A program made the position numbers and the translations under genes. Of a stretch of 44,248 bases of DNA, positions 1-44,248 are shown one piece after another (position 1 is the stretch's first letter; each line of letters starts with the position of its first letter). Source of the DNA: an uncultured Bacteroidales bacterium (GTDB lineage Bacteria > Bacteroidota > Bacteroidia > Bacteroidales > WCHB1-69); contig ONAB01000024.1 in NCBI GenBank assembly GCA_900315705.1, forward strand, positions 1 to 44,248, given 5' to 3'. The notes beneath the pieces were generated by a model. That model made no database searches. It saw nothing but the letters and a program-made list of their open reading frames with translations, and was not told the origin of the DNA.

Positions 1-93
1 CTCGAGAAATACCCGACGGCCTCCTATCAGCTGCGTATCCTCAACAAGGATATGTTGCTGAAGACCTTCAAGATCGTCAAACACGCAATGTAA
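1..93 (+). CDS. C-terminal end of a secreted protein, probable T9SS sorting tail (5' truncated)
   Basis: Only the last 30 codons lie in the window, ending at a TAA at 91-93. The residues (SYQLRILNKDMLLKTFKIVKH near the end) have the alternating hydrophobic beta pattern and closing Lys-rich strand of a type A sorting domain of the type IX secretion system, which directs proteins through the Bacteroidota outer membrane. The body of the protein and its function cannot be seen. The assignment to a T9SS tail is by pattern only, because the diagnostic NPxxG-like strand would lie upstream of the window. Confidence 0.55.
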   Translation, partial: LEKYPTASYQLRILNKDMLLKTFKIVKHAM

Positions 94-114
94 TATCGAC
101 GGTTTATGAAGGGG

Positions 115-136
115 ATTCCGCGCTGATGTGCGGAAT
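115..136 (+). terminator. Weak hairpin between the truncated gene and the giant surface-protein gene
   Basis: ATTCCGC (115-121) pairs with GCGGAAT (130-136) around an 8-nt loop, 22 bases after the upstream stop codon. No T-run follows, so it is a poor intrinsic terminator. It may be an mRNA 3'-end stem or chance. Confidence 0.25.
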
Positions 137-177
137 TGTGCATTGGAAAATATAATGTTTAATAAAAATACACTGTT

Positions 178-3100
178 ATGAAAAAGATTTTTACCTTTTT
201 GTTTGTGATGATGCTCACGTTGGCGTCGCTGTTTGCACAGGCGCCGCAGAAGATGAGCTATCAGGCGGTGGTGCGCAACAGCAACAACGCCTTGGTGACG
301 GAGCAGAATGTTTCCGTCCGTTTGTCCATTTTGCAGGGCAGCGCCACGGGTGCGGCGGTCTATACGGAGACGCACACGGCGACGACAAACGTGAACGGCC
401 TGCTCACGGTTGAGGTGGGAGGCGGTAACTCCAGCCAGAACTTCAGCCAGATTCCTTGGGGCAATGGTCCGTTCTATCTGAAGTCTGAAATTGACCCGAA
501 TGGCGGGGTGAACTACAGTATCGAGAGCGTGCAGCAATTGCTGAGCGTTCCGTACGCATTGTACGCCGGCAGCGCGGGCAATGTGCCCGCCTTCGCGGTG
601 ACGCCCACCGACACGGGCTATGTGTTGGTGCTGACGCTGCCGAATGGCACGACTCAGAGCTATGTACTTCGTCACGGCCAGGATGGCGCACAAGGCCCCG
701 CGGGTCCTGCGGGTCCCCAAGGTACTCAAGGTCCTGCCGGTCCTGCTGGTCCTGCCGGCCAAGACGGCACGAACGGCTTCTCGCCCATCATAGTGACTAC
801 TCCCACAGCCACTGGCACACAAGTTACCATCACGGACGCCAGCGGCCCACACACCTTCAATATCCAAAACGGCCAGGATGGTGCCAACGGCACGAATGGC
901 CAAGACGGTCGTGGCATTCTGACCATCACAGGTCCGGTGTCCAGCGGTCTGAACGACACTTACACCATCAACTTTACCGATGGAACTTCTACCAATTTTG
1001 TGGTGCATAATGGTGCCGCCGGTGCTACCGGCGCCACAGGTCCTGCCGGTCCCACCGGTGCTCCTGGCGCAGCTGGTGCCAACGGACGCGGTATCACCAG
1101 CATCTCCGGTCCGGTCTCCAGTGGTTTGAACGATACCTATACCATCAACTATTCCGATGGATCCACTTCCACTTTCACTGTGCATAACGGTGCCAACGGT
1201 ACGAACGGTACCAATGGTACGAACGGCGCCGATGGTCAGGACGGTTTCTCTCCCATTGTAACGACTGCTTCTTCCTCTCTTGGCACGGTGGTGACCATTA
1301 CCGACGCTGACGGTCCCCACACTTTCACCATCCATAACGGTGCGCAGGGCCCTGCCGGCACCAACGGCACCAACGGTCAGGATGGTATCTCGCCTACTGT
1401 GGCCACATTCACTGCTGGTGACAGCACGGTGGTGACCATTACCGATGCCAACGGTCCCCACTCTTTTACATTGCACAATGGCCAACAGGGTCCCCAGGGT
1501 TTACAAGGCCCGCAAGGTAATCCCGGTGCTAATGGTACGAACGGCACCAACGGCACCAATGGCCAGGACGGTCGCGGTATCGTGAACATCACTGGCCCGG
1601 TGAGTTCGGGCAATGTGGATACCTACACCATCAACTATACCGATGGTACCAATAGCACCTTCACGGTGACCAACGGTATTGACGGCACAGCTGCTGCTGC
1701 CGGCAACGGTATTGCCAGCATCACCGGTCCGGTGTCCAGCGGTTTGACGGATACTTATACCATCCACTTCACTGACGGTACCACCACCACTTTCGTGGTG
1801 ACCAACGGTGCTCCCGGCACCAACGGTACGAATGGTCAGGACGGTCGCGGCATCCAGAACATCACAGGTCCTGCCACCAGTGGTTTGAATGATACCTATA
1901 CTATTCATTATACAGACGGCACCACCACCACCTTCACGGTGAAAAATGGTGCTGACGGCACCAATGGTACCAACGGTACGAACGGTACCAACGGCACGAA
2001 TGGTCAGGACGGTCGTGGCATCCAGAATATCACGGGTCCTGTGACCAGCGGTTTGAATGATACCTATACTATTAATTATACTGATGGCACCACCTCCACC
2101 TTCACGGTAAAGAATGGTGCCGCAGGCGCCACGGGTCCTGCCGGTCCTACCGGCTTAACCGGTGCCACGGGCAATGGCATCCAGTCCATCACCAAGACTG
2201 GCACCGTTGGCAATGTGGACACCTACACCATCACTTACACCGACGGCAACACCTTCTCTTACGATGTGACCAATGGCGCCAACGGTGCAGACGGTGTCTC
2301 CCCGACGGTAACGGCTACCGCTGCCGGTTCCAACATCATCATCACAGTGGTGGACGGTTCGGGCACCCACAACTATCCTATCCCCACCACAAGCGGTGAT
2401 GTGACGCAAGTGCCTGTTGACTGGAACGCCACCACAGGTGTTTCAGCCATTCTCAACAAGCCCACGGTGGTGAGCGCCTTCACCAACGATGCCGGTTATA
2501 TCACGGCGGCAGACGTGCCCGCCCAGGTGAACGCCGACTGGAATGCCACGAGCGGCAAGGCTGAGATTCTCAACAAGCCGAACCTCGCCCCCGTGGCCAC
2601 TTCTGGCCAATACAGCGACTTGACCGGCACGCCCACCATCCCCGCCGAGCAGGTGAACGCCGACTGGAACGCCACCACCGGCAAAGCTGAGATTCTCAAC
2701 AAGCCGACCCTCGCCCCCGTGGCCATCAGCGGTGACTGGAGTGACCTGAACGGCACGCCCACCATCCCTGCCGAGCAGGTGAATGCCGACTGGAACGCCA
2801 CCTCCGGCAAGGCCGAGATTCTCAACAAGCCGACCATCCCAACGGTGAACGACGCTACGCTGACCATCAAGCAGGACGGCACCGTAATGGGTACTTTCAC
2901 GGCCAACCAAGGCACCAACCAGACTATTGAGTTAACCTCTCCCGCTCCTGAATACCAGATTCTGAGCATGCGTCACGATACCATCTTCCTGACCAATGGC
3001 GGTTTTGTGAAGATTACCTGGGATAGCATCTCTGAAAAACCGGAATTCGCCCCTGTCGCCCTCGGCGGTAACTACAGCGACTTGACCGGCACCCCGACGA

Positions 3101-6100
3101 TTCCCAGCAAGACGAGCGATCTGATAAACGACGATGGCTTTATCACGCTCTCCGATATCCCCGCACAGGTGCAGGCCGACTGGGAGGAGACCGACAACTC
3201 TTCTGCTTCATATATCCTGCACAAGCCGACGATTCCCACCGTGCCTACCAGTTTAAGCGACTTGAGCAATGACCCGGGGTTCATCACCGCATCTGATGTG
3301 GAACCCCAGGTGCAGGCCGACTGGGAGGAGGCCGATGCCACTTCCAAGGCGTACATCCAGCACAAACCCGATATGAGTCAATACCTCACCACTGCCAGCA
3401 TGAGCAACTATGTGACCAAGACGGAAGACGAGACTGTGGGCGGAGACAAGACTTTTACAGGTGATGTGACTTTAGGTGGCGACAACGTGGTGTCTGCCAC
3501 GGGTAGTCTGGAAGTTCCCTCCGTACTCGACAATGTGGGTACCGACGGAACCCTTAACCTCTCCTCCTCCACCGGCACCGGCGACTGTGAGCAGGCAGTA
3601 AACTTCTGCGACTTGCAAAACGTGTATAATAGCATCCTCGCCAAGTTCAATGAACTCAATGACCAGATTGACGAACTTTTGGACAGCATCAAAGACCTCA
3701 ATAAGCAACTCACCATCCCGAAGGACGGCGAAGCCTGCCCCAATTCCCCGACTGTGAGCGACAATGACGGCAATACCTACTCCACCGTTCGTATCGGTAA
3801 CCAGTGCTGGATGAGAGAGAACCTGAGAACTACCAAAAGAACAGACGGCACCAAAATGACCTTGAATGCATCCGGGAGTGCATCAAGACCATACTATAAG
3901 AATCCTGCCGGCGGCGCTTCTGAAGTTCCCGTTCAAGGATATGTGTACAATTATGTAGCTGCATCTGACAGTTTATTATCCTTCGCTACGGAACAGATAC
4001 GGGGTATTTGTCCTCCGGGTTGGCATATACCCACTTATGCCGATTGGACTGAATTAATTACTTATATGGGAACTAAGGAGGAATACAAGTGTAGTGGTAA
4101 CAGCACTCAAATTGCCAAAGCCTTAAGTTCTCCTTTGTATTGGCCGTCAAGTTCATCAACTTGTACTGTGGGTAACAATCCCGAAGACAACAATGCTTCT
4201 GGTTTCTCATCTGTTCCTGCATGGGGTTCATCTCAGTGTTATTATTGGACATCTGAAAATGGCAGATATACTTATTGGTCTAATACTAATAACGATGTTT
4301 CCAGGTCCCAAACTTCTTATTTGAGTAATTACCGCAGTATCCGTTGTTTGCGTGACAATTCCAACGGCGAACCTAACACGGTGAATGCTCCCACGGTGGA
4401 GACTATTGACAGTGTAAGGAATGTGACCCAAAACGATGCTTGGATATTGGGTGGTAAGATTACCGACAACGGCGGTATGCCTATCACGCTATACGGTTTT
4501 GTGGTGGGCACTTCCACATCTGTTACTTATGGTACGGCTGTTGCAAAGACTTCCTGGACAGGAAATCCTTCGTTGCCCAAGACAATGTCGGGCGCTACTA
4601 TCCACGGTCTCAGCACCAACACCCAATACTATTATCGTGCTTTTGCAGTCAATAATATTGACACAGCCTATGGCGAGGCCAAGGCCTTCCATACGGTGGA
4701 GGACGGTCAACCCTGTCCGGGTTTGGCCACCGTTACCGACATTGACGGCAACACCTACAATACCGTGATGATTGGCAGCCAGTGCTGGCTCAAAGAGAAT
4801 ATGAAGACCACCCGGACAGCCAACAATATGCCGCTGGTATCCAGCACCATAGCCACTACCGAAAAACCCTACTACACTACTCCCACCACTAATCCCAGTA
4901 TCGCTGGTTTGGCCTACAACTGGGCTGCTGCTATGGGGTATGCTGGTGCTTCTGCCGTAAGCTCCAACCCGAGTGGTGTGATGGGTATCTGTCCTGCAGG
5001 CTGGCACGTGCCCAGCAATGCTGAATTCCAAGATCTCGTCAATTATGTGAATAGCCATTCTGAATACCAATGCAATGGAACAAACGGATACATCGCAAAG
5101 GCCTTGGCCTCCACTACGGGATGGGGAACTTCTTCTACTACTTGTAATGTAGGTAACACCCCAGACAACAACAATGCCACGGGCTTCTCTTTGGTGAGAA
5201 ATGCCGGTATTTATGCAGAGTTGTGGTCAACCAGCAAAAACGACTGGTATATGTCTAGCAGTGATAATACTTTTACATATTCAAGTGAAGACGAAAGTGA
5301 ATTTTTCGGTGTCCGCTGTCTGAAGGATGCCACTACGACGGCCACCTTCCCGAAGTTGCCCAAAGTGGTGATTGACAATGTGGGTAATTCCACCGAGACC
5401 AGTTACTTAAAGTCTGTGACCGCTCACGTGGTTAATCAGGGCAGCTCTGCTGTCACCGGAAGATACATTATATGCACCCCTGACAGTGTGGTTTACAATC
5501 CTCTTGAGATTTTAGTGTATTTGCTCGGCGGTCAGGTGTTTACGGATAATGTGGCCACCAATTGTGTCACAAAGTCCGCATTGGAAGCCAATAAAACCTA
5601 TTACATTCGCGCTTATGCCGCGAACAGCGAGGGTTGGTCTTTCAGCGATGCAGTGGCCTTTACCACTCCTGCCGAAGGTTTGAAGTGCCCTGGCACCCCC
5701 ACGGTGTCTGACCAGAACAGCAACAGCTATCCTACAGTGCAGATTGGCACACAATGTTGGATGGCCCAGAATTTGCGCAGCACCACCTATCCTGGCGGCG
5801 GTGCCATTTCTTATTACAATCCGACCTCCTATAACAACAACTATGGACGCCTCTACAACGTGGCCTCCACCACCCGCAATATGACTTCCACAGGCAGTCT
5901 GCAGGGCGTGTGCCCCACGGGTTGGCACGTACCCACCTCGGCAGAATTCAATGTTCTCCATAATTACTTAAAGAGTCAGGCTGCTTATAAGTGTGGCAGC
6001 GGATCCTCCGCCATTGCCAAGTCTTTGGCCTCTACTTCCGGCTGGACTGCAAGTTCCACAACTTGTCAAGTGGGCAACGATCAAGCCGGCAATAACGCTT

Positions 6101-8346
6101 CTGGCTTCAATGCTTGGCCAGCAGGTGTCCATGATGGCTCTTCTGCTAATTTCCAAGGTGAATTGGTTGCTTTCCAAACCACGACTGACACGCGTTATAT
6201 CATAAGATATGACAGAGACTATATGACCAGTTGGGCTCCATCAGCTTCGTATTATTATTCTGTGCGTTGTCTTAAGGGTGCCACGCCGCCTTCTGTGGGT
6301 ACCGGAAATGTCAGTGCCAAGGCTTACAACAGCGCCACTGTGGAGGGTAATCTCTACACCGACGGTATCAATACCACTTTCGATGCCTCTTCCGTGACGC
6401 AAATGGGTATTTGTTATGCTCCTGCCTCCACGACCACTTCACCTACCATTTCCAACAGCAAGAAAACGGTGACGGTGGCAGAGGGTAACTTTACCGCTAC
6501 CCTTACCGGTCTTACTAAGGGTACCACTTATTGGTATCGTGCTTATGCGACCAATGCCAATGGTACTCAGTATGGCGAGGCAAAGAGTTTTACCACCAGC
6601 AAACCGGCAACAGTGTCAATAGTAAAATCGTACACTAACAAGACGAACACCTCTATTACACTTTACGCCAATGTGGGTGCACCCAGCAGCGACGTGACCA
6701 TTAGCAACAGAGTACTCCTTATTGAGGAACAGAACAGTTCTGGTTCCTGGAATTACTTAACGAGTGGCACGGTGTCTGGTTCTGGTACGGGACAATACTC
6801 CTACAATTTCACCGGACTGACCGCCGGCACCAAGTATCGTGTATATGCACGCGTGAATCAAACTTTACCGGGTTACAGCGGTACTTACTATGCTTATTCC
6901 TACGATTCCGACAACCAAGGCCTCGAAAATGGTTACTACTACTTCCAGTTGGGCACCAAAGCGAGTGTCTCTACAACAGGTGTAACATACCAAGGTGACG
7001 ACAAGACCAGTATGTATTTCAATTTGACAGGTAACCTCAGCAATGCCGGCACACCCGTCATCACAGAAAAAGGATTTGTGTATAGTTCATCCGTAAGTAA
7101 TCCCAAGTTGAACACATCTTCTTGCTATAAGGTAACGGTGAGTGGTACTTCAACGGGATCGTTTTCCTATTCTCTTTTAAGAAGTGCAATTAACACAAAG
7201 TATTATGTGAAAGCATACGCCATCAACGCTTTGGACACGGTGTATGGAACTGTTACCACCTTTACCACTCACGACTATCCTAATGTGTATTTGAGTGATA
7301 ATTATTCCAACGCCTATTATTATAATTCAGAGGTGACCGATACAACGATGAGAATGAAAGGCGAATTCCAAACTGTAAGTTCCTCTGCTACATCCGGTGG
7401 ATGTGAAGCATGTTATTCTCAAGGTTTTGTCTTTTCCACCTCCCCGATGTCTATAACTGATGCCAATACCACCTCAGCAGGTATCAACAGCAGTCATGCA
7501 CCTACTACCTTCGGTACGGTTCGATACACTACGGGTGGCGCCTTTACCATTGGTCAAGGCAATACATACACCGTCAACGGAACAAGCTATACTAATTCTC
7601 CGCTCTCATCTAACACAAAGTACTATGTCCGTGCTTGGGCAAGAAGTGCTGCGGGTTACACGTATAGCGAGGAACGTGTGGTCAGAACAAAAATCAACTG
7701 TAACAAGAACAGTTATAGTAGTGCAGCCAGAACCCTTCACGATCAGGATGGCAACACGTATTACACGGTTAAAATCGGTTCCCAGTGCTGGATGAAGAGC
7801 AATCTTAGGGCTACGCACTACGACGATGCAATTGACCAGTGGGAAAATGGCGTTGGAGGTTTTTACGATGGTGATAGTTCCAAATATACTCCCATTGCAA
7901 AACAGACGAGCAACGTCGTTTCTACGAGTACCGCTTACTACTATTTCCCGAACAGTAATTCTACCAACGCCTCCTCTTATGGTCTTCTCTATAACTGGAT
8001 TGCCGCTACCAAAAATGGAAGCACCAACTATAGCGGCGGACAGGTTCGTGGTGCTTGTCCGCGTGGCTGGCACGTTCCTTCCTACAGCGAGTTGAACACG
8101 TTGAATACCAGCCTGAATAATTCCAGTAACATCTCCACATTCAGCCCGCAATATGCCGGAGAATTGGTCAGTGGCAGCGGCAGCCCCAATTATGCACTCT
8201 TCCAAACCTATATGTATATGTGGAGTTCACAAGACGTTACAACTCCTTATTATTTGTATCTTAATAATACGGCATCCCACGGTGTAGCCTCTTCCTCCTC
8301 CGTTAACAAGGGTACTGCTATGTCCGTCCGCTGCGTGCAAGACTAA
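178..8346 (+). CDS. Giant modular surface protein: collagen-like linkers, tail-fibre-like repeats, four FISUMP domains
   Basis: 2722 residues. A signal peptide (MKKIFTFLFVMMLTLASLFA) is followed by an N-terminal beta module to about residue 135. Residues about 170-740 alternate collagen-type Gly-X-Y or GTNGTNG linkers with about eleven copies of a 30-37-residue module, typically GRGIxxITGPVSSGL then DTYTIxYTDGT and FxVxNG. Residues about 745-1070 hold repeats of the DWNATSGKAEILNKP type, seen in phage tail-fibre-like proteins. FISUMP domains (DGNTYxTVxIGxQCWMxxNL ... CPxGWHxPT ... RCL) lie at about 1185-1394, 1512-1716, 1837-2032 and 2509-2722, separated by fibronectin-III-like segments ending in TKYYVRAYA-type strands. 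The protein ends in a FISUMP domain, and no T9SS tail is visible. Probably a surface adhesin or extended fibre; the ligand is unknown. DNA in the collagen part is highly repetitive, so the copy number may vary between strains or assemblies. Confidence 0.85.
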   Translation: MKKIFTFLFVMMLTLASLFAQAPQKMSYQAVVRNSNNALVTEQNVSVRLSILQGSATGAAVYTETHTATTNVNGLLTVEVGGGNSSQNFSQIPWGNGPFYLKSEIDPNGGVNYSIESVQQLLSVPYALYAGSAGNVPAFAVTPTDTGYVLVLTLPNGTTQSYVLRHGQDGAQGPAGPAGPQGTQGPAGPAGPAGQDGTNGFSPIIVTTPTATGTQVTITDASGPHTFNIQNGQDGANGTNGQDGRGILTITGPVSSGLNDTYTINFTDGTSTNFVVHNGAAGATGATGPAGPTGAPGAAGANGRGITSISGPVSSGLNDTYTINYSDGSTSTFTVHNGANGTNGTNGTNGADGQDGFSPIVTTASSSLGTVVTITDADGPHTFTIHNGAQGPAGTNGTNGQDGISPTVATFTAGDSTVVTITDANGPHSFTLHNGQQGPQGLQGPQGNPGANGTNGTNGTNGQDGRGIVNITGPVSSGNVDTYTINYTDGTNSTFTVTNGIDGTAAAAGNGIASITGPVSSGLTDTYTIHFTDGTTTTFVVTNGAPGTNGTNGQDGRGIQNITGPATSGLNDTYTIHYTDGTTTTFTVKNGADGTNGTNGTNGTNGTNGQDGRGIQNITGPVTSGLNDTYTINYTDGTTSTFTVKNGAAGATGPAGPTGLTGATGNGIQSITKTGTVGNVDTYTITYTDGNTFSYDVTNGANGADGVSPTVTATAAGSNIIITVVDGSGTHNYPIPTTSGDVTQVPVDWNATTGVSAILNKPTVVSAFTNDAGYITAADVPAQVNADWNATSGKAEILNKPNLAPVATSGQYSDLTGTPTIPAEQVNADWNATTGKAEILNKPTLAPVAISGDWSDLNGTPTIPAEQVNADWNATSGKAEILNKPTIPTVNDATLTIKQDGTVMGTFTANQGTNQTIELTSPAPEYQILSMRHDTIFLTNGGFVKITWDSISEKPEFAPVALGGNYSDLTGTPTIPSKTSDLINDDGFITLSDIPAQVQADWEETDNSSASYILHKPTIPTVPTSLSDLSNDPGFITASDVEPQVQADWEEADATSKAYIQHKPDMSQYLTTASMSNYVTKTEDETVGGDKTFTGDVTLGGDNVVSATGSLEVPSVLDNVGTDGTLNLSSSTGTGDCEQAVNFCDLQNVYNSILAKFNELNDQIDELLDSIKDLNKQLTIPKDGEACPNSPTVSDNDGNTYSTVRIGNQCWMRENLRTTKRTDGTKMTLNASGSASRPYYKNPAGGASEVPVQGYVYNYVAASDSLLSFATEQIRGICPPGWHIPTYADWTELITYMGTKEEYKCSGNSTQIAKALSSPLYWPSSSSTCTVGNNPEDNNASGFSSVPAWGSSQCYYWTSENGRYTYWSNTNNDVSRSQTSYLSNYRSIRCLRDNSNGEPNTVNAPTVETIDSVRNVTQNDAWILGGKITDNGGMPITLYGFVVGTSTSVTYGTAVAKTSWTGNPSLPKTMSGATIHGLSTNTQYYYRAFAVNNIDTAYGEAKAFHTVEDGQPCPGLATVTDIDGNTYNTVMIGSQCWLKENMKTTRTANNMPLVSSTIATTEKPYYTTPTTNPSIAGLAYNWAAAMGYAGASAVSSNPSGVMGICPAGWHVPSNAEFQDLVNYVNSHSEYQCNGTNGYIAKALASTTGWGTSSTTCNVGNTPDNNNATGFSLVRNAGIYAELWSTSKNDWYMSSSDNTFTYSSEDESEFFGVRCLKDATTTATFPKLPKVVIDNVGNSTETSYLKSVTAHVVNQGSSAVTGRYIICTPDSVVYNPLEILVYLLGGQVFTDNVATNCVTKSALEANKTYYIRAYAANSEGWSFSDAVAFTTPAEGLKCPGTPTVSDQNSNSYPTVQIGTQCWMAQNLRSTTYPGGGAISYYNPTSYNNNYGRLYNVASTTRNMTSTGSLQGVCPTGWHVPTSAEFNVLHNYLKSQAAYKCGSGSSAIAKSLASTSGWTASSTTCQVGNDQAGNNASGFNAWPAGVHDGSSANFQGELVAFQTTTDTRYIIRYDRDYMTSWAPSASYYYSVRCLKGATPPSVGTGNVSAKAYNSATVEGNLYTDGINTTFDASSVTQMGICYAPASTTTSPTISNSKKTVTVAEGNFTATLTGLTKGTTYWYRAYATNANGTQYGEAKSFTTSKPATVSIVKSYTNKTNTSITLYANVGAPSSDVTISNRVLLIEEQNSSGSWNYLTSGTVSGSGTGQYSYNFTGLTAGTKYRVYARVNQTLPGYSGTYYAYSYDSDNQGLENGYYYFQLGTKASVSTTGVTYQGDDKTSMYFNLTGNLSNAGTPVITEKGFVYSSSVSNPKLNTSSCYKVTVSGTSTGSFSYSLLRSAINTKYYVKAYAINALDTVYGTVTTFTTHDYPNVYLSDNYSNAYYYNSEVTDTTMRMKGEFQTVSSSATSGGCEACYSQGFVFSTSPMSITDANTTSAGINSSHAPTTFGTVRYTTGGAFTIGQGNTYTVNGTSYTNSPLSSNTKYYVRAWARSAAGYTYSEERVVRTKINCNKNSYSSAARTLHDQDGNTYYTVKIGSQCWMKSNLRATHYDDAIDQWENGVGGFYDGDSSKYTPIAKQTSNVVSTSTAYYYFPNSNSTNASSYGLLYNWIAATKNGSTNYSGGQVRGACPRGWHVPSYSELNTLNTSLNNSSNISTFSPQYAGELVSGSGSPNYALFQTYMYMWSSQDVTTPYYLYLNNTASHGVASSSSVNKGTAMSVRCVQD

Positions 8347-8380
8347 CCCTCCAATCTGATTCTACAATAACATATTATAA

Positions 8381-8416
8381 CAAAACGGCTTTCCCAAAAG
8401 GGAGGCCGTTTTTTTT
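8381..8416 (+). terminator. Intrinsic terminator of the giant surface-protein gene
   Basis: AAAACGGC (8382-8389) pairs with GCCGTTTT (from 8405). The stem is extended inside by TTCCC/GGGAG and closed over an A-rich loop, and an uninterrupted run of eight T follows. It sits 35 bases after the stop codon. Confidence 0.85.
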
Positions 8417-8421
8417 AGGTG

Positions 8422-8450
8422 GTAGAGCCGCCACAATGTGACGGCTCTAC
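8422..8450. repeat. Short palindromic repeat, GTAGAG...CTCTAC type
   Basis: GTAGAGCCG (8422-8430) and CGGCTCTAC (8442-8450) are perfect 9-bp inverted arms. The 11-nt loop contains CACAATGTG, itself an inverted repeat. It lies directly after a terminator and before the guaA promoter. It resembles the palindrome at 34781-34809 (GTA...GAGACGCAAT / ATTGCGTCTC TAC), suggesting one dispersed family. Confidence 0.6.
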
Positions 8451-8493
8451 ATTTATTGGTTATGTAAAAAACGTTTTTTTTTGAAAAAAATAC

Positions 8494-8501
8494 TACCTTT
8501 G
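8494..8501 (+). promoter_or_regulatory. Bacteroidota -7 box of guaA
   Basis: TACCTTTG followed by CACCC fits the TAnnTTTG consensus and lies 26 bases before the guaA ATG. The upstream -33 region is T-rich without a clear TTTG at the usual 19-21 bp spacing. Confidence 0.65.
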
Positions 8502-8527
8502 CACCCTCAAAAAACAAGCCCCCCCCT

Positions 8528-10132
8528 ATGGAGAAAATCATCATTCTTGACTTCGGTTCCCAAACCACACAACTCATCGGCCGCCGGGTCCGTGAACTCG
8601 ATATGTTCTGCGAAATCGTGCCCTATAACAAATTCCCGCACAACGACCCCGACGTCATCGGCGTCATCCTCAGCGGCTCGCCCTTCAGCGTCTATGACGA
8701 GAAGGCCTTCCAGGTAGATCTCTCCGCCATCCGCGGACGCCTGCCCATCCTCGGCATCTGCTACGGCGCCCAGTATATGGCCCACACCAACGGCGGACGC
8801 GTGGAACCCGCCGGCAGCCGCGAGTACGGCCGCGCCAACCTCGCCGCCTTCGACCACGACAACCCGCTGCTCCAAGGCCTCGACGAGCATACCCAAGTGT
8901 GGATGAGCCACGGCGACACCATCACCAAACTTCCCGACAACTGCCGGAAGATTGCCTCCACCGACAAGGTGGAAAATGCCGCCTACCAGTTTGAGAACGA
9001 GAAAGTGTGGGGCGTGCAGTTCCACCCCGAAGTGTTCCACACCACCCAGGGCACCCAACTGCTCAAGAACTTCGTGGTGGGCATCTGCGGTGGCCACCAG
9101 ACTTGGAGCCCCGCCTCCTTCGTGGACACCACCGTGGCCGAACTGAAACAGCAAATCGGCAACGACCGCGTCATCCTCGGCCTCTCCGGCGGCGTAGATT
9201 CTTCCGTGTGCGCCGTATTGCTCAACCGCGCCATCGGCAAAAACCTCACCTGCATCTTCGTCGATCACGGCCTGCTCCGCAAAAACGAGTTCGAGAATGT
9301 GATGCGCGACTATGAGGGTCTCGGCCTCAACGTCATCGGCGTGGATGCCAGCGAGAAGTTCTTCCGTGAACTGGAAGGCGTCACTGAACCCGAGCGCAAG
9401 CGCAAAATCATCGGCGCCAGCTTCATCGATGTGTTTAACGCCGAAGCCCAGAAAATCACCGACGCCAAATGGCTTGCCCAAGGCACCATCTACCCCGACC
9501 GCATCGAGAGCCTCAGCATCACCGGGATGGTCATCAAGAGCCATCATAATGTGGGCGGACTGCCCGAGAAAATGCACCTCCAGCTCTGCGAGCCGCTGAA
9601 GTGGCTGTTCAAGGACGAGGTGCGCCGCGTGGGACGCCAACTCGGGATGCCCGAACACCTCATCACCCGCCATCCCTTCCCCGGCCCCGGCCTCGCCGTG
9701 CGCATTCTCGGCGATATCACCCGCGACAAGGTGCGCATCCTCCAGGATGCCGATGACATCTTCATCCAGGGGCTGCGCGACTGGAAGGTGAAACTCTCCG
9801 GCGAGGAGGCCCGCAAAGTACTCGCCGCCGGTGTGCCCGCCAATATGAGCAACGGCGAAATCGAGGTTTCCCTCTACGACCAGATCTGGCAGGCCGGCGT
9901 CATCCTGCTGCCCATCAAGAGCGTGGGCGTGATGGGCGACGAGCGCACCTACGAGCGTGCCGTGGCCCTGCGCGCCGTCACCAGCACCGACGCAATGACC
10001 GCCGACTGGGCCCACCTGCCCTACGAGTTTATGGCCAAGGTTTCCAACGACATCATCAACAAAGTCAAGGGCGTCAACCGCGTCTGCTACGACATCAGCT
10101 CCAAACCGCCCGCCACGATTGAATGGGAATAA
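8528..10132 (+). CDS. guaA: GMP synthase (glutamine-hydrolysing)
   Basis: Amidates XMP to GMP using ATP and glutamine, the last step of de novo GMP synthesis in the cytosol. The 534 residues have the expected two-part layout. The N-terminal class I glutamine amidotransferase has the nucleophile elbow [10 protein letters not shown] (Cys in the motif), and its His/Glu appear in [10 protein letters not shown]. The C-terminal ATP pyrophosphatase has the PP-loop [10 protein letters not shown] at about residue 218, and the dimerisation domain ends KPPATIEWE. The start is the first ATG after a good -7 box. The coding strand is visibly richer in C than G, as for a gene read against the replication fork. 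It is flanked by unrelated genes and probably monocistronic. Confidence 0.97.
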
Positions 10133-10165
10133 AAACAGAGGTTTGTGGTGAATAGTTGAGAAATT

Positions 10166-10219
10166 AAAATTATTTGGCGACGAAATGTATTTTTAGTATC
10201 TTTGCCGCCAAATAATTTT
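10166..10219 (+). promoter_or_regulatory. Promoter enclosed by a perfect 14-bp inverted repeat (probable operator)
   Basis: AAAATTATTTGGCG (10166-10179) and CGCCAAATAATTTT (10206-10219) are exact reverse complements separated by 26 bp. The left arm carries the -33 element TTTG (10173-10176). After a 20-bp spacer comes the -7 box TATCTTTG (10197-10204), which ends just before the right arm, and the right arm covers the expected transcription start. This geometry suits a dimeric repressor site, or a stem at the very 5' end of the mRNA. The ATG follows at 10225. Confidence 0.75.
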
Positions 10220-10224
10220 CATAT

Positions 10225-11682
10225 ATGAGAGCATCCATTATTGCAAGAGAGGCTGAAATCCACCAACTGGACACCTTGATGGAGGAGGATCTCCCTCAAT
10301 TTGTCGCTGTGTATGGCAGGCGTCGTGTGGGCAAAACATTCTTAGTCAGAGAATATTTTAACGATGAATTCGCTTTTTTTCACACAGCCGTATCTCCTCG
10401 CGAATTGAAAGACCGGCAACCGGAATTGCTTTATAGAATCCAGCTGGACGAATTTGGAAAGACTTTGAAATTGTATGGATATCAGGATGATTCCAAAATC
10501 AAAGACTGGTTCGATGCTTTTGACCGTTTGTGGCGGCTTATCCAACAACATCCAGCCGAAGAAAGACTAGTCCTGTTTATTGACGAGATGCCTTGGTTGG
10601 ACACTCCTCGTGCGGGTTTTATGAGTGCTTTGGAACATTTCTGGAACCGATATGCTTCCGGGCGTCACAAATTGCTGCTTATCGCCGCAGGAAGTGCAAC
10701 GGCTTGGATGTTGGACAATTTGGTGAACAATAACGGAGGCCTGTACGACAGAACATCACGAGACATTCACGTTCATCCATTTTCGCTTTCAGAGACAGAA
10801 ACTTATTTTAAAAAGCGAAATATCTTGATGGACAGGTATGATATAGCGCAGTCTTATATGATTGTCGGAGGAGTTCCTTATTATCTCTCTTTGTTCGAAA
10901 AAGGAAAATCTTTCGCCCAAAATATTGACGCTGTTTTTTTCGTGCGTGGTAACAAATTGCAAAAGGAATACGATCGTCTGTTCCAGTCTATGTTTGCCGA
11001 CAATGACAAATTCAAGAAATTTGTAGAATGCATCAGCAAATATCGCTATGGGGTCTTGCGGCCCCAAATATGCAAAGAGCTTGGCATTACGGACGGGGGA
11101 AACATCTCGGAGATTCTGCTTTCCCTGGAAGAGAGCGATATCATCACCTCCTTTTTCAATTTCGGGGAGTCCAAAAGAAACAAATACTATAAACTTATTG
11201 ATCCTTTTTGCCTGTTTTACCTGAAATTTGCCGCGAAAAATCCCACCAACAATAAAACATTCTGGCAGGATAACCAAAACTTGCCCAAACTCAATGCTTG
11301 GCGTGGACAGGCGTTCGAGGACGTCTGTTTCTCTCATCAGGAACAAATCAAACGGGCACTGGGCATCCAGGGAGTTCACACGGAGATATACCCTTGGCGT
11401 TTCATTTCCGAAGGCGAAACTCCAGAGGCGCAGATTGATATGCTCATAGACAGGGCGGACAGGGTTGTCAATGTATGCGAAATGAAATTTATGCAGGGAG
11501 AATTTTCCATTGACAATGATTATGATGAAAAACTCCGCAATAAAATAGTTGCCATCACAGAACAGACCGGCAGCCGAAAGAATCCCCAGATGACTTTGGT
11601 CACCACATACGGCCTTAAAAAAGGCCTCTATAGTGGAAGATTCCAAAAAGTGGTCACACTGGACGATTTGTTTGTTTCTTGA
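10225..11682 (+). CDS. AAA-type ATPase with DUF234 / PD-(D/E)XK-like C-terminus
   Basis: 485 residues. The N-terminal P-loop ATPase of the archaeal-ATPase/STAND-like group has Walker A GRRRVGKT (about 31-38), Walker B LVLFIDEMPWLD (about 115-125) and a sensor-like segment LLLIAAGSATAWM. The middle is a winged-helix-like part (YRYGVLRPQICKELGITDGG). The C-terminal part has AQIDMLIDRADRVVNVCEMKF, the D...E-x-K pattern of a DUF234 nuclease-fold domain. Such proteins are widespread and patchy in Bacteroidota and archaea. Roles in mobile elements or conflict have been suggested, but none is established. No partner gene is adjacent, so it is a single-gene locus with its own promoter inside an inverted repeat. 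The coding sequence is more AT-rich than guaA and menA around it, consistent with acquisition by transfer. Confidence 0.85.
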   Translation: MRASIIAREAEIHQLDTLMEEDLPQFVAVYGRRRVGKTFLVREYFNDEFAFFHTAVSPRELKDRQPELLYRIQLDEFGKTLKLYGYQDDSKIKDWFDAFDRLWRLIQQHPAEERLVLFIDEMPWLDTPRAGFMSALEHFWNRYASGRHKLLLIAAGSATAWMLDNLVNNNGGLYDRTSRDIHVHPFSLSETETYFKKRNILMDRYDIAQSYMIVGGVPYYLSLFEKGKSFAQNIDAVFFVRGNKLQKEYDRLFQSMFADNDKFKKFVECISKYRYGVLRPQICKELGITDGGNISEILLSLEESDIITSFFNFGESKRNKYYKLIDPFCLFYLKFAAKNPTNNKTFWQDNQNLPKLNAWRGQAFEDVCFSHQEQIKRALGIQGVHTEIYPWRFISEGETPEAQIDMLIDRADRVVNVCEMKFMQGEFSIDNDYDEKLRNKIVAITEQTGSRKNPQMTLVTTYGLKKGLYSGRFQKVVTLDDLFVS

Positions 11683-11791
11683 CATATATATTTTTCATCG
11701 TGAAAGAAAAAATTTTGCTGTCAATCAACTTACTCCATAAGGTAAAGAAAATAGCGTGACATTTATTATTCAAAGACATATTAAAAAGTTG

Positions 11792-11799
11792 TACTTTTG
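11792..11799 (+). promoter_or_regulatory. -7 box upstream of ubiE-menA
   Basis: TACTTTTG followed by C, about 100 bases before the ubiE ATG. This implies a leader of roughly 90 nt. No good -33 TTTG is seen at the usual spacing, and no riboswitch-like fold was recognised in the leader. Confidence 0.6.
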
Positions 11800-11899
11800 C
11801 AGAAAATAAAAATCAGAAGAATAGACACGAAAATTTGACATTTTGGTAGATAGGCAACAGATGTAAGTCAATAACCATTAGTGGATTTAATATAATTGA

Positions 11900-12601
11900 A
11901 TGGGAATAACCGATAACTCCAAGCAAAACATCGGCCACCTCTTCAACCGCATCGCGGGCACCTACGACCGGCTCAACCACCTGCTCTCGCTCAACACCGA
12001 CCGCCGGTGGCGCAGGCGTGCCGTGCGCCGGCTTTCACCCTGTGATAATGCCCTCGACGTGGCCTCCGGCACCGCCGACCTCGCCATTGAAATGGCACGT
12101 CAGAACAGGGTGCAGCAGGTCATCGGCATCGACCTCTCAGAGGAGATGCTACGGCTTGGAAATGACAAAATCCGGAAGGCCGGCCTCTCCGCCCGCATCA
12201 CGCTCCAACAGGGCAGCGCCCTCGCCCTCCCCTACCCCGACGGCCATTTCAACGCCGTCACCTGCGCCTACGGCATTCGCAACTTCTCCGACCTCAACCT
12301 CGGACTGCAGGAGATGCAGCGCGTGCTCCGCACGGAGGGACAACTTCTGATTCTCGAATTCTCTTATCCCGACAACAAAATCATCCGTTTTTTCTACGAC
12401 TTTTATTTTACCAAAATAATGCCCGCCATCGGCCGGAAAGTCAGCAAAGACCCCTCCGCCTACTCCTACCTCAACCGCAGCGTCAAGGAGTTTATATGGG
12501 GTGAGGCGATGGCCGAAAAACTTCGCGCCGCCGGATTCCGCAACATCTCCTTCCACCCGATGACCTTCGGCATCACCACCCTTTATTTAGCACAAAAATG
12601 A
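11900..12601 (+). CDS. ubiE: Demethylmenaquinone methyltransferase
   Basis: SAM-dependent C-methyltransferase that converts demethylmenaquinone to menaquinone (also called menG). 233 residues, the usual family size. FNRIAGTYDRLNHLLSLNTD is the family N-terminal signature. SAM motif I is ALDVASGTADLAIEMA, post-I is VIGIDLSEEML, and the signature CAYGIRNFSDLNLGLQEM follows. The stop overlaps the menA start (ATGA), so the two menaquinone genes are co-transcribed and translationally coupled. No ubiquinone genes are seen, and in this phylum menaquinone is the expected quinone. Confidence 0.95.
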   Translation: MGITDNSKQNIGHLFNRIAGTYDRLNHLLSLNTDRRWRRRAVRRLSPCDNALDVASGTADLAIEMARQNRVQQVIGIDLSEEMLRLGNDKIRKAGLSARITLQQGSALALPYPDGHFNAVTCAYGIRNFSDLNLGLQEMQRVLRTEGQLLILEFSYPDNKIIRFFYDFYFTKIMPAIGRKVSKDPSAYSYLNRSVKEFIWGEAMAEKLRAAGFRNISFHPMTFGITTLYLAQK

Positions 12602-13476
12602 AAAAAATTCTGTTTTGGATTCAGACCATCCGGGCTTATTCCCTGTTTGCCTCGCTCTGCCCGGTGCTCATAGGCCTGCTGGTCTCTTCAGAGGTGAACG
12701 TTTGGGTCGGAATTTGCACAGCCGTCTGCGCAATGTCCCTCCAGTCAATGTCGAATCTTGTCAACGACTACTACGACTTCAAGCGCGGGGCCGACAAAGC
12801 CGGGCGCGAGGGCTTCAAACGGGGACTGGCAGAAGGCAGTGTCTCTGTCCGCCAAATCCGGAACGGCATCCTGATCACGCTGTTCATCGCCGTAATTACA
12901 GGGGCCATCCTGTTGGTCTATTCCGGCTTCGTGCGGCACGAGTGTCAAGTCACCTTCAACTGGGTCTATTGTCTGCCCATCCTGCTCATCGGGCTCACCT
13001 CGATGCTGTTCGCGTGGCTCTACACCGCCACCGACCACTCGCTCTCCTATCTGGGCATCGCCGACATCTTCGTGTTCCTCTACTACGGGGTGATTGCCTC
13101 CACGGGCACCACCTATCTGCAGACGCACACCTTCTCGATGACCTCCTTCTGGGCGGGCGGTGTGTGTGGCCTCTGCTCTATGTGTGTATTGATTGCCAAC
13201 AACTTGCGTGACATTAAAGACGACCGTGAGGTGGGCAAGCGCACCTTCCCCGTGCGTTTTGGCAAGCGCGCCGGCGAAATCGGGATGCTGATGGTCATCC
13301 TGCTGATGCCCGTGATGGCCTACCTGGCCTACGGCTGGAGCCTCCCGATGTTAATCATCCTGCCTGCCCTGCTGCTCTACTACTTCACCCGCCGCGCCCA
13401 AGGCGCCCAATATAACAAATGCCTGTTAGGCGCGCTGCTGATTAATATATTATATGTAGTATTGTGCATAATTTAA
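12598..13476 (+). CDS. menA: 1,4-dihydroxy-2-naphthoate polyprenyltransferase
   Basis: Integral membrane UbiA-family prenyltransferase that attaches the polyprenyl chain to DHNA to give demethylmenaquinone, the substrate of the upstream ubiE product. 292 residues. The first Asp-rich prenyl-diphosphate motif is NLVNDYYDFKRGADK. The second region is NNLRDIKDDREVGKRTFPVR. Several hydrophobic membrane segments follow (IFVFLYYGVIAST, MLMVILLMPVMAYLAYG, LLINILYVVLCII). The start codon is fixed by the ATGA overlap with ubiE. Three bases after the stop an octamer repeat array begins. Confidence 0.95.
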   Translation: MKKILFWIQTIRAYSLFASLCPVLIGLLVSSEVNVWVGICTAVCAMSLQSMSNLVNDYYDFKRGADKAGREGFKRGLAEGSVSVRQIRNGILITLFIAVITGAILLVYSGFVRHECQVTFNWVYCLPILLIGLTSMLFAWLYTATDHSLSYLGIADIFVFLYYGVIASTGTTYLQTHTFSMTSFWAGGVCGLCSMCVLIANNLRDIKDDREVGKRTFPVRFGKRAGEIGMLMVILLMPVMAYLAYGWSLPMLIILPALLLYYFTRRAQGAQYNKCLLGALLINILYVVLCII

Positions 13477-13478
13477 AA

Positions 13479-13508
13479 AACTAAGAAATTAAGAAACTAA
13501 GAAATTAA
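13479..13508. repeat. Octamer tandem array (AAYTAAGA), solo copy
   Basis: AACTAAGA AATTAAGA AACTAAGA AATTAA: about four tandem 8-bp units starting 3 bp after the menA stop. It matches the array at 30015-30046 at all but two positions of a 30-base stretch. The copies at 30 kb flank a four-helix-bundle gene, but here there is no gene between arrays. Confidence 0.8.
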
Positions 13509-13522
13509 AGGGGATATTTCAA

Positions 13523-13571
13523 TTCACTGATTACTAATCACTGTTCACTGATCACTGTTCACTAATCACCA
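13523..13571. repeat. Heptamer tandem array (WTCACTR) in the dtd leader
   Basis: Seven contiguous 7-bp units: TTCACTG, ATTACTA, ATCACTG, TTCACTG, ATCACTG, TTCACTA, ATCACCA. The array ends 6 bp before the dtd ATG and so forms almost all of its immediate 5' sequence. No other promoter-like element was found between menA and dtd. Confidence 0.8.
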
Positions 13572-13577
13572 CCAACA

Positions 13578-14030
13578 ATGCGCATCGTCATTCAACGTGT
13601 AACCTCAGCCTCCGTGACCATCGAAGGCAATACTGTGTCCGTAATTGGACCAGGACTGCTCATCCTCGTGGGGGTGGAGCAGGGCGACAGCGAGCCCGAC
13701 GCGGTCTGGCTGGCTGCCAAAACCGCCAATCTTCGTATTTTCGATGATGAAAACGGGGTGATGAACCTTTCCGTCAAAGAGGTTGGTGGCGAGCTGCTGG
13801 CCGTGTCGCAGTTCACGCTCACGGCATCCACCCGCAAAGGCAACCGGCCGGCCTATATCCGCGCCGCCGGTCACGAATTGGCCATTCCTCTCTATGAAAG
13901 ATATTGCGATCTTTTGGCAGAAAATTGCGGGAAAGATGTCAAAAAGGGAGTCTTTGGCGCCAATATGCAGGTGCAACTGGTCAACGACGGGCCCGTCACC
14001 ATCATCATCGACTCGAAGTTGAAGGAGTGA
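13578..14030 (+). CDS. dtd: D-aminoacyl-tRNA deacylase
   Basis: Dimeric cytosolic proofreading enzyme that releases D-amino acids (and glycine from tRNA-Ala) from mischarged tRNA. 150 residues, full family length. It begins [15 protein letters not shown]. The active-site SQFTLTAST motif is at about residues 77-85, and the Gly-Pro of [10 protein letters not shown] near the C-terminus supplies the cross-subunit cis-proline element. The gene follows menA after about 100 bp of tandem repeats and is followed by a 700-bp repeat zone. Its transcription may depend on read-through from ubiE-menA. Confidence 0.95.
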
Positions 14031-14032
14031 GG

Positions 14033-14102
14033 TGCGAGGTGCGATTTACGATGTGCGATGTACGATTTACGATGTACGATTTACGATGTACGATTTGCGA
14101 GA
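14033..14102. repeat. Heptamer tandem array (TRCGATK), ten units
   Basis: Ten contiguous 7-bp units, from TGCGAGG through alternating TACGATT / TACGATG / TGCGATG to TGCGAGA. The array starts 3 bp after the dtd stop codon. The third base of each unit is stable (C), and variation is confined to R at position 2 and the last bases. Confidence 0.85.
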
Positions 14103-14116
14103 CGGGGACGCCAATT

Positions 14117-14137
14117 CCCCTTCTGTTGCAGAAGGGG
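14117..14137. repeat. Palindrome CCCCTTCTG-TTG-CAGAAGGGG
   Basis: Perfect 9-bp arms with a 3-nt loop, directly followed by an imperfect second stem (GCCC GAA GGGC). No T-run follows, so it is not an intrinsic terminator of dtd. Confidence 0.75.
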
Positions 14138-14167
14138 TGCCCGAAGGGCGGGGTAGTAATATCGAGG

Positions 14168-14202
14168 TACGATTTACGATTTGCGATGTGCGATTTGCGA
14201 GA
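14168..14202. repeat. Second TRCGATK heptamer array, five units
   Basis: TACGATT, TACGATT, TGCGATG, TGCGATT, TGCGAGA. It ends with the same TGCGAGA unit as the array at 14033-14102. A two-unit remnant (TGCGATT TACGAGA) lies at 14545-14558, followed by GAGACTGGAGACTT. Confidence 0.8.
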
Positions 14203-14256
14203 CGTAAGACTTTTGATTGGCGACTAGTGACCATAATCTCGAACATTTGGCTTGAA

Positions 14257-14591
14257 GGCAGGCCTTTAGGTCTGCCGGGCTCGGTAGAAATGTGACGCAC
14301 GGGAACCCCCGTCGCAGGCCGTAGGTCTGCGGGCAATGAAACAATGACCGCCGTCTCTAGGATTTGTTTTGCCCGCACCCCGGCGGGGTGCGATATGCTC
14401 CCACACCCGCCCTACCCTACCAAGCCCTGCAGCCCCAAAGGGCTGCAAGACCACAATCAATTGTGTCGTCCCTGCGGGACGTTCGGTTTGTGGTATGCCG
14501 CATCGTTCTACCAGGCTTCCGTCCCTGCCGGGACGTGGGCGAGGTGCGATTTACGAGACTGGAGACTTTCCTTGAGCAGTCCCGAAGGGAC
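14257..14591. repeat. Cluster of GC-rich short palindromes
   Basis: At least seven stems with 5-7-bp arms and short loops: GGCAG/CTGCC, CGCAG/CTGCG, GCACCCC/GGGGTGC, GCAGCCC/GGGCTGC, CGTCCC/GGGACG twice, GTCCC/GGGAC. The first two share the loop pattern GCC(T)TWRGGT, and two others share CGTCCCTGC. They therefore belong to a few recurrent types rather than to unrelated hairpins. Confidence 0.75.
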
Positions 14592-14605
14592 AAGAGCTTG
14601 GTAGA

Positions 14606-14728
14606 CCCGCACAAGCGACGAAGGAGCGCAGTGTGGAGCCGTGAGGTGACCCGCACAAGCGACGAAGGAGCGCAGTGTGGAACCGTGAGGAGGAAACCCC
14701 GCACAAGCGACGAAGGAGCGCAGTGTGG
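14606..14728. repeat. Three identical 31-bp direct repeats
   Basis: Copies at 14606-14636, 14650-14680 and 14698-14728 begin CCCGCACAAGCGACG and end GGAGCGCAGTGTGG. The spacers are 13 and 17 bp and share CCGTGAGG. The last copy ends 4 bp before the coaE stop codon. The unit carries CACA near its start and TGTG at its end. It is not a CRISPR array: the spacers are too short and resemble each other. Confidence 0.85.
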
Positions 14729-14732
14729 GGTG

Positions 14733-15302
14733 CTAACGGCCTATCGCCAACGCCTCCTGATAGGTCTCTCCAGTGCAGACCACCAAATCGGCGCGGGCGC
14801 ACTTCTCCTCCTGTGGCATCTGGCGGGACATACGTTGCAGAATATCCTCACGCGTGAGGTGCGGGTCGCGCTGCAAGATGCGGCGGATGCGCAACTCCAA
14901 GGGCGCATCAGCCACAATGATCTTGTCGAAAAACCCGGTAAGGTTGCCCTCATAGACAATAGCGGTCTCCATTATCACAGTCTGTGAAGACTGGCGCATC
15001 GACCACTCCTCAAACATCTGCATCACCCGCGGATGTATCATTTTGTTCAATATTTGCAACTTTTCCTCGTCGGCAAACACCATTGCGCCCATTTTGCGCA
15101 AATCCACCGTGCCGTCGGGCAACAGGACGTCGCCGAATGTGCGGACCAAATCCGCCACAAAATCGGCATCCTGATAGAGTTTCTTGGCCTCCACATCCGC
15201 ATAAAAAACGGGAATACCCATCTCCACAAAATGGCGCGAAAGATAGGTCTTCCCGGTTCCTATACCACCCGTGAGGGCTATTTTGTATTTTTTAACGCAC
15301 AT
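14733..15302 (-). CDS. coaE: Dephospho-CoA kinase
   Basis: Phosphorylates dephospho-CoA in the last step of coenzyme A synthesis. 189 residues. The P-loop GGIGTGKTYLSRHF is at about 12-25. GIPVFYADVEAKKLY binds the substrate, and RILQRDPHLTREDILQRMSRQ is a lid-like segment. It ends ...EALAIGR, close to the normal family length, so the repeat block right after the stop has not truncated it. The ATG overlaps the ybbR-like stop by 11 bases, indicating co-translation. It is the last gene of the minus-strand cluster starting near 18457. Confidence 0.93.
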   Translation of the reverse strand: MCVKKYKIALTGGIGTGKTYLSRHFVEMGIPVFYADVEAKKLYQDADFVADLVRTFGDVLLPDGTVDLRKMGAMVFADEEKLQILNKMIHPRVMQMFEEWSMRQSSQTVIMETAIVYEGNLTGFFDKIIVADAPLELRIRRILQRDPHLTREDILQRMSRQMPQEEKCARADLVVCTGETYQEALAIGR

Positions 15303-15702
15303 AGAAAGTAAGCACTTCGGGGGATTCCACCGCCACCAGTTCCGAACCGAACCCGTGGTGGGAGAGAAATTCGCAGATCTCGCGGTTGGAGAAGGAGTAC
15401 ACCGTCACTTTGTTTTTCGGCTTCACCAAATCTGCCACCGAAATAGAGACCACTTTCTCCTTGGTGGAATAGGGTTTCATCAAATACCTTAACCCCTTTT
15501 GATTGAATGTCAGTGAAATAATGGAATCTGAAACCGTAACACTCGTTTTGCCTTCGGGCAGGTTATAACATTGGATTTTATAATCCAACGTCACCTTGTA
15601 ATCTTTTGAGAAGGTTACAATGAACCAACTGGCCGTGGCGATGGCCAGGCAGACCAGGAATGCAAACGAGGGCAACTTGAGTTTCGGTTTTATTTCTGAC
15701 AT
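15292..15702 (-). CDS. Short YbbR/CdaR-like membrane-anchored protein
   Basis: 136 residues. A cytoplasmic N-tail is followed by one transmembrane helix (FAFLVCLAIATASWFIV, about 13-29) and a beta-rich extracytoplasmic part with one YbbR-like repeat (YNLPEGKTSVTVSDSIISL...). Known YbbR-like proteins of Bacteroidota, found between yajC and coaE, usually have several repeats and are more than twice as long, so this is a reduced form or a divergent relative. The role is not established; in Firmicutes the relative CdaR regulates c-di-AMP synthesis. Assignment rests on position and weak pattern. Confidence 0.6.
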   Translation of the reverse strand: MSEIKPKLKLPSFAFLVCLAIATASWFIVTFSKDYKVTLDYKIQCYNLPEGKTSVTVSDSIISLTFNQKGLRYLMKPYSTKEKVVSISVADLVKPKNKVTVYSFSNREICEFLSHHGFGSELVAVESPEVLTFYVR

Positions 15703-15703
15703 C

Positions 15704-16048
15704 TTATTGTGCTTTATTTTCGCTTTTTTGCGTTTTCATTTGGCTTTCATCCACAGAAATGGCCGCTTTTTCGACTTCGATGCAAACATCGTTGGCGATT
15801 TCAATGATGAAAGTGGACTCTTTGACCTCGCGAATCTTGCCGTGGATGCCGCCGATAGTCGTCACTTTGTTGCCTTTCTCCAATTTGCTTCTGAATTCTT
15901 CGACCTGTTTTTGCTTTTTCTGCTGCGGACGAATCATAAAGAAATAGAATATGACAAAGATAAGGAGAATGAATATCAAAGTCATAGATCCGCCTCCTTT
16001 GGGGGCTTCCGCCGGAGCGGCTTGTAATAGAGTAAATAATGGATTCAT
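15704..16048 (-). CDS. yajC: Preprotein translocase accessory subunit YajC
   Basis: 114 residues. A Gly/Ala/Pro-rich N-terminus is followed by a single transmembrane helix (MTLIFILLIFVIFYFFMI), the family hallmark RPQQKKQKQ, and a small cytoplasmic beta domain (GNKVTTIGGIHGKIREV). It belongs to the SecDF-YajC complex that aids Sec-dependent export at the inner membrane. It is one base from the ybbR-like start and 29 bases downstream of the DUF1573 gene, in the conserved nusB-DUF1573-yajC-ybbR-coaE order. Confidence 0.95.
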   Translation of the reverse strand: MNPLFTLLQAAPAEAPKGGGSMTLIFILLIFVIFYFFMIRPQQKKQKQVEEFRSKLEKGNKVTTIGGIHGKIREVKESTFIIEIANDVCIEVEKAAISVDESQMKTQKSENKAQ

Positions 16049-16077
16049 AATAAAAGGGTTTAGTTATAAAAATGTGT

Positions 16078-16548
16078 TTATTTATTCGGAGCGGAAACGT
16101 CGGCGGTGATGGTGAGCACGTTCTCCGTGGGATAGGTGTTGGCTGCCACAAGAATGCGCTTCGTCACTTTGCCGCTTTGCGTCTTGGAATCAAATGTCAC
16201 GGTAATTTCGCCCGACTCTCCGGGACGGATAGGAGCCTTGGGCGGCGTGGAGGTCGTGCAACCGCAGGTGGCCTCCGACGAATAGATGATGAGGTTCGAT
16301 TTGCCCGTGTTCTTGAACTTGAAAGCATACGACAGCCGCTCACCCTGCACCACCTGACCGAAGTCGTACTGGGTGGTCTCAAAGGTGATGACAGGCATCT
16401 TTTCCGCCGCTTTCTTCGACAGACCCGACGCTGTTTGCGGATTGTGCACGTCGCTGACCTTGAAATCGCCTTCCTGCGCCGGCTTGCGCGTGCAGGCGCC
16501 CAGCAACAGAAGACTCAATGTTATCACTATAAATGCTTTTTTTCTCAT
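16078..16548 (-). CDS. DUF1573 lipoprotein
   Basis: 156 residues. A lipoprotein signal peptide has the lipobox LLLGAC (Cys about 19). After a short linker comes a DUF1573 immunoglobulin-like domain: ITFETTQYDFGQVVQGE, YAFKFKNTGKSNLIIYSS, then ATCGCTTSTPPKAPIRPGE with its conserved CGC pair, and ITVTFDSKTQSGKVTKRI. Such proteins are abundant in Bacteroidota, and their role is unknown. It starts 4 bases after the nusB stop. Confidence 0.9.
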   Translation of the reverse strand: MRKKAFIVITLSLLLLGACTRKPAQEGDFKVSDVHNPQTASGLSKKAAEKMPVITFETTQYDFGQVVQGERLSYAFKFKNTGKSNLIIYSSEATCGCTTSTPPKAPIRPGESGEITVTFDSKTQSGKVTKRILVAANTYPTENVLTITADVSAPNK

Positions 16549-16552
16549 AGTA

Positions 16553-17503
16553 TTAGTTTTGATACAAACCGCGACCCTCCTTGTTCAACTTTCCCTGGTC
16601 GCGCAAATCCACGATGATTTTGTCCAAGATTCCATTCACAAAAATCTTGCTCTTGTCGGATGAATAGTATTTCGCCAAATCAATGTATTCGTTCAACGTC
16701 ACTTTGACGGGAATGTCCGGGAACTCCGTCAGCTCGCAGATGGCCATTTTCATCAGCAGCATATCCATCCCTATCACTCGCTCCAACTCCCAGTTCTGCA
16801 ACTTCGACTCAATCAACTTCTCATACTCCGCGTCGTTTTCCAACGTCTTCACAAACAGACGCCGACAAAAACTTTCATCTTCCCGCGAATTCTTAAAAAG
16901 CGTTAAAATTTTGCAGTCATCCCCTTTCGCCTGCTTGAAGTCGCTGATGTTCATATACAACATTACCAGCGCCTCGTCGTAGTCGTCAAGCCAGTTGACA
17001 TCCTTCTCACCAAAGAACCAGCGCATATGCTCGTCCTCGATGAAGATGTTCTGGATGATGTCCAACACAAGCTTTTTGTCCTCTTCGTACGTTCCTTCCC
17101 GGGTGGACATATACTTTTTGTACTCGTCCAACTCCTCGATGGCGTGGAACAACTTGACAATGAAATCCGTGTCCTCCGACCAGTTGATATGATATTTGGG
17201 GAAGAGTTTCCGCAAGGTTACATTCTGTTCTATCTGCGCAATCACCTTGTTATCAACGAACTTGGTGTTCGGGTTGAGGTCCTCCTGCGTGGGAATATGC
17301 TTCCCTTTCAAGTCCTCCAGCTTGTTGCTGCGATAGTAGGTAAGTTCCGGAAAGATGGAGAAGAGCCAGATAAAGAGAGGATAACAATTTTTAACGGTGC
17401 GTATCAGGTCGGCCTCTGCTGCGGTTACCGCTTCATAGGGTTTGAAGCTGTGGGCAAACAGAGCCTGCATCGTTTTGGTTCTGAGATATCGGCGGCTTAT
17501 CAT
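16553..17503 (-). CDS. nusB: Transcription antitermination factor NusB (long Bacteroidota form)
   Basis: 316 residues, about twice the E. coli protein, which is normal for the Bacteroidota form. It begins MISRRYLRTKTMQALFAH, the typical RNA-binding N-terminus. A long inserted helical region follows, and the C-terminal NusB helices include WELERVIGMDMLLMKMAICELTEFPDIPVKVTLNEYIDLAKYYS split over about residues 236-280. NusB with NusE (S10) binds boxA RNA and prevents early termination, mainly of rRNA operons. It is co-transcribed with the coiled-coil gene 21 bases upstream. Confidence 0.93.
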   Translation of the reverse strand: MISRRYLRTKTMQALFAHSFKPYEAVTAAEADLIRTVKNCYPLFIWLFSIFPELTYYRSNKLEDLKGKHIPTQEDLNPNTKFVDNKVIAQIEQNVTLRKLFPKYHINWSEDTDFIVKLFHAIEELDEYKKYMSTREGTYEEDKKLVLDIIQNIFIEDEHMRWFFGEKDVNWLDDYDEALVMLYMNISDFKQAKGDDCKILTLFKNSREDESFCRRLFVKTLENDAEYEKLIESKLQNWELERVIGMDMLLMKMAICELTEFPDIPVKVTLNEYIDLAKYYSSDKSKIFVNGILDKIIVDLRDQGKLNKEGRGLYQN

Positions 17504-17524
17504 ACTTTGGGAAATAAGGGCTTG

Positions 17525-18457
17525 TTATTTCAAGGTGAAGGAACTTTCGCCGAGCATCTGGTCGTCGGTGAAGATCTGCACGATGTATCTTCCCTTGATG
17601 GCCTTGTCGTCGGAAGGGATATCCCACGTCAAGGTGACATTCTGGGCCGCGTTGTTGTAGTTGACCACCGCCTTGGAGGAGTACTGGAGGCGCTGGCCGT
17701 TGTGCACGAAGGAGAACGAGTCGGAAGAGCCCGGCGTGAGCACCTTGCCCGTGCCCGGCACGGCGATGCGGCAGTACACGTTGACGGGACCCGGCTCGAT
17801 GAGGGAGTTCTCACCCAGCACAAAAGAGGTCTTGATGCGTTTCGCACGCGTGGCTTTGTCGGTCAACTCCTCGTCGCCCTTGGCCTTGACGTTGTAGGCG
17901 CCACTGTGCACACTGTATGCTTTGAACACAGCAGCATTGTTGATCTTGCTGGTCAAATCCTCGTTCGACTTCTGGATGTTGGCCTTGTCCTGGCGCTCCT
18001 GCTCCAAATCGGCCTTCACCTGCGTGTTTTCATCCTTCAGTTGCTGGTTTTCCTGATAAAGCTTGTCCATCTCCTTGACATACTCCTGGGAGATGTTCTG
18101 CAAACGCGCCAGCTGCTTCTTGATGCGGTTGTAGTCGGCCTGCGTGGCGATGAGGTGCTCAATCTCGGCGGCATTGGCCATAATGATGCTGTCCTTTTCG
18201 GTCATCTGTTCAGCCAAATCGCCGTATTGGGCCTTGATGCGCTCGTGCTCTGCCAAAAGCGCATCCAACTCGCTTTGCAGTTCGTTGTTGGATGTCTCTA
18301 TCTTCACATACTCCTTGTTCATCACCGGCTTGGCGAAGAATCCGAAATAAAGAGTGGAGACTAAAAAGAGTCCGGCGAGCGCGCCTAAAGCAATCACCCA
18401 TTTCTTCAGGGGATTGTTTTCCTGTTGAGGTTTTGAATTATTGTTGGTAGTTTCCAT
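17525..18457 (-). CDS. Membrane-anchored coiled-coil protein of unknown function
   Basis: 310 residues, no named family recognised. A polar N-tail rich in Asn/Gln is followed by one transmembrane helix (WVIALGALAGLFLVSTLYFGFF, about 20-41) and a long coiled coil (about 55-170, e.g. QENQQLKDENTQVKADLEQE). A C-terminal beta domain (about 175-310) includes RAKRIKTSFVLGENSLIEPG and ends in QIFTDDQMLGESSFTLK. The topology suggests an inner-membrane protein with a periplasmic rod and globular head. It heads the cluster leading to nusB, yajC and coaE, which hints at a housekeeping envelope role. No clear -7 box was seen in the 67 bp after the phosphatase gene, so it may depend on read-through. Confidence 0.8.
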   Translation of the reverse strand: METTNNNSKPQQENNPLKKWVIALGALAGLFLVSTLYFGFFAKPVMNKEYVKIETSNNELQSELDALLAEHERIKAQYGDLAEQMTEKDSIIMANAAEIEHLIATQADYNRIKKQLARLQNISQEYVKEMDKLYQENQQLKDENTQVKADLEQERQDKANIQKSNEDLTSKINNAAVFKAYSVHSGAYNVKAKGDEELTDKATRAKRIKTSFVLGENSLIEPGPVNVYCRIAVPGTGKVLTPGSSDSFSFVHNGQRLQYSSKAVVNYNNAAQNVTLTWDIPSDDKAIKGRYIVQIFTDDQMLGESSFTLK

Positions 18458-18524
18458 TATGTATTGTTTTTTATTATTTTCGTGAATTTATGTAACGAAT
18501 CCTGTTTTATTAAATTGTATTCAA

Positions 18525-20174
18525 CTAATTTTTTAACTCAAGCCAAATCCGAAGTGTTTTTGGCAAATAAAACGTCTTGTTAATCGGAAAATAGATGATG
18601 ACGGAATTAAGTTCCGATTTTTGCTTGTTTTGTATCACATAATTGGTAAAACTCTCCACCACTAACGTTTTTTTCTTGTTTTTCACCGTCAGACGGTACT
18701 GATAAGGGGCCAAACTGTCGATTTTGTACTCCAATCCTTCAAAAACCTCGCGGTGGTCAGCGTAGTTGTCATCCGTCAATTCCTCCAGCGCATTTGCCGA
18801 CAGGCCCATCTGCTCGCGGATGTAATGATTCAGTTGGATATTAGTATTGATACCCCGAAGCTCTTTACCCTGCGGATGGTACATCGCAGTGAAAACATCC
18901 TCCGCCGTGTGACCAAACGTCGTGAACCCGAAATAGGTGCGCCCGTAAATCACCTGCGAGAGCATCTTGACCAAGGAGAGATTGTTCTTGCGCTCCTCTT
19001 TGGAAAGGGTTGACTTGTCATAATCCCGGGCACTTTGCAGATATTCGGTCTCCGCATCCTGCAACTCAATGCCGAAAAACTCCCGGAAAAGCCCAGGCCA
19101 TTCGGAAGTTTCCACCTTCTTCATCTTTTTGGCCATCGTGGTGGTGGTGATAGTATATGAATCCAGCGGCTCCATAATCTGCTGCAGGGAGAGTCTGTCG
19201 TAACCATTGTTCGACTTGGTGTTGCCGATGGTCAGAGCGCTGTTGCCGTGGTCGGGGAGCACCACAATGAGGGTGTGCCCGTCCTTTTCGGCAAACTGCT
19301 GGGCCACGTGGAAGGCCTCGTCAAAGGCCAAAAACTCGGTGATGGCGCCCTTGGCATCGTTGTCGTGTGCGGCCCAGTCCACCTTACTGCCCTCAATCAT
19401 CAGGAAAAAGCCGTCGGGGTCGGCGGAGAGCAAGTCGAGTGCCTTTTGCGTCATCTCGGCCAGCGACGGAGTAGTCTTGGGGTCGCGCTCCATATCGTAG
19501 GGCATCGAATGCTTGCCGAAAAGTGCCCACATCGGGGCCTTTTGGCACTTTTTCATCCCTTCGAAATCGTCAAAATAGAGACTATAACCATTCTCTTTCA
19601 GGAAATCTTTGTCGCTTTCGCGAACATATTCAGTACCACCGGAAATCACCACATCCACCATATTATGGACCACTTGCGGGGCGATGATGCCGTATTTGCC
19701 GCGATCGTATGAGTGGGCAGCGCAGTCGGCAGGGGTAGCGTGCGGGAACTCGCAAGTGACCACCAGGCCGGTGGACTTGCCCTGCAATTGCTTGGCCGCC
19801 TCCATCAGTGTGGCCAGGGGCTGGTAGGCGCGCGAAGCGTCCACGGGAAACAGGTCGTGGTCGGTTTTCACCGGATAGGTGGAGACAAAGCCCGTCTGGG
19901 AAGGATAGCCCGTCATATAGCAAGAGGTGGTCGGGGCCGAATCACCGATGGGGGCATCGGAAGAACAGGTACGGGTCAGTCCTGTGACGAAAGCGTCGAG
20001 ATATAGGTAATTTTGAGAAGGATCGTGATAGGTTTTATACCATCGGGCAGCCGACAATAAACTTGTGGAGGTGCCGTCTGTAATCATCAGAATCACATTT
20101 TTCACATCATTGGTCTGGCCAAAAGATGCTATTGTCAACAATAACAATAAGTTATAAAGAACAAATCTTCTCAT
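18525..20174 (-). CDS. Secreted alkaline phosphatase
   Basis: 549 residues from the chosen ATG at 20174, which begins MRRFVLYNLLLLLTIASFGQ, a clean signal peptide. The frame stays open further upstream, but that part runs through the promoter and antisense to the Nif3-like gene. Metal and active-site features of the alkaline phosphatase superfamily are VILMITDGTS (Asp about 33), GDSAPTTSCYMTGY (nucleophile Ser/Thr at about 79-84), EGSKVDWAAHDND and VVLPDHGNSAL. It releases phosphate from organic esters in the periplasm or at the surface. It is divergent from the Nif3-like gene. No pho-box type site was recognised. Confidence 0.9.
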   Translation of the reverse strand: MRRFVLYNLLLLLTIASFGQTNDVKNVILMITDGTSTSLLSAARWYKTYHDPSQNYLYLDAFVTGLTRTCSSDAPIGDSAPTTSCYMTGYPSQTGFVSTYPVKTDHDLFPVDASRAYQPLATLMEAAKQLQGKSTGLVVTCEFPHATPADCAAHSYDRGKYGIIAPQVVHNMVDVVISGGTEYVRESDKDFLKENGYSLYFDDFEGMKKCQKAPMWALFGKHSMPYDMERDPKTTPSLAEMTQKALDLLSADPDGFFLMIEGSKVDWAAHDNDAKGAITEFLAFDEAFHVAQQFAEKDGHTLIVVLPDHGNSALTIGNTKSNNGYDRLSLQQIMEPLDSYTITTTTMAKKMKKVETSEWPGLFREFFGIELQDAETEYLQSARDYDKSTLSKEERKNNLSLVKMLSQVIYGRTYFGFTTFGHTAEDVFTAMYHPQGKELRGINTNIQLNHYIREQMGLSANALEELTDDNYADHREVFEGLEYKIDSLAPYQYRLTVKNKKKTLVVESFTNYVIQNKQKSELNSVIIYFPINKTFYLPKTLRIWLELKN

Positions 20175-20197
20175 AAACGTTCCTTTTATAAAGCGTG

Positions 20198-20223
20198 CAA
20201 AAGTACAAAAATTTGTATTTTTG
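20198..20223. promoter_or_regulatory. Divergent -7 boxes for the phosphatase and the Nif3-like gene
   Basis: On the minus strand TACTTTTG (20205 down to 20198) followed by CACGC lies 23 bases before the phosphatase ATG. On the plus strand TATTTTTG (20216-20223) followed by CGGCT lies 21 bases before the Nif3-like ATG. The two boxes are only 10 bp apart, so polymerases on the two promoters must compete. Confidence 0.7.
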
Positions 20224-20244
20224 CGGCTTAAAAAAATAAGCACA

Positions 20245-21036
20245 ATGAAGATTATTGACGTTACCCAGTATTTGGAAGAGCGATTTCCGCTCTGTTTGCA
20301 AGAAGATTTCGACAATTGCGGCGTGCAGTGCGGCGATGTGGAGCAGGAGATTACCGGCGCGCTGGTCTGTTTCGAGATGTCCGACAAGGTCATCGACGAG
20401 GCCCTCGAGATGGGCGCCAACCTGGTAATTTCGCACCACCCGCTGATTTTGCGGCGCGGCATCTGCAAGATTGAACCCAAGGACCGCGTGGGCAAGATCA
20501 TCTGCAAAGCGCTGGCTCACAATATGGTGCTCTATTCGATGCACACCAACATCGACAGTGTGGCGGGCGGCGGCAACGACGCCTTCGCCGAGCGGCTCGG
20601 ACTGGAGAATACGGAGGTGCTGGTGAACAGCGCCTGCGCACTGGAAGGCAAGCACGGACTGGGCCGCGTGGGAACGCTCCCCGCCGAAATGGACGCGATG
20701 GACTTCCTCCACTACGTCAAGGAGCGTATGGGGCTGCAGACCCTGCGCTACTATGGTGACACGTCGCGCCCCGTGCGGCGCGTGGCCCTGTGCGGCGGCG
20801 GTGGCTCCTCCTTCATCGAGAACGCCCTCGCCGCGGGCGCCGACGCTTACGTCACCGGCGACATCAAATACCACGACTTTTTCCGCGCTAACCGAAAGAT
20901 GCTCATCGTCGATATCGGACACTATGAAGGTGAATACTTTATTAAAGAAATTATTCATAAGGCACTTAAAGAAAAATTTAGTACTTTTGCCGCCTCTATT
21001 TCTAAAATGGATATTTTGGAAATTTTGTACTTATAA
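20245..21036 (+). CDS. Nif3-like dinuclear metal centre protein (short form)
   Basis: 263 residues from ATG 20245. A TTG further upstream lies inside the -7 box and is not a start. Metal-binding motifs of the NIF3/YbgI/YqfO family are ISHHPLI (about 67), MHTNIDSVAGGGND (about 103) and the C-terminal DIGHYEGE. Many Firmicutes and Bacteroidota homologues carry an inserted PII/CutA-like domain and reach about 365 residues; this one lacks the insert and is the short core type. Function is unsettled (GTP cyclohydrolase-type or housekeeping roles have been proposed). It precedes the zinc-ribbon protein, a pairing common in Bacteroidota. Confidence 0.9.
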   Translation: MKIIDVTQYLEERFPLCLQEDFDNCGVQCGDVEQEITGALVCFEMSDKVIDEALEMGANLVISHHPLILRRGICKIEPKDRVGKIICKALAHNMVLYSMHTNIDSVAGGGNDAFAERLGLENTEVLVNSACALEGKHGLGRVGTLPAEMDAMDFLHYVKERMGLQTLRYYGDTSRPVRRVALCGGGGSSFIENALAAGADAYVTGDIKYHDFFRANRKMLIVDIGHYEGEYFIKEIIHKALKEKFSTFAASISKMDILEILYL

Positions 21037-21066
21037 ATTTGATACTTAAATAATTAGATACTTGTT

Positions 21067-22122
21067 ATGGCGAAGAAAAAAGTTACCGAAGAGGAAGTTG
21101 TGACCCCCGTTGAGGAGAATGCCACGGAAACTACGGCCTCCAAGACCAAAAAAGTGGCCCCGAAAAAAGTGACCCCGAAAACCACCACCAAGAAAGAGCC
21201 GGTCAAAAAGACCGCAGCCAAAAAGGAAACCGCCGTGGAACCTGAAAACCCCGTCGTGGTGGAGGTGACGGAAACTCCCGCCGATTCCGTTGCAAAAAAC
21301 ATTGAGAATGATGTGGAAGTGGCCACCACCCGCGATATCATCGAGGTTAAAAAACACGAAACTGACTCCGGACGCTCCGAGGAGATCACCATCGAGCAAA
21401 AACTGCTCTCTCTCTATCATCTCCAGCAAATCTGCTCCAAAATCGACGACATCCGCATCATCCGCGGTGAATTGCCTGAGGAAATCCGCGACAAAGAGGA
21501 CGAATGCGAGGGCAAACGCACCCGTATCGCCAACCTTACACAGGAAATCAACATCCTCCGACAGAAAATCGCCGACGAGACCTCCCAAAAAGAGGAGGCC
21601 AACGCTGCCATCAAAAAATATCAGGAACAACAAAACAACGTCCGCAACAACCGCGAATACGAATCCCTGAACAAGGAAATCAGCTATCAACAACTCGTTA
21701 TTCTCGACGCAGACAAGAAAAAAAACAAATTCGAAGCTGAAATCGCAGAGAGAGAAACCAAAATCGCAGAAACCCAGACCTCTCTGACCGAACAGGAAGA
21801 GATTCTCTCCCAAAAGAAAGCCGAGCTGGATGTCATCGTGGCCGACACCGAGAAAGAGGAGGCCGAACTCCTTGAAAAGGCCGAGACCGTCAAGGCCGAC
21901 ATCGACCAACGCCTGCTCACCGCCTTCGAGCGTATCCGCAAGAACGCCCACAACGGCTTGGCCATCGTCAAGATTGAGCGTGACGCCTGCGGTGGCTGCT
22001 TCAGCAAAATCCCGCCCCAACGCCAGCTTGACATTGCCCTCCACAAGAAAATCATCGTCTGCGAGGCCTGCGGCCGTATCTTTATCGACGATAAACTCGT
22101 TCAAAGAGAACAAGAACAATAA
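21067..22122 (+). CDS. Coiled-coil C4 zinc-ribbon protein with basic low-complexity N-terminus
   Basis: 351 residues. The first ~75 are low complexity, rich in Lys, Thr, Ala, Pro and Glu (e.g. KKVAPKKVTPKTTTKKEPVK). A long antiparallel-type coiled coil (about 105-300) follows, then a C-terminal zinc ribbon with CGGCFSKIPPQ and CEACGRIF, giving four Cys (CxxC...CxxC). This is the DUF164/zf-RING_7 family, thought to bind nucleic acid or act as a chaperone-like factor; the exact role is unknown. The basic tail is an addition relative to the core family. It lies 30 bases after the Nif3-like gene and ends at a strong terminator. Confidence 0.88.
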   Translation: MAKKKVTEEEVVTPVEENATETTASKTKKVAPKKVTPKTTTKKEPVKKTAAKKETAVEPENPVVVEVTETPADSVAKNIENDVEVATTRDIIEVKKHETDSGRSEEITIEQKLLSLYHLQQICSKIDDIRIIRGELPEEIRDKEDECEGKRTRIANLTQEINILRQKIADETSQKEEANAAIKKYQEQQNNVRNNREYESLNKEISYQQLVILDADKKKNKFEAEIAERETKIAETQTSLTEQEEILSQKKAELDVIVADTEKEEAELLEKAETVKADIDQRLLTAFERIRKNAHNGLAIVKIERDACGGCFSKIPPQRQLDIALHKKIIVCEACGRIFIDDKLVQREQEQ

Positions 22123-22123
22123 C

Positions 22124-22159
22124 AAAAAAGGTGAAAGCGTTGACTTTCACCTTTTTTTT
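22124..22159. terminator. Bidirectional terminator between the zinc-ribbon gene and miaB
   Basis: AAAAAAGGTGAAAG (22124-22137) pairs with CTTTCACCTTTTTT (from 22144) around a 6-nt loop. The A-run on one side and T-run on the other let it work for both convergent genes. It overlaps the last bases of the miaB stop codon. Confidence 0.9.
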
Positions 22160-23477
22160 ATTCTATCACCTCGCCAAAAAGCGTAGCCGGTGTGCAGTCG
22201 TGGACAACCACCTCCACGTAATCGCCCGGCTTGGCTTGCCCGCACGGGAATATCACCACTTTGTTTTGGCTGTTGCGCCCGTACAGCTGGTCCTCTGAGC
22301 GCTTGGAGGCGCCCTCCACCAGAATCTGGAAACGCTTGCCCACATCACGGCGGTTGCTGATGGCCGACAACTCGCCCTGCAGGGCGATGATCTCCTCCAA
22401 ACGGCGCGTCTTCACCTCATCGGGCACATCATCCGCGTAGCGCTTGGCCGACAGCGTGCCGCCGCGCTCCGAATACTTGAACATATAGGCATACTCGTAG
22501 CCCACCTCGTGCATAATGTCGAGCGTCTGCAGGTGGTCCTCCTCCGTCTCGCCGCAAAAACCGGCGATGATATCGGTGGAGATGGCGCAATCGGGCATCA
22601 GCGACTTGATTTTCTGCACGCGCTGCATATAATAGTCGCGGGTATAGCTGCGGTTCATCCGCTTCAGCACGGCATCGCTGCCCGACTGCACGGGCAGGTG
22701 AATATATTTGCAAATATTGTCGTAACGGGCAATGGTCTCTATCAGCTCGTCGGAGATATCCTTGGGATGGGAAGTGGCGAAACGCACCCGCAAATCGGGC
22801 GACATACCGGCCACAGTGGCCATCAGCTTGGCAAAGGTCATCTCCTCCCCACCCTCGTTCCAATGGTACGAGTTCACATTCTGGCCCAAAAGGGTGACCT
22901 CCTTGAAGCCGTCGCGCAGCAGCTGCTCCACCTCGGCGAGGATGGTCTTGGGACTGCGGCTGCGCTCGCGCCCGCGGGTATAGGGCACCACACAATAGGA
23001 GCAGAAATTATTGCAGCCGCGCATAATGGAGACGAAAGCGGAAACGCCGTTCACATCGTAGCGCACCGGCAGGATGTCCTCGTAAGTCTCCTCTTCGGAA
23101 AGCATCACGTTGAACTGCGGCCCGCTCTGGCGCGCCTCTGCGATGAGTTGCGGCAGAGAGCGATAGGCATCGGGGCCGGCAATGAAGTCGAGCACCGGCT
23201 CGGTTTCAAGCAGCTCCTCCTTCATCCGCTCGGCCATACAACCCAGCAAACCCACTTGCAGGTCGCGTCTTTTTTTCTTGAGCGCCTCCAATTCCTGCAG
23301 ACGTTTGTGGATTCTTTGCTCGGCTTTGTCGCGGATGGAACAAGTGTTAATGAGAATCAAATCCGCCTCGTTTACATCGCCAGTCAAGGCGAAAATATCC
23401 TTAAGAATGGATGCAACAACCTCACTATCAGCGAAATTCATCTGGCATCCGTATGTTTCTATGTATAGTTTTTTCAT
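22158..23477 (-). CDS. miaB: tRNA-2-methylthio-N6-dimethylallyladenosine synthase
   Basis: Radical-SAM methylthiotransferase that converts i6A37 to ms2i6A37 in tRNAs reading UNN codons. 439 residues, full length. The N-terminal UPF0004 domain has its three cluster cysteines in ETYGCQMNFADSE, INTCSIRDKAE and VGLLGCMAERM. The radical SAM core carries RGCNNFCSYCVVPYTRGRER (CxxxCxxC). The C-terminal TRAM domain (about 375-437) is present. The ATG lies only 5 bases after a -7 box, so the mRNA is probably leaderless. Confidence 0.96.
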   Translation of the reverse strand: MKKLYIETYGCQMNFADSEVVASILKDIFALTGDVNEADLILINTCSIRDKAEQRIHKRLQELEALKKKRRDLQVGLLGCMAERMKEELLETEPVLDFIAGPDAYRSLPQLIAEARQSGPQFNVMLSEEETYEDILPVRYDVNGVSAFVSIMRGCNNFCSYCVVPYTRGRERSRSPKTILAEVEQLLRDGFKEVTLLGQNVNSYHWNEGGEEMTFAKLMATVAGMSPDLRVRFATSHPKDISDELIETIARYDNICKYIHLPVQSGSDAVLKRMNRSYTRDYYMQRVQKIKSLMPDCAISTDIIAGFCGETEEDHLQTLDIMHEVGYEYAYMFKYSERGGTLSAKRYADDVPDEVKTRRLEEIIALQGELSAISNRRDVGKRFQILVEGASKRSEDQLYGRNSQNKVVIFPCGQAKPGDYVEVVVHDCTPATLFGEVIE

Positions 23478-23482
23478 AGATG

Positions 23483-23490
23483 CAAAGGTA
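23483..23490 (-). promoter_or_regulatory. -7 box of miaB, predicting a leaderless mRNA
   Basis: On the minus strand TACCTTTG is followed by CATCT and then the miaB ATG. The G of the box is 5 bases before the ATG, so a transcript starting at the usual distance would begin at or next to the start codon. Confidence 0.65.
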
Positions 23491-23570
23491 AAAAAATTTT
23501 TTTTCCTACTATTTAAACTTTAATAATCCTAAAAATTCTATTGTTTCTCGTTTTGTCACAATAATTTTTG

Positions 23571-23578
23571 TATTTTTG
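23571..23578 (+). promoter_or_regulatory. -7 box of the first InlB-repeat lipoprotein gene
   Basis: TATTTTTG followed by CAGCC, 53 bases before the ATG. The nearest -33-like TTTG (23552-23555) is spaced 15 bp, shorter than usual. Confidence 0.65.
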
Positions 23579-23631
23579 CAGCCTAAAATTTGAAACCTAT
23601 TAAATTTTTACAAACTTAAAACTACAACAAA

Positions 23632-24438
23632 ATGAAAAGACATCTTAGTTTGATTCTGATGGCCCTCGTTGCTGGTGCCATGATGTTCACCTCCTGCGGT
23701 AAGGAGCAATACACCATTACCGTTGGTGTCAACGATCCTGCTATGGGTTCCGCTACCGGTGGCGGCAAATATGCTGTCAACACCGAAGTCACCCTCACCG
23801 CTACTGCCAACACTGGTTACGATTTCGTGGCTTGGAACGATGGCAACACCGACAATCCCCGCAAGGTTGTTGTGACCGGCGACGCTACCTACACCGCTAA
23901 CTTCCAACGTCACGTTGTGGAAGGCGCCACCATCTCCTTCCAAGGCAACACTTGGACTGCCGCCAACATCATTGGTGTCGACTTCACGAGTCAAAACTAC
24001 ATCACTTTCTACTACTACAAAACCGCTAACGACCAGAACGATATCTATGTCCGCGGTTGGCTGGAAAGCGTTGTGGGCACCTATGATTACGCTGGTGTCC
24101 AAGACTATATGGTTTACTGCGATCCCAACCAGACCTATTATGACGCTGAGGGTATTTTAAGCGAAGACGGTTCTACCGGCACCTATTACCTCTGGCAAGC
24201 AGACAGAAACTCCTTTGTGGAGAACATCACCGCTGTGGACCTCAACACCTACAAAATGTCCGCTACCTGGTCTGAAGAAATTTACAACCTCGAAGACTAC
24301 ATAGCTAACAATCAGTCTATTCCCGACAACACCTACACGTTGAGCTGTCAAATGGTCAATGCTACTTGGACTATGCAACAACCCTCCAAGAACGCCAGCA
24401 AAAAGGCCAACGCTCCCAAACTCGTGGCTGTTAAATAA
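23632..24438 (+). CDS. Lipoprotein with InlB B-type repeat, copy 1
   Basis: 268 residues. A lipoprotein signal peptide has lipobox MMFTSC (Cys about 23). One divergent InlB B-repeat / Listeria-Bacteroides repeat (about 26-85) follows: YTITVGVNDPAMGSATGGGK, TLTATANTGYDFVAWNDGNT, YTANFQ. The C-terminal domain (about 90-250) is not a named family; it has repeating aromatic beta strands such as TGTYYLWQADRNSFVENITA. Probably exported to the cell surface. It is a paralogue of the next gene; the two share layout and motifs throughout (NDIYVRGW / NDVYLRGS, SATWSEEIYNLEDY / SATWSENAFNLEDF). Confidence 0.85.
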   Translation: MKRHLSLILMALVAGAMMFTSCGKEQYTITVGVNDPAMGSATGGGKYAVNTEVTLTATANTGYDFVAWNDGNTDNPRKVVVTGDATYTANFQRHVVEGATISFQGNTWTAANIIGVDFTSQNYITFYYYKTANDQNDIYVRGWLESVVGTYDYAGVQDYMVYCDPNQTYYDAEGILSEDGSTGTYYLWQADRNSFVENITAVDLNTYKMSATWSEEIYNLEDYIANNQSIPDNTYTLSCQMVNATWTMQQPSKNASKKANAPKLVAVK

Positions 24439-24463
24439 GGATTTCCCTTTATAACCATACTCT

Positions 24464-24494
24464 AAAAAGGATCGCTTCGGCGGTCCTTTTTTTT
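24464..24494 (+). terminator. Intrinsic terminator with UUCG tetraloop
   Basis: AAAAAGGATCGC-TTCG-GCGGTCCTTTTTTTT: a 7-bp stem with one G-U pair closed by the very stable C(UUCG)G loop, then eight T. It ends the first lipoprotein transcript. Confidence 0.92.
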
Positions 24495-24516
24495 GTTTAA
24501 AAATATTGTCAAAACA

Positions 24517-24548
24517 TTTGGATGGAAAAAAGAAAATCTGTATTTTTG
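24517..24548 (+). promoter_or_regulatory. Near-consensus promoter of the second InlB-repeat lipoprotein gene
   Basis: -33 element TTTG (24517-24520), a 20-bp spacer, and -7 box TATTTTTG (24541-24548) followed by CAGCC. Together with 10173-10204 this is the best full match to the Bacteroidota promoter in the window. Confidence 0.8.
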
Positions 24549-24603
24549 CAGCCGATTCCATCTGTGAATCCTAAACCATTTATTAACCTATAACCCTATC
24601 AAA

Positions 24604-25395
24604 ATGAGAAGAAGTGCTTGTTTTATGACGATGGCATTGGCTGTCGCGATGCTGTTTTTCGCTTGCCACAATGAAAAATACACCATCACCGTCAACGTGA
24701 ACGACCCCGCTATGGGTACTGTCACCGGCGGCGGCGAGTTCAAGGAAAACACCCAAATCTCCATCGAAGCCAAAGCCAACGAGGGTTATATCTTCGTCTC
24801 CTGGACCGATGGTAACACCGACAACCCGCGCTCCGTCATCGTGACCAACAACGCCACCTACACGGCTATGTTCAAACCCCTCGGCGCCACCATCTCCTTT
24901 AACGGATTGTCCTGGACCGCCCAATCCTTCATCTGCGACAATATCACCGGCAACTATCTGCCAATTTACCTCTACAAAACCGCTGGCGACCAGAACGACG
25001 TTTATCTGCGCGGATCTATGATGAAAACCCCGGGCTCCTATACCTACGAAACCAGCGACGGCGACTTCTTCTCCTATTTGGATCCTACCCAAACCTGGAC
25101 CGACGTGGACGGCGTTCTCCCCAACAGCGAACCCGGCACCAACTACTATCTCTGGCAAGTCGATAAAAACTCTTTCGTGGAGACTGTGGAAGATGTGGAC
25201 CTCAACACCAAAACCATCTCGGCCACCTGGTCTGAAAATGCCTTCAATCTCGAGGATTTCGTCGCCCACAACAACCAACCCTCCACCTTCTACCCCATCA
25301 CCTGCGAAATGATCAAAGCCGAATGGGAATGGAACAACGCCACCAAACAGGCACCCCTGAAGTACTCTTCCAATGGGTTGCTCAAAGTGCAATAA
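24604..25395 (+). CDS. Lipoprotein with InlB B-type repeat, copy 2
   Basis: 263 residues. The signal peptide MRRSACFMTMALAVAMLFFAC has its lipobox Cys at about 21. A B-repeat follows (YTITVNVNDPAMGTVTGGGE ... YIFVSWTDGNTDNPRSV ... YTAMFK), then the same uncharacterised C-terminal domain as copy 1 (TNYYLWQVDKNSFVETVEDV). Unlike copy 1 it lacks the Lys-rich C-terminal tail and ends SNGLLKVQ. Each copy has its own promoter and terminator, so they are separately expressed duplicates. The substrate or partner is unknown. Confidence 0.85.
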   Translation: MRRSACFMTMALAVAMLFFACHNEKYTITVNVNDPAMGTVTGGGEFKENTQISIEAKANEGYIFVSWTDGNTDNPRSVIVTNNATYTAMFKPLGATISFNGLSWTAQSFICDNITGNYLPIYLYKTAGDQNDVYLRGSMMKTPGSYTYETSDGDFFSYLDPTQTWTDVDGVLPNSEPGTNYYLWQVDKNSFVETVEDVDLNTKTISATWSENAFNLEDFVAHNNQPSTFYPITCEMIKAEWEWNNATKQAPLKYSSNGLLKVQ

Positions 25396-25421
25396 TTTTA
25401 TTGTTTACCATAATCAATATT

Positions 25422-25449
25422 AAAGAGACTGTTTCAAGTCTCTTTTTTT
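25422..25449 (+). terminator. Terminator placed 6 bp before the next start codon
   Basis: AAAGAGACT (25422-25430) and AGTCTCTTT around GTTTCA, followed by a run of seven T. It closes the second lipoprotein gene, but the next ATG is at 25456 and no TAnnTTTG box lies between. The downstream gene can therefore be expressed only by read-through, or from a promoter not recognised here. Confidence 0.85.
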
Positions 25450-25455
25450 ACCTCT

Positions 25456-25920
25456 ATGAAAAAACATTTTTCCTTTATACTGTGCTTTTCCGCACTGGCA
25501 CTCCTTTTGGCGGGGTGCGACCGCAACGAAAAACAAGCCCGCAAAGTGGGCTACAACTACGCATACGCTATGGCCAACTACCGGGTGCAGGAGGCCGCCC
25601 AATACGCCACAGAAGAGACTAAAAACACCACGTTGGTGATAGCTCAGCGCCTCACCGATGCCGTGGGTGAAGAGTATATCAAATCGGATACCCCCGCCAA
25701 AGTGGAGATTGTGAAGGTTAACCGTATTGACGACACCACCACCGTGATCGATTTCATCAAAAACACCCCCATCAAAAAAGATGTCAAGTTTTCCTCGCTG
25801 ATACGCAAGCGCAACGGTCGGTGGCTGGTGCACGATACCATCCCCACCCATAACGACACGGAAATGACCGGAACAATGGAGCCTTCGGTCACAAAAAATA
25901 TTTCTGTCTCTAAGAAATAA
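25456..25920 (+). CDS. Small lipoprotein, NTF2/DUF4878-like fold suspected
   Basis: 154 residues. The signal peptide has lipobox LLLAGC (Cys about 21). The mature part resembles small secreted NTF2-like lipoproteins of Bacteroidota: an N-terminal helix (NYAYAMANYRVQEAAQYATE), a second helix, then strands VEIVKVNRIDDTTTVIDF and FSSLIRKRNGRWLVHDTIP. Function unknown. The start lies directly after a terminator T-run (25441-25449). Confidence 0.75.
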   Translation: MKKHFSFILCFSALALLLAGCDRNEKQARKVGYNYAYAMANYRVQEAAQYATEETKNTTLVIAQRLTDAVGEEYIKSDTPAKVEIVKVNRIDDTTTVIDFIKNTPIKKDVKFSSLIRKRNGRWLVHDTIPTHNDTEMTGTMEPSVTKNISVSKK

Positions 25921-25926
25921 AAAAAA

Positions 25927-27216
25927 TTATAAGACCAACGCGTCGGCCACCACTTCGGCCAACGACTTGATCTCCACATTCAACTTGTACTCGTGGTTGA
26001 TCTGCATCAGCTGATCGACACAGTTGTGGCACGGCGTGATGACCACTTGCGCGCCCGTGGCGGCTATCTGGTCAGCCTTGATTTTGCCCACCTTGAGCCG
26101 GCGCTCGTTGTACTCGCTCATTGCCAGCATACCGCCGCCGCCGCCGCAACAGAAGTTGTCGCTGCCATAAGGCGCCATCTCCACAAAATCCGACACCACC
26201 TGCCGCGTCACATAGCGGAGGGAATTGTACAGACCGCCATTGCGCACAATGTTGCAAGGATCGTGAATGGTGTATTTCTTGGTGTTCAAAGTCTTATCCA
26301 CCTTGATACGCCCCGTTTTGATATACTCCTCCAACTGCTCAATCAGCGTCACCATCTTGAAGTCGGGGTGGGTTTTCAGATAGTTGGGGGCCTCCCAGCG
26401 GAGGGCGCGCGAGCCGTGGCCGCACTCGCCAAGCACCAGAGTATTGCATTTCAGCTTGTGCACCTCATCGAACATCTTCTTTGCGATGGCCGTGGCCTCC
26501 TCGTCGTTGCCGGAGAAATAGCCGTAGTTGGTCACGTCATACATCTCCGTGGAGAGGGTCCAGCTGGCGCCCGCCGCATAGAAAATCTTGGCCGCGGCAG
26601 CAATGGAAAGCGGGAAGAACTTAGGCTCGCGGGGGTTCAGCGTGTACAGAATCTCTTTGCCCTCCTCGTTCAAGGGGATGGTGGCGTTTTCGCCCAGCTC
26701 GTCCTGCAAATCCTCCTGCATCCACTCGATGGTGTCCACGAAATCCTCCGTGGGGATGCCCATATTGTTGCCCGTCTGGATAGCGGCGTCCACTGTGGCC
26801 TGGAGCGTCTGGGGAACCTTGCCCATCGCGGCCAGCATACGGCGGCCAGTGCGCACCACAAAGGGAATGTCCACGCCGATGGAGCAGTGCTTCACGCAGC
26901 GCCCGCACATCGTGCAGGCCCCGAACAGAGAGTCCACCATCTCGGTGATGGTCTCGTCGTCCAGCTCGCGGGCGTGAGTCAGTTTGGGAGCCGTGCGGCC
27001 CAATAATGTGCAATAACGGCGGTAGATGGAGGAGACCGTATCCACCTTCTTGCCCGGGATGTATTTGGATTCCTGAAACGTCTTGTAAAAGAGACAGCTG
27101 GTTTCACACAACCCGCAATGCACGCAGGCGTTGAGGTGTGTGAGCAGTTTGCTGTCGGTGTGCTTGGTCAGAATGTCAATGGCTTTCTGGACATTAGGAG
27201 TGGATTCTGGTGTCAT
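25927..27216 (-). CDS. (Fe-S)-binding oxidoreductase subunit, HdrD/GlpC/DsrK-like
   Basis: 429 residues from ATG 27216. The frame is open further upstream, but that stretch is the promoter and the tRNA terminator. Two 4Fe-4S motifs near the N-terminus are CVHCGLCETSCLF (about 25-37) and CTMCGRCVKHCSIG (about 106). Two cysteine-rich CCG-type domains follow: LGECGHGSRALRWE and DPCNIVRNGGLY with NFCCGGGGGM. These bind an additional cluster and receive electrons in heterodisulfide-reductase-like proteins. It probably passes electrons between a membrane carrier and a soluble partner. No flavin or membrane subunit is adjacent, so the donor and acceptor are unknown. Confidence 0.88.
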   Translation of the reverse strand: MTPESTPNVQKAIDILTKHTDSKLLTHLNACVHCGLCETSCLFYKTFQESKYIPGKKVDTVSSIYRRYCTLLGRTAPKLTHARELDDETITEMVDSLFGACTMCGRCVKHCSIGVDIPFVVRTGRRMLAAMGKVPQTLQATVDAAIQTGNNMGIPTEDFVDTIEWMQEDLQDELGENATIPLNEEGKEILYTLNPREPKFFPLSIAAAAKIFYAAGASWTLSTEMYDVTNYGYFSGNDEEATAIAKKMFDEVHKLKCNTLVLGECGHGSRALRWEAPNYLKTHPDFKMVTLIEQLEEYIKTGRIKVDKTLNTKKYTIHDPCNIVRNGGLYNSLRYVTRQVVSDFVEMAPYGSDNFCCGGGGGMLAMSEYNERRLKVGKIKADQIAATGAQVVITPCHNCVDQLMQINHEYKLNVEIKSLAEVVADALVL

Positions 27217-27237
27217 TGCTTTAAGAATTTGGAGCCG

Positions 27238-27245
27238 CAAAAATA
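27238..27245 (-). promoter_or_regulatory. -7 box of the Fe-S protein gene
   Basis: Minus-strand TATTTTTG followed by CGGCT, 21 bases before the ATG. It begins immediately after the T-run of the tRNA terminator. Confidence 0.7.
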
Positions 27246-27280
27246 CAAAAAAAATGGGGAAGCCGTTGTGGCTTCTCCAT
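27243..27280 (-). terminator. Terminator of tRNA-Arg
   Basis: On the minus strand ATGGAGAAGCC (27280-27270) pairs with GGCTTCCCCAT (27264-27254) around five bases, with one G-U pair, then a T-run. It starts 5 bases after the tRNA CCA end. Confidence 0.88.
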
Positions 27281-27284
27281 TGGA

Positions 27285-27361
27285 TGGTGACCCCGGCGGG
27301 ATTCAAACCCACGACTTTCAGAACCGGAATCTGACGTTCTATTCAGCTGAACTACGGGGCC
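27285..27361 (-). tRNA. tRNA-Arg (anticodon CCG)
   Basis: 77 bases read on the minus strand, with a full cloverleaf. Acceptor GGCCCCG/CGGGGTC with discriminator A and encoded CCA; D arm GTTC...GAAC; anticodon stem TCAGA/TCTGA with loop TTCCGGT (anticodon CCG); five-base variable loop; T arm GTGGG-TTTGAAT-CCCGC. The acceptor has one G-T pair. It is flanked by a -7 box and a terminator. It reads CGG arginine codons. Confidence 0.95.
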
Positions 27362-27373
27362 GATTTGAGGCTG

Positions 27374-27381
27374 CAAAAGTA
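27374..27381 (-). promoter_or_regulatory. -7 box of tRNA-Arg
   Basis: Minus-strand TACTTTTG followed by CAGCC, 12 bases before the mature tRNA 5' end. Confidence 0.7.
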
Positions 27382-27420
27382 CAAAATTTTCACTTAGAAC
27401 ATTATGCTGATTGGGCGTTT

Positions 27421-28248
27421 TTATTGTTCCACGAATTTGATTCTATCCGCCAGTTGGAGAAAGTAGTCGTTGGACCAGATGTCAAGGACGTGAGGATCTG
27501 CAATAAAATCCTTCACATCCGTTTTCACCAGATTAATATCTGTGGAAGCCAATTTGTTGCATAATTTCTGGAAAAAGGTCTCTTTGTCGATCTCTTCTCC
27601 GTTGAATTCCTTGATTCTTGCCTGCAAATGCTTGAAATCTAAAGGAATGTTGTTGCGAATATACCATTCAAAATCAAACCAATCGCGTCCTTTGATTCTC
27701 TGTTGCCAAGCTCTGTAAATAAGTGCGTGCATCTTTCCCGCAAATAGATCAGGCAGTGTGAAACACCTTGTCATAAATGAAAACGGTTCTAAAAGCACTT
27801 TTTGCTCTGTATCAAATTGTAAAGGTGGATCTGTATCCAGTTCAATCTTAATTTTTACGGTTTTCTTAGTTTGGAACTTGATTTCGTATGCTTCAGTGTT
27901 TTCCTTCAAAAAAGCAGACTCCACTCTTCCAAAGATTTTTTTGTCTTTCTTTGTTATAGTTACTGTGAGGCCACACATCTTGAATTCGTTCACGATGGCG
28001 GGAAAGAAGTTCTCCAAATGAATGTCTTCGCGTTTGGCTGTCAAGGAAAAATCCAAATCCTCCGAGAAACGGGGAAGCTGATGAAATATTCGCAAACAAG
28101 TGCCACCATAGAATGCCGCGTAATCAAAAAAACCACCACGATAAAGTCCCCCTAAAACAATCTGTTGCATCACTTCGTGAGAAGCGTTTGGAGTTGATGT
28201 GCCCATTTCTTTAACGTGATTTTCAAGCATCTTTTCATATATTGTCAT
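27421..28248 (-). CDS. AbiEii/AbiGii-family nucleotidyltransferase (toxin)
   Basis: 275 residues. The DNA-polymerase-beta-type nucleotidyltransferase core is YGGTCLRIFHQLPRFSEDLDFSL (about 47-70), containing the GG-T and the Asp-x-Asp metal site. The conserved later motif FAGKMHALIYRAWQQRIKGR / DWFDFEWYI is at about 165-190. AbiEii toxins add nucleotides to tRNA or otherwise use NTPs to stop growth, as the effector of the AbiE abortive-infection / toxin-antitoxin pair. The ATG overlaps the upstream AbiEi stop (ATGA), the standard coupling. It sits next to tRNA-Arg, a common site for accessory genes. Confidence 0.9.
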   Translation of the reverse strand: MTIYEKMLENHVKEMGTSTPNASHEVMQQIVLGGLYRGGFFDYAAFYGGTCLRIFHQLPRFSEDLDFSLTAKREDIHLENFFPAIVNEFKMCGLTVTITKKDKKIFGRVESAFLKENTEAYEIKFQTKKTVKIKIELDTDPPLQFDTEQKVLLEPFSFMTRCFTLPDLFAGKMHALIYRAWQQRIKGRDWFDFEWYIRNNIPLDFKHLQARIKEFNGEEIDKETFFQKLCNKLASTDINLVKTDVKDFIADPHVLDIWSNDYFLQLADRIKFVEQ

Positions 28249-28877
28249 TGTTGTATGATTTTTATGAGGTTATTTAAAATTGTTCTTTTCTCGCCTTGTT
28301 CTGCACAGGATTCAATGATTTTTACATCAAAATGTGATAATGAATCCATATCTAATCGGAGATCTTCTTCCAAGTATTGCCACAATCTTTTCAAAGATCG
28401 GTTTGGTATATAGCTGTCATAGAGGATGAAATCGCACAATGCTTTTTCAGGAGAGGCTATTATAAATGAAACCCCACCTTCTTTGACGATTCTTAGCCCT
28501 ATACTGAAATAGGGGACTTTAACCTGATAGTAATCAAAAATGCCCAAAGGAGTATCAAATGACCGCGAACGCTTGATTGTGACTGAGGTCATACGATGTA
28601 CCTGTTCAGGAATCAGTCCATACCAACGCAACGCCCAGCGAAGGGAAACGTAAGAAGGACCATAAATGTGGTTCGCACATAGCGGTGCACTGATAGGCTT
28701 TCCACTGATTTCTGGGTTCACTACGTACAATCCTCGCTTCAGCCGGATAAGATCGCCTTCCTTTTCCAAAGATTGAATCTTCTTTGAAGGCACACCTAAC
28801 TGCCTATAGTTCGATTCAATCATCTTACCATAAACAGGCACATTTTCATATTGCAAAAGTGGGTTCTTTTTCATCAT
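28245..28877 (-). CDS. AbiEi-family antitoxin / transcriptional regulator
   Basis: 210 residues. An N-terminal winged helix (YRQLGVPSKKIQSLEKEGDLIRLKRGLYVV, about 25-55) matches the DNA-binding domain of AbiEi antitoxins. The C-terminal antitoxin domain has GPSYVSLRWALRWYGLIPE, a TPLGIFDYYQV-type strand and ASPEKALCDFIL. It counters the AbiEii toxin and represses the operon by binding inverted repeats; a 17-bp inverted repeat is present at its own promoter. Two Met codons open the frame, and either could be used. Confidence 0.9.
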   Translation of the reverse strand: MMKKNPLLQYENVPVYGKMIESNYRQLGVPSKKIQSLEKEGDLIRLKRGLYVVNPEISGKPISAPLCANHIYGPSYVSLRWALRWYGLIPEQVHRMTSVTIKRSRSFDTPLGIFDYYQVKVPYFSIGLRIVKEGGVSFIIASPEKALCDFILYDSYIPNRSLKRLWQYLEEDLRLDMDSLSHFDVKIIESCAEQGEKRTILNNLIKIIQQ

Positions 28878-28893
28878 CTAATAATCACGGCTG

Positions 28894-28953
28894 CAAAAAT
28901 ACAAAATTTTGCATAGAAAGAGAAATATTTCTTCTTTTTCTATGCAAAATTTT
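28894..28953 (-). promoter_or_regulatory. abiE promoter with 17-bp inverted repeat (probable AbiEi operator)
   Basis: Minus-strand -7 box TATTTTTG (28901-28894) followed by CAGCC, 16 bases before the AbiEi ATG. Directly upstream, AAAATTTTGCATAGAAA (28903-28919) and TTTCTATGCAAAATTTT (28937-28953) are exact reverse complements. A smaller inner repeat, GAAATATTTC, lies in the 17-bp spacer. The arms cover the -10 to -60 region, as expected for autorepression by the antitoxin. Confidence 0.8.
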
Positions 28954-28997
28954 ACACACTTACAAAACACCATCGAGGATAAAATCGTGGATGGAAT

Positions 28998-29035
28998 AAA
29001 AAAAGTAGGGGGCGATGATGCACATCGTCCCCTAC
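28998..29035 (-). terminator. Terminator of the serC-serA operon
   Basis: Minus-strand stem from GTAGGGGACGATG (29035-29023) and CATCGCCCCCTAC (29017-29005), 13 bp with one G-U pair and a 5-nt loop, followed by seven or more T. It lies 28 bases after the serA stop. Confidence 0.88.
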
Positions 29036-29063
29036 CCTATTGTTGAAATCCGGAGTTCAACGA

Positions 29064-29981
29064 TTATTTGTTGACCTGGAATTTCTTGTCGCCATTGACG
29101 AAGAAGTTGACAATCTGGTTGGCGGCGGCCAAACCAGCGTTGATGTTGGCCTCGGCGGTCTCGGCACCCTGCTTTTTCGGGGTGGCGAAGAAGCGCTTCT
29201 CAAACTTGCTGAACTCTTCCATAGCGTCGGGAGCGATGTCGGTGCAATATTTGAGGTCCTCGCGCTCTGCCATCAAAGCGATGAGCTCTTCCTCGTTGAT
29301 GACCTCCTTGCGGGCGGTGTTGATCACGCAGCCGCCTTTGGGCATCAGGCCGACCAAAGCCTTGTTGATGGACTTCTTGGTCTGGTCGTTGGCCGGGATG
29401 TGCAGGGAGATGTAGTTGCAGTTCTTGTACATCTCTTCGAGGGTAGCCGGGACAACGACGCCTTCGGCTTCCATCTTCTCTTTCGGCACGAACGGGTCGA
29501 AGGCCCAGACTTCCATACCGAGGGCGCGGGCCTTTTCAGCCACGAGACGACCCACGTTGCCGTAAGCCTGGATACCGACCTTCTTGCCCTTCAGCTCAGC
29601 ACCGGTGCCGGGTTTGAAGGTGTTGCGGGCCATATAGATCATCATACCGATGGCAAGTTCAGCCACGGCGTTGGAGTTCTGGCCGGGGGTGTTCATCGCC
29701 ACGATGTTGTTGGCGGTGCAAGCGGCCAGGTCAAGGTTGTCGAAGCCGGCGCCGGCGCGCACCACGACCTTGAGGTTCTTGGCGGCGTCCACCACTTGGG
29801 CCGTCACCTTATCGGAACGCACAATCAGAGCGTCCACATCTGCCACGGCAGCGTACAACTCCTCAGCGGTTTCATATTTTTCCAATAATGCCAATTCATA
29901 GCCGGCTTTTTCCACGATAGCGCGAATGCCATCCACAGCGGCCTTGGCGAAAGGTTTTTGGGTTGCAACTAATACTTTCAT
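29064..29981 (-). CDS. serA: D-3-phosphoglycerate dehydrogenase (Bacteroidales type, no ACT domain)
   Basis: First step of serine synthesis: 3-phosphoglycerate to 3-phosphohydroxypyruvate with NAD. 305 residues, the short form without the C-terminal ACT regulatory domain. VVVRAGAGFDNLDLAA (catalytic Arg region) and a Rossmann domain are visible. The dinucleotide loop reads VGIQAYGNVGR, so the first Gly of GxGxxG is Ala. Near the C-terminus the position of the usual catalytic-His motif TPHxGGST reads TPKKQGAETAEAN, without the His. Context (serC upstream, same strand) still supports SerA. It lies downstream of a four-helix-bundle gene inserted between serC and serA. Confidence 0.85.
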   Translation of the reverse strand: MKVLVATQKPFAKAAVDGIRAIVEKAGYELALLEKYETAEELYAAVADVDALIVRSDKVTAQVVDAAKNLKVVVRAGAGFDNLDLAACTANNIVAMNTPGQNSNAVAELAIGMMIYMARNTFKPGTGAELKGKKVGIQAYGNVGRLVAEKARALGMEVWAFDPFVPKEKMEAEGVVVPATLEEMYKNCNYISLHIPANDQTKKSINKALVGLMPKGGCVINTARKEVINEEELIALMAEREDLKYCTDIAPDAMEEFSKFEKRFFATPKKQGAETAEANINAGLAAANQIVNFFVNGDKKFQVNK

Positions 29982-30014
29982 TATTCTTTGGTGTTTATTC
30001 GTTTAAATTCTGAA

Positions 30015-30046
30015 AACTAAGAAATTAAGAAGTTAAGAAATTAAGA
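30015..30046. repeat. Octamer array (AAYTAAGA), left flank of the four-helix-bundle gene
   Basis: AACTAAGA AATTAAGA AGTTAAGA AATTAAGA: four tandem 8-bp units on the plus strand. The stop codon of the minus-strand four-helix-bundle gene (30041-30043) is made from the last unit. It is nearly identical to 13479-13508. Confidence 0.85.
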
Positions 30047-30415
30047 ATCTCCGCTCTTGTTCTTTCTGGATTTTATGGTTTTAAGACTTCGAGTAAGCAG
30101 TGTGATTATCTCGTCCGTGTCTTTCAACATACTCTCCGCTTGTTCTGGAGTTAAATAATCTGTGTCTCTCAGCAATCTTAACCAATAATGTGTCTCCTTT
30201 GCTTCTTTCAGGGAAATATGCATTTTGGCTATAAAATCCTTATCCGATTGTGCTCCAGAGGCTTCTTCTATATTCGCCCCTATAGATGTGCCACAACGAA
30301 TAATCTGCTTGGAGATATTATACTCGCTTTTTTCACCTTGAAGAAATTTCGTGAGATTCACAATCCTTATGGCAAAAAGATAGCTTTTATCTTTCAAAAC
30401 ACTCTTTTTTGCCAT
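30041..30415 (-). CDS. Four-helix-bundle protein (bS23 / 23S rRNA intervening-sequence / Avd-like family)
   Basis: 124 residues. It matches the four-helix-bundle family in its helix pattern and in the central signature IIRCGTSIGANIEEASGAQS (about 38-57), followed by FIAKMHISLKEAKETHYWL and an acidic-basic C-terminal helix. Family members are encoded in 23S rRNA intervening sequences, occur as Avd in diversity-generating retroelements, and very often stand alone with unknown function. No reverse transcriptase or template repeat is nearby. Both its start and stop codons abut or lie in octamer arrays arranged as inverted repeats, so it looks like a discrete inserted cassette between serC and serA. 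Confidence 0.88.
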   Translation of the reverse strand: MAKKSVLKDKSYLFAIRIVNLTKFLQGEKSEYNISKQIIRCGTSIGANIEEASGAQSDKDFIAKMHISLKEAKETHYWLRLLRDTDYLTPEQAESMLKDTDEIITLLTRSLKTIKSRKNKSGDS

Positions 30416-30453
30416 AATTTCTTAGTTTCTTAGTTTCTTAATTTCTTAATTCG
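30416..30453. repeat. Octamer array, right flank, inverted relative to the left
   Basis: Read on the minus strand: AATTAAGA AATTAAGA AACTAAGA AACTAAGA AATT, directly joined to the ATG of the four-helix-bundle gene with no base between. The other end is 3 bp from the serC stop codon (30457-30459). Together with 30015-30046 it forms an inverted pair around the gene. Confidence 0.85.
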
Positions 30454-30456
30454 TTA

Positions 30457-31575
30457 CTATTTGTTCGCCTTCTCAAACTCTTGCATACAAGCCACGAGTG
30501 CTTCGACGTCTTCCACGGTGCAAGCGTTGTAGAGGGAAGCGCGGAAGCCGCCGACGGAACGGTGACCCTTGATGCCCACCATACCTTGCTCCTTGGCGAA
30601 AGCCATAAAAGCGTCCTGCTTGTCTTCGTAACCCGGGGCCATCACCCAGCAGTGGTTCATAATGGAACGGTCGGCCTTGTCAGCGACGGTGCCCACGAAC
30701 ATACTGTTGCGGTCGATTTCCTCGTACAGGAGGTTGGATTTCTTCATATTGATCTTGTTCATCTCCTCAACGCCGCCGATGGTGTTCTTCAGCCAGGTGA
30801 GGGTTTCGTGCATCACGAAGATGGGCAGCACGGGAGGCGTGTTGAACATAGAGATGTTCTTGGCTTCCTCAGCAGCGTGCGTGCGATAGTCCACCATCGT
30901 GGGCAGCGGATTCATATAGGCGCGGTCGCCAATCTGGCCGAGGATGTCCTTGCGCACGATGACGAAAGTGACACCGGCAGGGCCGACGTTCTTCTGGGCA
31001 CCACCGTAGATGAGACCGTATTTGGTCACATCGACGGGACGGCTCATAATGTCGGAGCTCATATCGGCGACGAGCATCACGTTGTTACACTCCTCAGCGG
31101 TGAAGTCCTTGCGGATTTCCGTACCGTAGATGGTGTTGTTCGTGGTGATGTGGAAATAGTCGGCGTCGGCGGGAACGGTCCAACCTTTCGGGATGTAGTT
31201 GTAGGTCTTGTCTTCAGAGGAGGCGACGATCTCCACCTTACCGAAGTTCTTGGCTTCCTTGGCGGATTTCTTAGCCCAAACGCCAGTCTGCAGATAGGCG
31301 GCTTTCGTCTTCAACAGGTTGGCAGGCACAGTGAAGAACTGGGTGCTGGCACCACCACCGAGGAAGAGCACCTCGTAGTTGTCGGGGATGTTGAGAAGGT
31401 CACGCCACAACTGACGGGTCTCAGCCATAACGCGTTCCCAACCCGGAGTACGGTGGGAAATCTCCATCAAACCGATACCGGTGTTGTCAAAATTGCGGAT
31501 TGCGTTGATCGTAGATTCAACGGCTTCTTTCGGAAGGACGCACGGTCCTGCATTAAAATTATGTACTTGCTTCAT
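30457..31575 (-). CDS. serC: Phosphoserine aminotransferase
   Basis: PLP enzyme that converts 3-phosphohydroxypyruvate and glutamate to phosphoserine and 2-oxoglutarate. 372 residues, full length. It begins MKQVHNFNAGPCVLP, and has the phosphate-binding region LFLGGGASTQF, the PLP Asp in VADMSSDIMSRP, and the Schiff-base Lys in YGGAQKNVGPAGVT (about 195). It has its own promoter and is the first gene of the serC-(cassette)-serA unit. Confidence 0.96.
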   Translation of the reverse strand: MKQVHNFNAGPCVLPKEAVESTINAIRNFDNTGIGLMEISHRTPGWERVMAETRQLWRDLLNIPDNYEVLFLGGGASTQFFTVPANLLKTKAAYLQTGVWAKKSAKEAKNFGKVEIVASSEDKTYNYIPKGWTVPADADYFHITTNNTIYGTEIRKDFTAEECNNVMLVADMSSDIMSRPVDVTKYGLIYGGAQKNVGPAGVTFVIVRKDILGQIGDRAYMNPLPTMVDYRTHAAEEAKNISMFNTPPVLPIFVMHETLTWLKNTIGGVEEMNKINMKKSNLLYEEIDRNSMFVGTVADKADRSIMNHCWVMAPGYEDKQDAFMAFAKEQGMVGIKGHRSVGGFRASLYNACTVEDVEALVACMQEFEKANK

Positions 31576-31630
31576 AATTAAGATATTATGGTTATTTTTA
31601 TGATGATTATTTTTGTTTTTTAAAACGTGG

Positions 31631-31638
31631 CAAAGATA
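31631..31638 (-). promoter_or_regulatory. -7 box of the serC operon
   Basis: Minus-strand TATCTTTG followed by CCACG, 55 bases before the serC ATG, in a 139-bp AT-rich gap after the lytic transglycosylase gene. Confidence 0.65.
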
Positions 31639-31714
31639 CTAAATCAACTTCATATCTCAATACCTCGCAGAAAATATATTTTAACACTTTTTTTTACGCC
31701 TTTTTAGTACAAAA

Positions 31715-32710
31715 TTACTCTTTGTTTACCTCTTCAGGCGTGCCAATCTTCAAATAGGGGTTCTCCACCTTTTTAAGCAGATGCTTGTGACTTTGCGAGG
31801 CCTTCTCGGGCAACAGCAGCGTGTAGCTCTTGCCTGCGGCCACCGTCAGCTTGTTGTTCTTGATCCACGGGTTGAGATTGCGCAACTCCCGGTAGGTAAC
31901 GCCCTGTTCCTGTGCATATTTGGGCAAGCTGGGAATGGATTCCGTGACTTTCACCTCGCGGCAGGCCACGGGAAGATACTGCTCGGCCGGGCACATCTCC
32001 ACCCCGTACAATTGCGGGTTTTCAAATATCAACTTAAAGGAGATGATGCGATAAAGATAACGGGAGGTTTCACTGTTGAGCCATAAATCCCAGAAATTGT
32101 GGCAGTTCTGGTCCTCGATGGCGGCAGCAAGTCCGCCCTCTCCCCTATTGTACGCGGCAGCGGCCAGCGACCAGCTTCCAAACTGGTTTTTACATTTTTT
32201 AAGATACTTGCAGGCCGCACGGGTGGCCTTTTCAAGATGGCACCGCTCGTCCACATCATTGGAAATCTCCAGGCCATAAACCTTCGCGGTGGAGGGAATG
32301 AACTGCCAGTAACCGCCAGCGCCCGCGGGCGAGGTGACGTTCTCCAAGCCGCTCTCGGCCACGCACAGGTACTTGAAATCCTCCGGCACACCCTCCTCTT
32401 TCAAAATCCGCTCAATCACGGGAAACACGCGCGCCGACAGCTTCATAATCCGGATGGTCTTGGAGTGCTGGTAGCAGTTGACCACCAACTCGCGATCCAA
32501 CGCCTCACGCACCCAATAGATATCCATCGGCACCTCTTCGCCCGCGAAGTTGACCTTCTTGGGCAAGGGCGGCGAGGTGAGCTTGTTGGCGTAATAGTTC
32601 GGCTGCTCTTCGCACTGTTTCTGCGTGACTGCATAGCCTACCGTGAACCCGATGCCCCCTGTGAGCAAGGCGGCGAGAATGAGAATAAGGACAAGTGTGC
32701 GTTTTTTCAT
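31715..32710 (-). CDS. Membrane-anchored lytic transglycosylase (MltD-like)
   Basis: 331 residues. An N-terminal membrane anchor (TLVLILILAALLTGGIGFTVG, about 4-24) is followed by an SLT (goose-lysozyme-like) domain at about 85-230. The catalytic Glu is in CVAESGLENVTSPAG, with GYWQFIPSTAKVYGLEI and AAYNRGEGGL. The C-terminal portion (about 240-315) is a LysM-like cell-wall-binding segment (YLPVACREVKVTES, GVTYRELRNLNPWIKNNKL). It cleaves peptidoglycan glycan strands in the periplasm, yielding 1,6-anhydromuropeptides. No -7 box was recognised before it. Confidence 0.9.
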   Translation of the reverse strand: MKKRTLVLILILAALLTGGIGFTVGYAVTQKQCEEQPNYYANKLTSPPLPKKVNFAGEEVPMDIYWVREALDRELVVNCYQHSKTIRIMKLSARVFPVIERILKEEGVPEDFKYLCVAESGLENVTSPAGAGGYWQFIPSTAKVYGLEISNDVDERCHLEKATRAACKYLKKCKNQFGSWSLAAAAYNRGEGGLAAAIEDQNCHNFWDLWLNSETSRYLYRIISFKLIFENPQLYGVEMCPAEQYLPVACREVKVTESIPSLPKYAQEQGVTYRELRNLNPWIKNNKLTVAAGKSYTLLLPEKASQSHKHLLKKVENPYLKIGTPEEVNKE

Positions 32711-32737
32711 CTTTTGGTATGCTTATGTGTACGGAAC

Positions 32738-32775
32738 AAAAAGGAGGCTGTCATATCCGACGGCCTCCCTTTTTA
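32738..32775 (-). terminator. Terminator of the MFS transporter gene
   Basis: Minus-strand stem AAAGGGAGGC...GCCTCCTTTTT with a ~14-nt loop, between the transporter stop (32809) and the transglycosylase start (32710). A- and T-runs on the two sides suggest function in either direction. Confidence 0.8.
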
Positions 32776-32808
32776 TTGGTTTTTGATTATATCCGGTCGT
32801 CGCGAGGC

Positions 32809-34461
32809 TTACTTGATGTTAGGCTCCTCCAATCCGAGGTGCTGTTTCTTATCCACAGCCTTCAGGACGATGCCGAGAATGAGGGCGGCAATGCCTAAGC
32901 AAGCCAGCATCACCAACGGCCAGGTGTAATTGTAGGAAACGGCAGCCGTTTCAGCATCAATCAGGCCTTCGTTCATTTGGGCGATGACATCTTGGTTTGT
33001 TTTGTCCAAAACTTTACCGATCAGCAGCGGGAAGAGCCACAAACCGATGTTCTGGATCCAGAAAATGAGGGCGTAAGCAGAACCGATGATCTTTTCATCG
33101 ACCAGTTTCGGGACGCTCGGCCACAAAGCGGCAGGCACGAGGGAGAAGGAGGCGCCCAAGACCAAGATGGTGAGGTAAGCCACCACAACACCGCCAATGG
33201 CGCTGCCCTTGAACATCGGCAGAATGAAAGCGAAAGTCAAGTGACAGATAATCAGCAGCAAAGAGCCAATCATCAACATAGAAGCGGCTTTGCCCTTGTG
33301 ATCGACATAGTTGCCAAGAATCGGGGTAATGGCCACGGCCAACAGCGGGAAGACGGCAAAGATGGTCTCGGCCGTGCCGCGCATATAACCCATCCAGCAG
33401 TAGATAATCAAAGCCACAACAGCAGCTATCATCAAACCGACCTTAGCGGTTTTGTTCTTGGAGAAGTTGCTGGTGAAAGAGCAGACAGCCACCGCCAACA
33501 TAATGAGGTATTGGATGATGGTCACGGAGCTGCCACCCCAGAACGTGCTGGGATCCGCCTCAGTGAGCGTGAGGTTGCACTGCAACATATTCACTGCATA
33601 TTTCTGGAACGGGAAAATGGCGCTGTAGTAAAGCACACAAAGCAAAGCCACCAGCCAGAAACCGCCGGAAGAGAGGATTTTGCCAATATCGGAAACTTTG
33701 AAGGGATCGTCTTTTTCCTCGGCTTCGCCGGTTTGGGCATCCAATTTCTTGTCCATAAAGAAATAGACGATGAACATCATCAAGGCGATGCAAAGGAGCA
33801 CCACGCCGAAGGCCACGGAACGGGAGACTTCAATCTGGCCGCCCAATTTGGCGAAGAAGGGTGAGAAAATCATACAGGTGGCCACACCCAGACGGGCGAG
33901 GGCCATTTCGGAACCCATTGCCAGAGCCGTCTCACGACCCTTGAACCACTTCACAATACCGCGGGAGACCGTGATGCCGGCCATTTCCACGCCACAGCCG
34001 AAGATCATAAAGCCGATGGCTGCCACCTTGGCGGAAGCAGGCATACCCTCATAGAACGGGGCCACGCCCAGCTCCTGGAAGCCGGGAATGTAATTCAAGT
34101 GATTGGTGAACCAAGTCTCCAAGCCGCTGCCCATAAAGGATTTGGAAACGGCATAGTACTTGATCAAGCCACCGATGAGCATCACTGCACCGGAAAGCAC
34201 GGCGGTGAAGCGCACGCCCATCTTGTCGAGAATGATACCGGCAAAGATTAGGAAGAACACGAACACGTTCAGGAAGGTCTCCGCACCCTGCATCGTGCCG
34301 AAAGCGGTGGAATCCCAACCTCTGGTGGATTGCATAAGGTCCTTGATCGGCGACAAAATGTCCATAAAGATGTACGAACAGAACATCGCCAATGCCAACA
34401 ACAGCAAAGCGGTCCATCTCATAGCCGCGCTGTCACGCAAAGTTTGTAGTTTTTCAGTCAT
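32809..34461 (-). CDS. Major facilitator superfamily transporter
   Basis: 550 residues, about 12 hydrophobic membrane segments. The loop-2 to helix-3 signature region is IILDKMGVRFTAVLSGAVM (the D-x-x-G-x-R type MFS motif). VSRGIVKWFKGRETALAMG follows in the middle, and a symmetric ILGNYVDHKGKAASMLMIG in the second half. An extended periplasmic loop is seen at about 105-145. It belongs to the MFSD1-like / uncharacterised sugar-phosphate or peptide transporter type common in Bacteroidota; the substrate cannot be told. It has its own -7 box and terminator, so it is monocistronic. Confidence 0.88.
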   Translation of the reverse strand: MTEKLQTLRDSAAMRWTALLLLALAMFCSYIFMDILSPIKDLMQSTRGWDSTAFGTMQGAETFLNVFVFFLIFAGIILDKMGVRFTAVLSGAVMLIGGLIKYYAVSKSFMGSGLETWFTNHLNYIPGFQELGVAPFYEGMPASAKVAAIGFMIFGCGVEMAGITVSRGIVKWFKGRETALAMGSEMALARLGVATCMIFSPFFAKLGGQIEVSRSVAFGVVLLCIALMMFIVYFFMDKKLDAQTGEAEEKDDPFKVSDIGKILSSGGFWLVALLCVLYYSAIFPFQKYAVNMLQCNLTLTEADPSTFWGGSSVTIIQYLIMLAVAVCSFTSNFSKNKTAKVGLMIAAVVALIIYCWMGYMRGTAETIFAVFPLLAVAITPILGNYVDHKGKAASMLMIGSLLLIICHLTFAFILPMFKGSAIGGVVVAYLTILVLGASFSLVPAALWPSVPKLVDEKIIGSAYALIFWIQNIGLWLFPLLIGKVLDKTNQDVIAQMNEGLIDAETAAVSYNYTWPLVMLACLGIAALILGIVLKAVDKKQHLGLEEPNIK

Positions 34462-34515
34462 AGTACTTTTTATTTAATTGAACAATATTAATATGTTGTC
34501 AAAGAAATGAGGGTG

Positions 34516-34523
34516 CAAAAATA
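34516..34523 (-). promoter_or_regulatory. -7 box of the MFS transporter gene
   Basis: Minus-strand TATTTTTG followed by CACCC, 54 bases before the ATG at 34461 and just after the stop codon of the upstream small membrane protein gene. Confidence 0.65.
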
Positions 34524-34530
34524 AACTATT

Positions 34531-34761
34531 TTATTCATTTCCCTCGCTGTTTTTTCGGTTGCGGGCATTAAAAATCAAATCAAAGGTGATATAGCCCACC
34601 AAAATACCCCATAAAGGCATTAATATAGGACTGTTTTTCAGCACATTGTCAGAAAGATGCCCCGCCTTGGCCCAATAGATGGCCGCCAACACCGCACCCA
34701 ACACCATTCCTATAATATGGTAAACATTGAAATTTTTCTTGAAAAAATCCTTCGGCTCCAT
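34531..34761 (-). CDS. Small two-helix membrane protein
   Basis: 76 residues. Two transmembrane segments are IIGMVLGAVLAAIYWAKAG and ILMPLWGILVGYITFDLIF, with a polar C-tail rich in Asn, Arg and Glu. No family recognised; small membrane proteins of this shape are common in Bacteroidota. It is probably co-transcribed with the gene ending at 34806, 44 bases upstream, as no separate promoter is seen. Confidence 0.7.
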   Translation of the reverse strand: MEPKDFFKKNFNVYHIIGMVLGAVLAAIYWAKAGHLSDNVLKNSPILMPLWGILVGYITFDLIFNARNRKNSEGNE

Positions 34762-34780
34762 TTCTTGTCTTTTATATTAT

Positions 34781-34809
34781 GTAAGAGACGCAATGTATTG
34801 CGTCTCTAC
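34781..34809. repeat. Palindromic repeat AGAGACGCAAT-GT-ATTGCGTCTCT
   Basis: Perfect 11-bp arms (34784-34794 and 34797-34807) with a 2-nt centre, flanked by GTA and TAC. The TAG stop codon of the upstream gene (34806-34808 on the minus strand) is formed by the repeat itself. It resembles the palindrome at 8422-8450 in its GTAGAG/CTCTAC ends. Confidence 0.75.
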
Positions 34810-35582
34810 TCGTTTACTGCCTTATAATATTCATAATCATAGAATTTGGCCTTGATTTTGGCTTTTATGTCCTCATCACTCATCCGTACCAGATCGTAAT
34901 AATTGAAACGACAGTACATCATAAACTGGAGCAGTTCGTCGCCCTTCAAGCCTGTCAGCTCACTCACAATTTCACGGTTGTATTTGTCCTGAATGCGCTC
35001 CACTTCATCATCATAACTCAACATCTCCTGGTAAAGCCTGTTCATTTTAGACTTTCTACTGAATTTGTCATATAAATAGGTGATGGGCGAAGTGGTGATG
35101 GAGCCGCCCAAGGAAAGGATGTTGCCGTTGGGTTTGTAAACGGCGTTGGCCTTTTGCATTTCAGAAAGCTTGGTCTCCTCTACCCTTTTGTAATAGTCTG
35201 GCAACTCCAAAGTTACTATATCCTTTTTAAAACCTTCGTATGATGGATTGATGGCAAAAATAGTCACCTCCTTCAGCATCGTGGCTTTATAGTAGAGAAA
35301 GAAATCCTCGAGACCGGAATATATTTTATCGTTTACCGTCACCACCAGCTGGCGATAGATGGATTTGGATATCACCAACGTGTCATTGAGCGAAACCATA
35401 ATGGAAAACTGGCCGTTTTTGTCGGTAAAAGCAAATTTTTGGGTATTCATATTATATACACTTGCGCCAATCAGCGGCTGGAAGGTGATACCGTCGAATA
35501 CTCTTCCGTTACAAGTTTTCCGCTGGCCGTACGCAAACGGAACCAACAGCAAAAACCCGAATATGACAAACCATTTTCTCAT
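34806..35582 (-). CDS. Exported protein with carboxypeptidase-regulatory-like (CarbopepD_reg) domain
   Basis: 258 residues from ATG 35582. An upstream TTG lies inside the -7 box. The signal peptide MRKWFVIFGFLLLVPFAYG is followed by a beta domain typical of CarboxypepD_reg_2 (CNGRVFDGITFQPLIGASVYNMNTQ split at 26-50; FAFTDKNGQFSIMV; DTLVISKSIYRQLVV). The helical C-terminal half is of unknown type (EMLSYDDEVERIQDKYNREI, DLVRMSDEDIKAKIKAKFYD). Probably periplasmic or outer-membrane associated. The predicted transcript is almost leaderless. The stop codon comes from a palindromic repeat. Confidence 0.82.
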   Translation of the reverse strand: MRKWFVIFGFLLLVPFAYGQRKTCNGRVFDGITFQPLIGASVYNMNTQKFAFTDKNGQFSIMVSLNDTLVISKSIYRQLVVTVNDKIYSGLEDFFLYYKATMLKEVTIFAINPSYEGFKKDIVTLELPDYYKRVEETKLSEMQKANAVYKPNGNILSLGGSITTSPITYLYDKFSRKSKMNRLYQEMLSYDDEVERIQDKYNREIVSELTGLKGDELLQFMMYCRFNYYDLVRMSDEDIKAKIKAKFYDYEYYKAVNE

Positions 35583-35589
35583 TAGGCGG

Positions 35590-35597
35590 CAAAAGTA
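35590..35597 (-). promoter_or_regulatory. -7 box giving a near-leaderless transcript
   Basis: Minus-strand TACTTTTG followed by CCGCC and then TA-ATG. Only 7 bases separate the box from the start codon at 35582, so transcription should begin at or one to two bases from the ATG. Confidence 0.65.
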
Positions 35598-35640
35598 CAA
35601 AATTCTAAAACATTCCCGACTAACGAATCTATATTCCTTT

Positions 35641-36010
35641 TTGATATAAAGGATTTTGCAATGTTACTAACAAACGAAAGTTAATAAAATGGCCTGTTAT
35701 CCATTATCAGCAAGTTAGCGTTTGAAAATTTCGTGGATAAAATTTGACAACTTTATTTTTTCACATCAAATGAAAAAAAAGTGTGGGCAAATGTTCAAAA
35801 AAGTTATCCACTAATAAAAAGTTGAAGTTTTATTTGGTTATGTCAATGTTCTTGAAAAACAATAAAATGCATTGTTTATAAATCATTTTTATTGTTCAAA
35901 ACTTTTGATAAGTCACTTTTTCAAGACAAAGTCCAAAATTTTATACACGCAATGAACAGAATAATATGATTATTTCTTTTTAAATTTTAAAAGAAGATAT
36001 TTTATAAGAA
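35641..36010. other. Candidate chromosomal replication origin (oriC)
   Basis: The 511-bp gene-free gap (35583-36093) is strongly AT-rich. It has four 9-mers with one mismatch to a DnaA box: TTATCCATT 35697-35705, TTATCCACG (minus) 35732-35740, TTATCCACT 35804-35812, TTATACACG 35941-35949. A weaker TTGCCCACA (minus) is at 35782-35790. An almost pure A/T stretch (35950-36010) could be the unwinding element. Genes for 8 kb to the right all run rightward, and those immediately left mostly run leftward. mnmG (gidA), often near origins, lies 7 kb away. Confidence 0.5.
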
Positions 36011-36057
36011 CCGAAAAAAGGAGTCATTTTCTTGATGCAGGATTGGTTCCTTTTTTG

Positions 36058-36065
36058 TACTTTTG
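36058..36065 (+). promoter_or_regulatory. -7 box of rpiB and its downstream cluster
   Basis: TACTTTTG followed by CGGCC, 28 bases before the rpiB ATG. It probably drives the tightly packed genes up to ybeY and mnmG, as no other box was seen between them. Confidence 0.7.
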
Positions 36066-36093
36066 CGGCCTTAATATATTAGGTATACTAGGT

Positions 36094-36519
36094 ATGAAAG
36101 TTTTGATAGCATCCGATCACGCTGGATATGAATTGAAAGAGGCCTTGAAGGAGGCTTTTGCTAAGGATTTTGAATGGGTGGATTATGGGACATTTTCTAC
36201 TGAAAGTGTTGATTATCCGGATTTTGCCCATAAGTTAGCCACCGATGTGGCCAATGGTTCCTATCAATACGGAGTATTGATATGCGGCACAGGAAACGGT
36301 ATGGCGATGAGTGCCAACAAGCACGCCGGCATCCGTGCCGGACTCTGCTGGTCGAAGGAGATTGCGGCCCTGGTGCGGCAACACAACAACGCCAACATCC
36401 TGGTGATGCCCGCCCGCTTCATCCCATTCGAGACAGCTTCCGAAATCGTCAAGACTTTCTTCTCCACCGATTTTGAAGGCGGCCGCCACCAGAGACGCAT
36501 CGACAAAATTAATTTATAG
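36094..36519 (+). CDS. rpiB: Ribose-5-phosphate isomerase B
   Basis: Interconverts ribose 5-phosphate and ribulose 5-phosphate in the non-oxidative pentose phosphate pathway. 141 residues from ATG 36094; earlier in-frame codons lie in the promoter. Family motifs are VLIASDHAGYELKEAL (start), DYPDFAHKLA, the active-site loop CGTGNGMAMSANKHAGIRAG (Cys about 66) and HNNANILVMPARFI. It lacks the long C-terminal extension of LacAB-type proteins. First gene of the plus-strand cluster beside the candidate origin. Confidence 0.95.
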   Translation: MKVLIASDHAGYELKEALKEAFAKDFEWVDYGTFSTESVDYPDFAHKLATDVANGSYQYGVLICGTGNGMAMSANKHAGIRAGLCWSKEIAALVRQHNNANILVMPARFIPFETASEIVKTFFSTDFEGGRHQRRIDKINL

Positions 36520-36524
36520 CGGTT

Positions 36525-37658
36525 ATGAATGAGTCTGCTCCCATAGAAAAGCCCCCATTGGAAATCACGCAAGATATGCGCGATCGTGCATTTTCCTTGA
36601 GATATTCGTTCATCGAAAGTCTTGAGACGCACTTGCTCGCCCTCGAGTCCAATCTTATCGACCATAAAGTCAATGTAAGATGGGCCCAGGATGAGACCGC
36701 CCTCTGCGATTCCATTGTGGAACTGCTTCCAGGAAAACAGTATAACTCCGTTTGTTTTGATGTGGCCAATGTGCCTGAACTGCTTTCCACATACGAGAAT
36801 GTTATAAACCCAGTTTCGGTGGAAGCTGTGGTAAACCACGATCAGGAAACTGAAACCCTTATTGTGGAGTCCGACTTTGCCATAGCAGAAAACGGATCTC
36901 TCGTTTTTGTGAACCGCAAATCCAGTGATTGCTTTAATTTGGTCAGAAATGTCATTGTAATTGTCAATATTGACCAGATTATTGTATCTCAATCCGATTT
37001 ATCACTTTTCTTACGATTGAAAAGTGGTAATGCATCCTCTGATTTTCCTAGTGATGTCAAAATATTGAACAAACCTTACAAAAAAATTGTATCGGATTTG
37101 TTTTTATCATCCCAATCTGTAGGATACACGGAAGAAGATGTCACTGTTTCTGTCATTTTGTACGATAACAACATCACCGATATTTTACAAGACGCTAATT
37201 TGCGCCAGTCGCTCTACTGTATCCATTGTGGTCGATGCGCTACCGTCTGTCCAGTGATGAAGGTTAATAACGGTATCTCCCCTATCGATTTGGTGAAGAA
37301 AAACTGTTTTGACCAGTTTAACAAAACTCAAAGTATATTCCAACAAACTTCTCTTTGCGGTAATTGCCAGGAGGTTTGTCCTATAAACATTCCCTTGGTG
37401 GATTTGTTGATTTATGAGATGAATTTGGTGAGCGAAAATACCAGTTACAACAAAACCAAGAGTTTCTTTTCTATTTTATCCAAGAGAAGTAAAATAAACA
37501 AAAAGAATTCTCCGTTTTTGCGGTACTTCTTTTTAAAGAGGTTTTACAGCAAAAACAAGATGCTTTTGAATTATCTTTTGAATCAAAAAGAGCAATTTTA
37601 TAACATAACACGCGAATCAGGTCAAGATACAGCTCAAAAAGAAGAAGAAAATGTCTAA
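36525..37658 (+). CDS. LUD-domain protein with two 4Fe-4S motifs (LutB-like)
   Basis: 377 residues. The N-terminal LUD (lactate-utilisation) fold is at about 1-195 (ESDFAIAENGSLVFVNRKSS, the LUD strand around the presumed active region). The ferredoxin-like segment has CIHCGRCATVCPVMK (about 238) and CGNCQEVCPINIP (about 283). A basic C-terminal tail follows (SILSKRSKINKKNSPFLRYF). LutB with LutA and LutC oxidises L-lactate, but here no lutA or lutC neighbour exists, so the role is open. It starts 5 bases after rpiB and overlaps the next gene by 8 bases. Confidence 0.85.
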   Translation: MNESAPIEKPPLEITQDMRDRAFSLRYSFIESLETHLLALESNLIDHKVNVRWAQDETALCDSIVELLPGKQYNSVCFDVANVPELLSTYENVINPVSVEAVVNHDQETETLIVESDFAIAENGSLVFVNRKSSDCFNLVRNVIVIVNIDQIIVSQSDLSLFLRLKSGNASSDFPSDVKILNKPYKKIVSDLFLSSQSVGYTEEDVTVSVILYDNNITDILQDANLRQSLYCIHCGRCATVCPVMKVNNGISPIDLVKKNCFDQFNKTQSIFQQTSLCGNCQEVCPINIPLVDLLIYEMNLVSENTSYNKTKSFFSILSKRSKINKKNSPFLRYFFLKRFYSKNKMLLNYLLNQKEQFYNITRESGQDTAQKEEENV

Positions 37659-40600
37659 TAGGGATATTTTACAAGAAAAAATTAGGCAGTTTGTCAAAAA
37701 ATACTACCAAAATGAATTATACAAGGGAATTGTGTATTTCATCTTGATAGTGTTGTCGGCTTTTATTGCCTTTTCCCTCTTTGAGTACTTCTCATACTCC
37801 AATACAACCGTCAGATCTGTTCTTTTCTATGGTTTTATTGCCTTGTTTGCGGCCAACCTCATTTTTTATATCCTAAAACCGTTGTTCAAGTTGTTTGGCT
37901 TGGGCAAACAACTGTCGCAAAATGAAATTGCTTCCATCATTGGTAAGCATTTCAACGAGATTGACGACAAACTTCTCAATCTTTTTGAGTTGCAAAAACA
38001 GATGGACGCTGGCGATTACAAGAGCTATGATCTTCTTTCAGCTGCCATCGATTCCAAAATTGAGTCTTTCAAGGCCTATTCCTTCGTGCAGGCAGTGCCT
38101 GTCAAGAAAACAGTTCGCTTTGCGCGCTGGCTGGTAATCCCAATTATTATCTTTTTGCTGCTGTTTTCCATAAAAAGCGAGATTTTTACGGAATCTACTA
38201 AGAGAATTGTGCATTACCAGACGGTTTATGAGAAACCAGCCCCCTACTCTTTTGAGGTGACAAACAAAAAACTAACCGCTTTCCAGCACGATGATTTCAC
38301 AGTCAATATGAAAGTGGTGGGTGATGAGGTGCCTGACGAGGTCTATATCCGTTACCAGAACCGCAGCTTCAAATGCACCAAAAATTCTAATACTGAGTTT
38401 TCCTATACCTTTACCAATATTCAGAAAAACACTGATTTTCAATTTGTAACGGATGAGGTGGAATCTACTGTTTTTACTGTTGATGTCTTGCCAAAACCTG
38501 TTACCCTGGGTTTTGAAATGCACCTCCACTACCCTGCCTACCTGAACAAACCCGATGAGGTTATCGACAATGTGGGCAATGTTACGGTTCCAGAAGGCAC
38601 GGACATAAAATGGGTGTTTTTCACCAAAAATTCAGACAATCTGCTGTTTATAGTCAATGACAAACAAGAGGAACTCTCTTCCGAAAATGACACCTACTCT
38701 ATCTTTGTGAAGGCCAGAAACAGCTTCACCTATTCGATTCTCAACAAAAACGCCTATTTTACTAGTAAAGACACGTTGACTGATGAAATCACGGTGATAA
38801 AGGATATGTATCCGGAGATTTTCGTGCAAAGCCAGCAGGATTCCTCTTATCAAGAGCGATACTATTTCAAAGGCAATATCAAGGATGATTACGGCTTTTC
38901 CGCTCTCCAGTTTGTATATACTCGCTACGATGCCGATGGTAAAGTGGCAAAATCCGGCAAAACAGTCAATATTCCCATACAAAATGGAGTTACCATTCAG
39001 GATTTCTATTACTATTTTGATCCCAATACTTTTGATTTGAAGCCGGGTGAAAAAATAGATTACTATTTCCAAGTATCCGATAATGATGGTGTTAATGGTC
39101 ACAAGACCAGCAAATCCAATGTATCCACATATCGTGTGCGCACCTTGGACGAAATCAACAAGGATATAGACAAGGCTGAGGAAAAAACCAAGTCCAATTT
39201 CAACGATTTGATTGAGGAGTCTGCAGACCTGATGAAAAATATTGAGAAGATGCAGAAACAGCTGCTTCAACAAAACGATCTCAGTTGGCAAGACAAAAAG
39301 AAATTGGAGCAACTGATGCAACAATATCAGGAGTTGCAGCAACAAATCAACGAGTTGAAGCAACAGGAGCAGAACAAACAGAACTTGGAAAACCAATATA
39401 AGAATGTCAACGAAGACATCTTGAAAAAACAGCAGGAATTGCAAAAACGGATGGATCAGGTGTTGTCGGATGAGATGAAGAAGATGATGGACAAACTGCA
39501 GGAAATGATGCAGAAATCGAACAAAAACGAGGTCCAGCAGCAGATGCAGAAGATGAAGACAAGTGCCGAAGACATCAATAAAACCTTGGACCAGCAATTG
39601 CAGCTCTATAAGCAGTTGGAGATGGAGAAGAAGGTGAATGAGACAGTGGAACAGTTGCATAATTTGGCTGATCAGTTGGAAAAGAATGCCAAACAGACCG
39701 AAAACCGCAATACTGACAAGAATTCTTTGCAGCAAAAACAGAAACAAATCCAAGAACAATATAACCAGATCAAAAAGGATTTGCAGGAAATCCAGCAATT
39801 GAACAAAGAGTTGGAGCAGCCGGTACAATTCAAAAGTACCGATGAACTGCAGAAGGAAATAGAGCAGCAAATGCAGCAGGGCCAACAAAATTTGGAGAAG
39901 AATAACCGTTCCAAATCTTCCGAAAATCAGAACAAGGCGGCTGAAAAAATGGACCAGCTGGCTGACCAGCTCAATCAGGATTTCAATGAAAACGAATTAG
40001 AGCAGGTTTCTGAGGACATTGAGACCGTCAGACAGATATTGGATAACCTGGTGAAGATTTCCTTCTCACAGGAAGAAATACTGGCCAAATCGAAGACATT
40101 ACGCAATGCCTCCCCATCGGTCACCGACGTGATGAACAAGCAATACAGGGTGAAGAGTGATATGAAGGTGATTGAAGATTCTCTGAATGCCCTGGCGCGT
40201 CGTCAAATGGCAGTTAAACCATTCATACAGAAGGAGGTAACTAAAATACAAGAGTATCTGCAAACCTCACAGGAGCGAATGAATAACCGTCAGTTTGCAT
40301 TGTCGGCCACTTCGCAGCAGTTTGTGCTGACCTCGATGAACAACTTGGCCTTGATGCTGAAAGAGTCGATGAACGAAATGCAGAAGAAGAAAAGCGAGTG
40401 CAAGGGCAAATGTAACAAGTCGGGTGGGGGATCGTGCAGCAAACCGGGCGGTAAAGGCAAAAGCCAGAAGACTTCTGCACGGGAGTTACAGCAGCAACTG
40501 AACCGCCAGATGGAGGCGTTAAAGCGCTCTATGGACCAGCAGGGACAGCAAGGCCAGTCGGGTCAGCAACAGCAGATGAGTGAGAATTTTGCCCGTATGG

Positions 40601-40998
40601 CTGCGCAACAAGAGGCTATCCGCAAAATGCTGGAGGACTACAACAACGCCCAGAAGTCGGAGAATGGGGTAGGGGACAAGACGTTGGAACAGCTCATAGA
40701 AGAGATGAAAAAGACGGAAAAAGAGTTGGTTAACAGAACAATAACACAGCAAACCATCAACCGTCAGCAACAAATTACCACACGTTTGTTGCAGAGTGAG
40801 CGCGCTGACCAGCAGCGGGAGAAAGAGGAAGAGCGCAAATCCACGGAGGCTATCAGCACCCCGCGTTTGAATCCGCCTAAAGACTGGAAATTCGACACGG
40901 AAAAGCAACAGCAAAACGAGATGTTGCGCTCTGTGCCTGCTAACCTGAACTACTATTACAAAGAGAAAGCGAACAACTATTTTTACAACATAGACTAA
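37651..40998 (+). CDS. Large coiled-coil membrane protein, DUF4175 family
   Basis: 1115 residues. Two or three membrane segments near the N-terminus (ELYKGIVYFILIVLSAFIAF, SVLFYGFIALFAANLIFYIL, ARWLVIPIIIFLLLFSI at about 150) are followed by a periplasmic beta-rich part (about 180-500). A very long Gln/Lys/Glu-rich coiled coil (about 500-1080) comes next, with repeated QQLQQ / KMQKQ heptads and a Gly/Cys-rich insert KGKCNKSGGGSCSKPGGKGK (about 915). DUF4175-type proteins occur throughout Bacteroidota and sit beside regulatory or cell-wall genes; function unknown. The coiled coil suggests a structural or tethering role. Confidence 0.85.
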   Translation: MSNRDILQEKIRQFVKKYYQNELYKGIVYFILIVLSAFIAFSLFEYFSYSNTTVRSVLFYGFIALFAANLIFYILKPLFKLFGLGKQLSQNEIASIIGKHFNEIDDKLLNLFELQKQMDAGDYKSYDLLSAAIDSKIESFKAYSFVQAVPVKKTVRFARWLVIPIIIFLLLFSIKSEIFTESTKRIVHYQTVYEKPAPYSFEVTNKKLTAFQHDDFTVNMKVVGDEVPDEVYIRYQNRSFKCTKNSNTEFSYTFTNIQKNTDFQFVTDEVESTVFTVDVLPKPVTLGFEMHLHYPAYLNKPDEVIDNVGNVTVPEGTDIKWVFFTKNSDNLLFIVNDKQEELSSENDTYSIFVKARNSFTYSILNKNAYFTSKDTLTDEITVIKDMYPEIFVQSQQDSSYQERYYFKGNIKDDYGFSALQFVYTRYDADGKVAKSGKTVNIPIQNGVTIQDFYYYFDPNTFDLKPGEKIDYYFQVSDNDGVNGHKTSKSNVSTYRVRTLDEINKDIDKAEEKTKSNFNDLIEESADLMKNIEKMQKQLLQQNDLSWQDKKKLEQLMQQYQELQQQINELKQQEQNKQNLENQYKNVNEDILKKQQELQKRMDQVLSDEMKKMMDKLQEMMQKSNKNEVQQQMQKMKTSAEDINKTLDQQLQLYKQLEMEKKVNETVEQLHNLADQLEKNAKQTENRNTDKNSLQQKQKQIQEQYNQIKKDLQEIQQLNKELEQPVQFKSTDELQKEIEQQMQQGQQNLEKNNRSKSSENQNKAAEKMDQLADQLNQDFNENELEQVSEDIETVRQILDNLVKISFSQEEILAKSKTLRNASPSVTDVMNKQYRVKSDMKVIEDSLNALARRQMAVKPFIQKEVTKIQEYLQTSQERMNNRQFALSATSQQFVLTSMNNLALMLKESMNEMQKKKSECKGKCNKSGGGSCSKPGGKGKSQKTSARELQQQLNRQMEALKRSMDQQGQQGQSGQQQQMSENFARMAAQQEAIRKMLEDYNNAQKSENGVGDKTLEQLIEEMKKTEKELVNRTITQQTINRQQQITTRLLQSERADQQREKEEERKSTEAISTPRLNPPKDWKFDTEKQQQNEMLRSVPANLNYYYKEKANNYFYNID

Positions 40999-41009
40999 AA
41001 CCCACAGTT

Positions 41010-41420
41010 ATGATATACATAAACCGACCCGACTTAGACAAGCAGAGCCTTTACACGACCGTTCTGCAGATGATAGAAGACATATCGGATGAGTATGCCT
41101 TGCAGAAAGATTTCGGAACCCTTTCGATGGCCAATCAGGAAGTGGTAGAATTTCTTATGCAGTCGTACGACCAGTTTTGTGTGGATTTCAGTTGTTTCAT
41201 TGACAACGATGAGGTAGGATTTTGCTTTGAATCCTCAGAGCCCTTGTTCAAGAAACTGGAGGAGGGTCAAAATGGGGTTTTGTTGTCCATTTTGTCAGAC
41301 GATTTAGAATATCAAACTGATTATAAACAAATTAGCTTTAGTATTCACGTGAAACCCAAGCATATTATACAAAGAGAACCCATCCGCAAAGAGGTTTTAC
41401 AACAAAACAGGACGATATGA
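41010..41420 (+). CDS. Conserved-looking small cytosolic protein, unknown function
   Basis: 136 residues, no signal peptide or membrane segment. MIYINRPDLDKQSLYTTVLQ, a central helix and a beta-rich C-terminal half (FEHSS-type strands: VGFCFESSEPLFKKLEEG, ISFSIHVKPKHII). The N-terminal helix-strand pattern is faintly like small GHKL ATPase-type proteins found at this position in Bacteroidota, but no nucleotide motif is visible. Tight spacing (11 bases after the DUF4175 gene, 4-base overlap with the next) supports it as a real gene of the cluster. Confidence 0.75.
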   Translation: MIYINRPDLDKQSLYTTVLQMIEDISDEYALQKDFGTLSMANQEVVEFLMQSYDQFCVDFSCFIDNDEVGFCFESSEPLFKKLEEGQNGVLLSILSDDLEYQTDYKQISFSIHVKPKHIIQREPIRKEVLQQNRTI

Positions 41421-42481
41421 AACGTTTATTGCTTTCCTTTTGTTTGCTGTGGGTAATACTTTTTTCTTATGCCGATCATTACAGGGTCCTTTTTATTGGC
41501 AACAGTTACACGGAGGTCAATAATCTTCCGCAGTTGATCTCTAATTTGGCATCCTCGGTTGGCGACACTATCGAGTTCTCTTCACATACCCCGGGAGGGT
41601 GCACCTTCCAACAACACTTGTCAGGTGCCCTCTCTTTGATAAGGCAGGGAGGTTGGGACTATGTAGTGTTGCAGGAGCAGAGTCAGCTGCCCTCTTTTCC
41701 CTATTCACAATTTATGTCTGAGAGCTATCCGTTCGCAAGGGGTCTCTGTGATTCCATACGCGCCTATAATCCCGATACAAAGGTTGTCTTCTATATGACC
41801 TGGGGAAGGAAGAACGGAGACCAGCAAAACTGTCCCAATTATCCACCTTTGTGTACATACGAAGGGATGGACAGCCTGCTTTTTGCGCGTTATATGATGA
41901 TGGCGGAAGACAACCGAACCCTGGTCTCTCCTGTGGGCTATGTATGGCATTATATTCGCGACCATTACCCGGATATTGAATTATACCAGTCTGACGAAAG
42001 TCATCCCTCACTTGCAGGTTCTTATGCTGCTGCTTGCACATTTTATGCCACTCTTTTCCGGAAAACCCCTATGGCTATATCCACTGATGAGGGAGTGGGC
42101 ACAGAACGGTCGGAATGGATTCGGCGTGCTGCTACTGAGTTGGTGTATGACTCTTTATCCCGTTGGTCTTTTATAGAGTCTTCTGACACTATACACGGTG
42201 GAGATTCTGTAACGGTGCAAGCGTACAGAATGCCGATGTTCAATCTCTATCCGAATCCCGTTACCCACACATTGACGCTCAAGAGTAGTGAGATCCTTGA
42301 GGAACCCGTCTCTATTTTTGTGTATGATGAATATGGAAAATTGTGCATAAGCGAAAGAAATTCTAACGCAGATACCTATTCCATCTCTGTGGTACAACTT
42401 CCTGCCGGGGTCTATTTTTTAAAAGTGATGGCAGGGGAGAAGTCATATCCGATTCAAAAATTCATTAAAACAACAGAATGA
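41417..42481 (+). CDS. Secreted GDSL/SGNH-type hydrolase with T9SS sorting domain
   Basis: 354 residues. The signal peptide (MKRLLLSFCLLWVILFSYA) is followed by an SGNH-fold domain. Block I is VLFIGNSYTEVNNLP, with Ser in GNS, and TPGGCTFQQHL is block II-like. The C-terminal catalytic pair is SDESHPSLAGSYAAA (Asp/His). After about residue 275 comes a T9SS type A tail: FNLYPNPVTHTLTLKSSE, IFVYDEYGKLCI, LPAGVYFLKVMAGE. An ester-cleaving enzyme at the cell surface; the substrate (polysaccharide acetyl or other) is unknown. Start and stop both overlap neighbours by 4 bases. Confidence 0.88.
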   Translation: MKRLLLSFCLLWVILFSYADHYRVLFIGNSYTEVNNLPQLISNLASSVGDTIEFSSHTPGGCTFQQHLSGALSLIRQGGWDYVVLQEQSQLPSFPYSQFMSESYPFARGLCDSIRAYNPDTKVVFYMTWGRKNGDQQNCPNYPPLCTYEGMDSLLFARYMMMAEDNRTLVSPVGYVWHYIRDHYPDIELYQSDESHPSLAGSYAAACTFYATLFRKTPMAISTDEGVGTERSEWIRRAATELVYDSLSRWSFIESSDTIHGGDSVTVQAYRMPMFNLYPNPVTHTLTLKSSEILEEPVSIFVYDEYGKLCISERNSNADTYSISVVQLPAGVYFLKVMAGEKSYPIQKFIKTTE

Positions 42482-42894
42482 TTACGTTTGATTTTATGGT
42501 GCCTTGCGAAGTAGTTCCTGACATCCAGCACAAGCAATGGCTGAAGAGTGTCATTCGCAAGGAGGGTCTTGTGCCAGGCGACATATCCTATCTTTTCTGC
42601 GACGATGCCTATCTGTTGGAACAGAACATTGCTTTTCTCCATCACGATACTTTTACGGATATTATCACCTTCGACAAAAGGGTAGGGGAGATTGTCTCCG
42701 GAGACATTATGATCAGTCTGGAGAGAGTAGCCGAAAATGCCCGAAAGTTCTCCGTCTCTTTTGAGGAAGAATTCTTGCGTGTTATGGTTCACGGCACCTT
42801 GCACCTTTGTGGTTATAAAGACAAGACCGACCAAGAGGCTGCCGAGATGCGTCGAATGGAGAATGAATCTCTGTTAATGTTCCACGGGAAATAA
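42478..42894 (+). CDS. ybeY: Endoribonuclease YbeY (rRNA maturation)
   Basis: Metal-dependent single-strand endoribonuclease for 16S rRNA 3'-end maturation and ribosome quality control. 138 residues. [21 protein letters not shown] is the conserved TDVLSFP-like region. The metal motif reads [16 protein letters not shown]: the two His of HGxLHL are present, but the third position of the common HGxLHLxGYDH form is Lys-Asp-Lys, a variant also known in Bacteroidota. It overlaps the hydrolase gene by 4 bases and precedes mnmG. Confidence 0.93.
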
Positions 42895-42946
42895 TTTCAT
42901 AAGTTATTCAAACGAGAGGTTTTACAAAAACGTTTCACGGGAAATG
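42878..42946 (+). other. Two degenerate parS-like sites
   Basis: TGTTCCACGGGAAATA (42878-42893, ending ybeY) and CGTTTCACGGGAAATG (42931-42946, spanning the mnmG ATG) match the ParB site TGTTTCACGTGAAACA at 13 and 12 of 16 positions. Both carry CACGGG instead of the palindromic CACGTG. The first is partly constrained by ybeY codons. They may be decayed sites or coincidence. Confidence 0.3.
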
Positions 42947-44248
42947 CCAAACAAGTATGATGTCATAGTAGTGGGTGCGGGGCACGCTGGATGCGAAGCC
43001 GCAGTGGTCTCGGCACGGATGGGAAGCAGCACCTTGCTGGTCACAATGAACCTGGCGCTCGTCGCACAGATGTCGTGCAACCCGGCAATGGGTGGCATCG
43101 CGAAGGGACAAATCGTGCGCGAGATTGACGCACTCGGCGGTATGTCAGGCATAGTGACCGACCACTCGATGATACAGTTTCGGATGCTCAACCGATCCAA
43201 GGGACCCGCTATGTGGAGTCCCCGCGCTCAATGCGACAAAACGGCTTTTTCCCTTTTTTGGCGTCACGTTCTTGAATCCACACCCAACCTGCATTTGCGT
43301 CAGGATACGGTGACATCCCTCTTGTTTGAAAACGATGCCGTAGTCGGAGTTCAAACCCAGCTTGGGCAATCAATCTATGCCCATCGCGTTATTCTTACCA
43401 ACGGCGCGGCATCCGGGTGCAAAAACTGAAAACCGGCACCCCTGTGCGTATAGACGGACGCACCATTGACTTCTCCAAAATGACAGAACAACCAGGTGAC
43501 GAACCTCCCGCTTCTTTCTCCTTTACCGACACCCCCGCCCTTGCCCAACAGTGCAGTTGTTGGATTACCTATACCAACCAGGCTGTACACGATGTGCTGC
43601 AGACTGGTTTTGAGAAGTCGCCGATGTTCCAGGGGCGCATACAAGGTGTGGGGCCACGCTACTGTCCCTCTATTGAGGACAAGATTGTGCGCTTTGCCGA
43701 GCGCGACCGCCACCAACTCTTTTTGGAGCCAGAAGGTCGCAACACTGTAGAATATTATCTCAATGGTTTTTCTTCTTCACTGCCCGAAGAGGTCCAGGTA
43801 AAAGCTATGCACCTTATCCCTGGTTTGGAGAAAGCGGAGATTTTCCGCCCGGGCTATGCTATCGAGTATGACTATTTCGACCCGATGCAACTGCATCTCT
43901 CCCTCGAATCGAAATGTGTGCGGCATCTCTATTTGGCCGGACAGGTGAACGGCACTACAGGTTATGAAGAGGCAGCCTGCCAGGGATTGATGGCGGGCAT
44001 CAATGCGCATCGTTCCATTCACGGACAAGAACCCGTGGTGCTCTCTCGCGCGCAAGCCTACATCGGTGTCCTTATCGATGATCTGGTGACAAAAGGTGTG
44101 CAGGATCCTTACCGGATGTTTACTTCCCGTGCCGAATATCGGATATTGTTGCGCCAGGACAATGCCGATGAGCGGCTCACGCCCATCGGACATCAGCTGG
44201 GAATTATATCCGATGAGCAATATGAACGCTTCCAAAAGAAGTATGAAA
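42944..44248 (+). pseudogene. mnmG: mnmG (gidA) with internal out-of-frame deletion, 3' end outside window
   Basis: tRNA uridine-5-carboxymethylaminomethyl modification enzyme, FAD subunit. Frame 1 (42944-43429) gives [33 protein letters not shown] (Cys47-type residue) and VILTNGA, then reads into a TGA at 43427-43429. A second frame, joined near 43403-43410, continues [28 protein letters not shown] (second catalytic Cys), [12 protein letters not shown] and [19 protein letters not shown] to the window end. The conserved segment between (TFLNG..HIG......GGR......) of about 33-35 residues is absent. Intact function is impossible without frame restoration; an assembly error is the main alternative. 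Confidence 0.8.

Follow-up and report, generated by a model that had tools for sequence, protein, structure and literature searches.

Several described kinds of DNA resemble the locus that is the subject of this report. Intervening sequences (IVSs) of rRNA may lack a long gene, as is known from Salmonella, or may encode a protein of the S23 (IVP) family. The STRRs of cyanobacteria are short tandem arrays of heptamers, and in the Foldback elements of Drosophila short tandem repeats make up the inverted ends, between which a gene may or may not lie. The IVS in the 23S rRNA of Coxiella contains an S23p gene, is excised by RNase III, and has two or three GACAGAT heptamers directly before the S23p start; according to the available sections of PMC4990558, the protein is probably not made and the gene is decaying. 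The same sections cite older ideas of IVS mobility, and name Leptospira and Brucella as other bearers of such sequences. Tandem heptamers are also described in their own right: TAACTGA in Beggiatoaceae, Cyanobacteria and Bacteroidetes (excerpts of PMC4679880), and GGGAATC in Xanthomonas, where inverted cases number 70 and 75 in two genomes and the arrays are not in general linked to mobile elements (excerpts of PMC4692102). Neither of these two papers mentions an S23 gene under that name, and among the matches listed in the open-licence literature, preprints aside, we found no general link of S23 genes to inverted heptamer arms. The Pfam family of S23 proteins, PF05635, resembles Avd of diversity-generating retroelements (PMC10053308, in extract), and such genes are only named in the accessible parts of PMC10910872, PMC8700078 and PMC5524665.

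Here we describe a stretch of 44,248 nucleotides from an uncultured Bacteroidales bacterium (contig ONAB01000024.1), which we refer to as the ‘window’. We consider it fairly probable that the window holds a hairpin-armed mobile cassette, of a family that is kin to the IVSs of 23S rRNA.

THE CASSETTE BETWEEN serC AND serA

The whole cassette occupies 30015..30453 on the minus strand. Its gene (30041..30415, minus strand) encodes a four-helix-bundle protein of 124 amino acids. A preliminary description of this DNA had called the gene bS23/IVP-like, and family profiles bear this out well above their curated cut-offs: 102.9 bits against 33.8 for PF05635 (E 1.3e-29), and 115.9 against 24 for TIGR02436 (E 9.2e-34). 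By sequence, the closest solved relative of the protein is 2rld, which was deposited with five chains; 2gsc, the structure of the Xanthomonas S23 protein XCC0516, is also found by the S23 family profile and has five chains as well. Upstream of the gene lies an arm of tandem AAYTAAGA on the minus strand (30419..30451; TRF 30415-30451, period 8), and downstream an inverted AAYTAAGA array on the plus strand (30015..30047; TRF 30014-30047, period 8). TRF and the arm alignment agree that these arrays bracket the gene as had been described. The stop codon (TTA at 30041-30043 on the plus strand) is inside the left, downstream array, and the ATG (30413-30415) adjoins the right, upstream one. An octamer scan finds 14 matches to AAYTAAGA in the window, against 2.29 expected, and none of 100 shuffles reaches as many. 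The two arms pair in inverted orientation over 33 aligned bases with a score of 46, where 2000 random flank pairs matched in first-order composition reach no more than 30. In the predicted RNA fold of 30008-30456, the outermost stem consists of the two arrays (z -5.16; none of 100 shuffles does as well).

On either side, and in the same direction as the S23 gene, the ORF list gives a gene upstream (30457..31575, minus strand) and a gene downstream (29064..29981, minus strand), which we take, following the preliminary description, to be serC and serA. By the arm boundary used here the right array ends 5 bp before the serC stop (30457), and not 3 bp from it as first reported. The S23 gene is the sole gene of annotated size between the arms; the cassette has no transposase of its own, and a profile search found no Y1 transposase within it.

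Like the Coxiella-type IVS, as presented in the available sections of PMC4990558, the window cassette has an S23 gene surrounded by a stem of complementary ends, and in Coxiella, too, heptamer repeats stand near the S23p start. Unlike an IVS, it sits outside a 23S rRNA gene, in a junction of protein genes; each of its arms repeats in tandem a word particular to the cassette, a genome has several occupied sites, and the protein is strongly constrained. With STRR, TAACTGA and GGGAATC arrays the cassettes share words of 7 bases, an intergenic position and some inverted pairs, and the intergenic window arms, with their period of 8, fit the roughly 7-base tandem words of STRR-type arrays. They differ from all of these in that their arrays are the arms of a gene cassette, and from the Foldback elements in being bacterial, far smaller, and furnished with an S23 gene.

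Other features of the window may be recorded here. Two adjoining ORFs 3' of serA (27421-28877) resemble a pair of the AbiEii/AbiEi type. Tandem units of 9, 18, 126 and 168 bases occupy 1186-2882, where the 9-base unit AACGGTACC would read Asn-Gly-Thr. A 44-base unit is repeated in about 2.7 copies, with 92% matches, at 14604-14728, outside the ORFs inspected.

INVERTED ARMS ACCOMPANY S23 GENES

PF05635 matches the window's own genome seven times. Each of the four strong matches (L001-L004) lies between inverted short tandem arrays, with arm scores of 52, 41, 46 and 62. Their words are all different, being, in that order, GCCATTA-like, GTGATTA-like, AAYTAAGA and a 14-base unit. At the three weak matches (L005-L007) no arms are seen by eye, and L005 also lacks a tandem array.

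A search of sixty relatives with TIGR02436 gave matches in 53 of the 61 genomes, the window's own counted. S23 genes for the genus and order set were those that scored highest, which leaves weak members of the family under-sampled; the 125 hits became 119 when flanks of less than 150 bases and near-identical copies were dropped. Arms were scored by aligning the upstream flank with the reverse complement of the downstream flank, at a threshold score of 30. Inverted arms were found by this test in 104 of the 119 S23 genes, the remaining 15 falling below threshold, compared with 5 of 226 other ORFs from these loci, taken as controls. At the same threshold, arms in direct orientation were found in 13/119, and arms between mismatched flanks of different loci in 28/592. 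A multi-phylum set comprised the best 80 loci of the scan, less 3 with short flanks. Here 49 of 77 genes have inverted arms and 28 are below threshold, against 13/77 in direct orientation, 9/461 mismatched pairs and 12/218 control ORFs; those that pass include Clostridia, Planctomycetes, Alphaproteobacteria, Cloacimonadota, one cyanobacterium and one candidate-phylum genome. On plasmids, 28 records have an S23 match. Twelve loci were fetched, two pairs of which are close copies, and all twelve score at least 32, with medians of 15-21 against the flanks of other loci.

These counts, set against their controls, establish that the S23 gene and its inverted arms belong together. The preliminary description had suggested such a count, and arrays are indeed enriched at this family rather than scattered at random around unrelated genes.

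Some other identities were tried and rejected. rRNA-embedded copies among the multi-phylum loci were looked for with Rfam, which gave no rRNA match in the 60 of 80 loci scanned. A phage-borne origin was rejected when the L002 protein, the sole query, found no match in 50,697 phage records, as was a defence gene when PADLOC returned no hit for two S23 proteins.

VARIATION AT GENE JUNCTIONS IN CONGENERS

A serC protein match is present in 38 of 41 genus genomes, and the serC–serA locus was read in 30 of these 38; in G031, outside the 30, an S23 gene lies beside serC by coordinates. Comparison of these loci, which had also been suggested, reveals a polymorphic site: the junction holds an S23 gene in 9 congeners, a gene-less hairpin in 16, and no array in 5. 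The gene is therefore not conserved, array-free, at this locus in all relatives. The array-free gaps measure 11-38 bp, in agreement with the earlier statement that serC and serA are normally neighbours. The S23 genes at this junction (9/30), and at the second and kdsA junctions described below (4 and 1), were verified with the profile.

The nine S23 genes are of two kinds, six with AAYTAAG-like words (ATTAAAT-like in G018) and three with TGTTGAAC-like words. Their proteins are 19-31% identical between kinds, and 56-96% or 73-75% identical within them. The arm score is at least 28 in seven of the nine, and 25 in G025 and G062. The gene-less stretches of the 16 genomes are 76-132 bp long, self-complementary, and mostly readable as inverted heptamer arrays; in all 16, self-complementarity exceeds about the 95% level of 50 shuffles, barely so in G003. 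On the serC tree, the four states of the junction need at least 10 changes. G005 and G061, which are well-supported sisters, hold the two different S23 genes (L047 and L051, 29% protein identity), and presence of the gene differs within the pairs G008/G030 and G018/G029, the latter fork being weak. Homologous recombination of the flanking genes may also exchange cassettes.

At a second junction, an S23 cassette with GGTTATT words is present in G006, G032, G026 and G007; G064, cut off by a contig edge, is not counted. In G027 the same word builds a gene-less hairpin. At a third, after a gene that we take to be kdsA, a cassette (L141) occurs in G009 alone, 1 of 30. An array has no room in 12 of the 30, where the neighbouring genes overlap by 4 or 11 bp, and the other resolved junctions have spacers of 10-107 bp, several with heptamer arrays; five of the 30 loci were read by eye only. 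L141 has ATTC on both sides, which could be a target duplication; the relatives with an empty site are too distant for comparison on this point. Its protein is 84-87% identical to those of the second-junction cassettes L122, L123, L138 and L140, and its flanks are unrelated to theirs. Among the cassettes fetched, no near-identical pair occurs within one genome, the best same-genome pair sharing 69% protein identity, and no recent copying within a genome was seen; movement is therefore rare or old.

CASSETTES ON CYANOBACTERIAL PLASMIDS

A common cassette, 81-84% identical, occurs at three unrelated sites on plasmids of Aulosira (L310), Nostoc (L311/L312) and Trichormus (L317). The outer flanks score as unrelated DNA, and similarity stops at the arms. 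These loci, and L141 compared with L122/L123/L138/L140, display what broadly defines a mobile element, namely a common element at unrelated sites with sharp ends. Mobility is well supported for the cyanobacterial cassettes and for some of those in congeners, and we infer that the window cassette itself is likely to be mobile. Shortened copies also occur: L320 (170 bp) retains both arms and lacks most of the S23 gene, and L324, at the site of L317 and L323, lacks the right arm and most of the gene. Among other plasmid locations, an armed S23 cassette lies antisense between nrdB and nrdA on a cyanobacterial plasmid, and two different organisms have armed cassettes in type I-D CRISPR loci, between cas6 and cas4 (the cassettes at these sites are L313, 2489-2857; L315, 2495-2854; and L318, 2489-2857).

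In Nostoc N6 (L322), the S23 gene is split by a gene-less element of 182 bp (1040-1221). The alleles L311 and L312 are unsplit, and in the alignment to them no base is lost and there is no target duplication. The ends of the 182-bp element are GAGTCA-type arrays, inverted to each other. Its relatives occur at 98 places in 43 plasmid records (Nostocales plasmids), and include L326 and L329-L333; one copy lies between two pieces annotated as RarA. GATAA stands at the same flank in 5 of 6 copies, and in L322 is also present in the empty allele; none of the four S23 cassettes inspected for this motif showed it alongside. Absence of target duplication, hairpin ends and a fixed flanking motif recall the IS200/IS605 elements, and the MITE-like 182-bp element might be an IS200/IS605-type MITE that merely carries such repeats. 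The likeness of S23 cassettes to MITEs and IS200/IS605-type elements lies in the gene-less hairpin forms, in clean insertion without target duplication (one case), and in the GATAA flank of the 182-bp element. They differ in that the S23 cassette is without a transposase, and in that its arms vary in length and word and have no fixed terminal repeats.

ARM WORDS AND CONSTRAINT ON THE PROTEIN

A clear period is present in 162 of 218 arms, and is 7 in 111, 8 in 17 and 14 in 13. The repeat word varies from cassette to cassette, and is mostly shared by both arms of a cassette. For tests of word and orientation, genes with an arm score below 28 were left out, and 109 of the 119 were kept. Over 44 separate sites, cassettes with more similar proteins have more similar words (Mantel r 0.286, where 5000 permutations reach at most 0.177). 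Mean arm similarity is 0.19 below 30% protein identity, 0.25 at 50-60%, 0.34 at 60-75% (16 site pairs) and 0.56 above that (2 site pairs); the correlation is modest. Where proteins at orthologous sites have an identity of 0.4-0.6, the words are alike (at least 0.6) in 5 of 82 pairs (6%). Since words are mostly different at orthologous sites, arms change fast, but together.

The S23 protein is under strong purifying selection in congeners, with a median dN/dS of 0.066 over 60 non-independent pairs of equal length, from orthologous sites and with at least 60% protein identity. Such selection at fixed sites suggests a function beyond mere carriage. Cassettes sit in gene junctions, often directly after a stop codon. 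Of 106 cassettes, 77 run in line with their upstream neighbour, and in these the arm starts at a median of -1 bp from the stop of that gene; the other 29 do not run in line with it. The upstream arm, read in the direction of the S23 gene, contains little C (7.6%).

The main rival to mobility is regulation of the operon, for which there is scope given how strongly the protein is constrained at fixed sites. The S23 protein would in that case bind the arm repeats in the operon mRNA and control translation or stability; the locus would be inherited, and its variation would come from recombination of flanking genes. The low dN/dS at orthologous sites fits such a host regulator, as do the position of the array, which immediately precedes the ATG and takes part in the outer stem of the RNA (z -5.16), and the preponderance of cassettes in line with the upstream gene. 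A regulator of this kind sits poorly with 44 separate sites and with frequent absence at the serC–serA and kdsA junctions. Nor does it account readily for the 29 cassettes out of line with their upstream neighbour or the one that runs antisense in the nrdB–nrdA interval, for the 6 sites where orientations are opposite, or for a common cassette at unrelated plasmid sites, and we judge it unlikely.

SOLO ARRAYS

In a 377-kb sample of the genome, made up of L148-L167 and the window, there are 31 intergenic short-period arrays, the two window arms included. Among the 29 others, 18 lie within 60 bp of the 3' end of a gene and three are self-complementary without an S23 gene. Both window arms have an inverted partner within 600 bp that scores at least 30, and none of the 29 does. 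One of the solo arrays in the window is the AAYTAAGA array after menA (13473..13509, plus strand), without an inverted partner of score at least 30 within 600 bp. Fifteen bp on, and in the opposite sense, follows a heptamer array of GTGATTA/GTGAACA words (13524..13569, minus strand), the words found in the arms of L002 in the same genome; 13473-13569 is thus a two-word composite. A third array, of CGATTTA/CGATGTA heptamers (14032..14101, plus strand), has a word similar to that in the arms of L036 and L098 in relatives.

The preliminary description had singled out an array at 13479 as the empty or excised site of a mobile cassette. The array is real. It is one of many, and we reject it as an excised or empty site: solo arrays are frequent (29 in 377 kb) and array-free junctions exist. 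Solo arrays are common background, not excision scars. What survives of that reading is a cassette that carries its repeats, in a family tied to inverted arrays, at a polymorphic site.

The abundance of solo arrays, three of them self-complementary, speaks for a passive origin, in which arrays arise and spread alone, arms are homogenised by conversion or template switching, and the S23 gene is merely stable between them; so do the heptamer arrays described, with no known enzyme, in Beggiatoaceae, Cyanobacteria and Bacteroidetes (PMC4679880, in excerpt) and in Xanthomonas (PMC4692102, in excerpt). This origin is made distinctly unlikely, however, by the want of inverted partners at all 29 arrays other than the window arms, by the control ORFs, which already point to inverted array pairs being rare around other gene families, by the occurrence of gene and arms together at unrelated sites, and by the correlation of word with protein.

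ORIENTATION AND CANDIDATE ENZYMES

At 6 of the 44 sites the cassette has opposite orientations in different species, with protein identity across orientations reaching 82, 88 and 95% at three of them. Recombination between inverted arms that flips the S23 gene on or off, as in an invertible switch, could produce this. Inversion is seen between species only, however, the cassette has no recombinase gene, and independent re-insertion gives a like picture; orthologous pairs number 177 in the same orientation against 48 inverted, figures that call for a test per site because many pairs come from few large sites (33 of the 48 inverted from one). We regard a switch as very improbable.

Y1 transposase matches occur in 37 of 41 genus genomes, with five in the window's own; there are none in G016, G061, G034 and G035, and G061 has a cassette. 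That Y1 enzymes move S23 cassettes is a guess. One Y1 match of the genome, C6:17280-17624, lies between arrays of 22- and 18-base repeats (L152, 17057-17817). The least credible alternative is an element in which S23 acts like Avd of diversity-generating retroelements, with a reverse transcriptase (RT) supplied in trans: PF05635 does resemble Avd, a related protein family (PMC10053308, in extract), but the idea is weakened by RT matches in just 9 of 41 genus genomes, by genomes rich in S23 matches that have no RT match (10 in G013, 12 in G032, 11 in G017), and by a search of the whole assembly that found no RT match, in accord with the original remark that none is nearby.

A MODEL FOR S23 CASSETTES

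The reading that we favour is that a small mobile element would be made up of an S23 gene and a pair of inverted arrays whose word, usually 7 or 8 bases long, is particular to the cassette. The arms of the cassette would pair into a hairpin, both as RNA and as single-stranded or cruciform DNA. We infer that the S23 protein, with five chains in both solved relatives, may recognise the arm repeats of its own kind, given that joint descent could also explain the correlation between word and protein. The hairpin would be the substrate of a moving enzyme provided in trans by the host, for which a Y1-type single-strand transposase is a candidate. On RNA, the arm stem could be a substrate for RNase III, by analogy with the Coxiella IVS (available sections of PMC4990558), and its cleavage would make insertions in operons tolerable. 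Gene-less hairpins would be internal-deletion or non-autonomous forms.

A broader proposal is more tentative, and we rate its chances as somewhat short of even. S23 cassettes could constitute a separate class of mobile element, in which a pentameric ring protein reads a tandem word of 7 or 8 bases in two inverted arrays, word and protein changing together. The IVSs of rRNA would then be the rRNA-resident members of this class, and many of the unexplained heptamer arrays, among them those of cyanobacteria, Bacteroidota and Xanthomonas, would be remnants of it that lack the gene or keep one arm.

The cassette would link three old puzzles: the role of the S23/IVP protein, the origin of rRNA intervening sequences, and the intergenic heptamer arrays of many bacteria. 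It offers a known protein fold, a defined putative nucleic-acid partner in its own arms, matched and mismatched natural variants, and empty sites.
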